Below are positions 1 to 64,000 of a stretch of 64,000 nucleotides of DNA, piece after piece. Source of the DNA: Halorubrum sp. DM2 (GTDB lineage: Archaea > Halobacteriota > Halobacteria > Halobacteriales > Haloferacaceae). The DNA lies in assembly GCF_901686465.1 (NCBI RefSeq), contig NZ_LR594487.1:1609650-1673649 (forward strand), read 5' to 3'. A program made the translations under genes and the position numbers. The notes beneath the pieces were generated by a model. That model worked only from the letters and a program-made list of their open reading frames with translations, ran no database searches and had not been told where the DNA came from. Numbering within the stretch: the stretch's first letter is position 1; the number at the start of each line of letters is the position of its first letter.

Positions 1-2
1 CA

Positions 3-242
3 GCCGTCACCCCGCTCGGCGTCCTCCTCGGCGCGGTCCAGCTCGTCGTCGGCCATCGAGTCTCGCGGTCGGTCTCCAGCCCGTCGCGCGTCGCCCGCGC
101 GCTCGTCGCGCTCGCCGTTGCGGCGCTGGGCGTCCTCGCGCTGCTCGGATTCGGCGTCGTCGGGATGGTACTGTTCGACCTGCTCGCGCTCGCCGTCGCC
201 GCCGTCAGCCGATCGGACGATCGCCGCTCGACTACAGGATGA
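3..242 (+). CDS. C-terminal end of a membrane protein (5' truncated)
   Basis: An open frame enters from the left edge and stops with TGA at 240-242, giving about 79 residues. The piece is strongly hydrophobic, with runs rich in Ala, Val and Leu that look like two membrane helices, followed by a short polar tail. The start lies outside the window, so the family cannot be named. The gene converges on mgtE with only 8 bases between the stop codons. Confidence 0.6.
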   Translation, partial: AVTPLGVLLGAVQLVVGHRVSRSVSSPSRVARALVALAVAALGVLALLGFGVVGMVLFDLLALAVAAVSRSDDRRSTTG

Positions 243-250
243 CGAGACGG

Positions 251-1507
251 CTACAGCAGCACCGCCCGCGCCAGCCCGAGGAAGAAGAGGAAGCCCAGCA
301 CGTCGGTCGCGGTCGTGATGAATATCGTCGCCGACGTGGCGGGATCGTAGCCGAGCTTGTCCAAGACGAGGGGCGTGAGCGCGCCGAAGAAGCCCGCGAT
401 GACGAGATTCGCCACCATCGACACGCCGATCACAGCGCCCAATAGGACCCCGAAATCGCCGTACGAGAAGGCGGTCGCGATGACGGCCACGAGCGCGCCG
501 GTGATGAGCCCGTTGACCGCGCCGGCGATCGCCTCGTTCGCGACGACGCGCTTTCCGGTCGCCAGCGACACCTGTCCGAGCGAGATGCCCCGGACGGTGA
601 CCGCCATCGACTGCGTGCCCGCGTTGCCGCCCATCCCGGCGACGACCGGCATGTACGCGGCGAGGATCGCGACGGCGGCGATCGTCGACTCGAACAGGCC
701 GACCACCGCCGCGGCCATGAACGCGGTGCCGAGGTTGAGGATGAGCCACTTGTACCGCCGCCGCACCTTCTCGACCGGCCCGTCGAGGACACTCTCTTCC
801 TCCGCGACGCCGGTGAACTCGTAGAGCGTCTCGCCCGCCGCCTCGTCGATCAGCCGCAGGAGGTCGTCGGCGTGGATCACGCCGAGGACGTCGTTCTCCT
901 CGTCGAGCACCGCCACGGTCCGCTCGCTGTTCCGGCGGAACACCTCCAGTACCTCCTCGTCCTCGCGGTCGTACCTGACCGACGGCGTCTCCACGAGGTG
1001 GTCGGTGATCGACTCCGAGGCGTCCGCGACCGAGAGCGCCGCGCCCGGCAGTTCGCCGAGCAGCTCGTCGCCGTTGGTGACGAATATCGTCGGCACCTGC
1101 CCGGTTCGTTCCTCGAAGCGCCGCACCCGCTCCGTCACCGCCTCGAACGACCGGCCGGCGTCGACGGTGACGTAATCGAGGGTCATCACGCCGGCCGCGC
1201 TCTCGGGATCGAACGACAGCAGGAAGTTGACCTTCTCGCGCCGGCTCTCGTCGAGACCGGTGAGGACCGCCTCGCGCGTCTCCTCGTCGACGTAGCCGAG
1301 CACGTCGGTGACTTCGTCCGGGTCGAGCGGGTCGACGAAGGTCTCCAACTGCGACCGGTCCATCCCGGTCGCGACCGCCTCCCTGACGCTCTCGGGGAGC
1401 GCGAAGAAGACGTCGCGCCGCTCGCGCCGCGGCAGCGACGCGAACTCCGTCGCCGGCTCCGGCGACATCGCGATCGCCTCCCGTACGTCGGTCGTCTCGA
1501 TGCTCAT
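251..1507 (-). CDS. mgtE: MgtE-family magnesium transporter
   Basis: This 418-residue protein has the MgtE layout. An acidic N-terminal cytosolic domain of helical repeats (about 20-125) comes first, then a CBS pair (about 126-245, with a segment resembling VLGVIHADDLL), then a membrane domain with about five helices (about 265-418). The membrane part carries a Pro-Val-Val-Ala-Gly-Met-Gly-Gly-Asn-Ala-Gly-Thr-Gln stretch, the family's conserved pore region. In characterised MgtE proteins the CBS and N domains sense intracellular Mg2+ and close the channel; the same is expected here. The length is near the family norm and the ATG start is unambiguous. Confidence 0.9.
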   Translation of the reverse strand: MSIETTDVREAIAMSPEPATEFASLPRRERRDVFFALPESVREAVATGMDRSQLETFVDPLDPDEVTDVLGYVDEETREAVLTGLDESRREKVNFLLSFDPESAAGVMTLDYVTVDAGRSFEAVTERVRRFEERTGQVPTIFVTNGDELLGELPGAALSVADASESITDHLVETPSVRYDREDEEVLEVFRRNSERTVAVLDEENDVLGVIHADDLLRLIDEAAGETLYEFTGVAEEESVLDGPVEKVRRRYKWLILNLGTAFMAAAVVGLFESTIAAVAILAAYMPVVAGMGGNAGTQSMAVTVRGISLGQVSLATGKRVVANEAIAGAVNGLITGALVAVIATAFSYGDFGVLLGAVIGVSMVANLVIAGFFGALTPLVLDKLGYDPATSATIFITTATDVLGFLFFLGLARAVLL

Positions 1508-1585
1508 ACACCGCCGTCACGAGAGCCCCACTAAACGGTGCCGGACGCGGCTACGCGTCTCGCTGTCGCCCCCGAGCGCCGGCCG

Positions 1586-4537
1586 TCAGTCGTCGTCGGC
1601 CACCGCGGGCTTCCGGCGGTCGTCGCGGGGGCCTTCGAGGTCGACCTTCGGGAGCATGTCCCGGAGGTAGCGCCCGGTGTGCGACTCCTCGACGCGAGCG
1701 ACCGCCTCGGGCGTGCCGCTGGCGACGAGTTCGCCGCCGCCGTCGCCGCCCTCGGGGCCGAGGTCGATCACGTGGTCGGCGTTCTTCACGAGGTCGAGTT
1801 CGTGTTCGATGACGACCACGGTGTTGCCCGCGTCGACGAGGCGGTGGAGCACGTCGATCAGCTTGCGCTCGTCCGCCTTGTGGAGGCCCGTCGTCGGCTC
1901 GTCGAGCAGGTACAGCGTGTCGCCGGTCGCGCGCTTGCCCAGCTCCTCGGCGAGTTTCACGCGCTGCGCCTCGCCGCCCGAGAGCGTCGTCGAGGGCTGG
2001 CCGAGCTCCATGTAGCCGAGCCCGACGTCTTTCAGCAGCTTGAGGCGGCGTTCGAGGCCGCGGTGGCTCTCGAAGAAGTCGTACGCCTCCGCGACGCTCA
2101 TGTCGAGCACGTCGGCGATGGTCGCCCCCTTGTACTCGACGTCGAGCGTCTCGTCGTTGTAGCGCGCGCCGCCGCACTCCTCGCAGGGGACGTACACGTC
2201 GGAGAGGAAGTTCATCTCGATCTTGACGGTCCCCTGCCCGCCGCACTCCTCGCAGCGCCCGCCCTTCACGTTGAACGAGAACCGCCCCTTCTCGTAGCCG
2301 CGGCGCTTCGACAGCTTCGTCTCCGCGAACAGCTCGCGGACGTGGTCGAACACGTCGGTGTACGTGGCGGGGTTCGAGCGGGGCGTCCGCCCGATGGGGC
2401 TCTGGTCGATGAGCCGCACCGTCTCGACCTCGTCGAGGCCCTCGATCGCGTCGTGGTCGCCGGGGTCGACCGAGGTGTTGTCGTTCATCTCGCGGGCGAG
2501 CCCCTTGTACAGGATGTCGTTGACGAGCGTCGACTTCCCGGAGCCGGAGACGCCGGTGACGGTCGTCAGCGTGCCGAGCGGGATCGGCACGTCGAGGTCC
2601 TTCAGGTTGTGCTGGCGGGCCCCGCTCACCACGAGTTCGCCCTCGGACTCGCGGCGCTCGTCGGGCACCGGGATCGACTCGCGGCCCGAGAGGTAGTCGG
2701 CGGTCACCGACTCGTCGGCCTCGACCACCTCGGCGAAGTCGCCCTGCGCGACGATCTCGCCGCCGCGCTTGCCCGGCCCCGGTCCCATGTCGATGATCTC
2801 GTCGGCGCGACGCATCGTCTCCTCGTCGTGTTCGACGACAATGAGGGTGTTGCCCAGATCGCGGAGCCCTTCGAGGGTGTTCAAGAGTCGGTCGTTGTCC
2901 CGCTGGTGGAGCCCGATGGAGGGCTCGTCTAAGACGTACAACACGCCGACCAGCCCGGAGCCGACCTGCGTCGCGAGCCGGATGCGCTGGCTCTCGCCGC
3001 CGGAGAGGGTCGAGGCCTCGCGGTCGAGCGTGAGATACTCCAAGCCGACCTCCTCCATGAAGCCGAGCCGCGCCCGGATCTCCTTTAAGATCTCCTCGGC
3101 GATCGTCGTCTCGCGCTCGTTCAGCTCCGACTCCATCCCCTCGAAGTGCGCTCGGGCGTCGGCGATCGACAGCTCGTTGACCGCCGTGATCGACGTGCCC
3201 GCGACGAGGACGTGCCGCGACTGCTCCTTGAGTCGCGTCCCCTCGCACTCGGGGCAGGTCGTCACGGCCATATACTCCTCGATGTGGTCGCGGGCGCGCT
3301 CGGAGTCGGTCTCGACGTGGCGGCGCTCTAAGTTCGGGATGACGCCCTCGAACCGCTCCGTCTTCTCGCGCGTGCCGTTCTTCGTGGTCCACTCGAAGTG
3401 GACGAGGTCGTCGGTGCCGTAGAGGAACTGCCGCCGAATCTTCTCGTCCAGCTCCTCGAAAGGGGTGTCGAGGTCGACGCCGAAGTGGTCGGCGACGTTG
3501 TCGAGCTGTCGCGAGTAGTAGGTGCGGTCGTAGCTCCACGGTTCGAACACGTGTTTGAGCGGTTTCGATGGATCCTCGATCACGAGGTCCTCGTCGACCT
3601 CCTTCGTCGAGCCGATCCCCTCGCACTCGGGACAGGCCCCGTACGGGCTGTTGAAGGAGAACGACCGCGTCTCGATCGCGGAGAACTGGACGTCGGAGTT
3701 GGGGTTGCCGAGCTCCTCGGAGAACTCCACGACGAGCCGGTCGTCGGCCTCGGCGTCGGCCGCGAGCGATCCGGTCGAGCGCGCGTTCGACGCGAACGGC
3801 ACGTCCTCCGGCGGGTCGGGGACGATCAGCTTGAGGGCCCCGTCGGCCTCCTCCAGCGCGGTCTCGACGGAGTCCGTGATCCGCGAGCGGGCGTCGGGGC
3901 TCACCGTGACCCGGTCGACGATCACGTCGATCGTGTGGTCGTAGTTCTCGTCCAAATCGGGGTCGTCCAGCGTCAGGTCGACCGATTCGTCGTCGACCTC
4001 GACGCGGCTGTACCCGTCGCTCACCAGCTCCTCGAACAGCTCCTCGAAGGCCCCCTTCTGGTCGCGGACGACTGGGGCGGCCACCTTCGCCCGCGTGCCC
4101 TCGGGGAGTTCGAGGATCTGGTTCACCATGTCCTGTGCGGACTGCTCGCCGACCTCCTCGCCGGTGACGGGGTCGTACTGGGTGCCGATCCGGGCGTACA
4201 GGAGGCGGAGGTAGTCGTGGAGTTCGGTGACGGTGCCGACCGTCGACCGGGGGTTGTTCGCGGCGTTCTTCTGGTCGATGGAGATCGCCGGCGAGAGCCC
4301 CTCGACGGACTCCACCTGCGGTTTGTCCATCTGTCCGAGGAAGTTGCGGGCGTACGCGGACAGCGATTCGATGTACCGGCGCTGTCCCTCGGCGTAGACG
4401 GTGTCGAACGCGAGCGACGACTTCCCCGACCCGGACAGCCCGGTGACGACGGTGAACTCCTCGCGCGGGATCCGGACGTCGAGGTCCTTGAGGTTGTGTT
4501 CCTCAGCGCCGCGGACCTCGATGTAGTCCTTGCTCAT
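1586..4537 (-). CDS. uvrA: Excinuclease ABC subunit A (UvrA)
   Basis: The 983-residue product is a full-length UvrA, the damage-recognition ATPase of nucleotide excision repair. It has two ABC modules, with Walker A motifs near residue 35 (GLSGSGKSS) and near 665 (GVSGSGKST), two signature motifs (LSGGESQR and LSGGEAQR), and zinc-binding Cys clusters including CPECEG and CEECGG. UvrA loads UvrB on damaged DNA; uvrB lies 30 kb away at 35.0 kb, so the two are not one operon. Haloarchaea commonly carry this bacterial-type system. The ATG start gives the normal N-terminus. Confidence 0.97.
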
Positions 4538-4621
4538 TTCACTCGTCCGTTGCGGGCGCGCGCGGGAATACTCGTCGGTCCACAGGGTGCTGTCGAGAAC
4601 TGACTCCCGGCGTCGGGCGGC

Positions 4622-6850
4622 TCAGCGCCCGACGAACTCCGCCGGCGGCGAGAGGTTCCGCCGCCCCCCGAAGGTGACGAGGAAGAGGGCCGCGATGCCG
4701 ACGCCGTACGCCGCCATCAGCGGGATCGTCGCGAGGAACATCGTGATCACGTCGGAGGGGGTGAACACCGCCGCGATCACCATGATGCCGATCGTCACCT
4801 CGCGCCAGCGCTCGCGGAACACGCCGTACGGGACGCCGGCGTTGTTCAGGAGGACCATCGCGATCGGGATGTCCGCGAGGAAGCCGATCCCGAGCGTGGT
4901 GTAGATGACGAGCCAGAGGAAGTCGCTCACCTGATAGGTGATGATCATGTCGGCGAGCCGCGCGTCGGTGACGAGCCAGCCGATGATCCCCGGCGCGATG
5001 TACGCGTAGCCGAGCGCGATGCCGCCGATCATCCCGGCACCGAGCGCCCCCGCCCACAGGTACACCTGACGGACCCGCCCGGCGACGAAGCCGCGCTCGC
5101 GGAGCGCGGGCCACGCGTAGTAGAGGACGAACGGGAACGCGGCGAAGATCCCGAGCACCACCGCGAACTTCACCATGAAGACCACCGCTTCGACCGGGTG
5201 GAGGGAGATGATCTCGATCCCGCCCTCGATCTCCGCGGGCACCCGGCGTTCGAGGTCCCTCCGGACCGTTCCGAGTCCGCCGAGGTACAGCCACGTGAAC
5301 GCGGCCGTCATCACGACGCCGAAGACGGCGACGATCCGGAACGCCCGCGAGCGCAGCGAATCGAAGATGAACTTGAGGTCCGTGTAGTAGCCGCCGATGT
5401 CGTCTTCGGCCGCCTCCCCGTCGCCGTCCGTGAGTTCGGCGAGGAACGTCGACCCCGCCCGGGACCCCCGGTTCCGAACGGAGCCCATCAGCCCGCCGTC
5501 GCCCGCGTCGTCCCCGCCGGCGCTCGCGGCTGCTCCGCCCTCGCCGTCGTCGCCCGCCGCGTCCCCGTCGCCGTCGTTCACCTCGTCGAACCGGTCTAAG
5601 ATCGCCTGCGCCTTCTCCGGCTCGTCGTCTTCCATCGCGGCCTGCGCGAGCGCGAGCGACTCCGGCTCCTCCATCTCCGCGAAGGCGTCGGCGGGGGCCG
5701 CCCGCACGCCCGCCGCGTCGAGTTCGCTCACGTCGATCGCCGTCGGGTCGCCGTACCGGTAGCCCGCGCTCGCGGTGTCGAGGTCGGTGTACACGGCCCA
5801 CAGCGTCCCGATCACGGCGAACGCCAGCGCCCACGCGACCGCATAGACCCCGAGCGCCGTTGCGGGGTCGACGCCGAGTCCCGCACCCGGTTCGAGGAAG
5901 CGCCAGCTGCTGTCGACGAGCGGGTGCCGCAGGACGGCGTTGACCGCCGCTCGGCCGCCGTACTCGTAGAAGCCGTACACGAGCGCGCCGCCGAGGGCGG
6001 TCACGCCGCCGACGACGTTCCAGTGGTTTCGGGTCGCGCCCAGTACGTCGATCTGGTCGGAGCTCCGCTTGGCCGTGACGACCAGCTTCGCGAGGTAGAG
6101 GCTGAAGCCGTACAGCGCGGTCAGCGGGAACGCCCACAGCAGCTGTGTGAAGGGGTCGGGCGGGGAGAAGAACGCGCCGAAGACGAAGATCGCGAGGACC
6201 GCGTAGCGCCACTTGTCGCGGAACGTCTCGTACTGGACGATCTCGGCGTACGACAGCCCGGTGACTAAGAGCGGCATCTGTCCCGCGAGCCCGAACGAAA
6301 GCGAGAGGAAGACGATGAACTCCGTCCACATCACGATCCCGTAGGTGGGCTGGATGTCGGCCTCCAGCCCGAACTCCGCGAGGAAGCCGAACATCAGCGG
6401 GAAGAAGGCGAGGACGCCGTAAGCGACGCCGGCGGTGAACAGCCCGGCACCGAGCAGCGCGATCCCCGCGAGCTTCCAGCGCGCGACGGGCGACCGCGGC
6501 CACATGCCCCGGGCGCGGAGTTCGTCGCGGGTGACGTAGATCAGCGGCGGGATCGCGGCGATAACTCCCACGATCAGCCCGATCTTCGCCTGGAGGAGGA
6601 TCACCTCGAACGGCGTCGTCGCGATGATGTCCGCCTCCGCGGCGACCTCGGGGCTCATGTTCGACTCCGTCACCTGCCTGAGCCAGTCCCAGATGTAGAC
6701 GCGCAGCGCCCAGAACGTCAGGATGAATCCGAACAGGAAGACGACGAACACCTTCTGGAGGTCCTTCTGGATCGACCGAAGGAACGCCTTCGCCGTCTCG
6801 CGGCCCTCCGCGATCGACCGCTGAGTGTCATCGTCGAGGGCGCTCGCCAT
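4622..6850 (-). CDS. tatC2: Double TatC translocase subunit (TatCt type)
   Basis: The 742-residue protein contains two complete TatC domains in tandem (about 20-290 and 475-742). A polar, Gly/Asp-rich linker with extra membrane helices joins them. TatC is the twin-arginine signal receptor of the Tat pathway, which exports folded proteins and is the main export route in haloarchaea. A fused TatC pair, TatCt, is known in this group alongside a single TatCo. I chose the ATG at 6850 (MASALDDD) over one ten codons upstream because a TATA-like element lies at the right distance for a leaderless transcript. It is divergent from tatCo. Confidence 0.93.
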   Translation of the reverse strand: MASALDDDTQRSIAEGRETAKAFLRSIQKDLQKVFVVFLFGFILTFWALRVYIWDWLRQVTESNMSPEVAAEADIIATTPFEVILLQAKIGLIVGVIAAIPPLIYVTRDELRARGMWPRSPVARWKLAGIALLGAGLFTAGVAYGVLAFFPLMFGFLAEFGLEADIQPTYGIVMWTEFIVFLSLSFGLAGQMPLLVTGLSYAEIVQYETFRDKWRYAVLAIFVFGAFFSPPDPFTQLLWAFPLTALYGFSLYLAKLVVTAKRSSDQIDVLGATRNHWNVVGGVTALGGALVYGFYEYGGRAAVNAVLRHPLVDSSWRFLEPGAGLGVDPATALGVYAVAWALAFAVIGTLWAVYTDLDTASAGYRYGDPTAIDVSELDAAGVRAAPADAFAEMEEPESLALAQAAMEDDEPEKAQAILDRFDEVNDGDGDAAGDDGEGGAAASAGGDDAGDGGLMGSVRNRGSRAGSTFLAELTDGDGEAAEDDIGGYYTDLKFIFDSLRSRAFRIVAVFGVVMTAAFTWLYLGGLGTVRRDLERRVPAEIEGGIEIISLHPVEAVVFMVKFAVVLGIFAAFPFVLYYAWPALRERGFVAGRVRQVYLWAGALGAGMIGGIALGYAYIAPGIIGWLVTDARLADMIITYQVSDFLWLVIYTTLGIGFLADIPIAMVLLNNAGVPYGVFRERWREVTIGIMVIAAVFTPSDVITMFLATIPLMAAYGVGIAALFLVTFGGRRNLSPPAEFVGR

Positions 6851-6872
6851 ACGGAGGGCGAAGGCCGTCGCC

Positions 6873-7006
6873 GTTATCAACCTTTTCGACCGCGGGCGGC
6901 CCCGCGAGCGATTCGCCGCGCTTCCCCGGTCGTCGTCGGGTACCCCGGCCGCCGCGCCCGCGCTCCTCGGCGACGCGGAGCGTCGCCATCCGAAAAGGTT
7001 GATAAC
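6873..7006. promoter_or_regulatory. Mirror-image divergent tat promoters
   Basis: The 16-base sequence CGAAAAGGTTGATAAC occurs at 6991-7006 on the plus strand and, perfectly inverted, at 6873-6888. Each copy ends about 23-25 bases before a start codon: tatCt ATG at 6850 on the minus strand and tatCo ATG at 7031 on the plus strand. This is the spacing of a BRE/TATA element for leaderless haloarchaeal mRNAs. The identical cores suggest matched expression of both TatC proteins. The roughly 100 bases between them hold no gene. Confidence 0.7.
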
Positions 7007-7030
7007 CGCCCGGTCGCGTACAGCAACTGA

Positions 7031-8302
7031 ATGGACGACTCGGACCGGTCGCGCGACGACGACTCGGCCGCCGCCGATGGGTCGACCGACGAGCCCGACC
7101 CGGACGGCGCTGTCGACGGGGGGTCAGACCCCGGCGCGTCCGACGAGAGCCCGGGCGAGACGCCCGATCCGAACGACGACGGCGACGCGTCAGACGGAAT
7201 CGCCGGGTCGGACGCGGACGCCGACGAGCGCCTGATGGCGGACGACGTGGTGGCGGCGGAAGACGCCGCGCGCGCCGAGGTCGTCGGCGACGGTTCGGAC
7301 GACGACGGTTCGGACGACGACGAGGGTGCGGACGCGGCCGGCGATTCGGAGGGTGACGCGGATGCGGAATCCTCCGTAGACGATACCGGTGTCGATGCGG
7401 ACGACGCGGACGAGAGTGCGGACGACGAGAGTGCGGACGACGAGGGTGCGGACGATGAGGGTGCGGGCGACGTGGACGAAAACACCGAGAGCCTCGGCGA
7501 CGGCGGCACGCCGGCGGCGAACGCGGACGCCGCGACCGCTCCGACGACCGTCGAGGACGACGAGCCGTTCGAGGGTATCGAGGGGCCGGAGACGGACGAG
7601 GAGATGCCGCTGGCGGCCCACATCGAGGAGATGATGCGCCGGCTCGCGGTCGTCTTCCTCGTCGGCGGGCTGGCGACGCTCGTCGTCGTCACCGAGTCGA
7701 CGGAGCTCATCAACTACTTCTGGAGCTATCACATCCCGGCTCCGCTGGAGAACCGGCCGCGGCTGTACGGGCCGCTGGAACTTCCGCTCACCCGGCTGAA
7801 GGTGGCCGGCCTCGCGGGCGTCGTCCTCGGGCTCCCGGCGTTCGTCTACGAGACGTACCGGTTCATGCGCCCTGGACTCTACCAGACGGAGCGGCGCTAC
7901 TACCTCGCGGCGGTGCCGACCAGTCTGGTTCTCGGCGGGATCGGGATCGCGTTCGCGCACTTCCTCGTGTTGCCCGCGATGTTCTCGTATTTCACCACCT
8001 ACTCCGCCGACGCGGCGACCATCGCCTTCGGGCTCGCGGAGACGTTCAACCTGATCGTCGTGATGCTCGCGCTGATGGCGTTCGTCTTCCAGATCCCGCT
8101 TTTCATCATGCTCGCCATCATGATGAATCTCGTCACCCGGGAGTGGTTGGAGGCGAAGCGGCTGATCTTCTGGGGGTCGTTCCTCGGGATCGCCTTCCTG
8201 TTCAACCCCGACCTCACCGGGATGGCCCCGATCATCGTGACGCTCACGATGATCGCCCTCTTCGAGGGGACGCTCGCGATACTGCGCTGGACCGGGAATT
8301 AG
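7031..8302 (+). CDS. tatC1: Single TatC translocase subunit (TatCo type)
   Basis: The protein has 423 residues. The first 190 or so are an extremely acidic, low-complexity tail with short Asp/Glu/Ala repeats encoded by a 15-base tandem repeat near 7423-7470. The remainder is one TatC domain with about six membrane helices, beginning with a conserved Pro-Leu-Ala-Ala-His-Ile-Glu-Glu segment. It should pair with TatCt and TatA in the Tat translocase. Long acidic extensions occur on haloarchaeal TatC proteins; their role is unknown to me. The ATG at 7031 fits the TATA element at 6991-7006. Confidence 0.93.
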   Translation: MDDSDRSRDDDSAAADGSTDEPDPDGAVDGGSDPGASDESPGETPDPNDDGDASDGIAGSDADADERLMADDVVAAEDAARAEVVGDGSDDDGSDDDEGADAAGDSEGDADAESSVDDTGVDADDADESADDESADDEGADDEGAGDVDENTESLGDGGTPAANADAATAPTTVEDDEPFEGIEGPETDEEMPLAAHIEEMMRRLAVVFLVGGLATLVVVTESTELINYFWSYHIPAPLENRPRLYGPLELPLTRLKVAGLAGVVLGLPAFVYETYRFMRPGLYQTERRYYLAAVPTSLVLGGIGIAFAHFLVLPAMFSYFTTYSADAATIAFGLAETFNLIVVMLALMAFVFQIPLFIMLAIMMNLVTREWLEAKRLIFWGSFLGIAFLFNPDLTGMAPIIVTLTMIALFEGTLAILRWTGN

Positions 8303-8317
8303 ACGCGGTCGTCTCCG

Positions 8318-8425
8318 TTTATAAGCCGTTGAGTGACACGGGCTCCGCCGAAACCCCTGTCGTGAGACCGTAGGAGACCGTTCTTGCTTATAAACGGTCG
8401 ATCGACACGACCGCCGAAGCCCCAG
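8318..8425 (+). repeat. Tandem TATA / GCCGAAGCCCCAG units before element copy A
   Basis: Two related units lie head to tail. The core is GCCGAAACCCCTG at 8347 and GCCGAAGCCCCAG at 8413, exactly 66 bases apart. Each core follows a TTATAA-containing box (8319-8324 and 8388-8393) by about 25 bases, the archaeal TATA-to-start distance. A GACAC word also precedes each core. The same core recurs at 18515 and 18581, again 66 bases apart. I see no coding sequence between tatCo and argF. Confidence 0.6.
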
Positions 8426-8660
8426 CCGGGAGGCGGACAGACGCTCGCTGCGCTCCTCGTCGCTCACTCCGTTCGCTCCTGCGGTGCTTACGTCGCCTCT
8501 GTCCGCCTCCCGGCTGCCCCTTCGAGTCCCGCCTCGCACCGCACAGCACAGCCTCACACCTCCCCAGCCTCGTCAGTCGCCGTCGCTTCGCTCCGGCGAC
8601 TGACTCCCTCGCGCGGTGCCGTTCGCGGTCGCCTGTGGCGACCGCTCACGGGCACGCGCC
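8423..8660. repeat. Structured dispersed element, copy A
   Basis: This intergenic block can form three hairpins. Stem I pairs 8423-8441 with 8498-8516 (19 perfect pairs), stem II pairs 8572-8582 with 8594-8604 (11 pairs), and stem III pairs 8625-8633 with 8637-8645 (9 pairs, 3-base loop). Copy B at 18591-18831 has the same order and loops, but its stems differ by compensatory pairs. Unpaired parts such as CTCACTCCGTTCGCTCCTGC and CCTCCCCAGCCTCGTC are nearly identical. It lies between tatCo and the 3' end of argF. Its transcription and strand are unresolved; TATA-like boxes exist on both sides (8388 forward, about 8674-8681 reverse). Confidence 0.7.
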
Positions 8661-8713
8661 ACCGCACATCTTCTTATAAATAGGTCCGCGGTCCGATCGG
8701 CTCCGTCCTTCGC

Positions 8714-9613
<900 letters not shown>

Positions 9614-9652
9614 GGTGGGAGTAGTTCGGAAAACGGGGGTTGGCTGTGGGCG

Positions 9653-10816
9653 TTACAGTCGCTCGCGGCAGACGTCGGTCAGGACGCGCACGGCGCGGTC
9701 GAGGTCCGGCAGCGGGAGCCGCTCGTCGGGCGCGTGGTCCAGGTCGGAGTTCCCCGGACCGTAGGTGACCATCGGGCAGTCCCACGCGGCCGCGAAGAGG
9801 TTCATGTCGCTCGTGCCGGTCTTCCGGAGCAGGCGCACGTCGCCGCCCGCCGACCGGATCGCGACGCGGAACGCCCGCGCGAGGTCGGTCCGCGGGCTCT
9901 CCATCACGGGGGGCATCGGCTCGCCCCACTGGACCGAGCCGGTCGCCAGCTCCGCCTCCGCCAGCTCGTGGATCTCGTCGACCGGGCGCGAGGGCGGGAC
10001 CCGGAGCTGGACGTCCATCGTCGTCTCCACGGCGAGCCCGTCGTCGCTCAGGCCGCCGTCGATAGAGATGGGCTTGGTCGTCACCTGGTCGAACACGGCG
10101 GTCTCGGCGTCGTCCGGCGTGAACGTCTCCTCGACGCCGTGCCACCAGTCGATCGCGTGCTGGATCGCGTTCGGCTCCGGCCGCGAGGAGTGGCCCGACT
10201 CGCTCGTGTTCACGTACGTCCCCTCCAGCAGGCCGCGGTAGCCGAGGGTGATCCCCCGCCAGCCCGACGGCTCGCCGTTGATCACCGCCTCGGGGGCGTC
10301 GCGGTCGGCGATGAGGGCGCGCGCGCCGCCGGAGTCGACCTCCTCGCGGACGACGCCCGCGAAGGAGACGCCGGTCTTCACCGCCGCGACCGCCATCGCG
10401 ACCAGCGGTCCCGTCGCGTCGACCGCGCCGCGACCCCACAGCACGGGGTCGCCGGGGCTGCCGACGCGCACGTCCGACGGCTCCGGCAGTTCGCCCTCCG
10501 GCGGTGCCGGCCGCACCTCGACCGGGATGTCGCCCGGCACGGTGTCGACGTGCGAGGTCAGGAGGACGGCGTCGTCCGCCGGCGCGCGGACGTTCCCGAC
10601 CTCGTCGATCCACGCCTCCCGGCCGTTCGCCTCGAAGAAGTCGACGAGCCGCTCGGCCGTCCGCTCCTCCTCGCCCGACGGTGAGGGGATGGAGACCATG
10701 TCGTACAGCAGTTTCCGGGCTGCCGTGTCGCAGGGCGCGGGGTAGCCGCCGCCGGCGACGACGTCGGCCCCGCCCTCGGCGTCCGCTTCGGTCTCCCGCT
10801 CTTTGCCGGCCGCCAT
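9653..10816 (-). CDS. lysK: Carrier-protein (LysW/ArgW) ornithine or lysine hydrolase
   Basis: This 387-residue M20-family metallopeptidase should release ornithine from its ArgW carrier. The metal-binding SHVDTVPG motif lies near residue 75, followed by a REEVDSGGAR segment around the usual catalytic Glu and a GEPSG motif. I place the start at ATG 10816 (MAAGKERE), whose A overlaps the argD stop in a TGATG arrangement, rather than at codons inside argD. The N-terminal 25 residues are acidic and may be unstructured. In the LysW pathway this enzyme can act on both lysine and ornithine derivatives; the argF/G/H context favours ornithine. Confidence 0.9.
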   Translation of the reverse strand: MAAGKERETEADAEGGADVVAGGGYPAPCDTAARKLLYDMVSIPSPSGEEERTAERLVDFFEANGREAWIDEVGNVRAPADDAVLLTSHVDTVPGDIPVEVRPAPPEGELPEPSDVRVGSPGDPVLWGRGAVDATGPLVAMAVAAVKTGVSFAGVVREEVDSGGARALIADRDAPEAVINGEPSGWRGITLGYRGLLEGTYVNTSESGHSSRPEPNAIQHAIDWWHGVEETFTPDDAETAVFDQVTTKPISIDGGLSDDGLAVETTMDVQLRVPPSRPVDEIHELAEAELATGSVQWGEPMPPVMESPRTDLARAFRVAIRSAGGDVRLLRKTGTSDMNLFAAAWDCPMVTYGPGNSDLDHAPDERLPLPDLDRAVRVLTDVCRERL

Positions 10817-11943
10817 CAGCCGATCACCTCCGCTATCGCGTCGACCACGCGGTCGGCGTGCTCGCGTTCGACCGTCAGCGGCGGCAGCAGCCGCAGGACG
10901 GTCCGCCCAGCGGGCAGCGCGAGGATCCGGTGGTCGATGGCGAGGTCGCGCAGCAGGCGGTTGGAGCCGCGCCGCACCTCGATCCCGACCATCAGCCCGT
11001 CGCCGCGCACGTCGCGGACGTCGTCGCCGAGGCGGTCGCGGAGTTCGCCGCGGAGGTAGTCGCCGATCTCCTCGGCGTGCGCCGGCAGCTCCTCGCGCTC
11101 GATCACGTCGAGGGTCGCGCCCGCGGCCGCGGAGACGACCGGGCCGCCGGAGAACGTCGAGCCGTGGTCGCCGGCGTCGGCGGCGATCCAGTCGCGACAC
11201 AGCGTCGCGCCGATCGGGAGCCCGCTGCCGAGCCCCTTCGCCGTCGTCAGCACGTCCGGCACCACGTCGTGGCGGTCGGCCGCCCACATCGACCCGGTGC
11301 GGCCCAGTCCCGTCTGGATCTCGTCTACGATCATCGCGGCCCCCGACGTGGCGGTCGCGACCCGGACCGCCTGAAGGTACTCGGTCGAGACGGGGTTGAT
11401 CCCGCCCTCGCCCTGAAGCGGTTCGAGGATGACGGCGGCGGTCTCCTCGTCGACCGCCTCGCGCATCGCCTCGGCGTCGCCGTACTCGACGAACTCCACG
11501 CCGCCGGCGAGGGGACCGAACCCCTCCTTGTACTTCTCCTTCCAGGTGGTCGCGAGGGTCCCCATCGTCCGCCCGTGGAACCCCTGCGTGGTGGCGATTA
11601 TCTTCTCGCGGCCGGTCGCGTGCCGGGCGAACTTCAGCGCGGCCTCGTTGGCCTCCGTGCCGGAGTTACAGAGCCAGACGTTGTCGACGTCGACCGGAGC
11701 GACCTCGGCGAGGCGCTCGTACAGCGCCGTCCGCGCCGCGTGCGGGTACGACGCCTGGACGTACATCAGGTCCTCCAGCTGGCTCGTCGCGGCGTCGACG
11801 ACCTCCGGGTGGCAGTGCCCGACCGGCGTACAGGCGTAGCTCGCGCCGAAGTCGAGGTACTCCGTCCCGTTCGCGTCGGTGAGGTACACGCTGTCGCCGG
11901 AGGCGATCTCGATCGGCTTCTCGGAGAATACGAAGCCGCTCAC
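10816..11943 (-). CDS. argD: Acetylornithine/LysW-semialdehyde aminotransferase
   Basis: The 375-residue protein is a class III PLP aminotransferase. The cofactor pocket is visible as NSGTEANEAALKF, the IVDEIQTGLGRTG segment with the conserved Asp, and the TTAKGLGSG segment with the Schiff-base Lys. It should transaminate the carrier-bound glutamate semialdehyde. It overlaps argB by 4 bases and lysK by 1, so translation is probably coupled. Members of this family often serve arginine and lysine synthesis alike; the surrounding genes point to arginine here. Confidence 0.93.
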   Translation of the reverse strand: MSGFVFSEKPIEIASGDSVYLTDANGTEYLDFGASYACTPVGHCHPEVVDAATSQLEDLMYVQASYPHAARTALYERLAEVAPVDVDNVWLCNSGTEANEAALKFARHATGREKIIATTQGFHGRTMGTLATTWKEKYKEGFGPLAGGVEFVEYGDAEAMREAVDEETAAVILEPLQGEGGINPVSTEYLQAVRVATATSGAAMIVDEIQTGLGRTGSMWAADRHDVVPDVLTTAKGLGSGLPIGATLCRDWIAADAGDHGSTFSGGPVVSAAAGATLDVIEREELPAHAEEIGDYLRGELRDRLGDDVRDVRGDGLMVGIEVRRGSNRLLRDLAIDHRILALPAGRTVLRLLPPLTVEREHADRVVDAIAEVIG

Positions 11944-12863
11944 GCGGTCTCACCTCCGTTTTCCGTCTCCGAGCCGTCCCCGCCCGCCGCTCCGTCCTCA
12001 CCGAGCGCCGACCGCTCTATCGTCGTCCCCGCGCCGCCGAGCGCGGCGACGACCGGGTCGCGGACGTTGGCGTCCGCGATCACGACGCGGCCGGATCCGC
12101 CCGACAGCGCCTCCCTCGCGGCCATCACCTTCTTGCCCATGAACCCCTCGGCGGCGTCCTCGACGGCCGCAAGCTCGTCGGGCGTCGCGGCCGCGTCGAT
12201 GCGCGTCTCGGGGTCGTCCGGGTCGGCGTACACGCCGGACACGTCGGTCAGCAGGACGAGGTCTGCCCCGAGCGCGCCGGCGACGGCCGCGGCCGCGCGG
12301 TCGGCGTCGGCGTTGACGGGAGTGACCTCGCCGTCGCCCTCGTCGCCCGCCATCGGCGGCGAGACGACGGGCGTGTAGCCGTCTTCGAGGAGCCCGGCGA
12401 GGAGGGCGGCGTTCACCGACTCGATCGTCCCCGAGTGGTCGCCGCGGCGGATCTTCCTCTTGCCGTCCTCGACGACGCGGACGGCCGACTTGCGCGGTCC
12501 CGAGAGGAGGCCACCGTCGACGCCGGAGCAGCCGACCGCGTCGACCCCGGCCGACCGGAACTGCGCCGTCAGTTCGGTGTTGAGTTTTCCAGCCATTGCC
12601 ATCGTGAACGCCTCCATCGTCTCCGCGTCGGTGAACCGCCCCGTGACGCCGGAGGCGGACTCGACGTACTCCGGCTCGATTCCGAGCCGTTCGAGCGTCT
12701 CGTCGACGACCGTCGAGCCGCCGTGGACGACGACGACCTCGCGCCCGTTGGCGACTAGGTGCGCCACGTCGCCGACCGCGCCGGCGGGATCGACCGCCTT
12801 CGCGCCGCCGACCTTCACGACGACGGGCGGTTCGGCCGTGGAATCGGATTCGGTCCCGTTCAC
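11940..12863 (-). CDS. argB: Carrier-bound glutamate/aminoadipate kinase
   Basis: This amino-acid kinase of 307 residues should phosphorylate glutamate while it is attached to the carrier protein. The N-terminal VKVGGAKAVDPAG segment and a VVVHGG segment form the expected nucleotide and substrate loops. The length exceeds bacterial N-acetylglutamate kinases slightly, owing to an acidic N-terminus and a Gly/Asp/Glu-rich C-terminal tail. It overlaps argC and argD by 4 bases each (ATGA type). The equivalent gene is called lysZ in lysine-forming species. Confidence 0.92.
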   Translation of the reverse strand: MNGTESDSTAEPPVVVKVGGAKAVDPAGAVGDVAHLVANGREVVVVHGGSTVVDETLERLGIEPEYVESASGVTGRFTDAETMEAFTMAMAGKLNTELTAQFRSAGVDAVGCSGVDGGLLSGPRKSAVRVVEDGKRKIRRGDHSGTIESVNAALLAGLLEDGYTPVVSPPMAGDEGDGEVTPVNADADRAAAAVAGALGADLVLLTDVSGVYADPDDPETRIDAAATPDELAAVEDAAEGFMGKKVMAAREALSGGSGRVVIADANVRDPVVAALGGAGTTIERSALGEDGAAGGDGSETENGGETA

Positions 12864-13909
12864 GGCGATCCCACCGGGTGAAGCCCGTCGAATTCGAGGC
12901 CGGCGGTCTCGTCCAGTCCGAGCGCGACGTTCGCCGCGTGGACGGCCTGTCCCGCCGACCCCTTGGTCATGTTGTCGATCGCGGAGAAGACGACGACCCG
13001 GCGGTTCCCGGGGTCGAGTTCGAAGCCGACTTCGCCGTGGTTCGTCCCGGCGACCGACTTCGGCTCGGGGTAGCGGTAGACGCCGCCCCCGCCCGAGACG
13101 ATCCGCATGAACGGCTCGTCGGCGTAGGCGTCGCGGTACGCCGTCCAGAGGTCTCCCTTCGAGACCGGCTCGTCGGGGAAGACGTGACAGGTCGCGCTCG
13201 CGCCCCGCACCATGTCGACCGCGTGGACGGTGAAGGAGACCGAGATCCCGAGGTACGCCTCGATCTCCGCCTCATGGCGGTGTCCGGTGGGCGCGTACGG
13301 GCGCACGACGCCCGACCGCTCCGGGTGCGAGGACGCCGCGCCGCCGCCCGCGCCGCCCTCCGAGGAGCCGACCTTCACGTCGACGACGACCTCGCCCGCG
13401 TCGGGGCCGAGCGCGCCCGTGTCGACGAGCGGTTTCAGCCCGAGGATCGTCGCGGTCGCATTGCAGCCGCCGCCGGCGATCAGGTCCGCGCCGGGGAGGT
13501 TCTCGCGGTTGAGTTCGGGGAGCGCGTACTCTGCGCGGTCGAGGTACTCCGGCGACTCGTGGCCGTCGTACCACTCGTCGTAGGCGTCGGCCTCGGGCAG
13601 CCGGAAGTCGGCCGAGAGGTCGACGACGGTGTCGGCGGCCTCGAAGAACTCGTCGATCCGGCCCATCGAGACGCCGTGCGGCGTCGCCGCGAACAGCACG
13701 TCGACCGATTCGAGGTCGTCGGGGTCCGAGAAGCGCAGGTCCAGCCCGCGCAGGTTCGGGTGCGAGCGCCCGACGGTCATGTTGTCGGCCGACCGCGAGG
13801 TGGCCTGAACGACCTCGAAGTTCGGGTGGCCGGCGAGGATCCGCAACAGCTCGCCGCCGGTGAAGCCGGTGCCGCCGACGACGCTCGCGGTGTACGTCCC
13901 GTCAGTCAT
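12860..13909 (-). CDS. argC: Carrier-bound glutamyl-phosphate reductase
   Basis: The 349-residue product reduces the acyl phosphate on the carrier protein to the semialdehyde with NADPH. It has an N-terminal Rossmann start (SVVGGTGFTGGELLRIL) and the active-site Cys in GGCNATATILGLKPL. I chose the ATG at 13909 (MTDGTYTAS); the open frame continues upstream but only inside argX. The 4-base overlap with argX matches the rest of the cluster. It corresponds to LysY of the lysine pathway. Confidence 0.94.
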   Translation of the reverse strand: MTDGTYTASVVGGTGFTGGELLRILAGHPNFEVVQATSRSADNMTVGRSHPNLRGLDLRFSDPDDLESVDVLFAATPHGVSMGRIDEFFEAADTVVDLSADFRLPEADAYDEWYDGHESPEYLDRAEYALPELNRENLPGADLIAGGGCNATATILGLKPLVDTGALGPDAGEVVVDVKVGSSEGGAGGGAASSHPERSGVVRPYAPTGHRHEAEIEAYLGISVSFTVHAVDMVRGASATCHVFPDEPVSKGDLWTAYRDAYADEPFMRIVSGGGGVYRYPEPKSVAGTNHGEVGFELDPGNRRVVVFSAIDNMTKGSAGQAVHAANVALGLDETAGLEFDGLHPVGSP

Positions 13910-14808
13910 ATCGTGACCTCCCCGTCGTTGGCCGCCTCGACCGCCTTCGTCTCCAGCCAGTCGACCACTCTCGCCGGCACGTCGACCTCGGTGGCCGAAT
14001 CGAGCGCCTTGAACTCGACGGTGTGGTTCACCTCGTGGACGGTGTAGTCGTCGGGGACGCCGTCGCCGTCCTCGTCGACGCCGACTTCCATCAGGTCGAC
14101 GCCGAGCATGCCGCCGCCGACCGCATCGGAGGCGCGTTCGACCAGCTCGGTCGCGCGCTCGTCGAGCTCGAACGACTCCGTCTCGCCGCCCTTCGCGGCG
14201 TTGGTGAGCCAGTGCTCCGAGGAGCGCGTCATCGCGGCGACCGGCTCGCCGTCGACCGCCAGTACGCGAACGTCGCGGCCGGGCTTGTCGACGAACTCCT
14301 GGACGTAGAACACCTTGTGCTCGTAGTGGCCGAGCGTCTCCTTGTGCTCTAAGATCGCCTCGGCGGCGTTCCGCGAGTCGATCTTCGCCATCAGCCGCCC
14401 CCACGAGCCGGTGACCGGCTTGAGGACGCAGGGATAGCCGAACGACTCGATCGCTTCGAGGGCGGCCTCCTTGGTGAACGCCACCTCCGTCGCCGGGGTC
14501 GGGATGTCCGCTTCCGCGAGCGCGAGCGAGTTCTTCGCCTTGTCGGCGCAGATATCGCCCGTCTCGGGGGAGTTCACCACAGGGACGCCGTAGCTGTCGA
14601 TAAAGCGCGTCGCGTACAGCGACCGGCTCGTCGACAGGCAGCGGTCGACGACGATGTCGAGGTCGTCGACCGCGGCGGTCGTCGACTCCAGCCCGAACCG
14701 CTCCTTGCGGACGTCGATCTTCTCGACCTCGTGGCCGCGCTCGCGGAGTTCGCCGAGAAGCAGTTTCTCGTCTTTCCGTATCCGTGAGTAGAGGACGCCT
14801 ACGCGCAT
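13906..14808 (-). CDS. argX: Glutamate--ArgW ligase (LysX/ArgX family)
   Basis: The 300-residue ATP-grasp enzyme should join the alpha-amino group of glutamate to the C-terminal Glu of the carrier protein, the committing step of this pathway. ATP-grasp features include the CVLKPVTGSWGR strand-loop, the FVQEF-like segment (FYVQEFVDKPGRD) and an EVNHTVEFK metal-binding region near the C-terminus. RimK/LysX family members share this fold. It lies 79 bases after argW and overlaps argC by 4 bases. The glutamate preference is inferred from the arginine gene context, not read from a specificity motif. Confidence 0.92.
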   Translation of the reverse strand: MRVGVLYSRIRKDEKLLLGELRERGHEVEKIDVRKERFGLESTTAAVDDLDIVVDRCLSTSRSLYATRFIDSYGVPVVNSPETGDICADKAKNSLALAEADIPTPATEVAFTKEAALEAIESFGYPCVLKPVTGSWGRLMAKIDSRNAAEAILEHKETLGHYEHKVFYVQEFVDKPGRDVRVLAVDGEPVAAMTRSSEHWLTNAAKGGETESFELDERATELVERASDAVGGGMLGVDLMEVGVDEDGDGVPDDYTVHEVNHTVEFKALDSATEVDVPARVVDWLETKAVEAANDGEVTI

Positions 14809-14887
14809 GTCGATCCCCCTCCGTTCGCATCGGCTCTCACGCGCATGCGTACCACTCGCGTGTCGAGTCCGCGGCGCTCGTCGCCAT

Positions 14888-15076
14888 CTACTCGCCCCAG
14901 TCCTCCTCCAGTTCGGGTGCCTCCTCCAAGACGACGGGATCGAGCGAGATCACTTCGAGTTCGGTCCCGGTGACCGGACTGTCGATGATCTCGCCGACCT
15001 CGACGTCGGCCGGGAGTTCGATCTCTTCGCCCGTGATCGGGTCCTCCGCCACCAGCGTGTCGGTGTCGCTCGTCAT
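14888..15076 (-). CDS. argW: Amino-group carrier protein ArgW/LysW without zinc cysteines
   Basis: This small acidic protein (62 residues from MTSDTDTLV) is the carrier on which arginine intermediates are built. It keeps the family's central VGEIIDSP pattern and the exact C-terminal Glu-Asp-Trp-Gly-Glu, whose last Glu is the attachment point. Typical LysW proteins have two CPxCG knuckles binding zinc; here they read DPITG and SPVTG, and the protein contains no Cys. I prefer ATG 15076 over an in-frame start ten codons upstream because a TATA-like box at 15104-15109 fits a leaderless message. Confidence 0.88.
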   Translation of the reverse strand: MTSDTDTLVAEDPITGEEIELPADVEVGEIIDSPVTGTELEVISLDPVVLEEAPELEEDWGE

Positions 15077-15103
15077 CGTGCCCCGTTCTCGGCGACGGGA
15101 ACC

Positions 15104-15109
15104 CATAAA
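15104..15109 (-). promoter_or_regulatory. TATA box of the argWXCBD-lysK-argF operon
   Basis: On the minus strand the sequence AACCTTTATGGG places a TATA-like element about 28-30 bases before the argW ATG at 15076. The gap between argH and argW (15077-15309) holds no gene but would allow this second, internal promoter. The operon could therefore be read from here as well as from the argG promoter. Confidence 0.5.
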
Positions 15110-15309
15110 GGTTCCGAACTTACCAAATAAATTACACTAACCAAAGCATCGGCTACCGAAAGGAACGCGGCCGAAGGCGGCCGAACGAGACTGGATGTCA
15201 GACTTCAATAATCAGTTCGCCCCCTCGCGGGAACGGGGTCGCGGCCGGCGGTCGCGGACCGACCGCCGACCGCGGCGGTCGTCGCATCCGGTCGGGCTGT
15301 GGCGAATGG

Positions 15310-16848
15310 TCACTCATACGTCGCCACCTCCGCGTCGAGCGCGTCGTCGGCCGCCGCGAGTCCCTCGCGGCGCTCGTCGAGCGCCGCCGCGTCCGCGTCG
15401 ATCCCCGCGGTCGCGGCCGCCAGTTCCTCGGCGACCGCCGCGGGGGCCGGCCCACCGGCGGAGTTGCGGCTCGCGACGCTCTCGGCCGGATCGAGGACGC
15501 GTTCCACCGCCTCGCGGGACACGCGCTCGAAGAGGGACTCGCCCAGCACGGTCCGTGCGGCCTCGTCAACTTTTGCGGCGGCCGTCGCGGGGTCGTCGCC
15601 GTCCGCGACCTCGGTCGCCGCGCTCGCGACGATCTCGTGGGCGGTCCGGAACGGGAGGCCGTTCGCCGCGAGCAGGTCCGCGACACCCGTCGCGGTCGAG
15701 AATCCCTCGCCCGCGGCGGCCCCGAGTGCGGCCTCGTCCCAGTCGGCGGTCGCGACCGCGCCCGCCGCGACCTCGGTCGCCTCGCGCACGTCGTCGGCGA
15801 TCGCGAAGACGCTCGCGTGGGCGCGCTGGAGGTCGCGGTTGTAGGCGCGCGGCAGTCCCTTCAGCAGGCTCAGGGTCCCGGTCGCCTCGCCGATCGCCGT
15901 CCCCGCGACGCCCCGGGTCAGCTCCAGCGTGTCGGGGTTCTTCTTCTGGGGCATGATCGATGAGGTGGAGGCGTACGCGTCCGACAGCTCCACGACCCCC
16001 TTGTTCGAGAACACGATCAGGTCCTCCGCCAGCCCCGACAGCGTCGTCGCGAGCGTCGCGAGCGCGCTCGCGGACTCCGCGAGGAAGTCGCGCCCGGAGA
16101 CGGCGTCCGTCGAGTTGCGGACCGTCCCGTCGAACCCGAGCAGCGCCGCGGTCCGGCCGCGGTCGACGTCGAAAGGCGTCCCCGCGAACGCGGCCGCGCC
16201 GAGCGGCGACCGGTTCACCCGGTCGTACGCGTCGACCAGCCGCTCCGTGTCGCGGGCGAGCGCGCCCTCGTAGGAGCACAGGTAGTGCGCGACCGTCGTC
16301 GGCTGGGCCGGCTGGAGGTGGGTGTAGCCGGGCATCACCGTCTCGGTGTGTTCCTCTGCGGTCTCGACGAGCGCCTCCCGAGCGGTGACGGTCGCTTCGA
16401 TCGCCACGAGCAGGTCCTCGCGCAGCCGGTAGCGGATACAGGTCGCCACCTCGTCGTTGCGCGAGCGCGCGGTGTGCATCCGTCCGCCGTCGGGGCCGAC
16501 CCGATCGATGACGGCGGTCTCTATCGCCTCGTGGACGTCCTCGCCGTCCGGGAGCGCGCCGTGGCCGGCCGCCTCCACGTCGTCGAGCGCGCTCAGGATC
16601 TCACCCGCGACCACGTCGTCGACGATCCCCTGTTCCGCGAGCATCACCACGTGCGCGCGGTCGACTGCGAGGTCCGCCTCGAAGATGGCCTCGTCGGCGG
16701 CGAGGCTCGACATGAACTCGCGGGCGGGGCCGCCGCTGAAGCGGTCGCGGCGGACGGCGGTGCCGCCGCCGCCGTCGCCGTCGTCACCCACGTCGCCGTT
16801 GGCGTCGCCCGCGCTCGCGTCGGTCGCGCCGGGATCGTCGTCGGTCAT
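15310..16848 (-). CDS. argH: Argininosuccinate lyase
   Basis: The 512-residue enzyme splits argininosuccinate into arginine and fumarate. The fumarase/lyase signature SSIMPQKKNPD lies near residue 295, and the N-terminal RFSGGPA and the TGYTHLQPAQPT-like stretch (MPGYTHLQPAQPT) are present. An acidic Gly/Asp-rich N-terminal tail of about 30 residues is unusual against bacterial homologues but ordinary for haloarchaea. The start ATG at 16848 directly abuts the argG stop. It is the second gene of the arginine cluster. Confidence 0.95.
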   Translation of the reverse strand: MTDDDPGATDASAGDANGDVGDDGDGGGGTAVRRDRFSGGPAREFMSSLAADEAIFEADLAVDRAHVVMLAEQGIVDDVVAGEILSALDDVEAAGHGALPDGEDVHEAIETAVIDRVGPDGGRMHTARSRNDEVATCIRYRLREDLLVAIEATVTAREALVETAEEHTETVMPGYTHLQPAQPTTVAHYLCSYEGALARDTERLVDAYDRVNRSPLGAAAFAGTPFDVDRGRTAALLGFDGTVRNSTDAVSGRDFLAESASALATLATTLSGLAEDLIVFSNKGVVELSDAYASTSSIMPQKKNPDTLELTRGVAGTAIGEATGTLSLLKGLPRAYNRDLQRAHASVFAIADDVREATEVAAGAVATADWDEAALGAAAGEGFSTATGVADLLAANGLPFRTAHEIVASAATEVADGDDPATAAAKVDEAARTVLGESLFERVSREAVERVLDPAESVASRNSAGGPAPAAVAEELAAATAGIDADAAALDERREGLAAADDALDAEVATYE

Positions 16849-18084
16849 TCAGTTCTCGTCGGTCTCGGCGGCGGCTCCCGACCCGTCGGTCGCGAGTTCG
16901 GGCTTCTCGACCCCCGCCTTCACGTCGTTGGCGAGGCGCTCCTGAAGCCCGTGGTACTTCGCGACGCCCGTCGCGTCCGACTGGGCGATGCCGGCGACGT
17001 CCTCGGTGTTGAACGAGGCCATCTCCTCGGAGTAGACGGCGTACTCGGAGTCGCGGGCGACGACGCGGCAGTCGCCGCCGGACACCTTCACCGTCGCCGT
17101 GCCGGTCACCACGTCCTGCGTCTCGTCGACGAAGGCGTTCAGCGCGTCGACGACCGGTGCGAACACGAGCCCCTGATACGCCTTCTCGGACCACTCCTGT
17201 TCGATCCCCTTCTTGAACGAGCGCTCGTTTTTCGTGAGAACGAGGTCTTCGAGCGCCTGATGCGCGGTGAGGAGGACGGTCGCGGCCGGGTGCTCGTAGT
17301 TCTCGCGCACCTTCAGGCCGAGCATGCGGTCCTCCATCACGTCGGTGCGGCCGACGCCGTAGCCGCCGGCGTATTCGTTGAGATGCTGGATGAGCGGGAC
17401 CGGGTCCATCGCCTCGCCGTCGACGGCGACCGGAACGCCCTCCTCGAAGGTCACCTCGATGGTGGTCTCCCCTTCCGGCTCCGCGGTCCACTCGTAGATG
17501 TCCTCCGGCGGCTCGTAGTCCGGGTTCTCCAGTTTCCCGCCCTCGACCGCGCGCGACCAGATGTTCTCGTCGATGGACCAGACGCCGCCGTCGCCGGCCT
17601 CGACGGGCAGGTCCTTCTCGGCGGCGTAGTCGATCTCCCACTCGCGGGTGAGCCCGAGTTCGCGCACGGGAGCGATCACTTCCAAGTCGGAGCCGCGCCA
17701 GACGGCCTCGAACCGGAGCTGGTCGTTGCCCTTGCCCGTACAGCCGTGGGCGATGGCGTCACAGCCCTGCTCCTCGGCGACCCCGAGGATCGCCTCGGCG
17801 ATAACCGGGCGCGCGAGGGCGGTCCCGAGCGGGTAGCCCTGATAGCTGGCGTTCGACTTCACCGCGTCGAAACAGAGGTCCGCGAACTCGTCTTTCGCGT
17901 CGACGACGTGGAGGTCGAGCCCCAGCGCCTCGGCGGTCTCCTCGGCCTCGTCGAACTCCTCGGTCGGCTGGCCGACGTCGACGTTGACGCCGATGACCTC
18001 GTCGTAGCCGTACTCCTCTTTCAGTAGCGGTACGCAGACCGTGGTGTCGAGTCCCCCGCTGAACGCGAGTGCAACGCTCGTCAT
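16849..18084 (-). CDS. argG: Argininosuccinate synthase
   Basis: ArgG condenses citrulline and aspartate with ATP. The N-type PP-loop, ALAFSGGLDTTVC, is at the N-terminus, and the protein is about 411 residues from the ATG at 18084 (MTSVALAF). A GTG five codons upstream is possible, but a TTTAAG element at 18109-18115 lies about 28 bases from the ATG, as expected for a leaderless message. This is the first gene of the minus-strand cluster. The C-terminal 15 residues are an acidic tail typical of halophiles. Confidence 0.95.
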   Translation of the reverse strand: MTSVALAFSGGLDTTVCVPLLKEEYGYDEVIGVNVDVGQPTEEFDEAEETAEALGLDLHVVDAKDEFADLCFDAVKSNASYQGYPLGTALARPVIAEAILGVAEEQGCDAIAHGCTGKGNDQLRFEAVWRGSDLEVIAPVRELGLTREWEIDYAAEKDLPVEAGDGGVWSIDENIWSRAVEGGKLENPDYEPPEDIYEWTAEPEGETTIEVTFEEGVPVAVDGEAMDPVPLIQHLNEYAGGYGVGRTDVMEDRMLGLKVRENYEHPAATVLLTAHQALEDLVLTKNERSFKKGIEQEWSEKAYQGLVFAPVVDALNAFVDETQDVVTGTATVKVSGGDCRVVARDSEYAVYSEEMASFNTEDVAGIAQSDATGVAKYHGLQERLANDVKAGVEKPELATDGSGAAAETDEN

Positions 18085-18108
18085 TACCGGAGGAGACACG
18101 GCCTATGC

Positions 18109-18115
18109 CCTTAAA
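18109..18115 (-). promoter_or_regulatory. TATA-like element of argGH
   Basis: The minus strand reads CTGAATTTAAGGGC about 28 bases before the argG ATG. This is the expected spacing for a leaderless haloarchaeal transcript. No operator could be recognised with confidence. Confidence 0.45.
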
Positions 18116-18463
18116 TTCAGCGGTTTCATATTTGTAAGAAAAAAATTGAGCGGTCGCTCACGGAGACTACAGTCGAGACTCCACGGAACGAAACGGCGCG
18201 AACGCGACGAGGGATGAAGTGTTAGTGGCCCGAAGGGCCTCGTCGTCGCGCCGCGCCGGAAGCCGGTCGCGGCGGTCGGACGTCTCGTCGCGGTCGCAGG
18301 GCTCGTCGGTCTCGGAGGAGGCCGGCGTCGAGACGAGCCGCTGCGGTCATCGGGTAAACGTTGCCACGCTCTCGTATAAAAGCGTTCCGTAACCCTCCGC
18401 GTCTCGGACGGATCTCCTCGTCCCAGCGGCTCGTGAACTGACGGCGTGACCGTCGCGAGCAGC

Positions 18464-18593
18464 GTCGAAGCCCCAGTCGCTCGGTACAACATAGTTGCTG
18501 CTGAGGACACGACCGCCGAAGCCCCAGCCGCTCGGCGATACGGGAGTGCTTTTGTCGAGAGCAACTTCGTGACTGAGACCGCCGAAGCCCCAG
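18464..18593 (+). repeat. Three CGAAGCCCCAG units before element copy B
   Basis: The core occurs as GTCGAAGCCCCAG at 18464-18476, then as GCCGAAGCCCCAG at 18515-18527 and 18581-18593. The last two are 66 bases apart, the same period as in front of copy A. Read on the minus strand, each core contains GCTTCGGC (or a variant), a UUCG tetraloop hairpin in RNA. A TATAAAA word at 18375-18381 lies further upstream. The stretch 18116-18463 shows no gene I can support. Confidence 0.6.
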
Positions 18594-18831
18594 TCGCGAG
18601 GCGGCCGCACGCTCGTTGCGGTCCTCGTCGCTCACTCCGTTCGCTCCTGCGGTCCTTACTTCGCCTGCGCCCGCCTCGCGACTGCCCCTTCGATTCCCAC
18701 CCCGCACAGCACCGCAACCGCACCTCACGCCTCCCCAGCCTCGTCGCTGGCGGTCTTCGCTTCGCTCGACCGCCAGCGACTCCCTCGCGCGGGCTCCTCG
18801 CGGCCGCCGAGGGCGGCCGCTCGCAGGCGCG
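18591..18831. repeat. Structured dispersed element, copy B
   Basis: This is the second copy of the block at 8423-8660, in the same orientation. Stem I pairs 18591-18609 with 18666-18684 (18 of 19 pairs), stem II pairs 18743-18755 with 18768-18780 (13 perfect pairs), and stem III pairs 18800-18808 with 18812-18820 (9 pairs). Against copy A, stem I has four compensatory pair changes and one broken pair, stem II four compensatory changes, and stem III one. The linking sequences are far more alike. It lies between argG and the 3' end of hemL, so the two copies bracket the arginine genes. Confidence 0.7.
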
Positions 18832-18862
18832 CGCCGACCGCATTCTTTCGATTCTCGCGTGT

Positions 18863-20200
18863 TCAGATCGCTTCGCGGTACGCCTCCAGCGTCCGCTCGA
18901 CGTCCTCCTCCGTGTGCGCGTAGGAGGTGAACTGGCACTCGAATTGGTTCGCGGTGAGGAACACGCCCCGGTCTTTCATCTCCTGCCAGAACACGCGCTC
19001 CCACCGGTCGGTCGCGGCCGCGGCGACGTCCGCGCCGGTCTTCGGGCAGGTCTCGTAGCGGGCGCAGTCGGGGTTCTGCCGACAGCCGCCCGCACAGCAG
19101 GCGTCGACGTCGTCGGGCGCGTCGCGTGTGAACACCGTCTTGAACATCGAGTCGGTGCCGACGACGGTGTACTCCGGGGCGCGCTCCGCGCAGATCTCGG
19201 CTATTCCCTCACGGAGCTTCCGGCCGAGCCGGTTGACGTGCTCGTACACGTCGTTCTCGGCGGCGTACTCCAGCGTCGCCTTCCCCGCGGCCATCGTCAC
19301 TGGGTGGCCGGAGAAGGTGCCCGACTGGAACACGTCGCCCGCGGGCGTGAACCGCTCGATGATCTCCGCTTTCCCGCCGATTGCGCCGACCGGGAACCCG
19401 CCGCCGATGATCTTGCCGAAGGTAGTCACGTCCGGCGTCACGCCGAACTTCGACTGCGCGCAGCCCAGCCCGCCGACGCGGAACCCCGTGATCACCTCGT
19501 CGAAGACCAGCAGCGAGCTGTAGTCGTCACAGAGGTCCCGGAGCGTCTCGTGGTAGCCGTCGATCGGGGCGACGATGCCGGTGTTGGCTAAGATTGGCTC
19601 GACGAGGACGGCGGCGATGTCGTCGCCGTGTTCGGCGAACACCTCCTTGGCCGCCTGCGGGTCGTTGAACGGGATCGGGAGGGTGTGTTCGGCGAACTCT
19701 TCCGGGATCCCCTTCGTCGACGGGTGGGGGTCGTCCGCCGACCCCTCCACGAGCGTCGACTCCTGTGCGCCGTGGTAGCCGCCCTGCATCACGACGATCT
19801 TGTCGCGGCCGGTGTGGCCGCGCGCGAGCCGCACAGCCGAGACGGTCGCCTCCGTCCCCGAGTTGACGAAGCGGATCGACTCGACGCTCGGGACGTGTCG
19901 CGCCACGAACTCGGCGTGTTCGACCTCGATCTCCGTCGGCGCGCCGTACATCGGTCCCTCCGCGACGTGCGACTGGACCGCGGCTTCGACCGGGTCCGGG
20001 AGGTCGTGGCCGTACAGGAGCGGCCCGTACCCCATCACCCAGTCGACGTAGCGGTTGCCGTCCGCGTCGATCACGTGCCCGCCGTCGCCGCGCTCGATAA
20101 AGAACGGGTGCGGCATGTTCGCCCGGACCGAGGAGTTGACCCCGCCCGGCATGACCGACAGCGCGCGGTCGTACAGCCCGCGCGAGCGCTCGTGGTTCAT
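18863..20200 (-). CDS. hemL: Glutamate-1-semialdehyde 2,1-aminomutase
   Basis: The 445-residue PLP enzyme forms 5-aminolevulinate, the first dedicated tetrapyrrole intermediate. The [11 protein letters not shown] segment carries the cofactor Asp, and [14 protein letters not shown] carries the Schiff-base Lys. A Cys-rich insert near residues 365-390 ([12 protein letters not shown]) is notable, and the rest is standard for the family. Start ATG 20200 and length agree with homologues. It appears to be a single-gene unit, separated by 101 bases from the amt gene upstream. Confidence 0.95.
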
Positions 20201-20301
20201 GTCCGAACGGTTGGGTCGGCGGGCTGAAAGTAGTTGCCGAACCGGTCGCGTCCGGTTCGGATCCGCAAAAAAAGCGGCCGGTCAGTTCGTGCGCTACGCG
20301 C

Positions 20302-21990
20302 CTACACCGCCTCCGGCCCGGTCGCGCCCGTGCGGACCTGAAGCGCGTCCTCGACGGGCATGATGAACACCTTGCCGTCGCCCGGTTCGCCGGTCTTGGC
20401 CGCGCCCGCGATCGCCTCCGCGACCTCGTCGGCCGGGATGTCGGCGACGACGACCTCGACCTTCACCTTCTGGTGGAGGTCGACCGTGAACTCCTCGCCG
20501 CGCCACTGGCCCTTCTTCGCGGGCTGGCTGCCGCGGCCGGAGACGTTCGTCACCGTGAGCGAGGGCGCGTTGACCTCCGCGAGCGCCTGCTTGATGGCTC
20601 CGAGCTTGTCGGGGCGGACGACCGCCGTGACCATCTTGATCTCCGCGCCGGATTCCTCGCCGCCGTCGGCGCGCGGGGAGTCGTTCGCCGACTCGGTCGC
20701 GTCGACGACCGACGGGCCGCCGTCGGTCGCCACGTTCGCGCGGCCGAACTCGGGGTACGTCTCGACGCCGTGTTCGCTGACGTCGAGGCCGTCGCGCTCG
20801 TGTTCGGGGGTGACGCGGGCCTGACCGAGGGCCTTGAACGCGCCGAAGACGATTGCCGTCGCGATGACGGTCCACGCGGTGATGACGACCACGCCGATCA
20901 CCTGCGAGACGAGGAGGTCGACCGAGAAGCCGTTGATGCTGACGAACGGCAGCGCGAGTACGCCGAGGACCCCGGCGGAGCCGTGGACCGGGAACACCGC
21001 GCAGACGTCGTCGATCTTCATCGTGTCCGAGACGAACTCGAAGACGAGCGGGAGCTGGAGGCCACAGAGGAGACCGACCGCGACGGCACCCCACCACGTG
21101 ACGAGGTTCGCGATGCCGGTCACGCCGACCAGCCCGGCGAGCAGCCCGTTCGCGACGTACAGCGTGTCGACCTTCTTCGAGAGCGCCAGCGAGGCCGCGG
21201 CGGCACCGACGCCGCCGGCTGCCATGCCGAGCGTCGTGCCGAGCGCGACGCGACCGACCGACGCGTAGCCGCCGAGCGCGAGTTCCCCGGCGTCGGTGAC
21301 CGAGAACACCGTCGCGGTCGTGCCGACGTTGAAGCCGTACCAGCCGAACGCCAGGATGAGGGTCCCGAGCACCGCGAACGTCATCGAGTGACCGGGGATG
21401 ACGTTCGAGGAGCCGTCCTCGGCGTAGCGGTCCATCCGCGGACCGAGCACGTACGCCGCCGTGAGACCGGCGATGCCGCCCATCCCGTGGACGATCATCC
21501 CGCCCGCGAAGTCGGTGAAGCCGAGGCCGCCCCCGCCGAGGAAGCCGCCGCCCCAGGTGATGCCCGCGACGACCGGGTAGATGACCGCCGAGATGGCGAT
21601 CGTGTACGCCACGTACGCGCGGAGCTTCGCCCGTCCGGCGACCGCGCCAGAGACGATGGTGGCGGCCGTCATCGCGAAGACGGCACCGAACAGCCAGCTG
21701 TTGACCCAGCCGCCGTCACCGAGGGCGGACGCCGCCGAGAAGCCGCCGCCGGCGGAGAGTCCCTCGACGCCGAACCCGACCAGGAAGTAGACGAGGACGC
21801 CGACGCTCCAGGTCAGCAGGTTCTTGGTGAGCTGGTTGGCGACGTTCTTCGCGCGCACCTGCCCCGCTTCGAGCATCGCGAAGCCGGCGTGCATGAAGAA
21901 GATGAGGAAACAGACCACTGCGACCCACATGAGGTTCACGCCCTCGGCGAGGACGCTCGGGTCGATCGAGGCGAGTACGGCACTCGTCAC
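20302..21990 (-). CDS. amt: Ammonium transporter fused to a PII regulator (Amt-GlnK)
   Basis: The 562-residue protein joins two normally separate partners. Residues 1-405 form an Amt channel with about 11 membrane helices, and about 450-562 form a complete PII domain. The PII part has the B-loop [10 protein letters not shown] and the C-loop [10 protein letters not shown]. Its T-loop reads GQWRGEEF where classic GlnK has a uridylylated Tyr (LYRGAEY), so that Tyr is Trp (about residue 496). In most organisms GlnK binds Amt as a separate trimer to block it; here the blocker is tethered. The GTG start overlaps a 20-codon upstream frame. Confidence 0.93.
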
Positions 21991-22049
21991 GCGTCGGTCA
22001 CCTCTACTGAACGCACGTCCGATTCAAAACGCATCTTGCTCGGATTCAT
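21987..22049 (-). CDS. 20-residue upstream peptide coupled to amt
   Basis: The first ATG after the TATA box at 22084-22092 opens a 20-codon frame beginning [10 protein letters not shown] and ending VTDA. Its stop overlaps the amt start in a GTGA arrangement, so ribosomes finishing it could restart on amt. Because the predicted transcript begins only some 13 bases before this ATG, it may be the main ribosome entry. I know of no named family. It could be a chance frame; conservation in relatives would decide. Confidence 0.4.
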
Positions 22050-22083
22050 GTGTTGAATCACGTCTCGACTCCCGGGAACGACT

Positions 22084-22092
22084 ATATATAAA
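22084..22092 (-). promoter_or_regulatory. TATA box of the amt operon
   Basis: The minus strand reads CGTTTATATATAGT, a strong TATA element, about 39 bases before the ATG of the 20-residue frame and 98 bases before the amt GTG. The same bases also look like a TATA box on the plus strand, so the site could be bidirectional. It probably answers to nitrogen supply, but I see no recognised operator. Confidence 0.55.
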
Positions 22093-22487
22093 CGTTCGAG
22101 TTGGGTTTCACAAAAAATATTCTTGATAATACGACGGCTGTCAAATATAAAGACGACCATGCGGAATATAAGGACGTTTATCGCCGGATTCTACGGCAAG
22201 CGTTGCGACCGAATCGGACGGTTGTTGTGTCAACTGGACGAATAGTATGGGCCGATCGGCCGCGATCCGCCGTCCCAACGCGGCCCGCGACCGACCGTGG
22301 CGAGTATTGCCACACTGGAGTTCGCCGACGGCCGGTGTTACGCGTTGTACCGACCGGTATCGGACGTTTCAGGGCGTGAGTAGATAAATTGACGTTCGTC
22401 AACCGACTTCGCCATCGGCCGATTCGATCGCGCGACCCGCGCCGATTTCCGTTGGTTTCGCGGCCGTCGCAGACGGAGAACCGCCCG
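22093..22487. other. Intergenic stretch between radA and amt
   Basis: No gene is supported here. The part from 22100 to 22200 is AT-rich and contains two similar words, AATATAAAGACG and AATATAAGGACG. Open frames on both strands have the composition of shadow frames. It may be upstream control sequence for amt. Confidence 0.5.
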
Positions 22488-23519
22488 TTACTCCGGCTTC
22501 AGCCCCTCGTTCTGGACGCGCATCACGGCCTCGCCGTCGGCGAGGTTCGGCGCGTCGACGAGCCGAACGATCCGCTTGTCGCCCTTCGACTTCCGGAGGT
22601 AGATCCGGAACGTGGAGGCGTGACCCAGGATGTTGCCGCCGATTGCCTGCGTCGGGTCGCCGAAGTAGGAGTCCGGGTTCGACGCGACCTGATTCGTGAC
22701 GAGGATGGCGGTGTTGTACAGGTCGCCGAGCCGCATCAGGTCGTGGAGGTGTTTGTTGAGCTTCTGCTGTCGCTCCGCGAGTTCGCCCCGGCCGACGTAC
22801 TCCGCGCGGAAGTGCGCGGTGAGCGAGTCGACGCAGACGATCCGGATCGGCCACTCCGTCTCCTCGTGTTCGCCGGCCAGCTCCTTCGCTTTCTCGGCCA
22901 GCAGGATCTGGTGGTTGGAGTTGAACGCCTTCGCGACGTGGATCTGATCCAAGAACGCGTCGACCAAGTCCTCCAAGGCCTCCTCGTCGCTCGGGGTGCC
23001 GTCTATCTCGCGGCGCTCCATCTCGTCTGCGAGGATCTCGTCGTCCAGCCCGCGGACCATGTCGTCGATCCGCTCCGGCCGGAACGTGTCCTCGGAGTCG
23101 ACGAAGATGCAGCCGCCCTCCAGCCCGCCGTTCTCCTTCGAAAGCTGGACGTTGACCGCCATCTGGTGGGTGACCTGCGACTTGCCAGCGCCGAACTCGC
23201 CGTACACTTCCGTGATCGACTGCGTCTCCATCCCGCCGCCGAGCAGGTCGTCGACCTCGTCGATCTGCCACGAGAGCTTGCCGATCTCCTGACGGCGTTC
23301 GAGCACGGTCGCGCCGGTCTCGAAGCCGCCGACGTCGGCGGCCTCGCGGGCGGCGTTGATGATGTCGCTGGCGGACGACTCACCGATGTCGGCGGTGTTC
23401 GACATCTCGCCGGGGCTGGCGACCGCGATCGACTGGTAGCTCTCGAATCCGTTGTCCACGAGCTTGTCCGCGGTCGCGGGGCCGACGCCGGGGAGGTCCT
23501 CGAGTTCGTCTTCAGGCAT
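22488..23519 (-). CDS. radA: RadA recombinase
   Basis: RadA is the archaeal RecA/Rad51 recombinase that forms filaments on single-stranded DNA. The 343-residue product has an N-terminal helix-hairpin-helix domain ([15 protein letters not shown]), a Walker A motif GEFGAGKSQ near residue 105, a Walker B region ending VCVDS, and the L2/ATP-cap segment near the C-terminus. I use ATG 23519 (MPEDELED) rather than a GTG two codons upstream, giving the usual haloarchaeal length. A TATA box lies about 29 bases upstream. Confidence 0.97.
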
Positions 23520-23544
23520 GTACACGACCCTTGTCCGGCATTGG

Positions 23545-23552
23545 GTATAAAG
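23545..23552 (-). promoter_or_regulatory. TATA box of radA
   Basis: The minus strand reads AGTCTTTATACCC, with the TATA core about 28 bases before the radA ATG at 23519. The spacing predicts a leaderless mRNA. Confidence 0.55.
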
Positions 23553-23715
23553 ACTGGTTTACACCTTAGTGGAAGTGAAATCTCGGGTGCGTCGCCGCTC
23601 GGTCGTGGCTCGCCATCTCTCAAAAGCGCTCGTCGGGACGATCGGATCTACCGGACGGTGAAACTGGTCGGCGGCGGGAGCCGCGACCGCCGGTCCCGGG
23701 ACCTGCGTCGCCCGC

Positions 23716-24216
23716 TCAGAAACCGACGCGGCGGACGTAGTCGAGGTCACGTATTTCCACGAGCAGGTCGCCCGGCAGCTCGGCGTCGGTGATCACGTAC
23801 AGCTTCGGGTCGTCGGTGAACTCGGGGTCCTCGCTCAACACCTGCCGGATCGAGACGCCGCGGTCGCCCAGGATGGACGTGACCTCGGCGACGATCCCGG
23901 CCTCATCGGCGGCCGCGACCTCGATGGTCAGCACCGTGAGATCCAAGACCGGGGCCAGATCCATCAGGCTCGGGATCGACGAGATGTTGGTGAAGATGCG
24001 CTTCAGCTCCGGGTCGGCTAAGATTGCGTCGGTCGTCGAGTCCACCACGCGCCGGTCCACGTCGAGTTCGCGCGCGATGCCGGTGTAGGGGATCTCGATC
24101 CCGCCGGAGACGACGCGCCCCTCCTCGTTGACGGAGAAGCCGCGCTCCAAGAACAGTCGGATGACGGCCTGCTGGCTCGGTGACCCCTCGAACTTCTCGA
24201 GGATCTCGTCGAACAT
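23716..24216 (-). CDS. ACT-domain regulator of amino-acid metabolism
   Basis: This 166-residue protein has an N-terminal winged-helix-like half (about 1-75, with IARELDVDRRVVDSTTDAI as a likely recognition helix region) and a C-terminal ACT domain (about 93-160, LTIEVAAADEAGIVAEVTSIL). ACT domains bind amino acids. It matches the archaeal group described as predicted regulators of amino-acid metabolism with an ACT domain (COG2150 type). The target genes cannot be read from the sequence. It stands alone between radA and an XPD-like helicase. Confidence 0.8.
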   Translation of the reverse strand: MFDEILEKFEGSPSQQAVIRLFLERGFSVNEEGRVVSGGIEIPYTGIARELDVDRRVVDSTTDAILADPELKRIFTNISSIPSLMDLAPVLDLTVLTIEVAAADEAGIVAEVTSILGDRGVSIRQVLSEDPEFTDDPKLYVITDAELPGDLLVEIRDLDYVRRVGF

Positions 24217-24394
24217 TCGTCTCCCGATGCTCGCCGTGCGCTGTTAAATTGGCGGGTGTATCGCGGGCGTCCGCCGATTCCGCCGGCGCACACTGTGCCG
24301 TCCGACCGGCGCGAACGACCCTCGGTTCCGCGGCGCGAACCACTTCCGCCCCGCCACCCGACCCCTTTTGGCCGGTGACGCCGAACCCCACCCC

Positions 24395-26605
24395 GTGTCA
24401 GAGTCGCCGCACCTGCGGTTCTTCCCCTACGAGGAGCCGTACCCGAACCAGCGCGAGGCGATGGACAGGGTCGCCAACGCGTTAGACCGGGGGCAGGACG
24501 TGCTGTTCGAGGGCGCGCCGGGCACGGGGAAGACCCTCTCCGCGCTCGTGCCCGCCCTCGAACACGCCCGCGAGCACGACCGCACGGTCGTCATCACGAC
24601 TAACGTCCACCAGCAGATGCGGCAGTTCGTCGAGGACGCCCGCGCGATCACCGACGAGGAGCCGATCCGCGCGGTCGTCTTCAAGGGGAAGTCGTCGATG
24701 TGCCACATCGACGTCGACTACCAAGAGTGCCAGACCCTCCGAGATACTACCCGCGAGATGGTGGAGACGGAAAACGAGGTCCGCGAGCTGGAGTCGCGCC
24801 AGCGCGAGCTGCTGGCCGAGAGCCGCGAGGGCGACGCGAGCGCCGCCGAGGCCCGCGAGGCGATCATGGAAGAGTTAGACGAGCTGGAGAGCGAAATCGA
24901 CGAGTACGACGCCGCGAACGTCTGCGAGCACTACCGAAACAACCTCACCCGCGACACCGACGAGTTCTTCGGGTGGCTCTTCGAGGACGTTCGGACCCCC
25001 GATGACGTGTACGCGTACGCCGACGAGCGCGAGCTGTGCGGCTACGAGCTGCTGAAGGAGGGGATGGAGGGCGTCGACCTCGTCGTCTGTAACTACCACC
25101 ACCTGCTCGATCCGAACATCCGCGAGCAGTTCTTCCGCTGGATCGACCGCGATCCCTCGGAGATCATCACCGTGTTCGACGAGGCGCACAACATCGAGGA
25201 CGCCGCCCGCGATCACGCCACCCGGACGCTCACCGAGAACACCCTCGACGCCGCGCTCGACGAGGTGGCCGACAGCGACGACTCCCGCGCGGAGCCGGCC
25301 GAGAACGTCCTCCGTGCCTTCCGCGACGCCCTCGTCGAGACGTACGAGGACGGGCTCGGCTTCGGCGGGGTCGACGAGAACTGGGAGGACGTGTCGATCG
25401 CCAACGACGACCGCCGCGACGACCTCACGCTCGCGTTCCTCCGCAACTACGAGGGGAACGGGATCGACACGGAGACGGAACTCGCCGTACAGCTCGGGCA
25501 GGCGATAGACGAGGAGTACGATCGCCGCTACCGCGACGGGGAGGCGACGACCCGGTCGGAGTCGCAGACGCTCGCGGCCGCCCGGTTCGTCTCGACGTGG
25601 ATGGAGGACGGCACCGAGTTCGGACAGTACCCGGTGGTCTCGGTCCGCCGCGACGCCGCCACCGACGAGGTGTACGGCCGGGCCGAGCTGTACACCTGTA
25701 TCCCGCGGAACGTCACCAGCGAGCTGTTCGACGAGGTGGCGGCCTCGGTCCTGATGAGCGCGACGCTACGTCCGTTCGACGTGACCAAGGACGTGCTGGG
25801 GTTAGAGGACGTCGCGTCGATGGCATACGGGATGGGCTACCCCGAGGCGAACCGCCGGACGTTCGCCGCCGACGTGCCGCCGCTTTTCGCCTCCGACCGC
25901 AACGACCCGGAGACGCAGGCGGCGGTGGCGTCGCTGCTCCGCGACGCGATCCGATTCACGCCCGGCAACACCCTCGCCTTCTTTCCGTCGTACGCGGAGG
26001 CGGAGCGCTACCACGAGCGGCTCGCCGGCGCGGCCGGCGGGAGCGGCGTCGACGTGCGGGACGACGCGCGGGAGCCCGCGGAGTGCGGCCCGATCTATCT
26101 CGACGGTCCCGGGGAGGACGAAGAGCGGCTCCGCAGCGAGTTCGTCGCGGACGACGGGGCCGCGCTGTTCACGTCGCTGTGGGGGACGCTCGGCGAGGGG
26201 GTGAGCTTCGACGGCGACGACGCCCGCACGGTCGTCGTGGTCGGCGTCCCGTACCCGCACCTCTCGGACCGCACCGAAGCGGTTCAAGACGCCTACAACC
26301 GGGCGTTCTCCGACCGCGACCGCGCCCGCGATCCGGGGTGGCTGTACGCGGTCGAGATCCCGACGATACGCAAGACCCGACAGGCGCTCGGGCGGGTGAT
26401 CCGCGGTCCGGAGGACTTCGGCGTCCGCATCCTCGCGGACCGTCGCTACACGACCGCCGACATGGGGAAGTACTCGGTCCGCTCCGCGTTCCCGCCGGAG
26501 GAACGCGAGGAGCTCCTCGATATCGACCCCGAGAAGCTAAAGTTCGCGATGCTCAACTTCTATCAGGACCACGACGCCTACGACGGGCCGCCGCCGTCGC
26601 CCTAA
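24395..26605 (+). CDS. XPD/Rad3-like iron-sulfur DNA helicase
   Basis: The 736-residue SF2 helicase has Walker A (GAPGTGKTLSA), a DEAH box (FDEAHNIEDAARDH), and four Cys spread between the first motifs (SSMCHID, QECQT, NVCEHY, ELCGYE) as expected for the [4Fe-4S] cluster of XPD, DinG and Rad3. C-terminal motifs include GVSFDGDDARTVVVVGVPYP and a QALGRVIRGPEDFG box. XPD-type enzymes unwind 5' to 3' in repair. The GTG at 24395 gives MSESPHLRFFPYEEPYPNQ, the usual N-terminus; an upstream TTG is less likely. Confidence 0.92.
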   Translation: MSESPHLRFFPYEEPYPNQREAMDRVANALDRGQDVLFEGAPGTGKTLSALVPALEHAREHDRTVVITTNVHQQMRQFVEDARAITDEEPIRAVVFKGKSSMCHIDVDYQECQTLRDTTREMVETENEVRELESRQRELLAESREGDASAAEAREAIMEELDELESEIDEYDAANVCEHYRNNLTRDTDEFFGWLFEDVRTPDDVYAYADERELCGYELLKEGMEGVDLVVCNYHHLLDPNIREQFFRWIDRDPSEIITVFDEAHNIEDAARDHATRTLTENTLDAALDEVADSDDSRAEPAENVLRAFRDALVETYEDGLGFGGVDENWEDVSIANDDRRDDLTLAFLRNYEGNGIDTETELAVQLGQAIDEEYDRRYRDGEATTRSESQTLAAARFVSTWMEDGTEFGQYPVVSVRRDAATDEVYGRAELYTCIPRNVTSELFDEVAASVLMSATLRPFDVTKDVLGLEDVASMAYGMGYPEANRRTFAADVPPLFASDRNDPETQAAVASLLRDAIRFTPGNTLAFFPSYAEAERYHERLAGAAGGSGVDVRDDAREPAECGPIYLDGPGEDEERLRSEFVADDGAALFTSLWGTLGEGVSFDGDDARTVVVVGVPYPHLSDRTEAVQDAYNRAFSDRDRARDPGWLYAVEIPTIRKTRQALGRVIRGPEDFGVRILADRRYTTADMGKYSVRSAFPPEEREELLDIDPEKLKFAMLNFYQDHDAYDGPPPSP

Positions 26606-26658
26606 GACGGGCCACCGCCGTCCCGTGAGCCGCCCGGCGAGCGCTTCTCTCGGCGGCC

Positions 26659-27018
26659 CTATCCCGGCATGGACGCGAGCAGGACGGAGATCAGGATCAG
26701 GACGCCGGCGAGCAGCGTCGTGACCACGGCGTGGATGAGCGTCATCGCGGCCACGACCCGCCGCGGCTCCTCGTAGCTCCACCAGAACATCGTCCCGTCG
26801 ACGAGGAGCGCGCCGAGGACGATGAGCGCGGCCGGAGCGTCGAACGCGTTTCCAACGACGCTGATCACCGCCGGAAGCGGGCCGACGTAGAGGGCGCGGC
26901 GCGGGTCGACGTCGCCGAGGACGTTCCGGGCCGCGACGTGCGCCGTCACCGAGAGGAACAGCGCCAACAGGACGGTCGTCCCGAGCACGGAGACCGGCGT
27001 CACCGTCTGTAAGAGCAT
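26659..27018 (-). CDS. Small four-helix membrane protein, function unknown
   Basis: The 119-residue product consists mainly of about four hydrophobic helices, with short loops and few charges. A DPRRALYVGPLPAV loop and an FWWSYEEPRR loop are the only polar landmarks. I do not recognise a characterised family. It converges on the XPD-like gene, with 53 bases between the stops, and its 5' end faces tbp, which runs on the same strand upstream. Confidence 0.7.
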   Translation of the reverse strand: MLLQTVTPVSVLGTTVLLALFLSVTAHVAARNVLGDVDPRRALYVGPLPAVISVVGNAFDAPAALIVLGALLVDGTMFWWSYEEPRRVVAAMTLIHAVVTTLLAGVLILISVLLASMPG

Positions 27019-27100
27019 GGGCGACCTACGGGACGAGGGGTAAAAGTGCCCGCGGAACGCGTCCGCGGTGCCGTCGTTTTGATCGCGCGGTGTCGACGCT

Positions 27101-27661
27101 TTAGTCTAACAGCCCCAGTCCGTTCAGCTCCTCGACGATCACGTCGACGGCGGCCTCGGCGTCGGCGGGACTGGTGCCGCCCGTGACGACCACCTTGCCG
27201 CTGCCGAACAGGAGGGCAACGACCTCCGGCTCGTCGAGCCGATAGACGAGGCCGGGGAACTGCTCCGGCTCGTACTCGATGTGTTCCAAGCCGAGACCGA
27301 TCGCGATCGCGTTCAGGTTCAGGCTCTTCCCGAGGTCGGCCGACGTGACGATGTTCTGGACGGTTATCTCCGGGTCCTCGATCGGGATATTGAGGGCGCG
27401 GAGCGCATCGAAGACGATGTCGAGGCTCCCGTGGACCGCCTCGATCGAGTTCGCGCCGGTACAGACGATCTTCCCCGACCGGAAGATCAGGGCGGCCGAC
27501 TTCGGGTCCGTGGTACGGTAGACGAGGCCGGGGAACTGCTCGGGGTCGTAGTCCGCGCCTTCGAGGTCCATCGCGACGCTCTGGAGATCGAGCTCCTGTC
27601 CGATTCCTGTGGAGGCAACGACGTTCTCTACGGTGATCGTCTCCTTCGGATCGGCCGTCAT
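27101..27661 (-). CDS. tbp: TATA-box-binding protein
   Basis: TBP recruits TFB and RNA polymerase to archaeal promoters. The 186-residue protein has the two-fold repeat of the saddle (about 10-95 and 100-180). The repeats are visible as paired segments EQFPGLVYRTTDPKSAALIF / EQFPGLVYRLDEPEVVALLF and SGKIVCTGANS / SGKVVVTGGTS. The C-terminal few residues are uncharged compared with some paralogues. Haloarchaea may carry several tbp genes; which paralogue this is cannot be told here. A TATA-like TTTTTAC box lies about 29 bases upstream. Confidence 0.97.
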   Translation of the reverse strand: MTADPKETITVENVVASTGIGQELDLQSVAMDLEGADYDPEQFPGLVYRTTDPKSAALIFRSGKIVCTGANSIEAVHGSLDIVFDALRALNIPIEDPEITVQNIVTSADLGKSLNLNAIAIGLGLEHIEYEPEQFPGLVYRLDEPEVVALLFGSGKVVVTGGTSPADAEAAVDVIVEELNGLGLLD

Positions 27662-27745
27662 TACCTACGTTCTCGCCCGAACGCCGTAAAAAGGTGGCTG
27701 GTCGGAACCGCCACGCTATTCCCGTCGCCGCGCGGAGCCGTCGGC

Positions 27746-28828
27746 GTGTACTGGCTCGAACTCGCCGGAGAGACCGACGCCTTCGCCGCCCGCGAGGCTG
27801 CGACCGCCGCCACCGGCGTCGACCTCGTCGCGCCGGGGATCGCGCACGCCGGCGGGATCGACTCCTCCCGCGTCCGTCGGCTCGCGTACACCCGCGCCGC
27901 GCACGAGGCGCTCGCCCGGACCGACGCCGACCTCGACGCCGCGGTCGCCGCGCTCCGGGCGGCGTCGATCGGTCGGTCGGGGAGCGTCGCGGTCCGCGCC
28001 CGCAACGTCCGGGGGACGGCAGACGTCTCGACGGCGGCCGCGGAGCGCGCGCTCGGCGGCGTCCTCGTCGACCGCGGGTTCGACGTCGACCTTGACGACC
28101 CCGACCACGTCCTCCGCGCGCTGTTCGCGGCCGGCCCGCGCGCCGACCACGACGCGGTGACCGGTGCCGACGGCGACGACGCCGACGTCTGCGCGCTGGG
28201 ATGGGTCGCCGCGGAGGCCGACCGCGAGTTCGCGCCCGACCCCACCGACCGGCCCTTCTTCCAGCCGGGGAGCATGGCCCCGGCGGACGCCCGCGCCTAC
28301 GCCAACCTCGCGGGCGCGGCCCCGGGACGGACCCTGCTCGACCCGATGTGCGGCACCGGCGGTCTCCCGTTGGAGGCCGGTCTCGTCGGCGCTGACGCCG
28401 TCGCCTGCGACGCGCAGGCCAAGATGGTTCGCGGCGCGCGAGAGAACTTCCGCGAGTATCTCGGTGATGACGGCTCGGTGGACTGGCACGTCGCGCGCGG
28501 CGACGCGACCGCGCTCCCGCTCGCCGACGACGCCGTCGACGGGGTCGCGTTCGACGCCCCCTACGGCCGGCAGTCGAAGATCGCGCGCCACGAGCTCGCG
28601 GACCTCGTCGCGGGCGCGCTCGCCGAGGCCGCCCGCGTCGCGCCGCGCGCGGTGCTGGTCGCCGACCGCGACTGGCGCGGCCCCGCCCGCGAGGCGGGCT
28701 GGACCGTCGAAGCGGCGTTCGAGCGCCGTGTCCACCGCTCGCTGACGCGCCACGTGTTGGTGTTGCGCCGCGGAGACGCGGAGGCGGGTCGGCCGGACGC
28801 GACCGATCTCTCGGCGGACCGAGAGTGA
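27746..28828 (+). CDS. tRNA (guanine-N2) methyltransferase, Trm11/TrmG10 family
   Basis: The 360-residue enzyme has an N-terminal THUMP-like RNA-binding part and a C-terminal Rossmann methyltransferase. Motif I reads LLDPMCGTGGLPLEAG (about residues 195-210), and the catalytic motif IV is DAPYGRQSK, a variant of DPPYG. Archaeal relatives dimethylate G10 of tRNAs. I use GTG 27746 (first residues MYWLELAG), since family members begin with this strand; the open frame upstream overlaps tbp on the opposite strand. The exact position modified is inferred from the family. Confidence 0.87.
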   Translation: MYWLELAGETDAFAAREAATAATGVDLVAPGIAHAGGIDSSRVRRLAYTRAAHEALARTDADLDAAVAALRAASIGRSGSVAVRARNVRGTADVSTAAAERALGGVLVDRGFDVDLDDPDHVLRALFAAGPRADHDAVTGADGDDADVCALGWVAAEADREFAPDPTDRPFFQPGSMAPADARAYANLAGAAPGRTLLDPMCGTGGLPLEAGLVGADAVACDAQAKMVRGARENFREYLGDDGSVDWHVARGDATALPLADDAVDGVAFDAPYGRQSKIARHELADLVAGALAEAARVAPRAVLVADRDWRGPAREAGWTVEAAFERRVHRSLTRHVLVLRRGDAEAGRPDATDLSADRE

Positions 28829-28933
28829 ACGAGCGATCGCCGGAATCGCGCCGATCGGGCGCTCGTGCGACAAGTTTCAGTTTCGCTTCGGCTCCGGGCA
28901 ACGGTTAAGTGCGCGGCCTCTCGTGGTACTCGC

Positions 28934-30058
28934 ATGACCGGGGACGCCGGAGACATGCTCTCGTGGGACGAGTCGGTGTTCCGCGACGAGTCGGTGTTCG
29001 AGATCGACCACGTCCCCGAGACGTTCCGCCACCGCGAGAGCCAACTTGAGAACCTCAAGTACGCGCTCCGCCCCGCGGTCCGCGGCTCCCGCCCGCTCAA
29101 CACGATGGTTCGGGGCCCGCCCGGGACCGGCAAGACCACCGCCGTCCAGAAGCTGTTCGGTGAGCTGGGCGCGCGGACCGAGGTGCGGACGGTCCGGGTC
29201 AACTGTCAGGTCGACTCGACGCGCTACGCCGTCTTTTCCCGGCTGTTCGAGGGGATATTCGAGTACGAGCCGCCCTCCTCTGGCATCTCCTTCAAGAAGC
29301 TGTTCGGGCAGATCACCGACCGGCTCGTCGAGGAGGACGAGGTCTTGGTCGTCGCCTTGGACGACGTGAACTACCTCTTTTACGAGAACGAGGCGTCGGA
29401 CACGCTCTACTCGCTGCTTCGCGCCCACGAGGCCCACTCCGGCGCGAAGATCGGCGTGATCGTCGTCTCCTCGGACCTCGGGCTCGACGTGATCGACGAC
29501 CTCGACACGCGGGTCCAGTCCGTCTTCCGCCCGGAGGAGGTGTACTTCCCCGTCTACGACGCGACCGAGATCTACGACATCCTCGCGGAGCGCGCCAAGC
29601 GCGGCTTCCACGAGGGGGTGATCGGCGACGCCGAACTGGAGCGCGTCGCGGACCTCACGGCCGACAGCGGCGACCTCCGCGTCGGGATCGACCTCCTGCG
29701 CCGGGCCGGACTCAACGCCGAGATGCGCGCCTCGAAGACGGTCTCGGAGGAGGACGTCGAGGAGGCGTACGACAAGTCGAAGCACGTCCACCTCTCGCGG
29801 TCGCTCCGCGGGCTCTCGGAGTCCGAGCGCGACCTCGTCCGCGTCCTCGCCGAACACGACGGCGAGCGCGCCGGCGCGGTGTACGACGCGTTCAACGACG
29901 CGACCGGGCTGGGGTACACCCGCTACTCGGAGATCATCAACAAGCTCGACCAGCTCGGCGTCATCGACGCGGAGTACGCCGACGTCGACGGTCGCGGCCG
30001 CTCCCGCGAGCTCTCCTTGGCCTACGACGCGGAGGCCGTCTTGGACCGGCTGGAGTAG
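28934..30058 (+). CDS. orc1: Orc1/Cdc6-type replication initiator
   Basis: This 374-residue AAA+ protein has Walker A (RGPPGTGKTTAVQKL), Walker B (VVALDDVNYL), a sensor-2 region and a C-terminal winged helix (about 310-374). Orc1/Cdc6 proteins bind archaeal origins and load MCM. The ATG at 28934 (MTGDAGDM) is chosen over upstream codons in unrelated sequence. A short internal duplication (DESVFRDESVF) sits near the N-terminus. Only 105 bases precede the gene and I see no origin-recognition repeats there, so it may not mark an active origin. Haloarchaea carry many orc paralogues. Confidence 0.93.
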   Translation: MTGDAGDMLSWDESVFRDESVFEIDHVPETFRHRESQLENLKYALRPAVRGSRPLNTMVRGPPGTGKTTAVQKLFGELGARTEVRTVRVNCQVDSTRYAVFSRLFEGIFEYEPPSSGISFKKLFGQITDRLVEEDEVLVVALDDVNYLFYENEASDTLYSLLRAHEAHSGAKIGVIVVSSDLGLDVIDDLDTRVQSVFRPEEVYFPVYDATEIYDILAERAKRGFHEGVIGDAELERVADLTADSGDLRVGIDLLRRAGLNAEMRASKTVSEEDVEEAYDKSKHVHLSRSLRGLSESERDLVRVLAEHDGERAGAVYDAFNDATGLGYTRYSEIINKLDQLGVIDAEYADVDGRGRSRELSLAYDAEAVLDRLE

Positions 30059-30070
30059 GCGGCGTCGGGG

Positions 30071-30331
30071 TCACCGCTCATCCGCGCCGCGCGCCGTCTC
30101 GTATCCGGTCGCCCACGCGAGGGTGCCGACGGCGAGGATCGCTATGGTCTCCCAGTCCGAACCGACGAGGGACTGCGCGACGATGGACATGGCACCTATT
30201 GAGACGCTGACGTACACGCCTTCAGGGACCCCGAAGGGGAGTCGACCGCGCGACTGGAGCGCCGCGGTCACGAACGTCGCACCGAGGAGCGTCAGACCGA
30301 ACAGCGTGAGGGCGACCATCGCTGTGAGCAT
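30071..30331 (-). CDS. Small membrane protein, function unknown
   Basis: The 86-residue product has three likely membrane helices and an acidic C-terminal tail. No family is recognised. A near-palindrome, CGAAAATATTTTTCG (about 30354-30368), supplies a TATA-like element about 28 bases before the ATG, suggesting a leaderless message. It could also influence the divergent rpiA gene, which starts 99 bases away. Confidence 0.65.
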   Translation of the reverse strand: MLTAMVALTLFGLTLLGATFVTAALQSRGRLPFGVPEGVYVSVSIGAMSIVAQSLVGSDWETIAILAVGTLAWATGYETARGADER

Positions 30332-30430
30332 GCGTTTGACTGATCACCCCGTCGAAAATATTTTTCGGAGAATACGTAGCCGGATCAAACTGCCGACGCC
30401 TTTTCAACGACCCCGCCCGCACCTCGCCCC

Positions 30431-31156
30431 ATGAAGACGAGCGGCGGGAGCGACGCGGCGAAGCGACGCGCCGGCGAGTCGGCGGCCGAGGCGGTGACCG
30501 ACTGCGACGTGGTCGGGCTCGGAACCGGGTCGACGGCGGCCCACGCCATCCGGCGGCTCGGCGACCGGTTCGACGCCGGTCTCGACGTACGCGGGGTCCC
30601 CACCTCCTTCGCGAGCCGCGAACTCGCCCTCGACGCCGGAATCCCCTGCCTCGATCTGCCCGAGGCGGTCGGTCCCGACGGACCGGGGATCGACGTCGCG
30701 ATCGACGGTGCCGACCAGGTCGCGGTCGGTCGCGGCGACGACCCGGCCGTCGGTCCGCTGATAAAGGGGGGCGGGGCCGCACACGCCCGGGAGAAACTGG
30801 TCGACGCCGCGGCCGACCGCTTCCTCGTCGTCGCCGACCCCTCGAAGGAGCGGCCGGTCCTCGACGGGTCCGTGCCGGTGGAGGTCCTCCCCGCCGGTCG
30901 GTCCGCGGTCGCCGAGGCGGTGCGGGCGGCCGGGGGCGAGCCGACCCTGCGGCGCGCGGAACGGAAGGACGGTCCGGTCGTCACGGACAACGGGAACCTC
31001 GTGTTCGACGCCTCGTTCGGCGCGATCGACGACCCGGACGCGCTGTCGACGACCCTCTCGACGACGCCGGGTGTCGTCGAACACGGGCTCTTCGTCGGGC
31101 TCGCCGACGAGGTCCACGTCGGGACCGAGTCGAGCGTTCGGGTCGCGAGGCGCTGA
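30431..31156 (+). CDS. rpiA: Ribose-5-phosphate isomerase A
   Basis: RpiA interconverts ribose 5-phosphate and ribulose 5-phosphate. The 241-residue protein has the GLGTGSTAAHAI loop near residue 35, the IDGADQV motif with catalytic Asp residues near 95-100, and the LIKGGGAAHAREKLV segment. The length is typical. It starts at the first ATG after a TTTTCAA-type element and is not obviously part of an operon. Confidence 0.95.
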   Translation: MKTSGGSDAAKRRAGESAAEAVTDCDVVGLGTGSTAAHAIRRLGDRFDAGLDVRGVPTSFASRELALDAGIPCLDLPEAVGPDGPGIDVAIDGADQVAVGRGDDPAVGPLIKGGGAAHAREKLVDAAADRFLVVADPSKERPVLDGSVPVEVLPAGRSAVAEAVRAAGGEPTLRRAERKDGPVVTDNGNLVFDASFGAIDDPDALSTTLSTTPGVVEHGLFVGLADEVHVGTESSVRVARR

Positions 31157-31268
31157 TCGCGTCCGGATCACTAACGGAGCGCTGATCGCCGCTCGACGCC
31201 CTCTCGACCGACGCGTCGCTCGCCGGTCGGCACTCGTCAAAAAATGAAGAACGGAAAGCGCGTCCGTC

Positions 31269-31436
31269 TTAGAGGTCGCGAGGCTGGACCGTCTTCCGGT
31301 CGTTGGCCTCGGCGCGGCGCGCGGCGTCTTCGAGCAGCTCGTCCACTTCGTCGTCCAGCGCGTCGTAGAAGTCCGAAGCGACGTTCTTGTCGTCCAGGGC
31401 TTCCTTGACGGCCGCTTTGACAATAAGGTCTGCCAT
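31269..31436 (-). CDS. 55-residue DUF1931-like (histone-fold-like) protein
   Basis: This short gene reads MADLIVKAAVKEALDD at its start and ends DRKTVQPRDL. The second half, with the pattern LLEDAARRAEANDRKTVQPRD, resembles the last helices of an archaeal histone fold, as noted for DUF1931 proteins. It is only long enough for a partial fold, so it would need to dimerise. A TTATTAA box about 26-32 bases upstream supports a leaderless start at 31436. Function is unknown; DNA binding is inference. Confidence 0.8.
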   Translation of the reverse strand: MADLIVKAAVKEALDDKNVASDFYDALDDEVDELLEDAARRAEANDRKTVQPRDL

Positions 31437-31686
31437 GCGATCGGGCCTACCCGGTGATGGTTAATAAGAGTTCCTGAATTCGACCGCGAGGGACGCCGTG
31501 CCGCCGGTTCGCGGAGGGATGCGAACACAACGGCTTATAAATCTTGTGAGATTCGTGCCCCCGTATCGACGCGAACCCGACCCGAATCCGCCCCAAACCC
31601 GATCCGACCGCCTCGCGTGCGCTTCTCGCGCACGCCCGAAACGCCGAACCGACAGGTTCGACCGGGTCCGTCCCCCACGGTCGGTC

Positions 31687-32475
31687 ATGCGAGAGACGTT
31701 AGCGGCGCTCGAAGCGGGCGAGATCGGCGTCGAGGAGGCGGAGTCGCGGCTCGCGGGCTACGCGACCACGGACGCGGGTCGGTTCGACGCCGCCCGCGAG
31801 CGACGGCGCGGGATCCCGGAGGCGATCCTCGCCGAGGGGAAGACCCCGGCCGAGGTCGCCGCGCTGGCGACGACGGCGCTCGATACCACCGGCCGGGCGC
31901 TGGTGACGCGCGCGGACGAGGCGACCGCGGCGGCCGTCGCGTCGGCGGTCGGTGACGGCGAGGACGTGGCCGACGACGCTGACTCGGGCGCGACGGTCGA
32001 CCGCGACGACCGGACCGGAACCGTCGTCGCGCACGCCGCCGGCTTCGAGCCGCCGTCGCTCGACGCCGCGGTCGCGGTCGTGGCCGCCGGCACCGCGGAC
32101 GCGCCGGTCGCCGGCGAGGCGGCGGTCGTCGCCCGCGAGGTCGGTGCGACGGTCGACCGGGTCGACGACGTCGGCGTCGCCAACCTCGACCGAATCTTAG
32201 ATCAGGCCGACCGGATCCGCGAGGCCGACGTCGTCGTCGTCGCGGCGGGCCGCGAGGGCGCGCTCCCGACGGTCGTCGCCGGACTCGTCGACGCGCCCGT
32301 GATCGCCGTCCCCGTCTCGACCGGCTACGGCGTCGGCGGTGAGGGAGTCGCGGCGCTGGAGGGCGCACTTCAGTCGTGTTCCGTGCTCACGACCGTCAAC
32401 GTCGACGCCGGGTTTGTCGCCGGCGCACAGGCCGGCCTGATTGCCCGCGCCGTCGACGCGGCGCGCGGCGAGTAG
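31687..32475 (+). CDS. larB: LarB-like nickel-pincer cofactor protein (AIR carboxylase family)
   Basis: The 262-residue protein matches LarB, which carboxylates and hydrolyses nicotinic acid adenine dinucleotide in making the nickel-pincer cofactor of lactate racemase. The C-terminal PurE-like core shows VVVAAGREGALPTVVAGL, VIAVPVSTGYGVGGEGVAAL and VNVDAGFVAGAQAG. A hydrophilic Asp-rich insert lies near residues 95-118. No larC or larE is in the window. The ATG at 31687 matches the usual MRETLAAL start. A TTATAAAT box at 31535 would leave an untranslated leader of about 120 bases. Confidence 0.87.
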   Translation: MRETLAALEAGEIGVEEAESRLAGYATTDAGRFDAARERRRGIPEAILAEGKTPAEVAALATTALDTTGRALVTRADEATAAAVASAVGDGEDVADDADSGATVDRDDRTGTVVAHAAGFEPPSLDAAVAVVAAGTADAPVAGEAAVVAREVGATVDRVDDVGVANLDRILDQADRIREADVVVVAAGREGALPTVVAGLVDAPVIAVPVSTGYGVGGEGVAALEGALQSCSVLTTVNVDAGFVAGAQAGLIARAVDAARGE

Positions 32476-32577
32476 CCGGCGCGCCGTCTCCGAGCGAACA
32501 CCGGCAGCCGACGGGGTCGAAAAAGGGTATTTGTTCGTCGAGCCCGTATGGTAGTTGCCGACGTACGTCGGCATCAC

Positions 32578-32730
32578 ATGCCACGCTGTGACCACTGCGG
32601 GTCGCACGTCTCGGACCGCTTCGCTCGCGTCTTCGCGGACGAGCACGGCGACCTGAACGCGTGCCCGAAGTGCTCCGCCAACGCGGGGATCGCAGAGGTT
32701 TCCCGCGAGCGGACTCGAACCGGGGACTGA
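32578..32730 (+). CDS. 50-residue zinc-finger protein
   Basis: A small protein starting [13 protein letters not shown] has two CxxC knuckles (CDHC and CPKC) about 22 residues apart, the pattern of a zinc ribbon. The start at 32578 follows the knuckle spacing; an upstream in-frame ATG at 32548 would add ten residues of poor quality. Such tiny zinc proteins are common in haloarchaea, and their roles are mostly unknown. It lies between larB and a GIY-YIG gene. Confidence 0.75.
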
Positions 32731-32839
32731 CCGGCGAAACGCCGATCGGAGACCGAGCGCACGGAGAGCGGCAGCGCCGTCTCTCCGACGGTTCGGACGC
32801 ATCCGCACGCATAACCTGTTCGCGCTCCCACGGTCGTCC

Positions 32840-33130
32840 GTGGCCGACCACCACGTGTACGTGATCGAGTGTGCGGACGGCACCCTCTACACCGGCTACA
32901 CGACCGACGTGGAGCGTCGAGTCGCCGAGCACGACGCCGGGGAGGGCGCGAAGTACACCCGCGGCCGGACCCCCGTCACCCTGCGACACGTCGAGTCGTT
33001 CGACTCGAAGTCGGCGGCGATGTCGCGGGAGTACGCGGTCAAGTCGCTGTCGCGAGCCGAGAAGGAGCGGCTGATCGACGGTGAGGGCCGAGGGGACGGC
33101 GAGAGCAGGGACGGAAGCGAGAGAGACTGA
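32840..33130 (+). CDS. GIY-YIG nuclease-family protein (UPF0213 type)
   Basis: The 96-residue protein is a single GIY-YIG domain. The paired motif appears as [18 protein letters not shown], followed by Arg in [11 protein letters not shown] and the [16 protein letters not shown] helix. Small proteins of this type resemble the SLX1/UPF0213 group and are presumed structure-specific or repair nucleases. The start is GTG at 32840. The last 16 residues are a charged tail. Activity is inferred from the fold. Confidence 0.88.
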
Positions 33131-33145
33131 CCGTCCCGCTCCGCC

Positions 33146-34036
33146 TCACTCCACGAGCCGCTCGATCTCGGTGACGAGGATGCCGGTCGCGCCGACGGAC
33201 CGCAGTTCGGAGATGGTCTCGAACACGTCGCGCTCGTCGACGACCGCGTGGACCGCGACCATCCCGTTGCCGTTCTCGTCCGCCTCGACGTCCATCACGG
33301 TCGGGCCGCCGAGCCCCGGGATCACGTCCTTCACCTCGTCGAGCCGCGCCGTCGGCGCGTTCATCATCAGGTAGCGCCGGCCGTCGGCGGCGAGGACGGA
33401 CTCGAAGGCGGTCACCACCTGCTCGACCTTCGGGTCGTCGACCACGTCGGGTCGGGCGAACAGCCGCACCGAGGAGTCGAGGACGTCGTCGATCACCGCC
33501 AGCCGGTTCACCTTCAGCGTCGTCCCCGTTGAGGTGATGTCGACGATGGCGTCGGCCATGTCGACGTGCGGGGTCAGCTCCGTCGCGCCCGTCACGGTGA
33601 CAACGTCGGCGTCGACGCCCACGCGGTCGAGGTACTCGCGCGTGACGTTCGGAAACTCGGTCGCGATTGTTCGGCCCGCCAAGTCCTCGACCGCTGCGAT
33701 GTCCCCGTCCTCCGGCGCTGCGAGGACGAGCCGGCAGGAGCCGTAGCCCAGATCGAGCAGGTCGACGAGGTCGCCGTCTCCCGCCGCGCTCGCGTCGTCG
33801 ACGACGCCGCCCGACTCGGCCGCCTGATCGAGGCCGGTGACGCCGAGGTCGGCCGCGCCGTCGCGGACGTACTCGGGGATGTCGGCCGCCCGCGCGAACA
33901 GCACCGTCACGTCCTCGTCGACGGTGTCGGCGTACAGCTGTCGGTCGGCGGTCTCCTCGACGTGGAGTCCCGCGCGCTCTAACAGCGAGAGCGTCGGCTC
34001 GTGTAGGCGGCCCTTGTTGGGGACGGCGATGCGCAT
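33146..34036 (-). CDS. hisG: ATP phosphoribosyltransferase, long form
   Basis: HisG catalyses the first step of histidine synthesis. The 296-residue length indicates the long form: a catalytic periplasmic-binding-protein-like part ([11 protein letters not shown] at the start, the [12 protein letters not shown] and [13 protein letters not shown] segments) and a C-terminal regulatory domain (about 215-296) that binds histidine. No other his genes lie in this window. ATG 34036 is the natural start. Confidence 0.95.
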
Positions 34037-34096
34037 ACGGAACGCGTCGCGCGGACAGGGGGAAACGTTTTCGTCCTCGCTGCTCCGTCCGTACGC

Positions 34097-34459
34097 ATGG
34101 ACGACGGAACGGGAGCAGCCCTCCTCTCGCTCGCTATCGCCGTCCCGATCGTCGGTGCCCTCCTCATGTCCGGCACCGTCTTCGGCGCGGTCCTCACCGG
34201 ACTCATCGTCGGTACTATCGCGGTGTCGTTCGTCCTCGCCGATCGGATCGACGACGAGGAAGACGAGACCGTGACCGACGACGAACCAGGCCCGTTGGAG
34301 TCGCTTCGAGACCGCTACGCGCGCGGCGAACTGACGGAAGACGAGTTCGAGCGGCGAGTCGAGCGACTCCTCGAAACAGAGGACAGATCGACCGCCCGGG
34401 ACCTCCTTCTGGACGAGAGAGACGGTGCGGCCGAAACGGAACCAGTCCGCGAGCGCTGA
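34097..34459 (+). CDS. Membrane protein with C-terminal SHOCT-like domain
   Basis: The 120-residue protein begins with two membrane helices (about 8-48), then an acidic hinge. It ends with a short amphipathic domain containing [19 protein letters not shown], the SHOCT pattern (short C-terminal domain) common in haloarchaeal membrane proteins. SHOCT modules are thought to mediate oligomerisation. Function is unknown. It is divergent from hisG by 60 bases. Confidence 0.75.
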
Positions 34460-34477
34460 CGCGGGGGACCCGCCGAC

Positions 34478-34852
34478 TCACATCCCCCGTCTCACCAGCC
34501 AGTACGCGAGGGGGAGACAGCCGGCGAACGCGATTGGCCAGACGGTCAACTGCGAGGCCGGATCGGGCGGCGAAACGAGGCTCCCGACGGCCAGTCCGCC
34601 GATTCCCGCGACGACGACCGTGGCGGTGGCTCTTTCCACCCGCCCTGGCGGCCACTCGCGGGGGCGTCCGCGACGCCACCACAGAAGGTAGTAAAACAGT
34701 ATGATCCCCGAAAGCGGCGCAAGAACGCCCCAAAAGGCCGGATGGGCGCTTCTGCGAGCACGAGCGTCGAAGTTCACCCAGAGCCCGATCGCGGCCCAGA
34801 CGAACAGCACGAGGGCCGCGCCGAACGCGACGGCGGGCGTGAGGAGGGACAC
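34478..34852 (-). CDS. Membrane protein, function unknown
   Basis: About 124 residues from GTG 34852 contain four hydrophobic segments and a conserved-looking Trp-rich loop ([19 protein letters not shown]). The open frame extends upstream to 34990 but that part is Arg-rich and not membrane-like, so I use the GTG. The gene is divergent from uvrB. No known family is recognised. Confidence 0.6.
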
Positions 34853-35001
34853 GGTCTGCGTTCCACCGGATCGGTTGTCAGTCTTCCCCCCGCGAGGCGG
34901 ATCGGTTCGGAGCGAGATCCGTTCCGCTGACTCCCGGTCGACCCGAAGACACACGCTCGCGCCGCGCCGCTCAAGTGTCTCGACCGCCAACGACGCGTAT
35001 C

Positions 35002-37037
<2,036 letters not shown>

Positions 37038-37056
<19 letters not shown>

Positions 37057-37092
37057 CGCCCCCGAACCGGCGATAGACGAGTAGCGCCCCGA
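37038..37092 (+). repeat. 28-base tandem duplication across the uvrB stop codon
   Basis: The motif ACCGGCGATAGACGAGTAG, followed by GCGCCCC, occurs twice in a row with a period of 28 bases. The first copy encodes the last residues of UvrB and its TAG stop. The second lies wholly downstream. It looks like a simple replication slip. Confidence 0.8.
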
Positions 37093-37152
37093 TTCTCACT
37101 CCGCGTCACCGTGACGACGGGATTTTTACCCCGGTGCGTCGCAGTCGGGCAC

Positions 37153-37683
37153 GTGTACCGCCGCGCAGTGGTCTCCGGCGCGCTCGCGCTCGCCACCGCC
37201 GGGTGCGTCGACCGCCTCCACGACGTCGCCGCCTCCACCCCCCGCGACCTCGGCGTGCGGAGCCGGTACGTCGACGGCAACCCGGTGGTCGACAGCCAAA
37301 GCGTCCTCGCGCGGCCCGAAGAACTGCTGACGCACGCGGCCTCCTTCCGGTCCGCAGCGCCGGCTCGGGGCGCTCTCAAGCCCGACGCGACCGAGTCCCG
37401 CGAGTTCGTCGACCAGACCGACTTCGTCGACGACGGCGGCGACGCGATCCTCGTGATCGCCCAGCGACTCACGGTCCCGGAGGTCCGGCTCCGCCTCGGC
37501 GCGATCAGCCGCACGGGCGACCACTCCCTCCGGATCGCGATCGACCAAGGGGGTGTCCGCGGCGAGGTCGAGACCGACGAGCCGGTCGTCAAGACGCTGC
37601 TGTTGCGGCTCACCGACGAGCGCGGGCCGCCCGAGCGGGTGATCGTCACCATCGGCGGCGAGCGCGCTGGCGTGACGATCTGA
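37153..37683 (+). CDS. Predicted Tat lipoprotein, function unknown
   Basis: From GTG 37153 the product has 176 residues. It starts with a twin-Arg (MYRRAVVSG) and a lipobox ending ATAGC near residue 15, so it is probably exported folded by Tat and anchored by a lipid on that Cys. The mature part has beta-rich character with no recognised domain. Upstream in-frame codons would disrupt the signal peptide. It follows uvrB by 96 bases. Confidence 0.75.
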   Translation: MYRRAVVSGALALATAGCVDRLHDVAASTPRDLGVRSRYVDGNPVVDSQSVLARPEELLTHAASFRSAAPARGALKPDATESREFVDQTDFVDDGGDAILVIAQRLTVPEVRLRLGAISRTGDHSLRIAIDQGGVRGEVETDEPVVKTLLLRLTDERGPPERVIVTIGGERAGVTI

Positions 37684-37760
37684 GTGTCGGCGGCTTCGAG
37701 ACTGTCCGACCGCGACTCGCTCCCGCGACCGTTTTGTGGCCGCGCCGCATCCGACCGTCC

Positions 37761-38354
37761 ATGTCACTCCGCAGTCGACTCCTCGGATCGGCCCTCCTCG
37801 TCGTCGGTGTCGCCGCGTTCGCGGCCGCCGTCTCCTTCGCGCCGACCGTTCCCCCCGAACCGGCGGCCGACGCCGTGTCGGGCGTCATCGCCACTACCCC
37901 GTTCGCCTTCGTCGTCGCGCCGGCCCTCTTCGCCGTCGCGGCGGTGCTTCTGGTCGGCGGGACCGCCGCGCTCGCGGGTGCCGATCTCTCGGCCCGCGCG
38001 ACGCTCCTCGCGCCCGCCCTCGGCGGTGCCGCGGCGTTCGCGGCCGCCGTCGGCGCGCTTGACGCGCCCGCGACGATACTCCCGGCGCTCGCCGAGTCGG
38101 ACGTGCTCGCGGCCGCCGTCGCCGGTCCGCCCGGCACGATCGCGACCGGCGCGGTCGTCGGCTGTGCCGTGGCACCGGTGGTCCGCGCGACGACCACCGA
38201 GGACACGCCCGCGCTCCTCGCGGGATCGGTCCTGCTCCTCGCCGCGCTGGCGGCGGGGGCGTCCGACCCCCCGTCGCTGGTCACCGGCGGCGTCGGCGGC
38301 GCGGTCGCCGTCGGCCTCCTCTGGGCGGTCGACCCCGACCGCTGGCGGCCCTGA
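37761..38354 (+). CDS. Six-helix membrane protein, function unknown
   Basis: The 197-residue product from ATG 37761 is dominated by Ala/Val/Leu-rich membrane segments, about six, and has a short C-terminal tail ending DPDRWRP. No catalytic motif is visible. The frame is open further upstream through the lipoprotein gene, but only as a shadow. It may form a unit with the lipoprotein gene 77 bases before it. Confidence 0.7.
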   Translation: MSLRSRLLGSALLVVGVAAFAAAVSFAPTVPPEPAADAVSGVIATTPFAFVVAPALFAVAAVLLVGGTAALAGADLSARATLLAPALGGAAAFAAAVGALDAPATILPALAESDVLAAAVAGPPGTIATGAVVGCAVAPVVRATTTEDTPALLAGSVLLLAALAAGASDPPSLVTGGVGGAVAVGLLWAVDPDRWRP

Positions 38355-38838
38355 GCCGAGGCCGCCCTCGCTCGCCTCCCGGGTCGCCGCCTCCTGCCGA
38401 GCGAGGTCGACGTTGTCCGAGTCTCACGTCTCGTCGGTCTCTCGCTTACGCCCGGCTCCGAATTCGTACTTCTCGCCGAACTGCTCGGCGGAGCCCTCGC
38501 AACGGGACTAGCGTGGAGCTTGACGCCGCCAGTTGGGCACTGTAGCGACCGACCGTAACCGGAAATCACCGCTCAGCCCCCGTCTCGGAACCGCCCGTTC
38601 GTGGATCGGAGGAGTGACTCCGATCTCCTGTTGTGAAAGTGTACTTGTTATACTACAATCTTGTTGGTAATACTTATACCAGTAGAGTCTGTGTGGTCAG
38701 ATACGGTTCACGCGGCTAAACTCACGTACGCTGTAAGACCGTCTCTCGAGCAACACGACTGCGGTCAGACTCACCGGACTGACGTAGACAGTGGCAGCGA
38801 CAATCCAACGCAATTGGTCACGTTTGAGACGGCCAACG
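38355..38838. other. Intergenic region with AT-rich promoter of nrdBA
   Basis: No gene is supported. From about 38632 to 38690 the sequence becomes AT-rich, with a TTATACT word and then TACTTATACC (about 38669-38680), a likely TATA box. Transcription from it would give a leader of roughly 130 bases before nrdB, unlike the leaderless genes nearby. The words ATACTACAA and TTGGTAATACT form an imperfect inverted repeat that could be an operator. Confidence 0.45.
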
Positions 38839-39867
38839 ATGAGTGAAAGCGAAAACACAGACACGAACGCGAGTACGGGTACAGATATCGAGACGGACAT
38901 CTTCTCGGAGAGGAAACAGCTGAAGCCCTACGAGTACAGCGAGTTTCTCGACTACGTTGAGGCGATCCGGAACAGCTACTGGGTACACACGGAGTTTAAT
39001 TTCGACGGAGATGTCCAAGACTTCAAGGTCAACACGACTCCTGCTGAACAGACCGTTATTAAGCGGACGATGTTGGCTATCGCCCAGATCGAGGTACAGG
39101 TGAAGACGTTCTGGTCGGACATCTACGAGGAGATGCCAAAAGCCGAGGTCGGGAATGTGGGTATGACCTTCGCGGAAAGCGAGGTACGGCACATGGACGC
39201 CTACAGTCATCTCCTCGACGTTTTAGGAATCACGGACGATTTCGAACAGGTGACTGCGGAGCCGGCGATCGAAGAACGGATCGAGTATCTCGATGAGTAT
39301 CTGGAGAAGAGCGAGAGTGACGACGAACGGGAGTACGTGATGAGCATCCTGCTTTTCAGTACGTTCGTCGAACACGTATCGCTGTTCAGCCAGTTCCTCA
39401 TAATGACGAGCTTCGACAAGCACGAAAAGAAGTTCAAGGGAATAGCGAACGCCGTCGAAGCAACCAGCAAAGAGGAGCAGATCCACGGTCTGTTCGGGAT
39501 CGAACTGGTGGAGACGATCAGGGAGGAGAACCCGGACCTCTTCGATGACGATTTCGAGGACGACGTCCAAGAAGCCTGTCAGCAGGCCTACGAGGCAGAG
39601 ACGGAGATCCTAGATTGGATATTCGATGACGGCGAGCTGGAGTTTCTTCCCAGGGCGCACGTCGACGCGTTTCTGCGAGACCGGTTCAATCAGAGTCTGG
39701 AAAACGTCGGCGTGGAACCGATATTCGAGACGGACGACGACCTGCTCGAGGAGACGCGCTGGTTCGATGAGGACATTATGATGACGAAAGATAACGACTT
39801 CTTCAGCAAGCGGTCGACCACGTACAACAAACACACGCAGAGCGTCACCGCCGAGGACATGTTCTAA
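38839..39867 (+). CDS. nrdB: Class I ribonucleotide reductase small subunit
   Basis: The 342-residue protein is a di-iron radical subunit. Metal ligands can be placed in QIEVQVK, ESEVRHMDAYSH, FVEHVSLF and KEEQIHGLF. The Tyr in MDAYSHLL aligns with the radical Tyr122 of the E. coli enzyme. It precedes nrdA by 2 bases, so the pair is one operon. Codon use is less GC-rich than in the flanking genes, suggesting acquisition, perhaps from a virus or plasmid. ATG 38839 gives a normal N-terminus; a GTG 16 codons upstream is possible. Confidence 0.93.
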   Translation: MSESENTDTNASTGTDIETDIFSERKQLKPYEYSEFLDYVEAIRNSYWVHTEFNFDGDVQDFKVNTTPAEQTVIKRTMLAIAQIEVQVKTFWSDIYEEMPKAEVGNVGMTFAESEVRHMDAYSHLLDVLGITDDFEQVTAEPAIEERIEYLDEYLEKSESDDEREYVMSILLFSTFVEHVSLFSQFLIMTSFDKHEKKFKGIANAVEATSKEEQIHGLFGIELVETIREENPDLFDDDFEDDVQEACQQAYEAETEILDWIFDDGELEFLPRAHVDAFLRDRFNQSLENVGVEPIFETDDDLLEETRWFDEDIMMTKDNDFFSKRSTTYNKHTQSVTAEDMF

Positions 39868-39869
39868 CA

Positions 39870-41558
39870 ATGGCACAAACAGAACTCGACAGCGTCGCGG
39901 AACAGCATACCGAACCGTTCTACTGGCTGAACGAGGACAGCAGGGAGTTTCTCAGAGAGGGATACCTACTCGAGGGCGTCGAGGCGGAAGAGAGAGTCAG
40001 ACAGATAGCGGAGCGCGCCGAAGAAATTCTGGGTGAGGAGGGGTTCGCGGACAAGTTCTACGAGTACATGAGCCGCGGCTTCTACAGTCTCGCGAGCCCG
40101 GTGTGGTCCAACTTCGGACTGGACAGAGGTCTTCCTATCAGCTGCTTCGGCAGCTACATGGAGGATAGCATCGAGAGCATTCTCCACACCCAAGCCGAGG
40201 TGGGTGAGATGACAAAGCAGGGCGGGGGCACGAGCGGCTACTTCGGCGAGCTGCGGCCGCGGGGAAGTCCGATAACGAACAACGGCAAGAGCAACGGAAG
40301 TTACAGTTTCACAGAGCTGTTCGATACGATCATCAACGTCATCAGCCAGGGCGAAACCCGCCGAGGGCAGTTCGCCGGCTACATCGATGTCGAACACGAC
40401 GACTTGGAAGAGTGGCTTAATATCAAAACCGAAGGAGATCCGGTACAGGACATCTACTACGGCGTCATCATCGGTGACGACTGGTTTCAGGCGATGATCG
40501 ACGGCGACGAAGAGAAGCGAGAGACGTGGGCGGATATCATCGAGACCCGGATCAATATCGGCGTCCCGTATATCATCTTCCGGGGGAACATGAACGAGGG
40601 GAAGCCACAGGTCTACAAGGACAAGGGGTACCAGATAAACGCGTCCAACCTGTGTACCGAGATAGCGCTCCCGGCCACGGCGGACGAGAGCTTCGTCTGC
40701 TGTCTCTCGAGCATGAACGCTCTCCACTACGACGAATGGAAGGATACCGACGCAGTGGAGACACTGACGCGGTTCCTGGACGCAGTGATGGAGGAGTTCA
40801 TCGAGCGCACGGAGGGCGTACAGTTCATGGAGCGGGCCGTGCGGTTCGCGAAGAGACACAGAGCGATAGGGATCGGCGTCCTCGGGTGGCACAGCTATCT
40901 CCAGAGCAACATGATCCCCTTCGACAGCATGGAGGCGATGGAGAAGAACGGGGAGATATTCCGGACCATCAAAGAGCGGAGCTACGAGGCGAGCGAAGCG
41001 CTCGCCGATGAGTTCGGGGAGCCGGAGGTTCTCGAGGGCTACGGGAGGCGAAACACGACGACGATGAGCGTGGCTCCGACGAAATCGAGCAGCGTCATTC
41101 TGGGTCAGGTGAGTCCGAGCATCGAGCCGCTGAAATCGAACTACTTCGTGCGAGACGGTGCGAAGCTAAAGTCGACGCAAAAGAACAGATTCCTTCAGGC
41201 GATACTGGCCGAGCGGGGCAAAGACACCCGCGAAGTCTGGGACAGCATCGCAAATAAAGACGGGAGCGTTCAACATCTCGAGTGTCTGACGGACGAAGAG
41301 AAAGACGTGTTCAAGACCTTCGCAGAGATACCGCAGATGGCGATCATAAACCAAGCGGCACAGAGACAGAAGTACATAGACCAATCACAGAGCGTGAACG
41401 TCTCGATCGACCCGAGTGAAGTGAGCGTCAAAGAGATCAATCAGCTCTACATAGAAGCTTGGAAGAAAGGCGTCAAGAGCCTCTACTATCAGAACAGCGT
41501 GAACGCTGCACAGAAATTCAGTCGAGATATCCTCGAGTGTCGGGCCTGTGAGAGCTGA
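39870..41558 (+). CDS. nrdA: Class I ribonucleotide reductase large subunit
   Basis: The 562-residue protein holds the catalytic barrel that reduces ribonucleotides. Active-site Cys residues appear in LPISCFGS, NLCTEIALP and FVCCLSSMN, and the Tyr pair for radical transfer in SLYYQNS. The C-terminus ends ECRACES, a CxxC tail that takes electrons from thioredoxin or glutaredoxin. It is short for NrdA and lacks the N-terminal ATP-cone, so dATP inhibition of overall activity is probably absent. Codon use resembles nrdB and differs from the host genes nearby. Confidence 0.93.
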   Translation: MAQTELDSVAEQHTEPFYWLNEDSREFLREGYLLEGVEAEERVRQIAERAEEILGEEGFADKFYEYMSRGFYSLASPVWSNFGLDRGLPISCFGSYMEDSIESILHTQAEVGEMTKQGGGTSGYFGELRPRGSPITNNGKSNGSYSFTELFDTIINVISQGETRRGQFAGYIDVEHDDLEEWLNIKTEGDPVQDIYYGVIIGDDWFQAMIDGDEEKRETWADIIETRINIGVPYIIFRGNMNEGKPQVYKDKGYQINASNLCTEIALPATADESFVCCLSSMNALHYDEWKDTDAVETLTRFLDAVMEEFIERTEGVQFMERAVRFAKRHRAIGIGVLGWHSYLQSNMIPFDSMEAMEKNGEIFRTIKERSYEASEALADEFGEPEVLEGYGRRNTTTMSVAPTKSSSVILGQVSPSIEPLKSNYFVRDGAKLKSTQKNRFLQAILAERGKDTREVWDSIANKDGSVQHLECLTDEEKDVFKTFAEIPQMAIINQAAQRQKYIDQSQSVNVSIDPSEVSVKEINQLYIEAWKKGVKSLYYQNSVNAAQKFSRDILECRACES

Positions 41559-41744
41559 TCGCTACCCCTAGTCGGCTCGCCTGCCGTCCCGGTCTCCGTC
41601 TTCGACTCCAGATCGGCGTCCCGATCCGCCTCACGGTCGACGCCTTCGGATCCGGGAACGTCGGCGAACCGAGCGGCATCGGCGGCGCGGTCGCGGTGGC
41701 GGCAATCTTCTCTGTCGACAACTCGTGGCAGCCGTGAGCCGGGC

Positions 41745-42974
41745 TTACGTCCCGGGTCGTTCGCTCTCGCTCTCCAGTTCGATGTCGCGGTCCGCCTCGC
41801 GGGTCTCTTTTTCCTGCTTGGCGAGGTCGACGTCGCGGGCCGTGTCTGCGTCCCGGGTCTCGTCGGTCCGCAGGTCGCTGTCGGCCACGGTGTCGAGCTG
41901 CTCGAGAGCGCTCTCGATGTCCTCCAAGCCGAGCAGCTTCTCCGTCTCCTCGTCGAACTCCTTGCTGTCGAGCCCCTCCATGTCCTGAACGTCGGAGCCG
42001 GAGAGCGCCTTGCCGTAGCGACCGACGAGACTGGTCAGCTCCTGCGGGAGGACGAAGGTGGTGGACTCGCCTTTGCCGATCTCCTCTAGGGTCTCCATGC
42101 CGCGCTCGATGATGGCGCGTTCGCCCATCGACTCGGCGGACCGCGCCCGCAACACGGTCGAGATGGCGTCCCCCTGCGCTTCGAGGATCTGCGACTGCTT
42201 TTCACCCTGCGCGCGGATGATGTTCGACTGCTTGTCACCCTCCGCCTGCTCGACCGCGGAGCGGCGTTCCCCCTGCGCTTCGAGGATCATCGCGCGGCGG
42301 CGGCGCTCCGCGCCGGTCTGCTGTTCCATCGCGCGCTGGACCTCTTGGGAGGGGCTCACCTCGCGGACCTCGACGGCCTCGACGCGGATCCCCCACTCGT
42401 CGGTCGGCTCGTCCAACTCCTCGTTGATCCGGTTGTTGATCAGCTCTCGCTGCGAGAGCGTGTCGTCGAGCTCCATGTCGCCGATGACGGCGCGGAGGGT
42501 GGTCTGCGCGAGATTCGAGACGGCGTTCTTGTAGTCGTCGACCTCTAAGAACGCCTTCTTGGCGTCCATCACCTTGATGTAGACGACCGCGTCCGCGGTC
42601 ACCGGCGAGTTGTCGCGCGTGATCGCGGACTGGCTCGGCACGTCGATCGTCTGGGTCCGCATGTCGAACGGGTACGTCCGGGAGACGAACGGCGGGATGA
42701 GGTGGACGCCGGGTTCGAGCAGCTTCCGGTACTCGCCGAAGACGGTGAGCGCCTCCTTGTCGTAGGCGTCGACGATCTCGACGGCGCTGACGACCGTGAC
42801 GGCCGCGAGCAACACCGCGAGCGCCGCGACGCCGTAGACGAGGCTCTGCGAGAGGAGGGCGAAGCCGACGACCAAGGCGACCCCGAGCGCGAGGTACTGC
42901 CAGACGCCGTCGGGGACTTCGTCCATCACGTCCGCCAACTCGGCGGACCCGCCGCGCGGACCTTGTGTTCCCAT
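41745..42974 (-). CDS. SPFH/stomatin-like membrane protein
   Basis: The 409-residue protein starts with two membrane segments (about 25-66). An SPFH/Band 7 domain follows (about 70-225, with GVHLIPPFV and YIKVMDAKKAF), then a coiled coil rich in Ala, Glu and Gln repeats (AQGERRSAVEQAEGDKQSN, about 235-290), and an acidic C-terminal tail. Such proteins form membrane microdomain rings. No NfeD partner lies beside it. The ATG start is clear. It is divergent from metY. Confidence 0.9.
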   Translation of the reverse strand: MGTQGPRGGSAELADVMDEVPDGVWQYLALGVALVVGFALLSQSLVYGVAALAVLLAAVTVVSAVEIVDAYDKEALTVFGEYRKLLEPGVHLIPPFVSRTYPFDMRTQTIDVPSQSAITRDNSPVTADAVVYIKVMDAKKAFLEVDDYKNAVSNLAQTTLRAVIGDMELDDTLSQRELINNRINEELDEPTDEWGIRVEAVEVREVSPSQEVQRAMEQQTGAERRRRAMILEAQGERRSAVEQAEGDKQSNIIRAQGEKQSQILEAQGDAISTVLRARSAESMGERAIIERGMETLEEIGKGESTTFVLPQELTSLVGRYGKALSGSDVQDMEGLDSKEFDEETEKLLGLEDIESALEQLDTVADSDLRTDETRDADTARDVDLAKQEKETREADRDIELESESERPGT

Positions 42975-43109
42975 ACTTGAGGTTACGGCGCGACGCTGTT
43001 AACGGTTGCCACGAGATCGAAAGCCGAACCGATTCGGCGACATCCGAGAAACCGGAAACGCCGGTACAGGCCGACCGGGTTTAACTACGCAGCGACGGAA
43101 CACCGATCC

Positions 43110-44414
43110 ATGCCATCCGACGACGGGGACGACGGCCGAAAGTTCAGCACGCGAAGCGTTCACGCCGGCTCGGAGCCGGACCCGGCCACCGGTGCCCGCG
43201 CGACGCCGATCCATCAGACGACCGCCTACCAGTTCGACGACGCCGACCACGCGGCGGACCTGTTCGCCTTAGAGGAGCCGGGGAACGTCTACTCGCGGCT
43301 GATGAACCCGACGAACGCCGCGCTCGAAGAGCGGATCGCCTCGCTCGAAGGCGGGGTCGGCGCGGTCGCGACCGCCTCGGGCATGGCCGCGCTCGACGTG
43401 ACGACGTTCCTGCTCGCGTCCGCGGGCGACAACATCGTCTCCTCGTCGGCGCTGTACGGCGGCACCTACACCTACCTCACCCACTCCGTCGAGCGCCGCG
43501 GCGTCTCGACGCGGTTCGTCGACCCGCTCGACTACGAGGGGTACGCCGAGGCCATCGACGAGGACACCGCCTACGTCCACCTCGAAACGATCGGGAACCC
43601 GGCCTTAGTCACCCCTGACATCCAGCGGATCGCCGACATCGCGCACGACCACGGCGTCCCGCTGTTCGTCGACAACACGTTCGCGACGCCGTACCTCTGC
43701 CGGCCGCTGGAGCACGGCGCGGACCTCGTCTGGGAGTCGACGACGAAGTGGCTCACCGGCAACGGCACCACCGTCGGCGGCGTCGTCGTCGACGGCGGCT
43801 CGTTCCCGTGGGCCGACCACGCCGAGAAGTACCCGGAGATCGCACAGGACAACCCCGCCTACCACGGGATCAACTTCGCCGAGCGGTTCGGCGACGCCGC
43901 GTTCACCTTCGCGGCGATCACCCGCGGCCTGCGCGACTTGGGCGACCAGCAGTCGCCGTTCGACGCGTGGAACACGCTCCAGCAGACGGAGTCGCTCCCG
44001 CTGCGGATGGACCGCCACTGCGAAAACGCGGCCGTCGTCGCCGAGTACCTCGCCGACCACGACGAGGTCGCGTGGGTGAACTACCCCGGTCTGGAGAGCC
44101 ACGAGACCCACGAGGAGGCGACCGAGTACCTTGAGGGCGGCTACGGCGGGATGCTCACCTTCGGGCTAGAGGCGGGCTACGAGGCCGCGCGGGCGACCGT
44201 CGAGGAGGCGGACCTCGCCTCCCTCGTCGCGAACGTCGGCGACGCGAAGACGCTCATCATCCACCCGAGTTCGACGACCCACCAGCAGCTGACGGACGAG
44301 GAGAAGCAGACCGCCGGCGTCACCGACGACATGATCCGACTCTCGGTCGGCATCGAGGACCCCGCCGACATCGTCGCCGACCTTGAGGCCGCTATCGAGG
44401 CGGCGACGGCGTAA
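43110..44414 (+). CDS. metY: O-acetylhomoserine sulfhydrylase (MetY type)
   Basis: This 434-residue PLP enzyme of the Cys/Met family should form homocysteine from O-acetylhomoserine and sulfide. The Schiff-base Lys lies in WESTTKWLTGNGTT, and the YSRLMNPT and SSALYGGTYTYL segments bind cofactor. The large C-terminal insert typical of MetY over MetB is present. A GTTTAACTA element lies about 27 bases upstream of the ATG. No metX is in view. Sulfhydrylase rather than gamma-synthase activity is inferred from length and motif pattern. Confidence 0.92.
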   Translation: MPSDDGDDGRKFSTRSVHAGSEPDPATGARATPIHQTTAYQFDDADHAADLFALEEPGNVYSRLMNPTNAALEERIASLEGGVGAVATASGMAALDVTTFLLASAGDNIVSSSALYGGTYTYLTHSVERRGVSTRFVDPLDYEGYAEAIDEDTAYVHLETIGNPALVTPDIQRIADIAHDHGVPLFVDNTFATPYLCRPLEHGADLVWESTTKWLTGNGTTVGGVVVDGGSFPWADHAEKYPEIAQDNPAYHGINFAERFGDAAFTFAAITRGLRDLGDQQSPFDAWNTLQQTESLPLRMDRHCENAAVVAEYLADHDEVAWVNYPGLESHETHEEATEYLEGGYGGMLTFGLEAGYEAARATVEEADLASLVANVGDAKTLIIHPSSTTHQQLTDEEKQTAGVTDDMIRLSVGIEDPADIVADLEAAIEAATA

Positions 44415-44649
44415 CCGCGATCCGCCCGTTTCTGGCGATTTGGTTCTGTTGAAATCCTCGGGGACTGATACAACCTCCGTGCGAAATACAGAGAATCTAT
44501 TCAGCACAGCGAGCGCGTCCTATTCAGTATACAACTGAGTGACCATTAGATGAGAAAGCCAGATTTAATTCCCTGAAAGAGGTTAGTGTACTCATATATC
44601 GAACTATTATAACTAGCGGAGCAGATTAATGGGTATTAAATAACCAGTC

Positions 44650-45387
44650 GTGCCGATGAGGGAGAACAATTTGACCTCAGTTACTGAAATGATCCTCGGA
44701 GTGCTCACAGAGTCCCGTGGGTTCGTATTTCACCTCACTCTGAACTTCGCACTCATTCTTGCAGTAATTGTGCTTGAGTGGGGCCTCATTGAGATCGTTG
44801 TAACATATCTCATTGAAATAGCAATTATACATTTTATTTTTCTTATCGTTGGGCTGTTTACTCCGCAACCAATAGATGACCGTGATGGAGACGTATGGGA
44901 CACAAAACCTACTACACTTCAGCCAATTTCCTTACTTCCACCTGTTTACCGACGAAATATCAGATATATTGGATACAAGTCAATTTTCCCCGGAGTCCTG
45001 ATTGTGGCGCTCATGATAGGTATCTTTTCGAACTCTGATGTAGTTTCGGCACTACCCCGCTCGGTTGGAGTTGCGATTATCGGCATTACCTTGTTTCAGT
45101 TGGCACAAGTCTGGCGATACTTCATTGTAGATCAATCGTATCAGGATAAGTCACCGCAGGACGCGGTACAGTTTGCGTTTGCTCCAGTTGGTGAGGTGCT
45201 ATTCGTCATGTTCTACGCATTTATTCCAGTCACCTTTGTGATTGTGGGCGGTGTAATAGTGGCAGTCATTGACCTTCCCTCGCGGCTTGTATTGCTGTTG
45301 GTATATCTCGTGCCAATAGGAGCGGTTCGGGCGTGGATGAGGAGTTTAGATCCTCAAACAGATGATCTTGAGATGAGATTTGGCTGA
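44650..45387 (+). CDS. Integral membrane protein, DUF6498-like
   Basis: The product has up to 245 residues with about six membrane helices. It resembles the haloarchaeal DUF6498 group in its first helices (WGLIEIVVTYLIEIAIIH). The DNA is visibly more AT-rich than the genes on either side, suggesting it was acquired. The start is uncertain: GTG 44650 opens the frame, ATG 44656 follows, and a TATA-like TATTAAATAA at about 44634-44645 lies too close to both, so ATG 44689 may be the true start. Function is unknown. Confidence 0.65.
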   Translation: MPMRENNLTSVTEMILGVLTESRGFVFHLTLNFALILAVIVLEWGLIEIVVTYLIEIAIIHFIFLIVGLFTPQPIDDRDGDVWDTKPTTLQPISLLPPVYRRNIRYIGYKSIFPGVLIVALMIGIFSNSDVVSALPRSVGVAIIGITLFQLAQVWRYFIVDQSYQDKSPQDAVQFAFAPVGEVLFVMFYAFIPVTFVIVGGVIVAVIDLPSRLVLLLVYLVPIGAVRAWMRSLDPQTDDLEMRFG

Positions 45388-45429
45388 CGAATGGAGAGGT
45401 GGAGCCGGTCGTCTTACGCCAATTAGATC

Positions 45430-45750
45430 CGCTTGTGGATTTCTACACAAGAATCCTCTATTGAGCTTCTCAGAGAAAGCCTTCCAAGAGAAGCCACAGG
45501 ATTTAGAAACTGTGTCCAGAGCACCAACACCCTGTGAGACGTAGCTTCAGTAGCCGACCTGTTGAATCTCGCAGTTGTGGAAACGGTGGTGGTGTTTGCC
45601 CGTTTGCCATCCAAATTGTTCCGGAATTACGATGTGTTTGCTCGTTCGGAATGTAGGCGAAAACGAGCACATCAGCTACCTGATATCCCCTGTGTCTGCC
45701 TTTATTGCTATACACTCTGTATTCAGCACACCTCTAAGAACATATCACCA
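45430..45750 (+). pseudogene. Decayed open frame in AT-rich sequence
   Basis: The frame starting near 45430 reads protein-like sequence (IELLRESLPREATGF, then after an in-frame TGA at about 45535, LLNLAVVETVVVFARLPSK and LFRNYDVF). It is broken by that one stop and lacks a convincing start. It could be a remnant of a mobile-element gene, but I cannot name the family. The interval 45388-45812 holds nothing else. Confidence 0.3.
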
Positions 45751-45812
45751 GTTGAGTATTTCGACGGGTCCGACAGTCCCGTCTTCTCTTACGGAGCTAC
45801 CGTTCTCCTGAC

Positions 45813-47003
45813 CTACGCCTCGAAACCGCCCTCCCACCGGAACGTCCCGTTCCGCTGGACGACCTCGCCGTCGACTTCCATCCGGGAGTCCGCGCTCACG
45901 TCGGTGATCATGTCGACGTGGACCGCGCTCTCGTTGCCGGACTCCCCCTCGGGGAGACAGGCGTCGTAGGCGCGGCCGACCGCGAGGTGGACGGTGTCGC
46001 CCATCTTCTCGTCGAAGAGGATCGAGTCCGTGAACCGGTCGATCCCGCGGTTCATTCCGATCCCCAGCTCGCCGAGTCGCCGCGCGCCGGGGTCGGTGTT
46101 CAGGACGTTCGCGAGCGCGTCCTCGCCCGCCTCCGCCGCGAAGTCGACGACTTCACCGTCCTCGAAGACGAGGTGAACGTTCCGGACGCGCGTCGCGTCG
46201 ATGGTCATCGGCACGTCGAAGAAGACCTCGCCCGCGGTGTCGTACGGCGCGGTGAACACCTCGCCGGAGGGGAGGTTGTGGGAGTCGTACGCGACCGACG
46301 CGGCGGAGTTGACCGCGGTGCGGCCCGCGATCGACATCCGAACGTCGGTGTCGGGGGCGTCGTCGCGCTCGGTGACGATCCGGACTTCCCCGCCGTCGTC
46401 GAGGATGTCCTTCATCTTCGCCATCTCGTCGGCCAGCGCCTCCCAGTCGCGGAGGACGGCGTCGTAGACGAACTCCTGATACTCCTCGTAGGCCATCCCG
46501 GCCTGCTGGGCGAGGCTCCGCGTCGGGTGGACCGTCGACACCCAGTCGGTGTCCATCCGGGCCTCGCGGACCCCCTGCCGCGCCTTCGCGTACGCCTGCC
46601 GCGTCGCGCGCTCGACGTCCGCGGTCGCGGTGACGTTGCGTCCGCCGCCGATCCGCAGGTAGGCGTCGGCGGCCTCGAAGATCGCGCGGTCGACGGCGGG
46701 GTCCGCGTCGAAGTCGGCCGCGTCGACCGCGGCGTCGCCCCCGTCGATCTCACCCTCGCCGGTCCCGTCCTCGCCGGCTTCTCCCTCGACCCTCGCCTCG
46801 ACGCCCTTCAGGTAGGCCCGAGAGAGTTCGTCGGAGCCGTACAGCGTCGTGACGTTCGCCCCGCGCTCGCCGAGCACCGCGGCGACCGCGACGCCCAGTT
46901 CGTGGGCGTCCTCGGCGACCGACACGACGACGTCGTCGCCGGCTTCGACCCGCGCGCTCCAGTCGACGAGCACCTCGGCGTGCTCGCGTACGCGTTCGTC
47001 CAT
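45813..47003 (-). CDS. M29-family aminopeptidase
   Basis: The 396-residue protein fits the thermophilic aminopeptidase (M29) family. The DVPMTIDATRVRNVHLVFEDG region, LGELGIGMNRGIDRF and the VHVDMITDV segment near the C-terminus supply the metal-binding Glu, His and Asp residues expected. An acidic insert of about 25 residues near 78-100 is extra. These enzymes remove N-terminal residues from peptides in the cytoplasm. It stands alone, with its ATG at 47003. Confidence 0.87.
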   Translation of the reverse strand: MDERVREHAEVLVDWSARVEAGDDVVVSVAEDAHELGVAVAAVLGERGANVTTLYGSDELSRAYLKGVEARVEGEAGEDGTGEGEIDGGDAAVDAADFDADPAVDRAIFEAADAYLRIGGGRNVTATADVERATRQAYAKARQGVREARMDTDWVSTVHPTRSLAQQAGMAYEEYQEFVYDAVLRDWEALADEMAKMKDILDDGGEVRIVTERDDAPDTDVRMSIAGRTAVNSAASVAYDSHNLPSGEVFTAPYDTAGEVFFDVPMTIDATRVRNVHLVFEDGEVVDFAAEAGEDALANVLNTDPGARRLGELGIGMNRGIDRFTDSILFDEKMGDTVHLAVGRAYDACLPEGESGNESAVHVDMITDVSADSRMEVDGEVVQRNGTFRWEGGFEA

Positions 47004-47135
47004 ACTCGTGCGTCGCGCCCGCCCGGCTAAAATCGGTCGACCCGTCGCTCGCGGGTCGGCGCAACCGGAGGAGAAAGCGATCGGCGTCGAGGTGGTCGGC
47101 GTCGGGGTGGTCGGCGTTGAGGCGAACGGCGGGCT

Positions 47136-47369
47136 TTACGACGAGCCCTCGGGGAGCGCGAAGCCCGCGCCGCCCGCGATGATCGCCGCGGCGGCGAGGA
47201 TCGTCGCGCCGAGGACGACGTAGCTGTCGTCCGGGCTGAGTCCGCCGATCGACGCGGCGATGTCCACGACGAAGACGGTGACGAACAGGCTCAGTATCGC
47301 GAACGCGAGCATCACGAAGCCTGCGATCAGCGCACTGGCCAGCGAGCCGAACGCGTCTAAGATTCCCAT
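47136..47369 (-). CDS. Small two- to three-helix membrane protein
   Basis: The 77-residue product has two long hydrophobic segments and a third Ala/Ile/Gly-rich one. It begins MGILDAFGSLASA. No family is recognised. It sits between the M29 and pepF genes, all on the minus strand. The gap to its left contains imperfect GGTGGTCGGCGTCG repeats without a gene. Confidence 0.6.
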   Translation of the reverse strand: MGILDAFGSLASALIAGFVMLAFAILSLFVTVFVVDIAASIGGLSPDDSYVVLGATILAAAAIIAGGAGFALPEGSS

Positions 47370-47441
47370 GCGTGTCTCGGACTCGCGGCCACGCTAAAAA
47401 AATCCCGCGGCTCCCCCGTCACGCGGTTCGCGGAGACCGTC

Positions 47442-49241
47442 CTACTCCAGGTCGAGGAGCGCGGCGACCTCGTCGAGGTAGTCGTCGTAGACGCCGACGG
47501 CGGACTCGATCGGGTCGGGCGAGGCCATGTCGATCCCGGCGAGCTCGACGACCTCCAGCGGGTACTCCGAGCCGCCCGCCTTCAGCATCTCGCGGTAGTC
47601 GGCGGCCGCCGACTCGCCCTCGTCTAAGACGCGCTCGACGATCGCGGCCGCGGCGGAGATGCCGGTCGCGTACTGGTAGACGTAGAAGTCGTAGTAGAAG
47701 TGCGGGATCCGCTGCCACTCGCGCTCGATGCCGCCGGTCAGCTCGGCGGGCGCGTAGTAGTCGCCCTTCAGGTCGCCGTAGATCTCGTCGAACGCGTCGG
47801 GGGTGAGCGCCTCGCCCTCCTCGACGCGCTCGTGGATCCGCTGTTCGAAGGTCGCGAACATCGTCTGGCGGAAGAGGGTCGAACGGAAGCGTTCGAGGTA
47901 CTCGTCGAGGACGTGCGTCCGCAGTTCGTCGTCCTCGACGGTGTCGAGCAGGTGGTGGGTCAGGAGCGTCTCGTTGACCGTGGAGGCGATCTCCGCGACG
48001 AAGATCTCGTAGCTCGCGTCGTGCCACGGCTGCGCGTCGCCCGCCAGCTCCGAGTGCATCGAGTGGCCCAGCTCGTGGGCCAAGGTGTACATCGAGGCGA
48101 TGTCGTCCTGGTAGTTCATCATGATGTACGGCTGGGTGTCGTAGGTGCCCGAGGAGAACGCGCCGGAGCGCTTCCCGCGGTTCTCGTAGGCGTCGACCCA
48201 CCGCGACTCTAACCCCTCGGCCAGCCGCTCCTGGTACGCGTCGCCCAGCGGCGCGACCGCCTCGATCACCCACTCGCGGGCCTGCTCGTACTCCACGTCT
48301 GGGCCCTGATCGCCCGTCAGCGACATGTACAGGTCGTGGCTCCGGAGCCGGTCGACCCCGAGCGCCTCGGCCTTCAGGTCGGCGTGGCGGTGAAGCACGT
48401 CGAGGTTGTCGTCGACGGTGTCGACGAGGGTGTCGTACACCTCGACGGGGACGTTCGAGCCGTCGAGCGCGGCGGCGCGAGCGGAGTCGTAGTCGCGGAT
48501 CTCGGCGCTCGTGACGTGTTCGCGAACGGCCTTCTCCAGCGAGGTCCCGACCGTGTTGCGGACGCTCGCCCACTCGTCGTAGAACGTCTCGTGGACGCGC
48601 TCGCGGAACTCGCGGTCCGGGTTCGTCTGGAGCTTCGTGAAGTTCGCCTGCGTGATCTCGACGTCCTCGCCGTCGGGGTCCTCGACGACGCCGTAGGTCA
48701 TGTCGGCGTTCGTCAGCATCGAGTAGATCTCGCTCGGCGCGTCGGTGACCTCAGACAGGTCGGCGAGCACCTCCTCGACCTCGCTCGACCGCGTGTGCGG
48801 CTTCTTTCGAAGGACGTCGTCGAGGTAGTGCTCGTACGTCGCGAGGGCCGGCTCCTCGTCGACGAACGCCTCGACGTCGGCCTCGGACAGCGTCTGTAGC
48901 TCCGGTTCGAGGTACGAGACCGCGCTCGACGCCTCGGAGCTGAGCGACGACGCTCGCGCGGACATCGCCTGATACTCCTGGTTCCGCGTGTCCTCGGCGC
49001 TGCGGAGCCGGGCGTACGTGGCCACCTGCTGGAGCTCGCGGAATATCTCCTCGCGCAGTTCGAGCAGTTCGAGCAGGGTCGCGGCGTCCTCGGTGACGCG
49101 TCCCTCGTAGTCGCGCAGCTCGTCGATCCGGTCGGCGACGGTCTCGCGGGCCGCCTCCCACGCCTCGTCGTCGGCGTAGATGCCCTCCAAGTCCCACTTG
49201 TACTCGGCGTCGATCTCGGACCGCTCGGGAACCGAACTCAT
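47442..49241 (-). CDS. pepF: Oligoendopeptidase F (M3 family)
   Basis: The 599-residue zinc peptidase cuts short peptides inside the cell. The HELGHSMHSELAG zinc motif lies near residue 385, with the third ligand Glu in the following helix (FVAEIASTVNE). The N-terminal helical lobe (about 1-200) is normal for M3 enzymes. I use ATG 49241 (MSSVPERSEID); a longer frame adds 13 residues of weak quality. It is followed by a small membrane protein gene. Confidence 0.95.
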   Translation of the reverse strand: MSSVPERSEIDAEYKWDLEGIYADDEAWEAARETVADRIDELRDYEGRVTEDAATLLELLELREEIFRELQQVATYARLRSAEDTRNQEYQAMSARASSLSSEASSAVSYLEPELQTLSEADVEAFVDEEPALATYEHYLDDVLRKKPHTRSSEVEEVLADLSEVTDAPSEIYSMLTNADMTYGVVEDPDGEDVEITQANFTKLQTNPDREFRERVHETFYDEWASVRNTVGTSLEKAVREHVTSAEIRDYDSARAAALDGSNVPVEVYDTLVDTVDDNLDVLHRHADLKAEALGVDRLRSHDLYMSLTGDQGPDVEYEQAREWVIEAVAPLGDAYQERLAEGLESRWVDAYENRGKRSGAFSSGTYDTQPYIMMNYQDDIASMYTLAHELGHSMHSELAGDAQPWHDASYEIFVAEIASTVNETLLTHHLLDTVEDDELRTHVLDEYLERFRSTLFRQTMFATFEQRIHERVEEGEALTPDAFDEIYGDLKGDYYAPAELTGGIEREWQRIPHFYYDFYVYQYATGISAAAAIVERVLDEGESAAADYREMLKAGGSEYPLEVVELAGIDMASPDPIESAVGVYDDYLDEVAALLDLE

Positions 49242-49322
49242 ACCCGTCGAGTCGGTCTCCCGCACACTAAGCCTTGGCAAACCCCGCGCGCCGAGCCGAT
49301 AGGCGTGAGAAACGCCAACGCG

Positions 49323-49802
49323 TCACTCGGTGTCGCCGCCGGCCCACGCCGCGAGGTCGACGACGAGGACGAGCGCGTCCTCGCCGTCGGGGTAGTAGCC
49401 GCCGACCCGCCGGATCGGGTCGAAGCCCTCGTCGGCGTACAGCGACCGGGCGGGGTCGTTCCCCTCGCGCACCTCCAGCCGGGCGACGGCCACGTCGGTC
49501 GCGCGGAGCCGGGCCAGCGCCGACCGGAGGAGGGTCCGTCCGATCCCCTCGCCGCGGGCGTCGGGATGGACGGCGAGGTCCTTGATATGGCCGATGTCGC
49601 GGCCGTGATTCGGCGTCCGGTCGGCGACGACGAACCCCACGACCGCGCCCGCCCGCTCAGCCACGAGGAACGCCGGCTCGCCGAGCAGCCGCTCGAAGGC
49701 GTCGTGCGGCCACGGGTCCGTAAAGCAGGCGCGCTCGATCCGGACCACCGCGAGGAGGTCGGCGCGTTCGGCCCGTCGGACCGTCACGTCTGCGACGCTC
49801 AC
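49323..49802 (-). CDS. rimI: RimI-like GNAT N-acetyltransferase
   Basis: From GTG 49802 the 159-residue protein is a single GNAT domain. The acetyl-CoA motif A reads HPDARGEGIGRTLLRSAL, and RIERACFTDPWP is typical of RimI/ArdI enzymes that acetylate protein N-termini. The upstream open frame overlaps the kinase gene and is ignored. The exact substrate is unknown. Confidence 0.85.
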   Translation of the reverse strand: MSVADVTVRRAERADLLAVVRIERACFTDPWPHDAFERLLGEPAFLVAERAGAVVGFVVADRTPNHGRDIGHIKDLAVHPDARGEGIGRTLLRSALARLRATDVAVARLEVREGNDPARSLYADEGFDPIRRVGGYYPDGEDALVLVVDLAAWAGGDTE

Positions 49803-49846
49803 GGGCCGGGTTGCGGGTCCTGAGGAATAAAATCGCCGGGTTCCCC

Positions 49847-51601
49847 CTACCCGTCGATCCACGGCTCGTCCGGATCGGCGTCCGCCGGCCCGGGAGCGCG
49901 CACCTCGAAGCACGCGCCCTCGGGCGGACGGAGCCGCCGCCCGTCCGGGAGTCCGACGAGACCGTCGGACTCGCGGCGAAGCTCCACGTCCCAACCGTGG
50001 GACTCGACGACCTCGCGGACGATGTCTAACCCGTACCCGGTCCCGTCCGCCCGCGTGGTGAACCCCGAGTCGAACACCGACTCCCGGTCGTCGGGGTCGA
50101 CGCCGGTCCCGTCGTCGGCGACGAGGAACCCCCCGTCGGTCGCGGTCACGAGGACGGTGAGCGTCTCGTCGTCGGTATCGCCGTTGGCGGCGTCGCCGTC
50201 GTCGTCCCCGTTGGCGGCGTCACCACCGTTCGCGTCCTCGCTGGTCACCGCGTCGTCGGTCCGATCGTCGTCGGAATCGGCTTCCGTCGTCCCGGGCGCG
50301 TCCGGCTTCGCGTGTTCCGTCGCGTTGCGGAACAGGTTCTCCAAGGCCTGCCGCACCCGGCCGCGGTCGCCGTACACTCGGGCGTCGCGGGCGACGACCA
50401 GTTCCGCGTCGTCCTCGTCCTCGGCTGCGGTTCCCCAGGCGTCGTGCGCGACGCTCGCCAGCCCGAACTCGGTCGGCTCGTCCATTCCCGTCCCCTGTCG
50501 CGCGAGGGTGAGCAGCTCGGAGACGAGCTGGTCGATCCGGTCGACGGCCCGCTCGCCGCGTTCGAGCGGCTCCGTCTCGCCGCGCAGCCGCGCCATCTCG
50601 ATGGAGCCGCGGATCACCGAGAGGGGGTTTCGCAGGTCGTGTGAGACGATGCTCGCGAACCGGTCGAGACGCTCGTTCCGGTCGGTGAGCCGGCGCTCGC
50701 GGGCCTTCCGCGCGCTGACGTCGCGGGAGTTGACGAGCAGTTCGCCGACGGGACTGTCGGCCGGTAACGACCGGGTCCGCGACTCCAGCCACACCCAGTC
50801 GCCGTCGGCGGTGCGGTAGCGGTACTCCAGGGTCGGTGCCGCGTCCGGCTCGTTGAGCGCGCGGTAGAACCGCTCGGTCACCCGCTCGCGGTCGTCCGGG
50901 TGGACGTACCCGAGCGGCGATCGCCCGACGGTCGACCCCTGCTCGTAGCCGAGGACCTCCTCGACGGACGGGCTCTCGTAGACGACGACGCCGTCTTCGT
51001 CGACGACAGTGACGAGGTCGCTCCCGTACTCAAGGAAGGCGCGGTAGCGCTCCGGGAAGGTGCGGTCGGCGTCGACGCGCCGGACGGTGACGACCCGCCC
51101 GCCGAACTCCTCGGCCAGCTCCTCGTCGACGACGGACTCGACCCACGCGTACCCGCCGCTCGCGCGCCGGATCCGGTGGGTGACCGTCCGCGTCGCCGCG
51201 ACCGCCGACAGCGCGTCGGCGACCGGCTCGCGGTCACCCGGGTGGACGCGGTCGAGGAGGTCGCTCCCGACGAGCGCCTCGCGCTCCACGCCGACGACGT
51301 CCGGCACTGACGGCCCGGCGAACAGCACTTCGCCGTCAACGGCGACGGCGAGGAGGAATCGATCGGCCTCGCGAGAACGCGACGCGCCGTTCGCGGGCGT
51401 CCCGCCGACGCCTCCCGACGCTCGGTCGATACCGGCGGAGGTACTCGGCGACCCGTCGGTCTCGGCGCGTTCGGCTGGAGGGACGAACCCGTCTCGGGCG
51501 TTGGCCGGTGCGTCGGTCGCGGTTCGCCCGTCTGTGTCGGGGACCTCTCTCTCGTCGCCGCCGTGGCCGAGCGTCGACGTGTCGGATGGACGGAGCGTCA
51601 C
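49847..51601 (-). CDS. PAS-domain sensor histidine kinase
   Basis: The kinase has about 584 residues: two PAS domains (about 80-180 and 195-315), a dimerisation helix pair with the phosphoacceptor in SHDLRNPLSV, and an HATPase domain with N box NLFRNATEHA, VADDGTGVD and GTGYGLDIV. A run of Asp, Gly, Ala and Asn repeats is inserted between the N and G1 boxes. I place the start at GTG 51601 because GCTTTATCACC lies about 35 bases upstream. An earlier GTG at 51697 keeps the frame open. No membrane helix is seen, so it should be cytosolic. No response regulator is adjacent. Confidence 0.85.
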   Translation of the reverse strand: MTLRPSDTSTLGHGGDEREVPDTDGRTATDAPANARDGFVPPAERAETDGSPSTSAGIDRASGGVGGTPANGASRSREADRFLLAVAVDGEVLFAGPSVPDVVGVEREALVGSDLLDRVHPGDREPVADALSAVAATRTVTHRIRRASGGYAWVESVVDEELAEEFGGRVVTVRRVDADRTFPERYRAFLEYGSDLVTVVDEDGVVVYESPSVEEVLGYEQGSTVGRSPLGYVHPDDRERVTERFYRALNEPDAAPTLEYRYRTADGDWVWLESRTRSLPADSPVGELLVNSRDVSARKARERRLTDRNERLDRFASIVSHDLRNPLSVIRGSIEMARLRGETEPLERGERAVDRIDQLVSELLTLARQGTGMDEPTEFGLASVAHDAWGTAAEDEDDAELVVARDARVYGDRGRVRQALENLFRNATEHAKPDAPGTTEADSDDDRTDDAVTSEDANGGDAANGDDDGDAANGDTDDETLTVLVTATDGGFLVADDGTGVDPDDRESVFDSGFTTRADGTGYGLDIVREVVESHGWDVELRRESDGLVGLPDGRRLRPPEGACFEVRAPGPADADPDEPWIDG

Positions 51602-51817
51602 GGTCAGTTCTACCGATGGTACGAACGCGGGGTGATAAAGCTGCGCGCCGATAGAATCAAATGTGATAACTTCCGAGTACGCCTCGCGGGGCCTCACACC
51701 TCATCGACGCTCGCTCGACGCCGAGGTGACGCCTTGGAGTGGCAGACCGACTCGGAGTCGCCCGCAGACGATCCGAGTCAGAAGCGTTAAACACTCGCCG
51801 CGGATATCCGCTCGTGA

Positions 51818-51890
51818 GGGCGCGTAGCTCAGCGGACAGAGCACTTGGTTCCGGACCAAGATGCCGCGGGTTCAAATCCCGTCGCGCCCG
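51818..51890 (+). tRNA. tRNA-Arg (anticodon CCG)
   Basis: The 73-base gene folds as a cloverleaf. The acceptor arm pairs GGGCGCG with CGCGCCC, the anticodon arm is CTTGG-TTCCGGA-CCAAG with anticodon CCG, and the T-arm contains GGGTTCAAATCCC. It has discriminator G and no encoded CCA. It reads CGG codons. It marks the left edge of a lower-GC accessory region, and tRNA 3' ends are common integration targets, but no duplicated 3' end was found inside the window. Confidence 0.97.
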
Positions 51891-52206
51891 TTCCAATTCA
51901 TAACGATTCAAATCCGCTAGACTGCGGTACGTTCCTTATAAAGAACGACCGTGATCTGTGAGTGATTTCGTTATGTTACGGAACGCGGGTCGAAGCCTTC
52001 CTGCGATTCGCGTACATCCAAACGGGGGTGAAAGGTATTGAATTGGTCGTTTTGATTCCCACGTGAGAATTTAAGAGTAGAGGATTGACCTATTTACCTA
52101 TCTGTGTCGACTCCCTCTGTAGGCTGACTTGATATACGACACATAGGACCTCCTCATGCTTTACCAACTCCTTTATCACCAGTCCTGCCAGAGAGACTGA
52201 TGAAAA
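51891..52206. other. AT-rich gap after tRNA-Arg
   Basis: No gene is seen. The composition falls sharply just after the tRNA. CTTATAAAG lies near 51936, and CTTTATCACC at 52171-52180 is a good TATA element about 27-30 bases before the methyltransferase ATG. CGATTCAAATCCGC at 51904-51917 loosely echoes the tRNA T-arm. Confidence 0.5.
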
Positions 52207-53754
52207 ATGGCCGACGATCTTGACTCTCGTTTTCATATCTACCAACATGACTCGCGAGAGTTGAAATCGAAATTAGAGGAGGAGTTCGACAACGTCGATG
52301 GGCTCGTCGATACGATCATCACGTCACCTCCCTACGCCGATCTTGTCGATTACGGAGATCATGATGAACAGGTTGGCAAGCAGAGCTACGAGGACTTTCT
52401 CGACGACATTCGCGAAATCTACAAACAGTGTTACGAAATTGCCTCTGACGACTGTACGCTCTGGATCGTCACTGACACATACAAAATCGATGGCCGCGTT
52501 GTTCGTTTGCCGTTCGACATCGCCGATGAACTGGAGAACTTGCCGAACTACGAAACCTGCCTCGACGAGGACTGTGAGGGATGCCTCCGTCGCGATCGCG
52601 GCGATGGTACGTTGATATGTAAGCGGTGTGGCGAGGTCTATGATCCGCTTCCGGAGTCATGGCGTATGGAAGACAACATCATCTGGGATAAGCTTCGCAC
52701 GCGTCCGTGGCATCAGAAAGGCCGTCTACGCAACGTGTACGAGCACGTGACGATGTTTTCAAAGACGGATGATTTCAAATACGACAAGGACGCGATCCGG
52801 ATCACCGACACCGACGAATTCGAACAGTGGTGGGTGAACTACCCCGAACGATACAGTCCAAGGGGGATGGTCCCAAGCAACGTGTGGAAATTCCCGATCC
52901 CCAAACAGGGTCAGTGGGGCCCCAAAGTCAGCTACCATCCGAGTCCATTCCCAGAAAATCTCGTAGAACGGATCGTTCACCTCGCTTCCGAACCTGGTGA
53001 TGTCGTATTCGATCCCTTCGCCGGTATCGGTACGACACTTGCTATCGCAGAAGCCCTCGATCGAAAACCGCTCGGATTTGAGTTGAACGAGGAATATATC
53101 GAGTATTATGAAGAACACGTTCGTCCCACTGCTCTTCATGAGGTAGGGACGGTACAATCAACGCTCCGCGACGAACAGGTAGAACTCGCACGGAAGATCT
53201 ACACTCTTCGGATTCACAAGTACGCATATGAGCTGTACAAGGAGTTCATGAATTCCGACCAGCACAATATACTCGAGGGTCAGATCGAATTCATTCACAC
53301 CGCCAGCGATCCGTCGCAATTCGACGATGCTGATGACCCAGAAGCGGAGTTGCTCTACGTATGTGAATCTGAATCTGACTTTGAGAACGTTGATATCAAG
53401 GCCGCGAAGGAGGGGATGTTGTCAGAAGACAAGGGCTCTGGCGACTACTACGGTGTCGAGTTTGATGCCGAATTCATTACTGTCGACCGCTATCTCGACG
53501 AACGTCTTCCAAGACGTGATGTCAACTTAGAGGATGAGTACCATCTGTACGTTGACGGCGCTCACAACTGGGCGGAGCACAGTTTCACGCCCGACGATTG
53601 GGAAGCACTTGTCGAAGAAGGTGAGTGGAAGCGATACTGGTCGAAGAGCAGACCCCCGCTAATCTCGAATCTACTGATTCAGGCTGAAAACCCGATGGAT
53701 GAACGTAATCGGAATATCGAGGGACACCAGGCCGACTTTAGCAGTTTCAATTAG
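52207..53754 (+). CDS. Beta-class DNA methyltransferase with zinc insert and extra C-terminal domain
   Basis: The 515-residue protein has catalytic motif IV TSPPY (39-43) ahead of the SAM-binding motif DPFAGIG (269-275), the order of beta-class amino-methyltransferases that make N4-methylcytosine or N6-methyladenine. Between them lies a Cys cluster (C118, C123, C126, C138, C141) that may bind zinc, then a probable target-recognition region. Residues about 305-515 form an added domain, also found at the end of the GHKL fusion at 55.0-58.0 kb. The target site is unknown. GC is lower than in core genes. The start follows a TATA box. Confidence 0.9.
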   Translation: MADDLDSRFHIYQHDSRELKSKLEEEFDNVDGLVDTIITSPPYADLVDYGDHDEQVGKQSYEDFLDDIREIYKQCYEIASDDCTLWIVTDTYKIDGRVVRLPFDIADELENLPNYETCLDEDCEGCLRRDRGDGTLICKRCGEVYDPLPESWRMEDNIIWDKLRTRPWHQKGRLRNVYEHVTMFSKTDDFKYDKDAIRITDTDEFEQWWVNYPERYSPRGMVPSNVWKFPIPKQGQWGPKVSYHPSPFPENLVERIVHLASEPGDVVFDPFAGIGTTLAIAEALDRKPLGFELNEEYIEYYEEHVRPTALHEVGTVQSTLRDEQVELARKIYTLRIHKYAYELYKEFMNSDQHNILEGQIEFIHTASDPSQFDDADDPEAELLYVCESESDFENVDIKAAKEGMLSEDKGSGDYYGVEFDAEFITVDRYLDERLPRRDVNLEDEYHLYVDGAHNWAEHSFTPDDWEALVEEGEWKRYWSKSRPPLISNLLIQAENPMDERNRNIEGHQADFSSFN

Positions 53755-53755
53755 C

Positions 53756-53968
53756 CTACTGAGACTCCTCTCCCCGCGCCTCCCACCCTTTGTGGAAGTG
53801 AGCCATATTTACTGCCGACTCGAACTTTGCCCCCGAAGCGGTGTGGTGTAGCACAGGCTCGTCATGCTTCATCTCGATTGTCCCCTTCTCAAGCTGCTGT
53901 TCGACGATGAGCATTGCCTTCTCCTCGTGGATGTCCTGTGTCAGGAACTGATCTTCGGTGCCCGCCAT
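53756..53968 (-). CDS. Small protein of unknown function
   Basis: About 70 residues from ATG 53968 (MAGTEDQFLTQD), mildly acidic, with a helical middle (EEKAMLIVEQQLEKG) and a His-containing C-terminal half. It converges on the methyltransferase gene with one base between the stops. No family is recognised, and I cannot tell whether it belongs with the methylation genes. Confidence 0.5.
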   Translation of the reverse strand: MAGTEDQFLTQDIHEEKAMLIVEQQLEKGTIEMKHDEPVLHHTASGAKFESAVNMAHFHKGWEARGEESQ

Positions 53969-54121
53969 TATACGATTAGTGAGCATGAATGGTCTTAATC
54001 GTTATCTCCAGCTAGCTGATCAACTCATTCGCTAAAAGACCCTGAGATCCTGTAGTAGTCGATAACTCAATTCCCATCAGAGTCCTTGGGTTTATGTCCT
54101 AACCTAAAAAAATGGCAATAG

Positions 54122-54988
54122 ATGGCTGAGCCGATTCTCAAGTGGGTTGGAGGGAAGCGCCAACTCCTTCAGGAGCTTCACTCACGATTCCCAATTTCGT
54201 ATGAAAAATATCATGAGCCGTTTATTGGCGGAGGTGCAGTCTTCTTCGACCTCGAACCTTCCGAGGGCACAATAAACGATCTCAATCGACGACTGATTAG
54301 CTTCTACGAAGTTATCCGCGATCATCCCGAGCAACTAATCGAAGAGAATCACCGCCACGAGTACGAAGAGGAGTACTATTATGACGCTCGTGACCGGTTC
54401 AATGAACTCCACAAGCTCGACGAGCGGTCCCTCGAACTGCGAGTAGAAGAGGCGAGCCTGATGCTCTATCTCAATCGAACCGGCTACAACGGACTGTACC
54501 GAGAGAACCAATCCGGGGGATTCAACGTTCCGTTCGGTCGGCATACGAATCCGGACTTCATCCGTGAGCGACAAGTTCGGAAAGCGAACGACATACTCGA
54601 CGACATTGAGATTTATAATCGGGATTTTGACTATGTTGTCGACGACGCTGACGAAGGGGATCTCGTATACTTCGATCCCCCTTACGAACCTGTATCCCAG
54701 ACGGCAGATTTCACCCAGTACCAGTCAGACGGGTTCGATAAAGACGATCAGCGTCGACTACGTGATCTAGCCGTCGAACTTAGTCAGAACGGTGTGTACG
54801 TCGTCTTATCGAACTCTCCGCCAGTCGGCGAACTCTATGAAGGCGTTTCCGAATTCACGATTGACGTCGTCGATGCTACGAGAATGGTGAATAGTGATGC
54901 AGATAATCGTGACGACGTAGCGGAAGTGATCATCACGAACGTACCGGCAGACCGCCAGCGACAACAGAATCTAGGTAATTATAGCTAA
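54122..54988 (+). CDS. dam: Dam-type DNA adenine methyltransferase (D12 class)
   Basis: The 288-residue enzyme opens with PILKWVGGKRQLL and FIGGGAVFFDL, the SAM-binding signature of the D12 class. It carries the catalytic DPPY motif (VYFDPPYEPVSQTADFTQY) near residue 185. D12 enzymes methylate adenine N6, often in GATC, but the target here is not shown. No matching endonuclease gene lies beside it. A third methylation gene in 6 kb, it supports the view of a modification/defence island. It could also be a solitary viral-type methylase. Confidence 0.9.
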   Translation: MAEPILKWVGGKRQLLQELHSRFPISYEKYHEPFIGGGAVFFDLEPSEGTINDLNRRLISFYEVIRDHPEQLIEENHRHEYEEEYYYDARDRFNELHKLDERSLELRVEEASLMLYLNRTGYNGLYRENQSGGFNVPFGRHTNPDFIRERQVRKANDILDDIEIYNRDFDYVVDDADEGDLVYFDPPYEPVSQTADFTQYQSDGFDKDDQRRLRDLAVELSQNGVYVVLSNSPPVGELYEGVSEFTIDVVDATRMVNSDADNRDDVAEVIITNVPADRQRQQNLGNYS

Positions 54989-55047
54989 GTCGTAACTGTA
55001 GAATCGTCACGCAGAGCTGGTGAAGACCGTTTTATGACACTCTCTGA

Positions 55048-57957
55048 TTAGTTTGTCCGAATTATGTGCCGATAGTGCTCTCCACTAGATTTGTTTAATT
55101 GTATTTCGTGGTCGCCGGACAAGCCTCTTGAAACAGTTTCCATAGAATGCTTCGGATGGTTTACTTCAACACCGACATTTGAGACGATTGGAGGGATCTC
55201 GTTATCAGAGTAACGTTCTGTCCACTGATCGGTACCCTCATTCACTTCTCGCCAGTCACTATACGAAATGTCCTCCGAGTACACGTAGTGCCGTCCGTCT
55301 TCGTAGATGAAGAGATCTTCTGGCAGATGTGTATAGGTTTCATTAGCTATCTCACTAATGAATTCCTCCGCTGTCATGACTAACGTACGGGCACGAATTC
55401 CAAAGCCAGAGCACGGTTGGATCGTGGTGACCTCTTCGGCAATCTCATCGTAATCAAGTGCCTGTCGAGCGGTCGTCTCATTATCTACGAGAAGCACGAG
55501 ATCGATCTCTCCGTGAATGTCGTCCTCAACGGACTGATATCCAAGCTCCCGACTTACGAGGAAGGCGGTATGTACATCTAACTGCGATGGGTTTGAGAGG
55601 CCGAGTTCGCTCGCCATCGTTCGAAGCAGTTCCCGTGCATACTTCGTTTGACGCAGTCCGCAAATAATCCTATCTAGGTCTTCTTGTGATGCGACCTGAT
55701 CTTCCTCTTCATGATGTTCCTCGAGATACTCTTTCAGGTCAGGATAGGCTTCAGAGTATTTTTTATTCAATTCAACACCGATTGGTCTTCTGTCCATCAG
55801 CTCTGCCTGTCCTAGAACGACCCCCGAGCCAGCGAAGGGGTCCAGTACGACATCATCTCTCTCCGTAGAGAGTGTGAGAATTCGCTCAATTAGTTTTGGA
55901 GGGAACGCTGCAGGGTGATCGAACACGTCCACTTCTCCAGTGAATGATCCCCGTGTTGGCGGATCGAACTCCCATATGTTTTCAGGTAGCTTTCCGAGCG
56001 GGTGGTAGCGCTCAGGGAAATCTGCCCACCATTTCTTGAATTGAGCAGGATCTGACTCTCGAATGCGATCCATCTGTAGCTTATAATCCGGACTTTTGCT
56101 AAAACAGAGAATATACTCGAAGACATTCCGTAGTCTCCCTTCTTTTGTATACGGGAGCGCACGGTTCTTATTCCAAACAACGATGTCTTGGAGAATCCAC
56201 GACTCGTCGTTATTTGTCGTGTGACCACAGTGGGGACACATTGTCTGTCGACTATCTAATTCATCGATTCCTCTCAGTATCGTATTCTCACAGTTCGAGC
56301 ATTCTAATCCTTGATCGAGATTCTGGCACACACGTGCGATGTCGAATGGGAGCTGAACGATTTCGCGGTTCCGACGGAAGGTATTCACAACGACCCAGAG
56401 GGAACCGTCATCTCTGGTGAGCGAGTAAACCTCAGAGAAGAGTTCTTGGAGTTCTTGTAGATATTCAACGTATGTTCCATGTTGTCCTATTTCATCTTCC
56501 TCACTCGAACCGTACTCTTTGAGGTCATAGTACGGTGGAGATGTGATTGTCGTATCCACGAACCCCTCATCCTCGTCTAGCGTGTCTGCTGTATAGTCTC
56601 TTATCGCTGGAACGATTGACCTCGCATCACCGTGGTGAAGACCAAATATATCTGAGGTTGGATCAAACGTAGATATGTTTTCGATTTCCTCTGACGACTC
56701 TTCTTCCTCCTGAGTTTGAGTGGTTGTCGACGCCCCACCCGTCGAGACTCGCTTACCGTACTCTCTACCCTCCGGAAGCAATTCTTCATCGGAGAGTTCC
56801 TTTCGTATTTCACGCCAGAGTTCGCTGTTCGTATCTAGTCGTGTCTTCTTATTGTCCGTCGGCACTTCATCTGTGTCGCCGATCGGGAATATCTGGAGGG
56901 TGCCTCCGAAGTAATTATACTGGTTATTCCGCGTCAGATCAAACAGATCCTCAAATACGGAAGTCATCAGCACCCGACCATTTGCGTAGATATCGACACC
57001 TTGTCTGTTCTGACTCGGCCGATATCTATATCTGAATTTGCCACTCTGAGTGAGCAGATCTGGGTGTTCTTTCTCTGCCCATTTGGTCATCGAATCGATG
57101 TCCAGCGTACCAGCTTCATACCGCACTTGGTATCGGTCTCCGCGAGGAGTAGACACACGAAATTCGTGAGACTTCAGTACTGTGTCATCGGTGTAAGAAG
57201 GGCTGATCGGCGGTACCTCAAACGTTCCTTGTTCATTCGAGGGTAAGTCATGATAATGTACAACAATCTGATTATCATCACGAGCGGAGAGTAAGCGCCG
57301 AAACACGACACCGAGCCGCTCACGTACATACTGGACTTTCGTTCCAAGTGAGTCAGCCGATGGCCAGACATCGGCATCAAACTGTGAACGCGCACATGTC
57401 GCCTGGACGCGTGTCCCGTGGTCAGATTCTAATAGTGAATCGACATCGCTTGGGATTCCAACCTTCCAGTCACGTTCTTTAGCATTGACTATTGGAAGGT
57501 CACCAGTTATCGGACCGTCAACACGCAGACATTCACTTTCAGCTGTCTGAGTGACTAGTGAAAACCAGTGAGGGTCATCTCCAAGGCCACGTTGTTTGAG
57601 GGATTCTTCGAACCAAGCTAAACTCGCTTTCAGTCCCCATCCGACGTTATTGAGAATCCCCTCTGATATCTCTTTATTCCCCGTTCGAAAAACATGATTT
57701 TGGAGGTCTTCTCTCGTTATACCAGGGCCATTATCTGATATATATGTGGTTACTGTTTCTTCCCCGCGAACGAACGAAATAGAAATATTGACTCGCTTAT
57801 CAGCGTCATCGAAGTAGCCTTCTCCATCTACGACCGCAGCCACCGAGTTATCAATGAGCTCCTGAGTGGCATCCAGAAAGTTTTCGTGCTGCTTCGCCAT
57901 TCCGGAAGCTAGCATTTCAAGTTCAACTGCGGATTCACATGTCTCGCTATTCATCAT
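55048..57957 (-). CDS. MORC/Hsp90-like GHKL ATPase fused to a beta-class DNA methyltransferase
   Basis: This 969-residue protein joins two enzymes. Residues 1-230 form a GHKL ATPase: N box ELIDNSVAAV (E33, N37), DNGPG (75-79) and NVGWGLKAS (104-112), closest in style to MORC/Hsp90 proteins. Residues about 240-400 look like the following S5-type transducer. An acidic Ser/Glu hinge (410-430) leads to a methyltransferase with TSPPY (472-476), a zinc-like cluster (C553, C556, C574, C577) and DPFAGSG (706-712). Residues about 755-969 match the end of the 52.2 kb methyltransferase. Prokaryotic MORC-like ATPases are known near restriction-modification genes; fusion to the methylase itself is striking. 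Confidence 0.87.
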   Translation of the reverse strand: MMNSETCESAVELEMLASGMAKQHENFLDATQELIDNSVAAVVDGEGYFDDADKRVNISISFVRGEETVTTYISDNGPGITREDLQNHVFRTGNKEISEGILNNVGWGLKASLAWFEESLKQRGLGDDPHWFSLVTQTAESECLRVDGPITGDLPIVNAKERDWKVGIPSDVDSLLESDHGTRVQATCARSQFDADVWPSADSLGTKVQYVRERLGVVFRRLLSARDDNQIVVHYHDLPSNEQGTFEVPPISPSYTDDTVLKSHEFRVSTPRGDRYQVRYEAGTLDIDSMTKWAEKEHPDLLTQSGKFRYRYRPSQNRQGVDIYANGRVLMTSVFEDLFDLTRNNQYNYFGGTLQIFPIGDTDEVPTDNKKTRLDTNSELWREIRKELSDEELLPEGREYGKRVSTGGASTTTQTQEEEESSEEIENISTFDPTSDIFGLHHGDARSIVPAIRDYTADTLDEDEGFVDTTITSPPYYDLKEYGSSEEDEIGQHGTYVEYLQELQELFSEVYSLTRDDGSLWVVVNTFRRNREIVQLPFDIARVCQNLDQGLECSNCENTILRGIDELDSRQTMCPHCGHTTNNDESWILQDIVVWNKNRALPYTKEGRLRNVFEYILCFSKSPDYKLQMDRIRESDPAQFKKWWADFPERYHPLGKLPENIWEFDPPTRGSFTGEVDVFDHPAAFPPKLIERILTLSTERDDVVLDPFAGSGVVLGQAELMDRRPIGVELNKKYSEAYPDLKEYLEEHHEEEDQVASQEDLDRIICGLRQTKYARELLRTMASELGLSNPSQLDVHTAFLVSRELGYQSVEDDIHGEIDLVLLVDNETTARQALDYDEIAEEVTTIQPCSGFGIRARTLVMTAEEFISEIANETYTHLPEDLFIYEDGRHYVYSEDISYSDWREVNEGTDQWTERYSDNEIPPIVSNVGVEVNHPKHSMETVSRGLSGDHEIQLNKSSGEHYRHIIRTN

Positions 57958-58105
57958 AACCCTCGAGATTAGAACGAATACGGCCTTGCATGGCTACAAA
58001 GATAGGTACTACTCTTTACCGGTTTAACTTATGGATCTAGGTTAGATTAGTGAGCTCTTACAAACCAACTTAGACGTGTGAACTGAGTGTGATATTATTC
58101 AAAGA

Positions 58106-58495
58106 TCACTCAGCATCTTTGACATATCGGTGATATTCAAAGTAATTTTGTTTTTTGATATCTTCAAACATAATCTCGATACCTCCTTCAAGGTACCCTT
58201 GCATGTGTTCTTTGAGTTTCTCCGGAGATGCGTTTTTGTGACGACGTTCAATTATTGTTCGGAGAACGCGGTCTTGATCTAATGATTCCATTTTTAATGC
58301 TTTACTTGTACTCTCAGGCTGGTTTTGTCGTTTCTCTTTGATTCCCACTGCGATTGCAAGGTTCGCTATTTGAGTGTTCTCTACTTTCTCTGCGTCATTA
58401 TTCTCTAAGGTTTCGTTGATCGACTTTGACACCTTGTCGAACTTTTCAGTAGTAACTTGTAGAGTCTGCGCACCGGATATCTTATCGAATTTCAT
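58106..58495 (-). CDS. 129-residue protein at the end of the DndD-like operon
   Basis: A charged, mostly helical protein beginning MKFDKISGAQTLQ. Its central QIANLAIAVGIKEK could be a short DNA-binding or packing helix. It overlaps the zinc-hook ATPase gene by one base. The position directly after a DndD-like gene and the size recall DndE, a small protein that follows DndD in phosphorothioation operons, but I cannot show homology. The base composition is AT-rich like the rest of the operon. Confidence 0.7.
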   Translation of the reverse strand: MKFDKISGAQTLQVTTEKFDKVSKSINETLENNDAEKVENTQIANLAIAVGIKEKRQNQPESTSKALKMESLDQDRVLRTIIERRHKNASPEKLKEHMQGYLEGGIEIMFEDIKKQNYFEYHRYVKDAE

Positions 58496-60441
58496 TATTT
58501 GACCCTCTCTAGTTTCGAATCCTTTCCATCTGGTTTGATCCGATAGTGTGCTCCAATCTCTTCATTAACTGCATCACCGAGATCGCGTAGCTCAGAATCA
58601 GTTACAAGTAGCAATAGAGGGTCCTCCAGATTAGAAAAGAACTCTCCCTGTGCTTGACTGTTTGTTAGATCAAGACGACCAGCTACTGTATCAAATACTA
58701 TCGTTGAAGAGTAACGAGCATATTTATTCAATCCAAATATGAAACTCAAAGCCGTTAATTGGGATTCTCCAGCAGAGGGTTCATGATTAGCCATGTCTTT
58801 TGTTTCACCATCTGATTCGATGAGCTGAAGGACGTATGAATCTTCATCGCTAGGGTCCCCCCGGAAATCAAGTCCTTGGTACCGTTGGTCCATAAAGTCA
58901 GATTGTGCGACCTGCTCGAAAACTTGATTCATTTCTGACTTTATCTTTTCCCGTTTGTCGCGGACGTGAATATTTCGAATTGTTTTTAATTTTTCAATGG
59001 CTGTCTCTCCTGCGTCTATCTTACTGTTTACCTTATCCAGCTCTTGATTAGATGCATTTTCCTCTCTCTTACTTTCTAATTTTTTAATTTCTTGCTCTTT
59101 TTCTCTGATTGTTTCTTCGCGATTATCTATCTCTTCTTGTAGGCTATCTATCGAGTCTTCAAGATCATTAATGTTGTTTTCTAGTGTGTCTTGTTCACTA
59201 TCATCTGGAACACCTCCCAAGTCACCGAGCAAATCCTTACGTTCTGTCTGATTATCTTTAATTTCTTCGTTTATTCTGTCTATCTCTGTTTGGTGATCCA
59301 CCGGATAATTTTGAGGGAAATTGACTGAATCAAGCCTGTCACGCATTTCTCGCAATTCAACTAGCTTTTCTGTTAGCTTTTCAGATTGCTTTTTATCGTG
59401 ATCTCTGACACTGTGTTCTTCGAGACTTTCTATTTCTTCAGTCCCACAGATTGGACATTTACCCTGCTTCGCTTCTTCAGCTAGATCATTAATAATTTCA
59501 TCCCGCTCTATATCAGAGAGACGACCTTCATATTCCTCAATTTCCTCTATGATCTCTTGTTTAATCTGCTTGAGATCCTCAGATAAAATTTGATATCTTA
59601 GCTTTTTCCAAGATATATTTAATTTAGATAGTTCTTTGACCTTGTCAGTTTGTAGGCTTGTTGTATCAGACTCTAACTCATTTATCCGATCAATTGCCTC
59701 TTTGTTTACACTCTCCAATTCTTTTCTATTCTTTTTTAATGCGGTCTTGTTATTCTGTATCTCATCTCTGTCTTCCTTGTTCCGCTGTCGGAGTTGTCGG
59801 ATATCTTCTCGAAGGTTAGAAATCTCATCGAGAATTTCATCTCGTTCTTTAGCCTCCTCTTCAATTCGGTTGCGTCGAGGGATGAGTCGGTCTTCTAGTA
59901 AGTCTCCTAAATCCTTCTGTGAATTTATAATAGTCCTATGCTTAAGGACAGTCTCAATTTCTCTCTTTACTTTTTGACCCGCATCTTCCGCTATTAATTC
60001 TTGTATTCTCTCCCCGTCAAGGAAAAAGAAGCGTTTCAATTCCTCAGGTAATATCTCTTCAATCTGATCTTGTGCATCTTCGCCAGAATACGTTTCTGTA
60101 TCTCCAATTAGTGTTAGGTCTTCATGAGCACGTTGTTGGTTCTGGTTAAACCGACCGATTTCTCGTATTAGTGTATAATTTCGAGAGCCTTCTTTAAATT
60201 TGATTTTGACCGACATCTCTTCCTCACCAGCCTGCTTTGCGCGCTCATTCCAGTGTTTGGTGTAGTTGCTTTTCGGACCTGCACCACCATACAGGCCCCA
60301 TTGAATTGCTGTGTGTAAACTCGTCTTGCCTCCTCCTTGATCTCCTTCAATAATGTGGATTGAACCATCTCGATCGGTTAGATCAATTTGAGACTCCCGA
60401 TATGGTCGAAAGTTAACAACCTCAATAGAGAGTAGCTTCAT
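58495..60441 (-). CDS. DndD-like SMC/Rad50-type ATPase with zinc hook
   Basis: The 648-residue protein has an ABC-ATPase head split by a long coiled coil. Walker A is GDQGGGKT (33-40), FFFLDGERI (138-146) is a mark of the DndD group, a zinc-hook CPIC (C329, C332) sits between the coils (about 185-325 and 345-490), the signature is SAGES (556-560), and Walker B is IVFDT (581-585). Such ATPases act on DNA ends or couple sensing to nucleases. dndA, dndB and dndC are absent here. It overlaps its neighbours by 4 and 1 bases. Codon use is very AT-rich for this genome. Confidence 0.87.
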   Translation of the reverse strand: MKLLSIEVVNFRPYRESQIDLTDRDGSIHIIEGDQGGGKTSLHTAIQWGLYGGAGPKSNYTKHWNERAKQAGEEEMSVKIKFKEGSRNYTLIREIGRFNQNQQRAHEDLTLIGDTETYSGEDAQDQIEEILPEELKRFFFLDGERIQELIAEDAGQKVKREIETVLKHRTIINSQKDLGDLLEDRLIPRRNRIEEEAKERDEILDEISNLREDIRQLRQRNKEDRDEIQNNKTALKKNRKELESVNKEAIDRINELESDTTSLQTDKVKELSKLNISWKKLRYQILSEDLKQIKQEIIEEIEEYEGRLSDIERDEIINDLAEEAKQGKCPICGTEEIESLEEHSVRDHDKKQSEKLTEKLVELREMRDRLDSVNFPQNYPVDHQTEIDRINEEIKDNQTERKDLLGDLGGVPDDSEQDTLENNINDLEDSIDSLQEEIDNREETIREKEQEIKKLESKREENASNQELDKVNSKIDAGETAIEKLKTIRNIHVRDKREKIKSEMNQVFEQVAQSDFMDQRYQGLDFRGDPSDEDSYVLQLIESDGETKDMANHEPSAGESQLTALSFIFGLNKYARYSSTIVFDTVAGRLDLTNSQAQGEFFSNLEDPLLLLVTDSELRDLGDAVNEEIGAHYRIKPDGKDSKLERVK

Positions 60442-60620
60442 TTTTTGTCCTCAAGATAGTCATCAAGATATCCCTCCAGCGCTTTTTTTTTGCCCTTGCG
60501 ATGAGTCTGATATTGTCGTTTGTCTTCCCAGTCCAATATATTGCGAATTAACCGCTTCATATGTGAGTCCTCAACTTCGTCTTCTAGGATATCTTCGATA
60601 TCCGGGTCAAGTCCTGTCAT
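60438..60620 (-). CDS. 60-residue protein between helicase and ATPase genes
   Basis: A small charged protein (MTGLDPDIEDILEDEV at the start, Lys-rich middle, acidic end) with no known domain. It overlaps the helicase gene by 4 bases and the ATPase gene by 4 bases, which makes it a real, translationally coupled operon member rather than a chance frame. It may be a small subunit or adaptor; that is a guess from position. Confidence 0.65.
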   Translation of the reverse strand: MTGLDPDIEDILEDEVEDSHMKRLIRNILDWEDKRQYQTHRKGKKKALEGYLDDYLEDKK

Positions 60621-62713
60621 TCAAGATCGTACTGTGTCATAGCCCGAGCGATTCTTAAAATGTAGGGGTCATTATCCATTCTATTCGTCGCATCCGAGTT
60701 CATCATACGAAGTCTCTCTAGCTCACGCTCAATTAACGACAACTCTGCTTGGGTAAGGTCTGCATCACCCGATTTAATGCTCTCCAACTCTGCTGGCAGC
60801 GTAATAAAATCATGGAGCTGTGCAGGGGAATCACTTTGCGCCTCACGCAGAATCCGACCGCGGCGTTGTATCGCCTCTCTTTCTGTTGTTGAACTTGTTA
60901 CTAGTATTGCCGAGTCGCATTCTGGAACATCGATCCCTTCAGTTAAACAATCAATAGAAACTAATATTTCTATATCTCCTTTCTCAAATAGGTTTAGCAA
61001 ATTCTCCTTATCATTCTTAGAGAGTTTTCCTAAGAAGATAGACGCAGTCTTTGTCGTATGATCGTCAATAGCATTTATTACAGCTTTCGTGTGGTCTTCT
61101 GTATTACAGTACACCAAAGTTCGAGTTCCGATATTCTCAATAATTGACCGTGTGAGACTGAGTTTTCCTTCACATTCTTTGACAATCCGTGCTCTCTCCA
61201 TTATTTCTACTTTCAGGTCGGGATGACGATCTGAGACTTCTATAACCGGCTGATCCTCATATGATTTATAAGTATTATATAAGTTGGAAATCTCGGTTGA
61301 ATGGCTGTCATATTCTTGTCGTTCTCGGGAAGATAGCACAACTGGGTGAATATGATATTCATATTCACTCAACACTCCGTACTTTTCAATTGCATCTTGA
61401 ATACTAACTTCGTGTATTTCACTACCAAAGTATTCTACAATCGTATCATCCCCAATATCATCTCGGAAGGGGGTCGCACTAAGAGCAACTCGGCCAAGAT
61501 CTGCCTGTAATTTTGGAAAGATTGTACGTCGGAGACTTGACCCTAGATTATGTACTTCATCAGCAATAATCCCAACCTGTTCTGGGTCACACTCGCTATT
61601 AATACGTTCAATAGCATCTTTCATAGTAGTTGGATGCATAGTTGTTACAACAAACAGCGGTGCTGACCGATTAGTGAATAACTGATTATGAAGATCTTCT
61701 CTCCAGTTAACGTCACCTAAGCATCTGATTATATTGCTTTTTGGAAAGAAGCGTCTGATATTGTCCCCATCAACCCACTGATTGACAAGATCTCTCGTTG
61801 GAGCGAAGATGACGATGACATCATCGGACTCAACAACACGTTGCATTGCCAGTAAAGAGGTCCATGTTTTTCCCGTTCCTGTAGCGTGATCAAGGATTAT
61901 CCGATTATTGTTATTCAAAAATCTCCGAATCGCGTCTTTTTGATAAGGACGCAGAGTAATATCCTCTTGACCCTTGTTTTGTTCATTACTAGAGATGATA
62001 TCGTCCCAGTCAGGTTCTGCTGTTGGAGCAGTTTCGAGCAAGTCTTGTTCTAGTGCTTCTGGAAAATCAAAAACAGATGATCTAGGATCCTCATCATTCC
62101 ATAATCGGTTAAATTCGTCAATTTGCTCTTGTAGGCGGGTTTTTTCATCCCACTCTTCGCCCTCCATCTCTATCCAGCTTCGAAATAGGCTGAAACTCTC
62201 TCGATTCTGTTTTAATGCTTTGAATGATTCATTAGGGGATCCAGACACCCCAACAATATTTCCTTCATCATCTCCGAAAATTGCAACTTTTTGATGCCAC
62301 TCTGCTTCTTGTTTTGTCTGTAATCTCCCTAAGTCATCAGTTACAACGCCGATTTTGATATCGAGAATTTCTTCTGCAACCAACCACGCAAGTGCTTCCA
62401 TAACTTCATCCCGATTCCCGTTCTTTAATTCCTCCCACTCTATGTGATTTTTAATAACATCGCCGGATCGACCTTGTTCTATCGCTTCAATATCATGTTC
62501 ATAGAGTTCGATACCTGGCATTAGGCGGATTGTACCACCGTTCTCAATAAATTCTGGTAGTCCCTCAGAGAACAACGCTAATACCGATGCTGAAAAGCTA
62601 CCTGTAATGCGATCATATGAAGTTGAATGTTTTAGAGCAGGTATGAAAAATTCATTAAGCAGATCTTCGTGACCGGCATAGTACCCTTTCCAAGGATAAT
62701 CCCGTAACGACAT
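60617..62713 (-). CDS. PLD-nuclease/SF2-helicase fusion
   Basis: The 698-residue protein begins with a phospholipase-D-like nuclease domain (about 10-200). Its HxK motif is at H140-K142 and GSPN at 158-161. A full SF2 helicase follows: ATGTGKT (277-283), DEVH (385-388), SATPF (412-416), LTEGIDVPECD and IQRRGRILRE. PLD nucleases cut DNA without metal, so the protein could both translocate and cleave. It is the first gene of the four-gene operon and has a TATA box about 28 bases before its ATG. Similar helicase-nuclease fusions occur in restriction and defence loci; the substrate here is unknown. Confidence 0.88.
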   Translation of the reverse strand: MSLRDYPWKGYYAGHEDLLNEFFIPALKHSTSYDRITGSFSASVLALFSEGLPEFIENGGTIRLMPGIELYEHDIEAIEQGRSGDVIKNHIEWEELKNGNRDEVMEALAWLVAEEILDIKIGVVTDDLGRLQTKQEAEWHQKVAIFGDDEGNIVGVSGSPNESFKALKQNRESFSLFRSWIEMEGEEWDEKTRLQEQIDEFNRLWNDEDPRSSVFDFPEALEQDLLETAPTAEPDWDDIISSNEQNKGQEDITLRPYQKDAIRRFLNNNNRIILDHATGTGKTWTSLLAMQRVVESDDVIVIFAPTRDLVNQWVDGDNIRRFFPKSNIIRCLGDVNWREDLHNQLFTNRSAPLFVVTTMHPTTMKDAIERINSECDPEQVGIIADEVHNLGSSLRRTIFPKLQADLGRVALSATPFRDDIGDDTIVEYFGSEIHEVSIQDAIEKYGVLSEYEYHIHPVVLSSRERQEYDSHSTEISNLYNTYKSYEDQPVIEVSDRHPDLKVEIMERARIVKECEGKLSLTRSIIENIGTRTLVYCNTEDHTKAVINAIDDHTTKTASIFLGKLSKNDKENLLNLFEKGDIEILVSIDCLTEGIDVPECDSAILVTSSTTEREAIQRRGRILREAQSDSPAQLHDFITLPAELESIKSGDADLTQAELSLIERELERLRMMNSDATNRMDNDPYILRIARAMTQYDLE

Positions 62714-62737
62714 CTAGGTGGAACGAACATCCGGAAC

Positions 62738-62746
62738 AGTATAGAG
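62738..62746 (-). promoter_or_regulatory. TATA box of the PLD-helicase operon
   Basis: The minus strand reads CTCTATACTG about 28 bases before the helicase ATG at 62713. This spacing suggests a leaderless polycistronic mRNA for the four overlapping genes. It is the only clear promoter of the operon. Confidence 0.5.
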
Positions 62747-62815
62747 ATTGTCCCGTTTTAGTAACATACCAGTATGATCGGATCACTCTAGCACTGAACC
62801 CACCCAAATTTAAGA

Positions 62816-63058
62816 CTACATCTCAGTGTTAGTCTCACCCGGATACCACCAAACAGTACTTCTCGCACCCGCCTTCTTCGACTGGAGAACGCCCTGCTCC
62901 TCTAATGAGCGGAGGCGATTATACACCGCCCTGCGCCCGATAGGGAGAGATTCTGCAACCTCATCAGCCATCAGTACAGGATCTTCTGCATTCACGAACA
63001 CCGTCAGTATCTCCTCATCCGATACCGTCGGTTTGCGACCGGGGCCATCGCTACCCAT
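62816..63058 (-). CDS. Winged-helix transcriptional regulator
   Basis: The 80-residue protein is little more than one winged helix: an ADEVAESLPIGRRAVYNRLRSLEEQG stretch, described here by its ends ADEVAES at about residue 31 and LEEQG at about 55, followed by a short wing. The ATG at 63058 starts MGSDGPGRK. It lies between the defence-like operon, read in the same direction, and a Cas4-like gene read away from it. It may control either one. Its composition is closer to the host than that of the operon. Confidence 0.75.
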   Translation of the reverse strand: MGSDGPGRKPTVSDEEILTVFVNAEDPVLMADEVAESLPIGRRAVYNRLRSLEEQGVLQSKKAGARSTVWWYPGETNTEM

Positions 63059-63143
63059 TCACCTCAAAACGCGAGATGTGAGGGGCTAAATCTATTTATT
63101 CCACCAACGGAATTGTTATATTGCTTCCCACCTAGGAAGTAGA

Positions 63144-64000
63144 GTGAAACACCGATCACACTCTCGTAACGGCGATCGCACACTGACTTCTCCCGTGGGA
63201 TCAGGGAGACCTGCCACGGCACTCACTGCGATCACTACCACGGACTTTCAGGAGTGGCGACGGGCGTCGAACGCCCGTGAGAACGTTGAGGAAGGCCATG
63301 CGTACTACAACGACCCGAGTCCGGTGCCTCCGCCCGAGAAGCATACACCGAGCAGTCTGTTGCAGTGCCACCGAAAGCTCGTTTATCGGAAGGAGAACGC
63401 GCCGGCAGAGACCGAGATGGCCCAGGGCATTCTGTGGGTCGGCACGCGTTTCGAGGAGGATGTCGTACTACCGTACCTGCGCGACGCCGTCGACGATGAC
63501 GGCCTGCTTGTCACGAACTCCCTGTACGTCGACTTCGAAATCGAGACGGACGCCGGCGCACTCGTGGTTAAGGGGTCAACTGACCCTGTCGTCGTTGACG
63601 ACAACGGCGTGCCAATTCTCCCGACTGAAGTGAAGACGAAGGGTTCGTTGGAGTACCTCGACGAACCGAACGAGCACCACAAGGCACAGCTACACGCCTA
63701 CATGGTCGGCCTCTCGCAGAAGTACGACGTCGACGTGAAACGCGGATGTCTCATCTACGGGGGTCGCGACTCGTTCGATCTCAAGGTGTTCGATGTCGAG
63801 TTCGACACGGAATTCTGGCAAGAGACGGTCGTCAGCTGGGCGACCGAACACACAGAGTACCGCCTTGACGGCGAGCTCCCGCCGGCAACCCCCCGATTCG
63901 GATGGGAATGTGATTTCTGCTCGTACCGTGAACGGTGCGGGAAGAGCAACAGACCGGTATCGGACCGGGGGTCCCGTGGATTCCTTCCCCTCATGGAATA
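63144..64000 (+). CDS. Cas4-like PD-(D/E)XK nuclease (3' end outside window)
   Basis: The frame is open from GTG 63144 to the right edge, at least 285 residues. It has a RecB/Cas4-type core: GSTDPVVV holds the Asp, PTEVKTKGS the E-x-K, and KAQLHAYM the downstream Gln motif. One Cys in LLQCHRKLVY and three in CDFCSYRERC could bind an iron-sulfur cluster, as in Cas4. A GTTATATT box lies about 28 bases before the GTG, so a leaderless start there is likely; GTG 63195 is an alternative. No CRISPR array or cas genes are seen. Its role could be in defence or DNA-end processing. Confidence 0.8.
   Translation, partial: MKHRSHSRNGDRTLTSPVGSGRPATALTAITTTDFQEWRRASNARENVEEGHAYYNDPSPVPPPEKHTPSSLLQCHRKLVYRKENAPAETEMAQGILWVGTRFEEDVVLPYLRDAVDDDGLLVTNSLYVDFEIETDAGALVVKGSTDPVVVDDNGVPILPTEVKTKGSLEYLDEPNEHHKAQLHAYMVGLSQKYDVDVKRGCLIYGGRDSFDLKVFDVEFDTEFWQETVVSWATEHTEYRLDGELPPATPRFGWECDFCSYRERCGKSNRPVSDRGSRGFLPLME

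Follow-up and report, generated by a model that had tools for sequence, protein, structure and literature searches.

A GHKL-S5 ATPase module joined to a DNA methyltransferase at a DndC-less PbeABCD locus of haloarchaea

The locus and its genes

The window analyzed here, a stretch of 64,000 nucleotides from Halorubrum sp. DM2, contains a minus-strand open reading frame at 55048-57957 that runs from an ATG at 57957 to a stop codon ending at 55048, with zero internal stops, and encodes a protein of 969 aa. Immediately upstream, and in the same orientation, lies a pbeABCD operon of overlapping genes; 148 bp separate pbeD from the 969-aa frame. Two further methyltransferase genes, MT2 and Dam, are found on the opposite strand. 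The genes are the following:

52207..53754, plus strand: partner methyltransferase MT2, 515 aa, homologue of the C-terminal half of the fusion
54122..54988, plus strand: Dam-family adenine methyltransferase, 288 aa (TIGR00571, 4e-83)
55048..57957, minus strand: GHKL-S5-methyltransferase fusion protein, 969 aa, kept at full length in nine other haloarchaea
58106..58495, minus strand: pbeD candidate (DndE-like), 129 aa, assigned mainly by position; 1-bp overlap with pbeC
58495..60441, minus strand: pbeC, CxC-type ABC ATPase (DndD-like; PADLOC PbeC, 3e-166; CPIC hook at 329)
60438..60620, minus strand: pbeB candidate, small protein of 60 aa, assigned by position and size
60617..62713, minus strand: pbeA, HKD nuclease-like domain and SF2 helicase (PADLOC PbeA, 2e-245)

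PbeA carries the HxK...GSxN motif at 140 as well as GTGKT and DEVH, and the pbeB candidate overlaps pbeA and pbeC by 4 bp each. The pbeD candidate is 33% identical to the product of L061 13233-13646, itself a weak PbeD match, and no direct match to the PADLOC profiles was found for the pbeB or pbeD candidate. A preliminary description of the fusion gene had overlooked this context; the PbeABCD locus with its partner methyltransferase and Dam is more telling on function than the pair of domains. The locus (window positions 51818-64000 and beyond) begins next to a tRNA-Arg gene, with the G+C content passing from about 0.70 to 0.40, and open reading frames resembling a serine recombinase and a tyrosine recombinase are located just beyond the window end. 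An attachment repeat of the tRNA-Arg was sought at the locus and was not found.

Domain organization and fold of the fusion protein

The domains of the fusion protein, all encoded on the minus strand, are arranged as follows:

57388..57930: GHKL ATPase domain, residues 10-190 (HATPase_c_3, invariant motifs, structure model)
56773..57387: S5-type transducer domain, residues 191-395 (alignment and structure model)
56650..56772: variable acidic linker, residues 396-436 (dN/dS, low model confidence)
55678..56649: beta-class DNA methyltransferase domain, residues 437-760 (N6_N4_Mtase, E 2e-40; predicted N4-cytosine)
56227..56301: four-cysteine zinc-ribbon insert in the methyltransferase, C553/C556/C574/C577, unchanged across the nine fusions aligned
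55051..55677: C-terminal domain, residues 761-969, common to the fusion and MT2 (BLASTP alignment to residue 948)

The preliminary description had proposed that a complete GHKL ATPase and a complete beta-class methyltransferase share one chain of 969 residues, and this was confirmed. All the motifs that it quoted were located, namely ELIDN (E33/N37), DNGPG at 75-79, NVGWGLKA at 104-111, TSPPY at 472-476 and DPFAGSG at 706-712, and Pfam matches were obtained for HATPase_c_3 at residues 29-116 (E 8e-7, above the family cut-off) and N6_N4_Mtase at residues 467-737 (E 2e-40). In the alignment of nine fusions the GHKL motifs E33/D36/N37, D75xGxG79, G106xG108xK110 and GT181-182 are invariant, as are the S5 stretches GVDIYANGRVL at 320-330 and PTDNKK at 366-371. 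Motif IV (TSPPY) lies ahead of motif I (DPFAGSG), which is the beta-class order, and the (S/D)PPY and FxGxG signatures of this class (N6_N4_Mtase) are both present. Residues 438-948 align with MT2 nearly throughout (BLASTP, 33% identity, E 1e-77), so that the fusion is in essence an MT2-type enzyme with a GHKL-S5 module of about 400 residues in front.

The AlphaFold2 model of the full chain was of low confidence (pLDDT 55), and a GHKL-only model was therefore built for residues 1-411 from 12 sequences (pLDDT 77, pTM 0.81). Structural comparison with MORC and Hsp90, as suggested in the preliminary description, gave matches to the ATPase modules of Hsp90 and MORC3, and also to those of SMCHD1, MutL and topoisomerase VI-B. 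The alignments span roughly 420-530 columns, with E values from 1e-12 to 1e-7 and TM scores of 0.4-0.48, which identifies the N-terminal half as a GHKL+S5 module and bears out the proposed GHKL fold. A profile of the GHKL alignment matched only Hsp90 among PDB sequences, and weakly (E 0.008), so the fold is settled by structure. The full-chain model matched N4-cytosine and CcrM methyltransferases, the best match being 8s9m, an N4-cytosine methyltransferase, which together with the SPPY motif suggests N4-cytosine as the methylation target.

The MORC label applied to this protein stood up less well. The four ATP-binding motifs are present in the GHKL domain and are followed by an S5 domain, but the MORC S5 signature GhXhhpXXRhl (Iyer et al., PMC2292703) is matched by GVDIYANGRVL at 10/11 positions, with alanine at the polar position in 10/10 fusions, and strict MORC membership is thus not supported. 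Moreover, Hsp90, SMCHD1, MutL and topoisomerase VI match the model as much as MORC3, and the unfused proteins closest to the fusion are of the GHKL-S5 kind, encoded next to McrB-like genes. The protein is better termed paraMORC-like, as it combines a GHKL-S5 region and a C-terminal extension of its own with linked helicase, nuclease and methylase genes.

Conservation of the fusion

Of the 390 further genomes sampled in the class, 7 encode full-length homologues, and additional full-length fusions are encoded by Halosimplex pelagicum and by a plasmid of Halococcus dombrowskii, where the protein is annotated merely as 'DNA methyltransferase'. Carriers include Halorubrum halodurans, H. aidingense, H. 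xinjiangense and Halobaculum rubrum. Together with the window there are ten fusions, 48-87% identical and all retaining the catalytic motifs, and an alignment of nine of them shows no variation at the catalytic residues of either half. Among close relatives dN/dS was 0.03-0.08 for GHKL and S5, 0.04-0.09 for the methyltransferase and C-terminal domain, and 0.12-0.20 for the linker. Both halves are under purifying selection, i.e. two constrained machines with a flexible tether between them.

These data also bear on the concern, raised in the preliminary description, that a frameshift or assembly error might have joined two genes. The source genome is a single 3.45-Mb contig, and the same domain order, which that description had proposed to search for, recurs in nine other full-length fusions. 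With a frame-continuous fusion repeated in ten independent assemblies and strong purifying selection on both halves, the chance that we are dealing with a sequencing or assembly artefact, or with an inactive chance fusion, is negligible. The fusion is real and, judged by selection, functional.

The survey for fusions covered 391 genomes of the class and, for bacteria, plasmids. The plasmid search returned two haloarchaeal fusions and otherwise just distant unfused GHKL proteins of lactobacilli. No GHKL-containing relative was found in viral contigs and none in phage records, and two weak matches from outside the class proved to be histidine kinases.

Unfused GHKL relatives

The nearest unfused relatives (L040 4957-6960 and L039 5708-7750) are 37-41% identical to the fusion; in them GHKL-S5 is followed by an acidic linker of considerable length and then by a short C-terminal domain. 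They adjoin an AAA_5 (McrB-like) gene and a further open reading frame, which in L039 encodes a sequence with a PD...ExK-like pattern. In L039 the fusion and the unfused GHKL gene are separated by a few kb. In more distant bacterial relatives, e.g. that of L048, the terminal stretch shows a D...ECK pattern and gives just a weak PDDEXK profile match (E 0.13). It may be that a nuclease-like tail was swapped for a methyltransferase in the fusion.

The surroundings of these relatives lend some weight to the main rival of the reading that we favor below. According to this rival, the GHKL half would be a restriction-side component that licenses attack by DNA looping or signaling, while the methyltransferase half would mainly provide PbeA/PbeC with target recognition, like a type III Mod subunit. 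The McrB-like AAA+ protein and the second candidate-nuclease frame beside the unfused relatives, as well as the tail of the L048 protein, are in line with such a role. However, an intact methyltransferase under purifying selection occupies the place of the relatives' nuclease-like tail, and the Pbe system that has been tested relied on a DNA mark and not on contact with Dnd proteins (PMC6459918). We thus regard a restriction-side role as unlikely, if still the most serious competitor.

Exchange of Pbe genes beside the methyltransferases

PbeA, PbeC, the small gene after PbeC and MT2 are present in 10/10 fusion loci and Dam in 8/10, and in all ten genomes or plasmids PbeA and PbeC lie within the same ~20 kb as the fusion. 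In phylogenetic trees the methyltransferase of the fusion and MT2 branch identically across the Halorubrum, Halobaculum and Halococcus rows, and most nodes are strongly supported, indicating that the fusion and MT2 were inherited together. The Pbe genes behave differently. Between the window and L032 the fusion is 87% identical, compared to just 30% for PbeA and 25% for PbeC, with the gene order unchanged, and the G+C content steps from 48% to 40-42% at the fusion/pbe boundary (48-51% for the module vs 40-43% for Pbe). In L032 a 130-bp relic of the 5' end of the fusion gene (79% identity) is located upstream of pbeA at 3077-3206 and is likely a scar of module exchange. By these sequence comparisons, the restriction module (Pbe) has been swapped beside a constant modification module.

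That one methyltransferase module accompanies two Pbe clades, whose PbeA proteins are about 30% identical, is a point against a fixed molecular partnership and hence against the fusion being the modification arm of Pbe. The 148-bp gap ahead of the fusion gene and the opposite orientation of MT2 and Dam also count against that reading, as they make a shared transcript with pbeABCD less certain. Swapping of Pbe under constant methyltransferases would fit a restriction-side GHKL if the methyltransferases carry the specificity. The same exchange, together with the step in G+C content, could also be read as the mark of an orphan or stand-alone epigenetic set of methyltransferases, tied to Pbe by nothing more than a common defence island. 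Such independence seems improbable, given that PbeA and PbeC accompany every one of the ten fusions and that fusion and DndC exclude each other (see below).

An HNH_repeat protein (PF18780) is encoded between pbeD and the fusion gene in L032 (8298-9920), L034, L035 and L036 (6897-8450, with five PF18780 copies) and is missing from the window. An uncharacterised gene pair of ~330 and ~390 aa recurs beside pbeD in L038 (12538-14711), L046 (17620-19786), L040 (13101-15365), L033 (20686-22816) and L055. At L034 16690-20496 a pentapeptide-repeat/ion-channel-like protein is paired with a 553-aa GHKL protein (MzaB-like match), which is also found in L035 and, by a solo methyltransferase, in L041.

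Pbe loci in 391 haloarchaeal genomes

Of the 391 genomes surveyed in the class, 44 carry near-full-length PbeA, 18 DndC and 8 the fusion; the PbeA count comprises near-full-length matches plus G148, whose PbeA match is helicase-only but adjoins PbeC. PbeA was present in 8/8 fusion genomes, as against 44/391 overall (p 1.4e-8), and in 18/18 DndC genomes, while DndC and the fusion occurred together in none (p 0.009); these counts refer to genomes and not to independent events. DndC (TIGR03183) was not found in the source genome, nor in ten genomes checked one by one. A pairing of the window's Pbe with phosphorothioation (DndCDEA) was ruled out, as the genome is without DndC.

In the 18 PbeA genomes that have neither DndC nor the fusion, most loci read have another methyltransferase nearby, either a SPPY enzyme of 390-590 aa that follows pbeD or an Eco57I-type enzyme that precedes pbeA. 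In some genomes of the survey it is a single methyltransferase with no GHKL protein, so that GHKL appears dispensable for methylation pairing in general. A HATPase_c_3 protein lies at most 10 kb from PbeA, by coordinates, in 16/26 DndC-less vs 1/18 DndC genomes (p 1.6e-4). These proteins represent several kinds of GHKL, one of them a double-HATPase form that was confirmed at two loci. The Eco57I-type methyltransferase was observed at the Pbe loci L061, L062, L064 and L067 (the type being confirmed in L061 and L062), and the companion protein of 754-763 aa there has HATPase_c_3 at its N terminus and a HEF_HK-like HATPase_c at its C terminus. HATPase_c_3 proteins of 824-876 aa, in which no further domain was recognised, were also seen near pbeA in L057 (3490-6018), L065 (11478-14108) and L069 (6334-8808).

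Proposed function

We propose, with a probability of roughly 0.6, that the fusion, MT2 and usually Dam supply the modification function of a PbeABCD system paired with methylation, in which a GHKL clamp restricts the marking. The parts of this proposal differ in strength: from the sequence comparisons the fusion probably belongs to the modification arm of Pbe, whereas gating of methylation by ATP through the GHKL module, argued from analogy, is more tentative and somewhat less likely than not. The three enzymes would mark host DNA, with N4-methylcytosine as the predicted product, and PbeABCD would spare marked DNA and attack unmarked invader DNA. The 'self' mark for Pbe is probably supplied by the fusion instead of by sulfur, the methyl group taking the role that DndCDEA phosphorothioation has in other Pbe systems. 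The presence of two homologous methyltransferases suggests either that each enzyme serves one strand of an asymmetric site or that there are two sites.

Clamp closure on ATP-bound dimerisation is known from the biochemistry of MutL, Hsp90 and MORC. In a similar manner, ATP most likely causes the GHKL-S5 module to dimerise and close round DNA, in which case the closed clamp would keep a pair of methyltransferase domains on the duplex. It could thereby limit methylation to particular DNA states, e.g. hemimethylated host DNA. Invading DNA would then be marked slowly and not rapidly turned 'self'. That such an ATP-operated clamp gates the methyltransferase, restricts self-marking to certain DNA states and is a general device of methylation-paired Pbe, in which fused as well as unfused GHKL proteins recur, is a bolder and rather doubtful extension of this scheme. 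The fusion may reveal how cells keep their own methylase from labelling incoming virus DNA as 'self'.

Comparison with known systems

PbeABCD blocks the virus SNJ1 when paired with DndCDEA phosphorothioation, with no visible cleavage of viral DNA, and its activity hinged on the DNA mark (PMC6459918). In the revised assignment of Burroughs, Aravind and colleagues, PbeA is an HKD-helicase, PbeC a CxC ABC ATPase and PbeD a DndE protein; these authors also drew attention to methylases of the C5 and N4-cytosine types in the neighbourhood of CxC ABC ATPase/DndE systems (PMC10853773). The present locus shares with DndCDEA-PbeABCD the order pbeA, small gene, pbeC, small DndE-like gene and its place in a haloarchaeal defence island, but it is without DndC and has the GHKL fusion, MT2 and Dam in place of phosphorothioation. 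Methylation pairing of Pbe/CxC systems has been predicted, by Xiong et al. (PMC6459918) as well as by Burroughs and Aravind (PMC10853773), and the occurrence of GHKL ATPases near restriction genes is established. Term searches of the text of these two papers found no mention of a GHKL protein. Likewise, no description of a GHKL-S5-methyltransferase fusion, of a module of two methyltransferases plus Dam, or of GHKL enrichment at methylation-paired Pbe loci was found in the literature searched. The loci described here would provide concrete, testable cases of Pbe paired with base methylation rather than phosphorothioation, formerly just proposed, in species near culturable halophiles.

The paraMORC families are GHKL-S5 proteins of restriction-modification loci (PMC2292703). 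The fusion resembles them in its N-terminal GHKL domain with intact motifs, its S5 domain, its own C-terminal extension and its linkage to an SF2 helicase, an HKD domain and methylases. It differs in that the extensions in PMC2292703 are RE-fold, TIR or unknown domains, whereas that of the fusion is a methyltransferase; a methyltransferase fusion is not mentioned in the text of that paper. In the HEF_HK/Response_reg_2 relatives of paraMORC that lie beside C5 methylases, GHKL is also tied to DNA methylases, but unlike in the fusion the genes are separate and the second domain is histidine-kinase-like (PMC8011034). The double-HATPase proteins of the Eco57I-type Pbe loci resemble these relatives.

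With eukaryotic MORC, SMCHD1, Hsp90 and MutL the fusion has in common the GHKL+S5 fold, the E/N and Mg-site motifs and the conserved S5 lysine, but those proteins are without a methyltransferase and the MORC signature of the fusion is incomplete (10/11). The covalent link between a MORC/MutL-type ATPase and a methyltransferase makes the role of prokaryotic MORC-like ATPases in restriction systems directly testable. Finally, in fungal DNMT5 an SNF2 ATPase motor is fused to a DNA methyltransferase, which is eukaryotic and forms 5mC, and ATP controls which DNA is methylated. The likeness is an analogy of mechanism only, and if the clamp does gate methylation by ATP, the haloarchaeal fusion would be a prokaryotic counterpart, in logic, of DNMT5.
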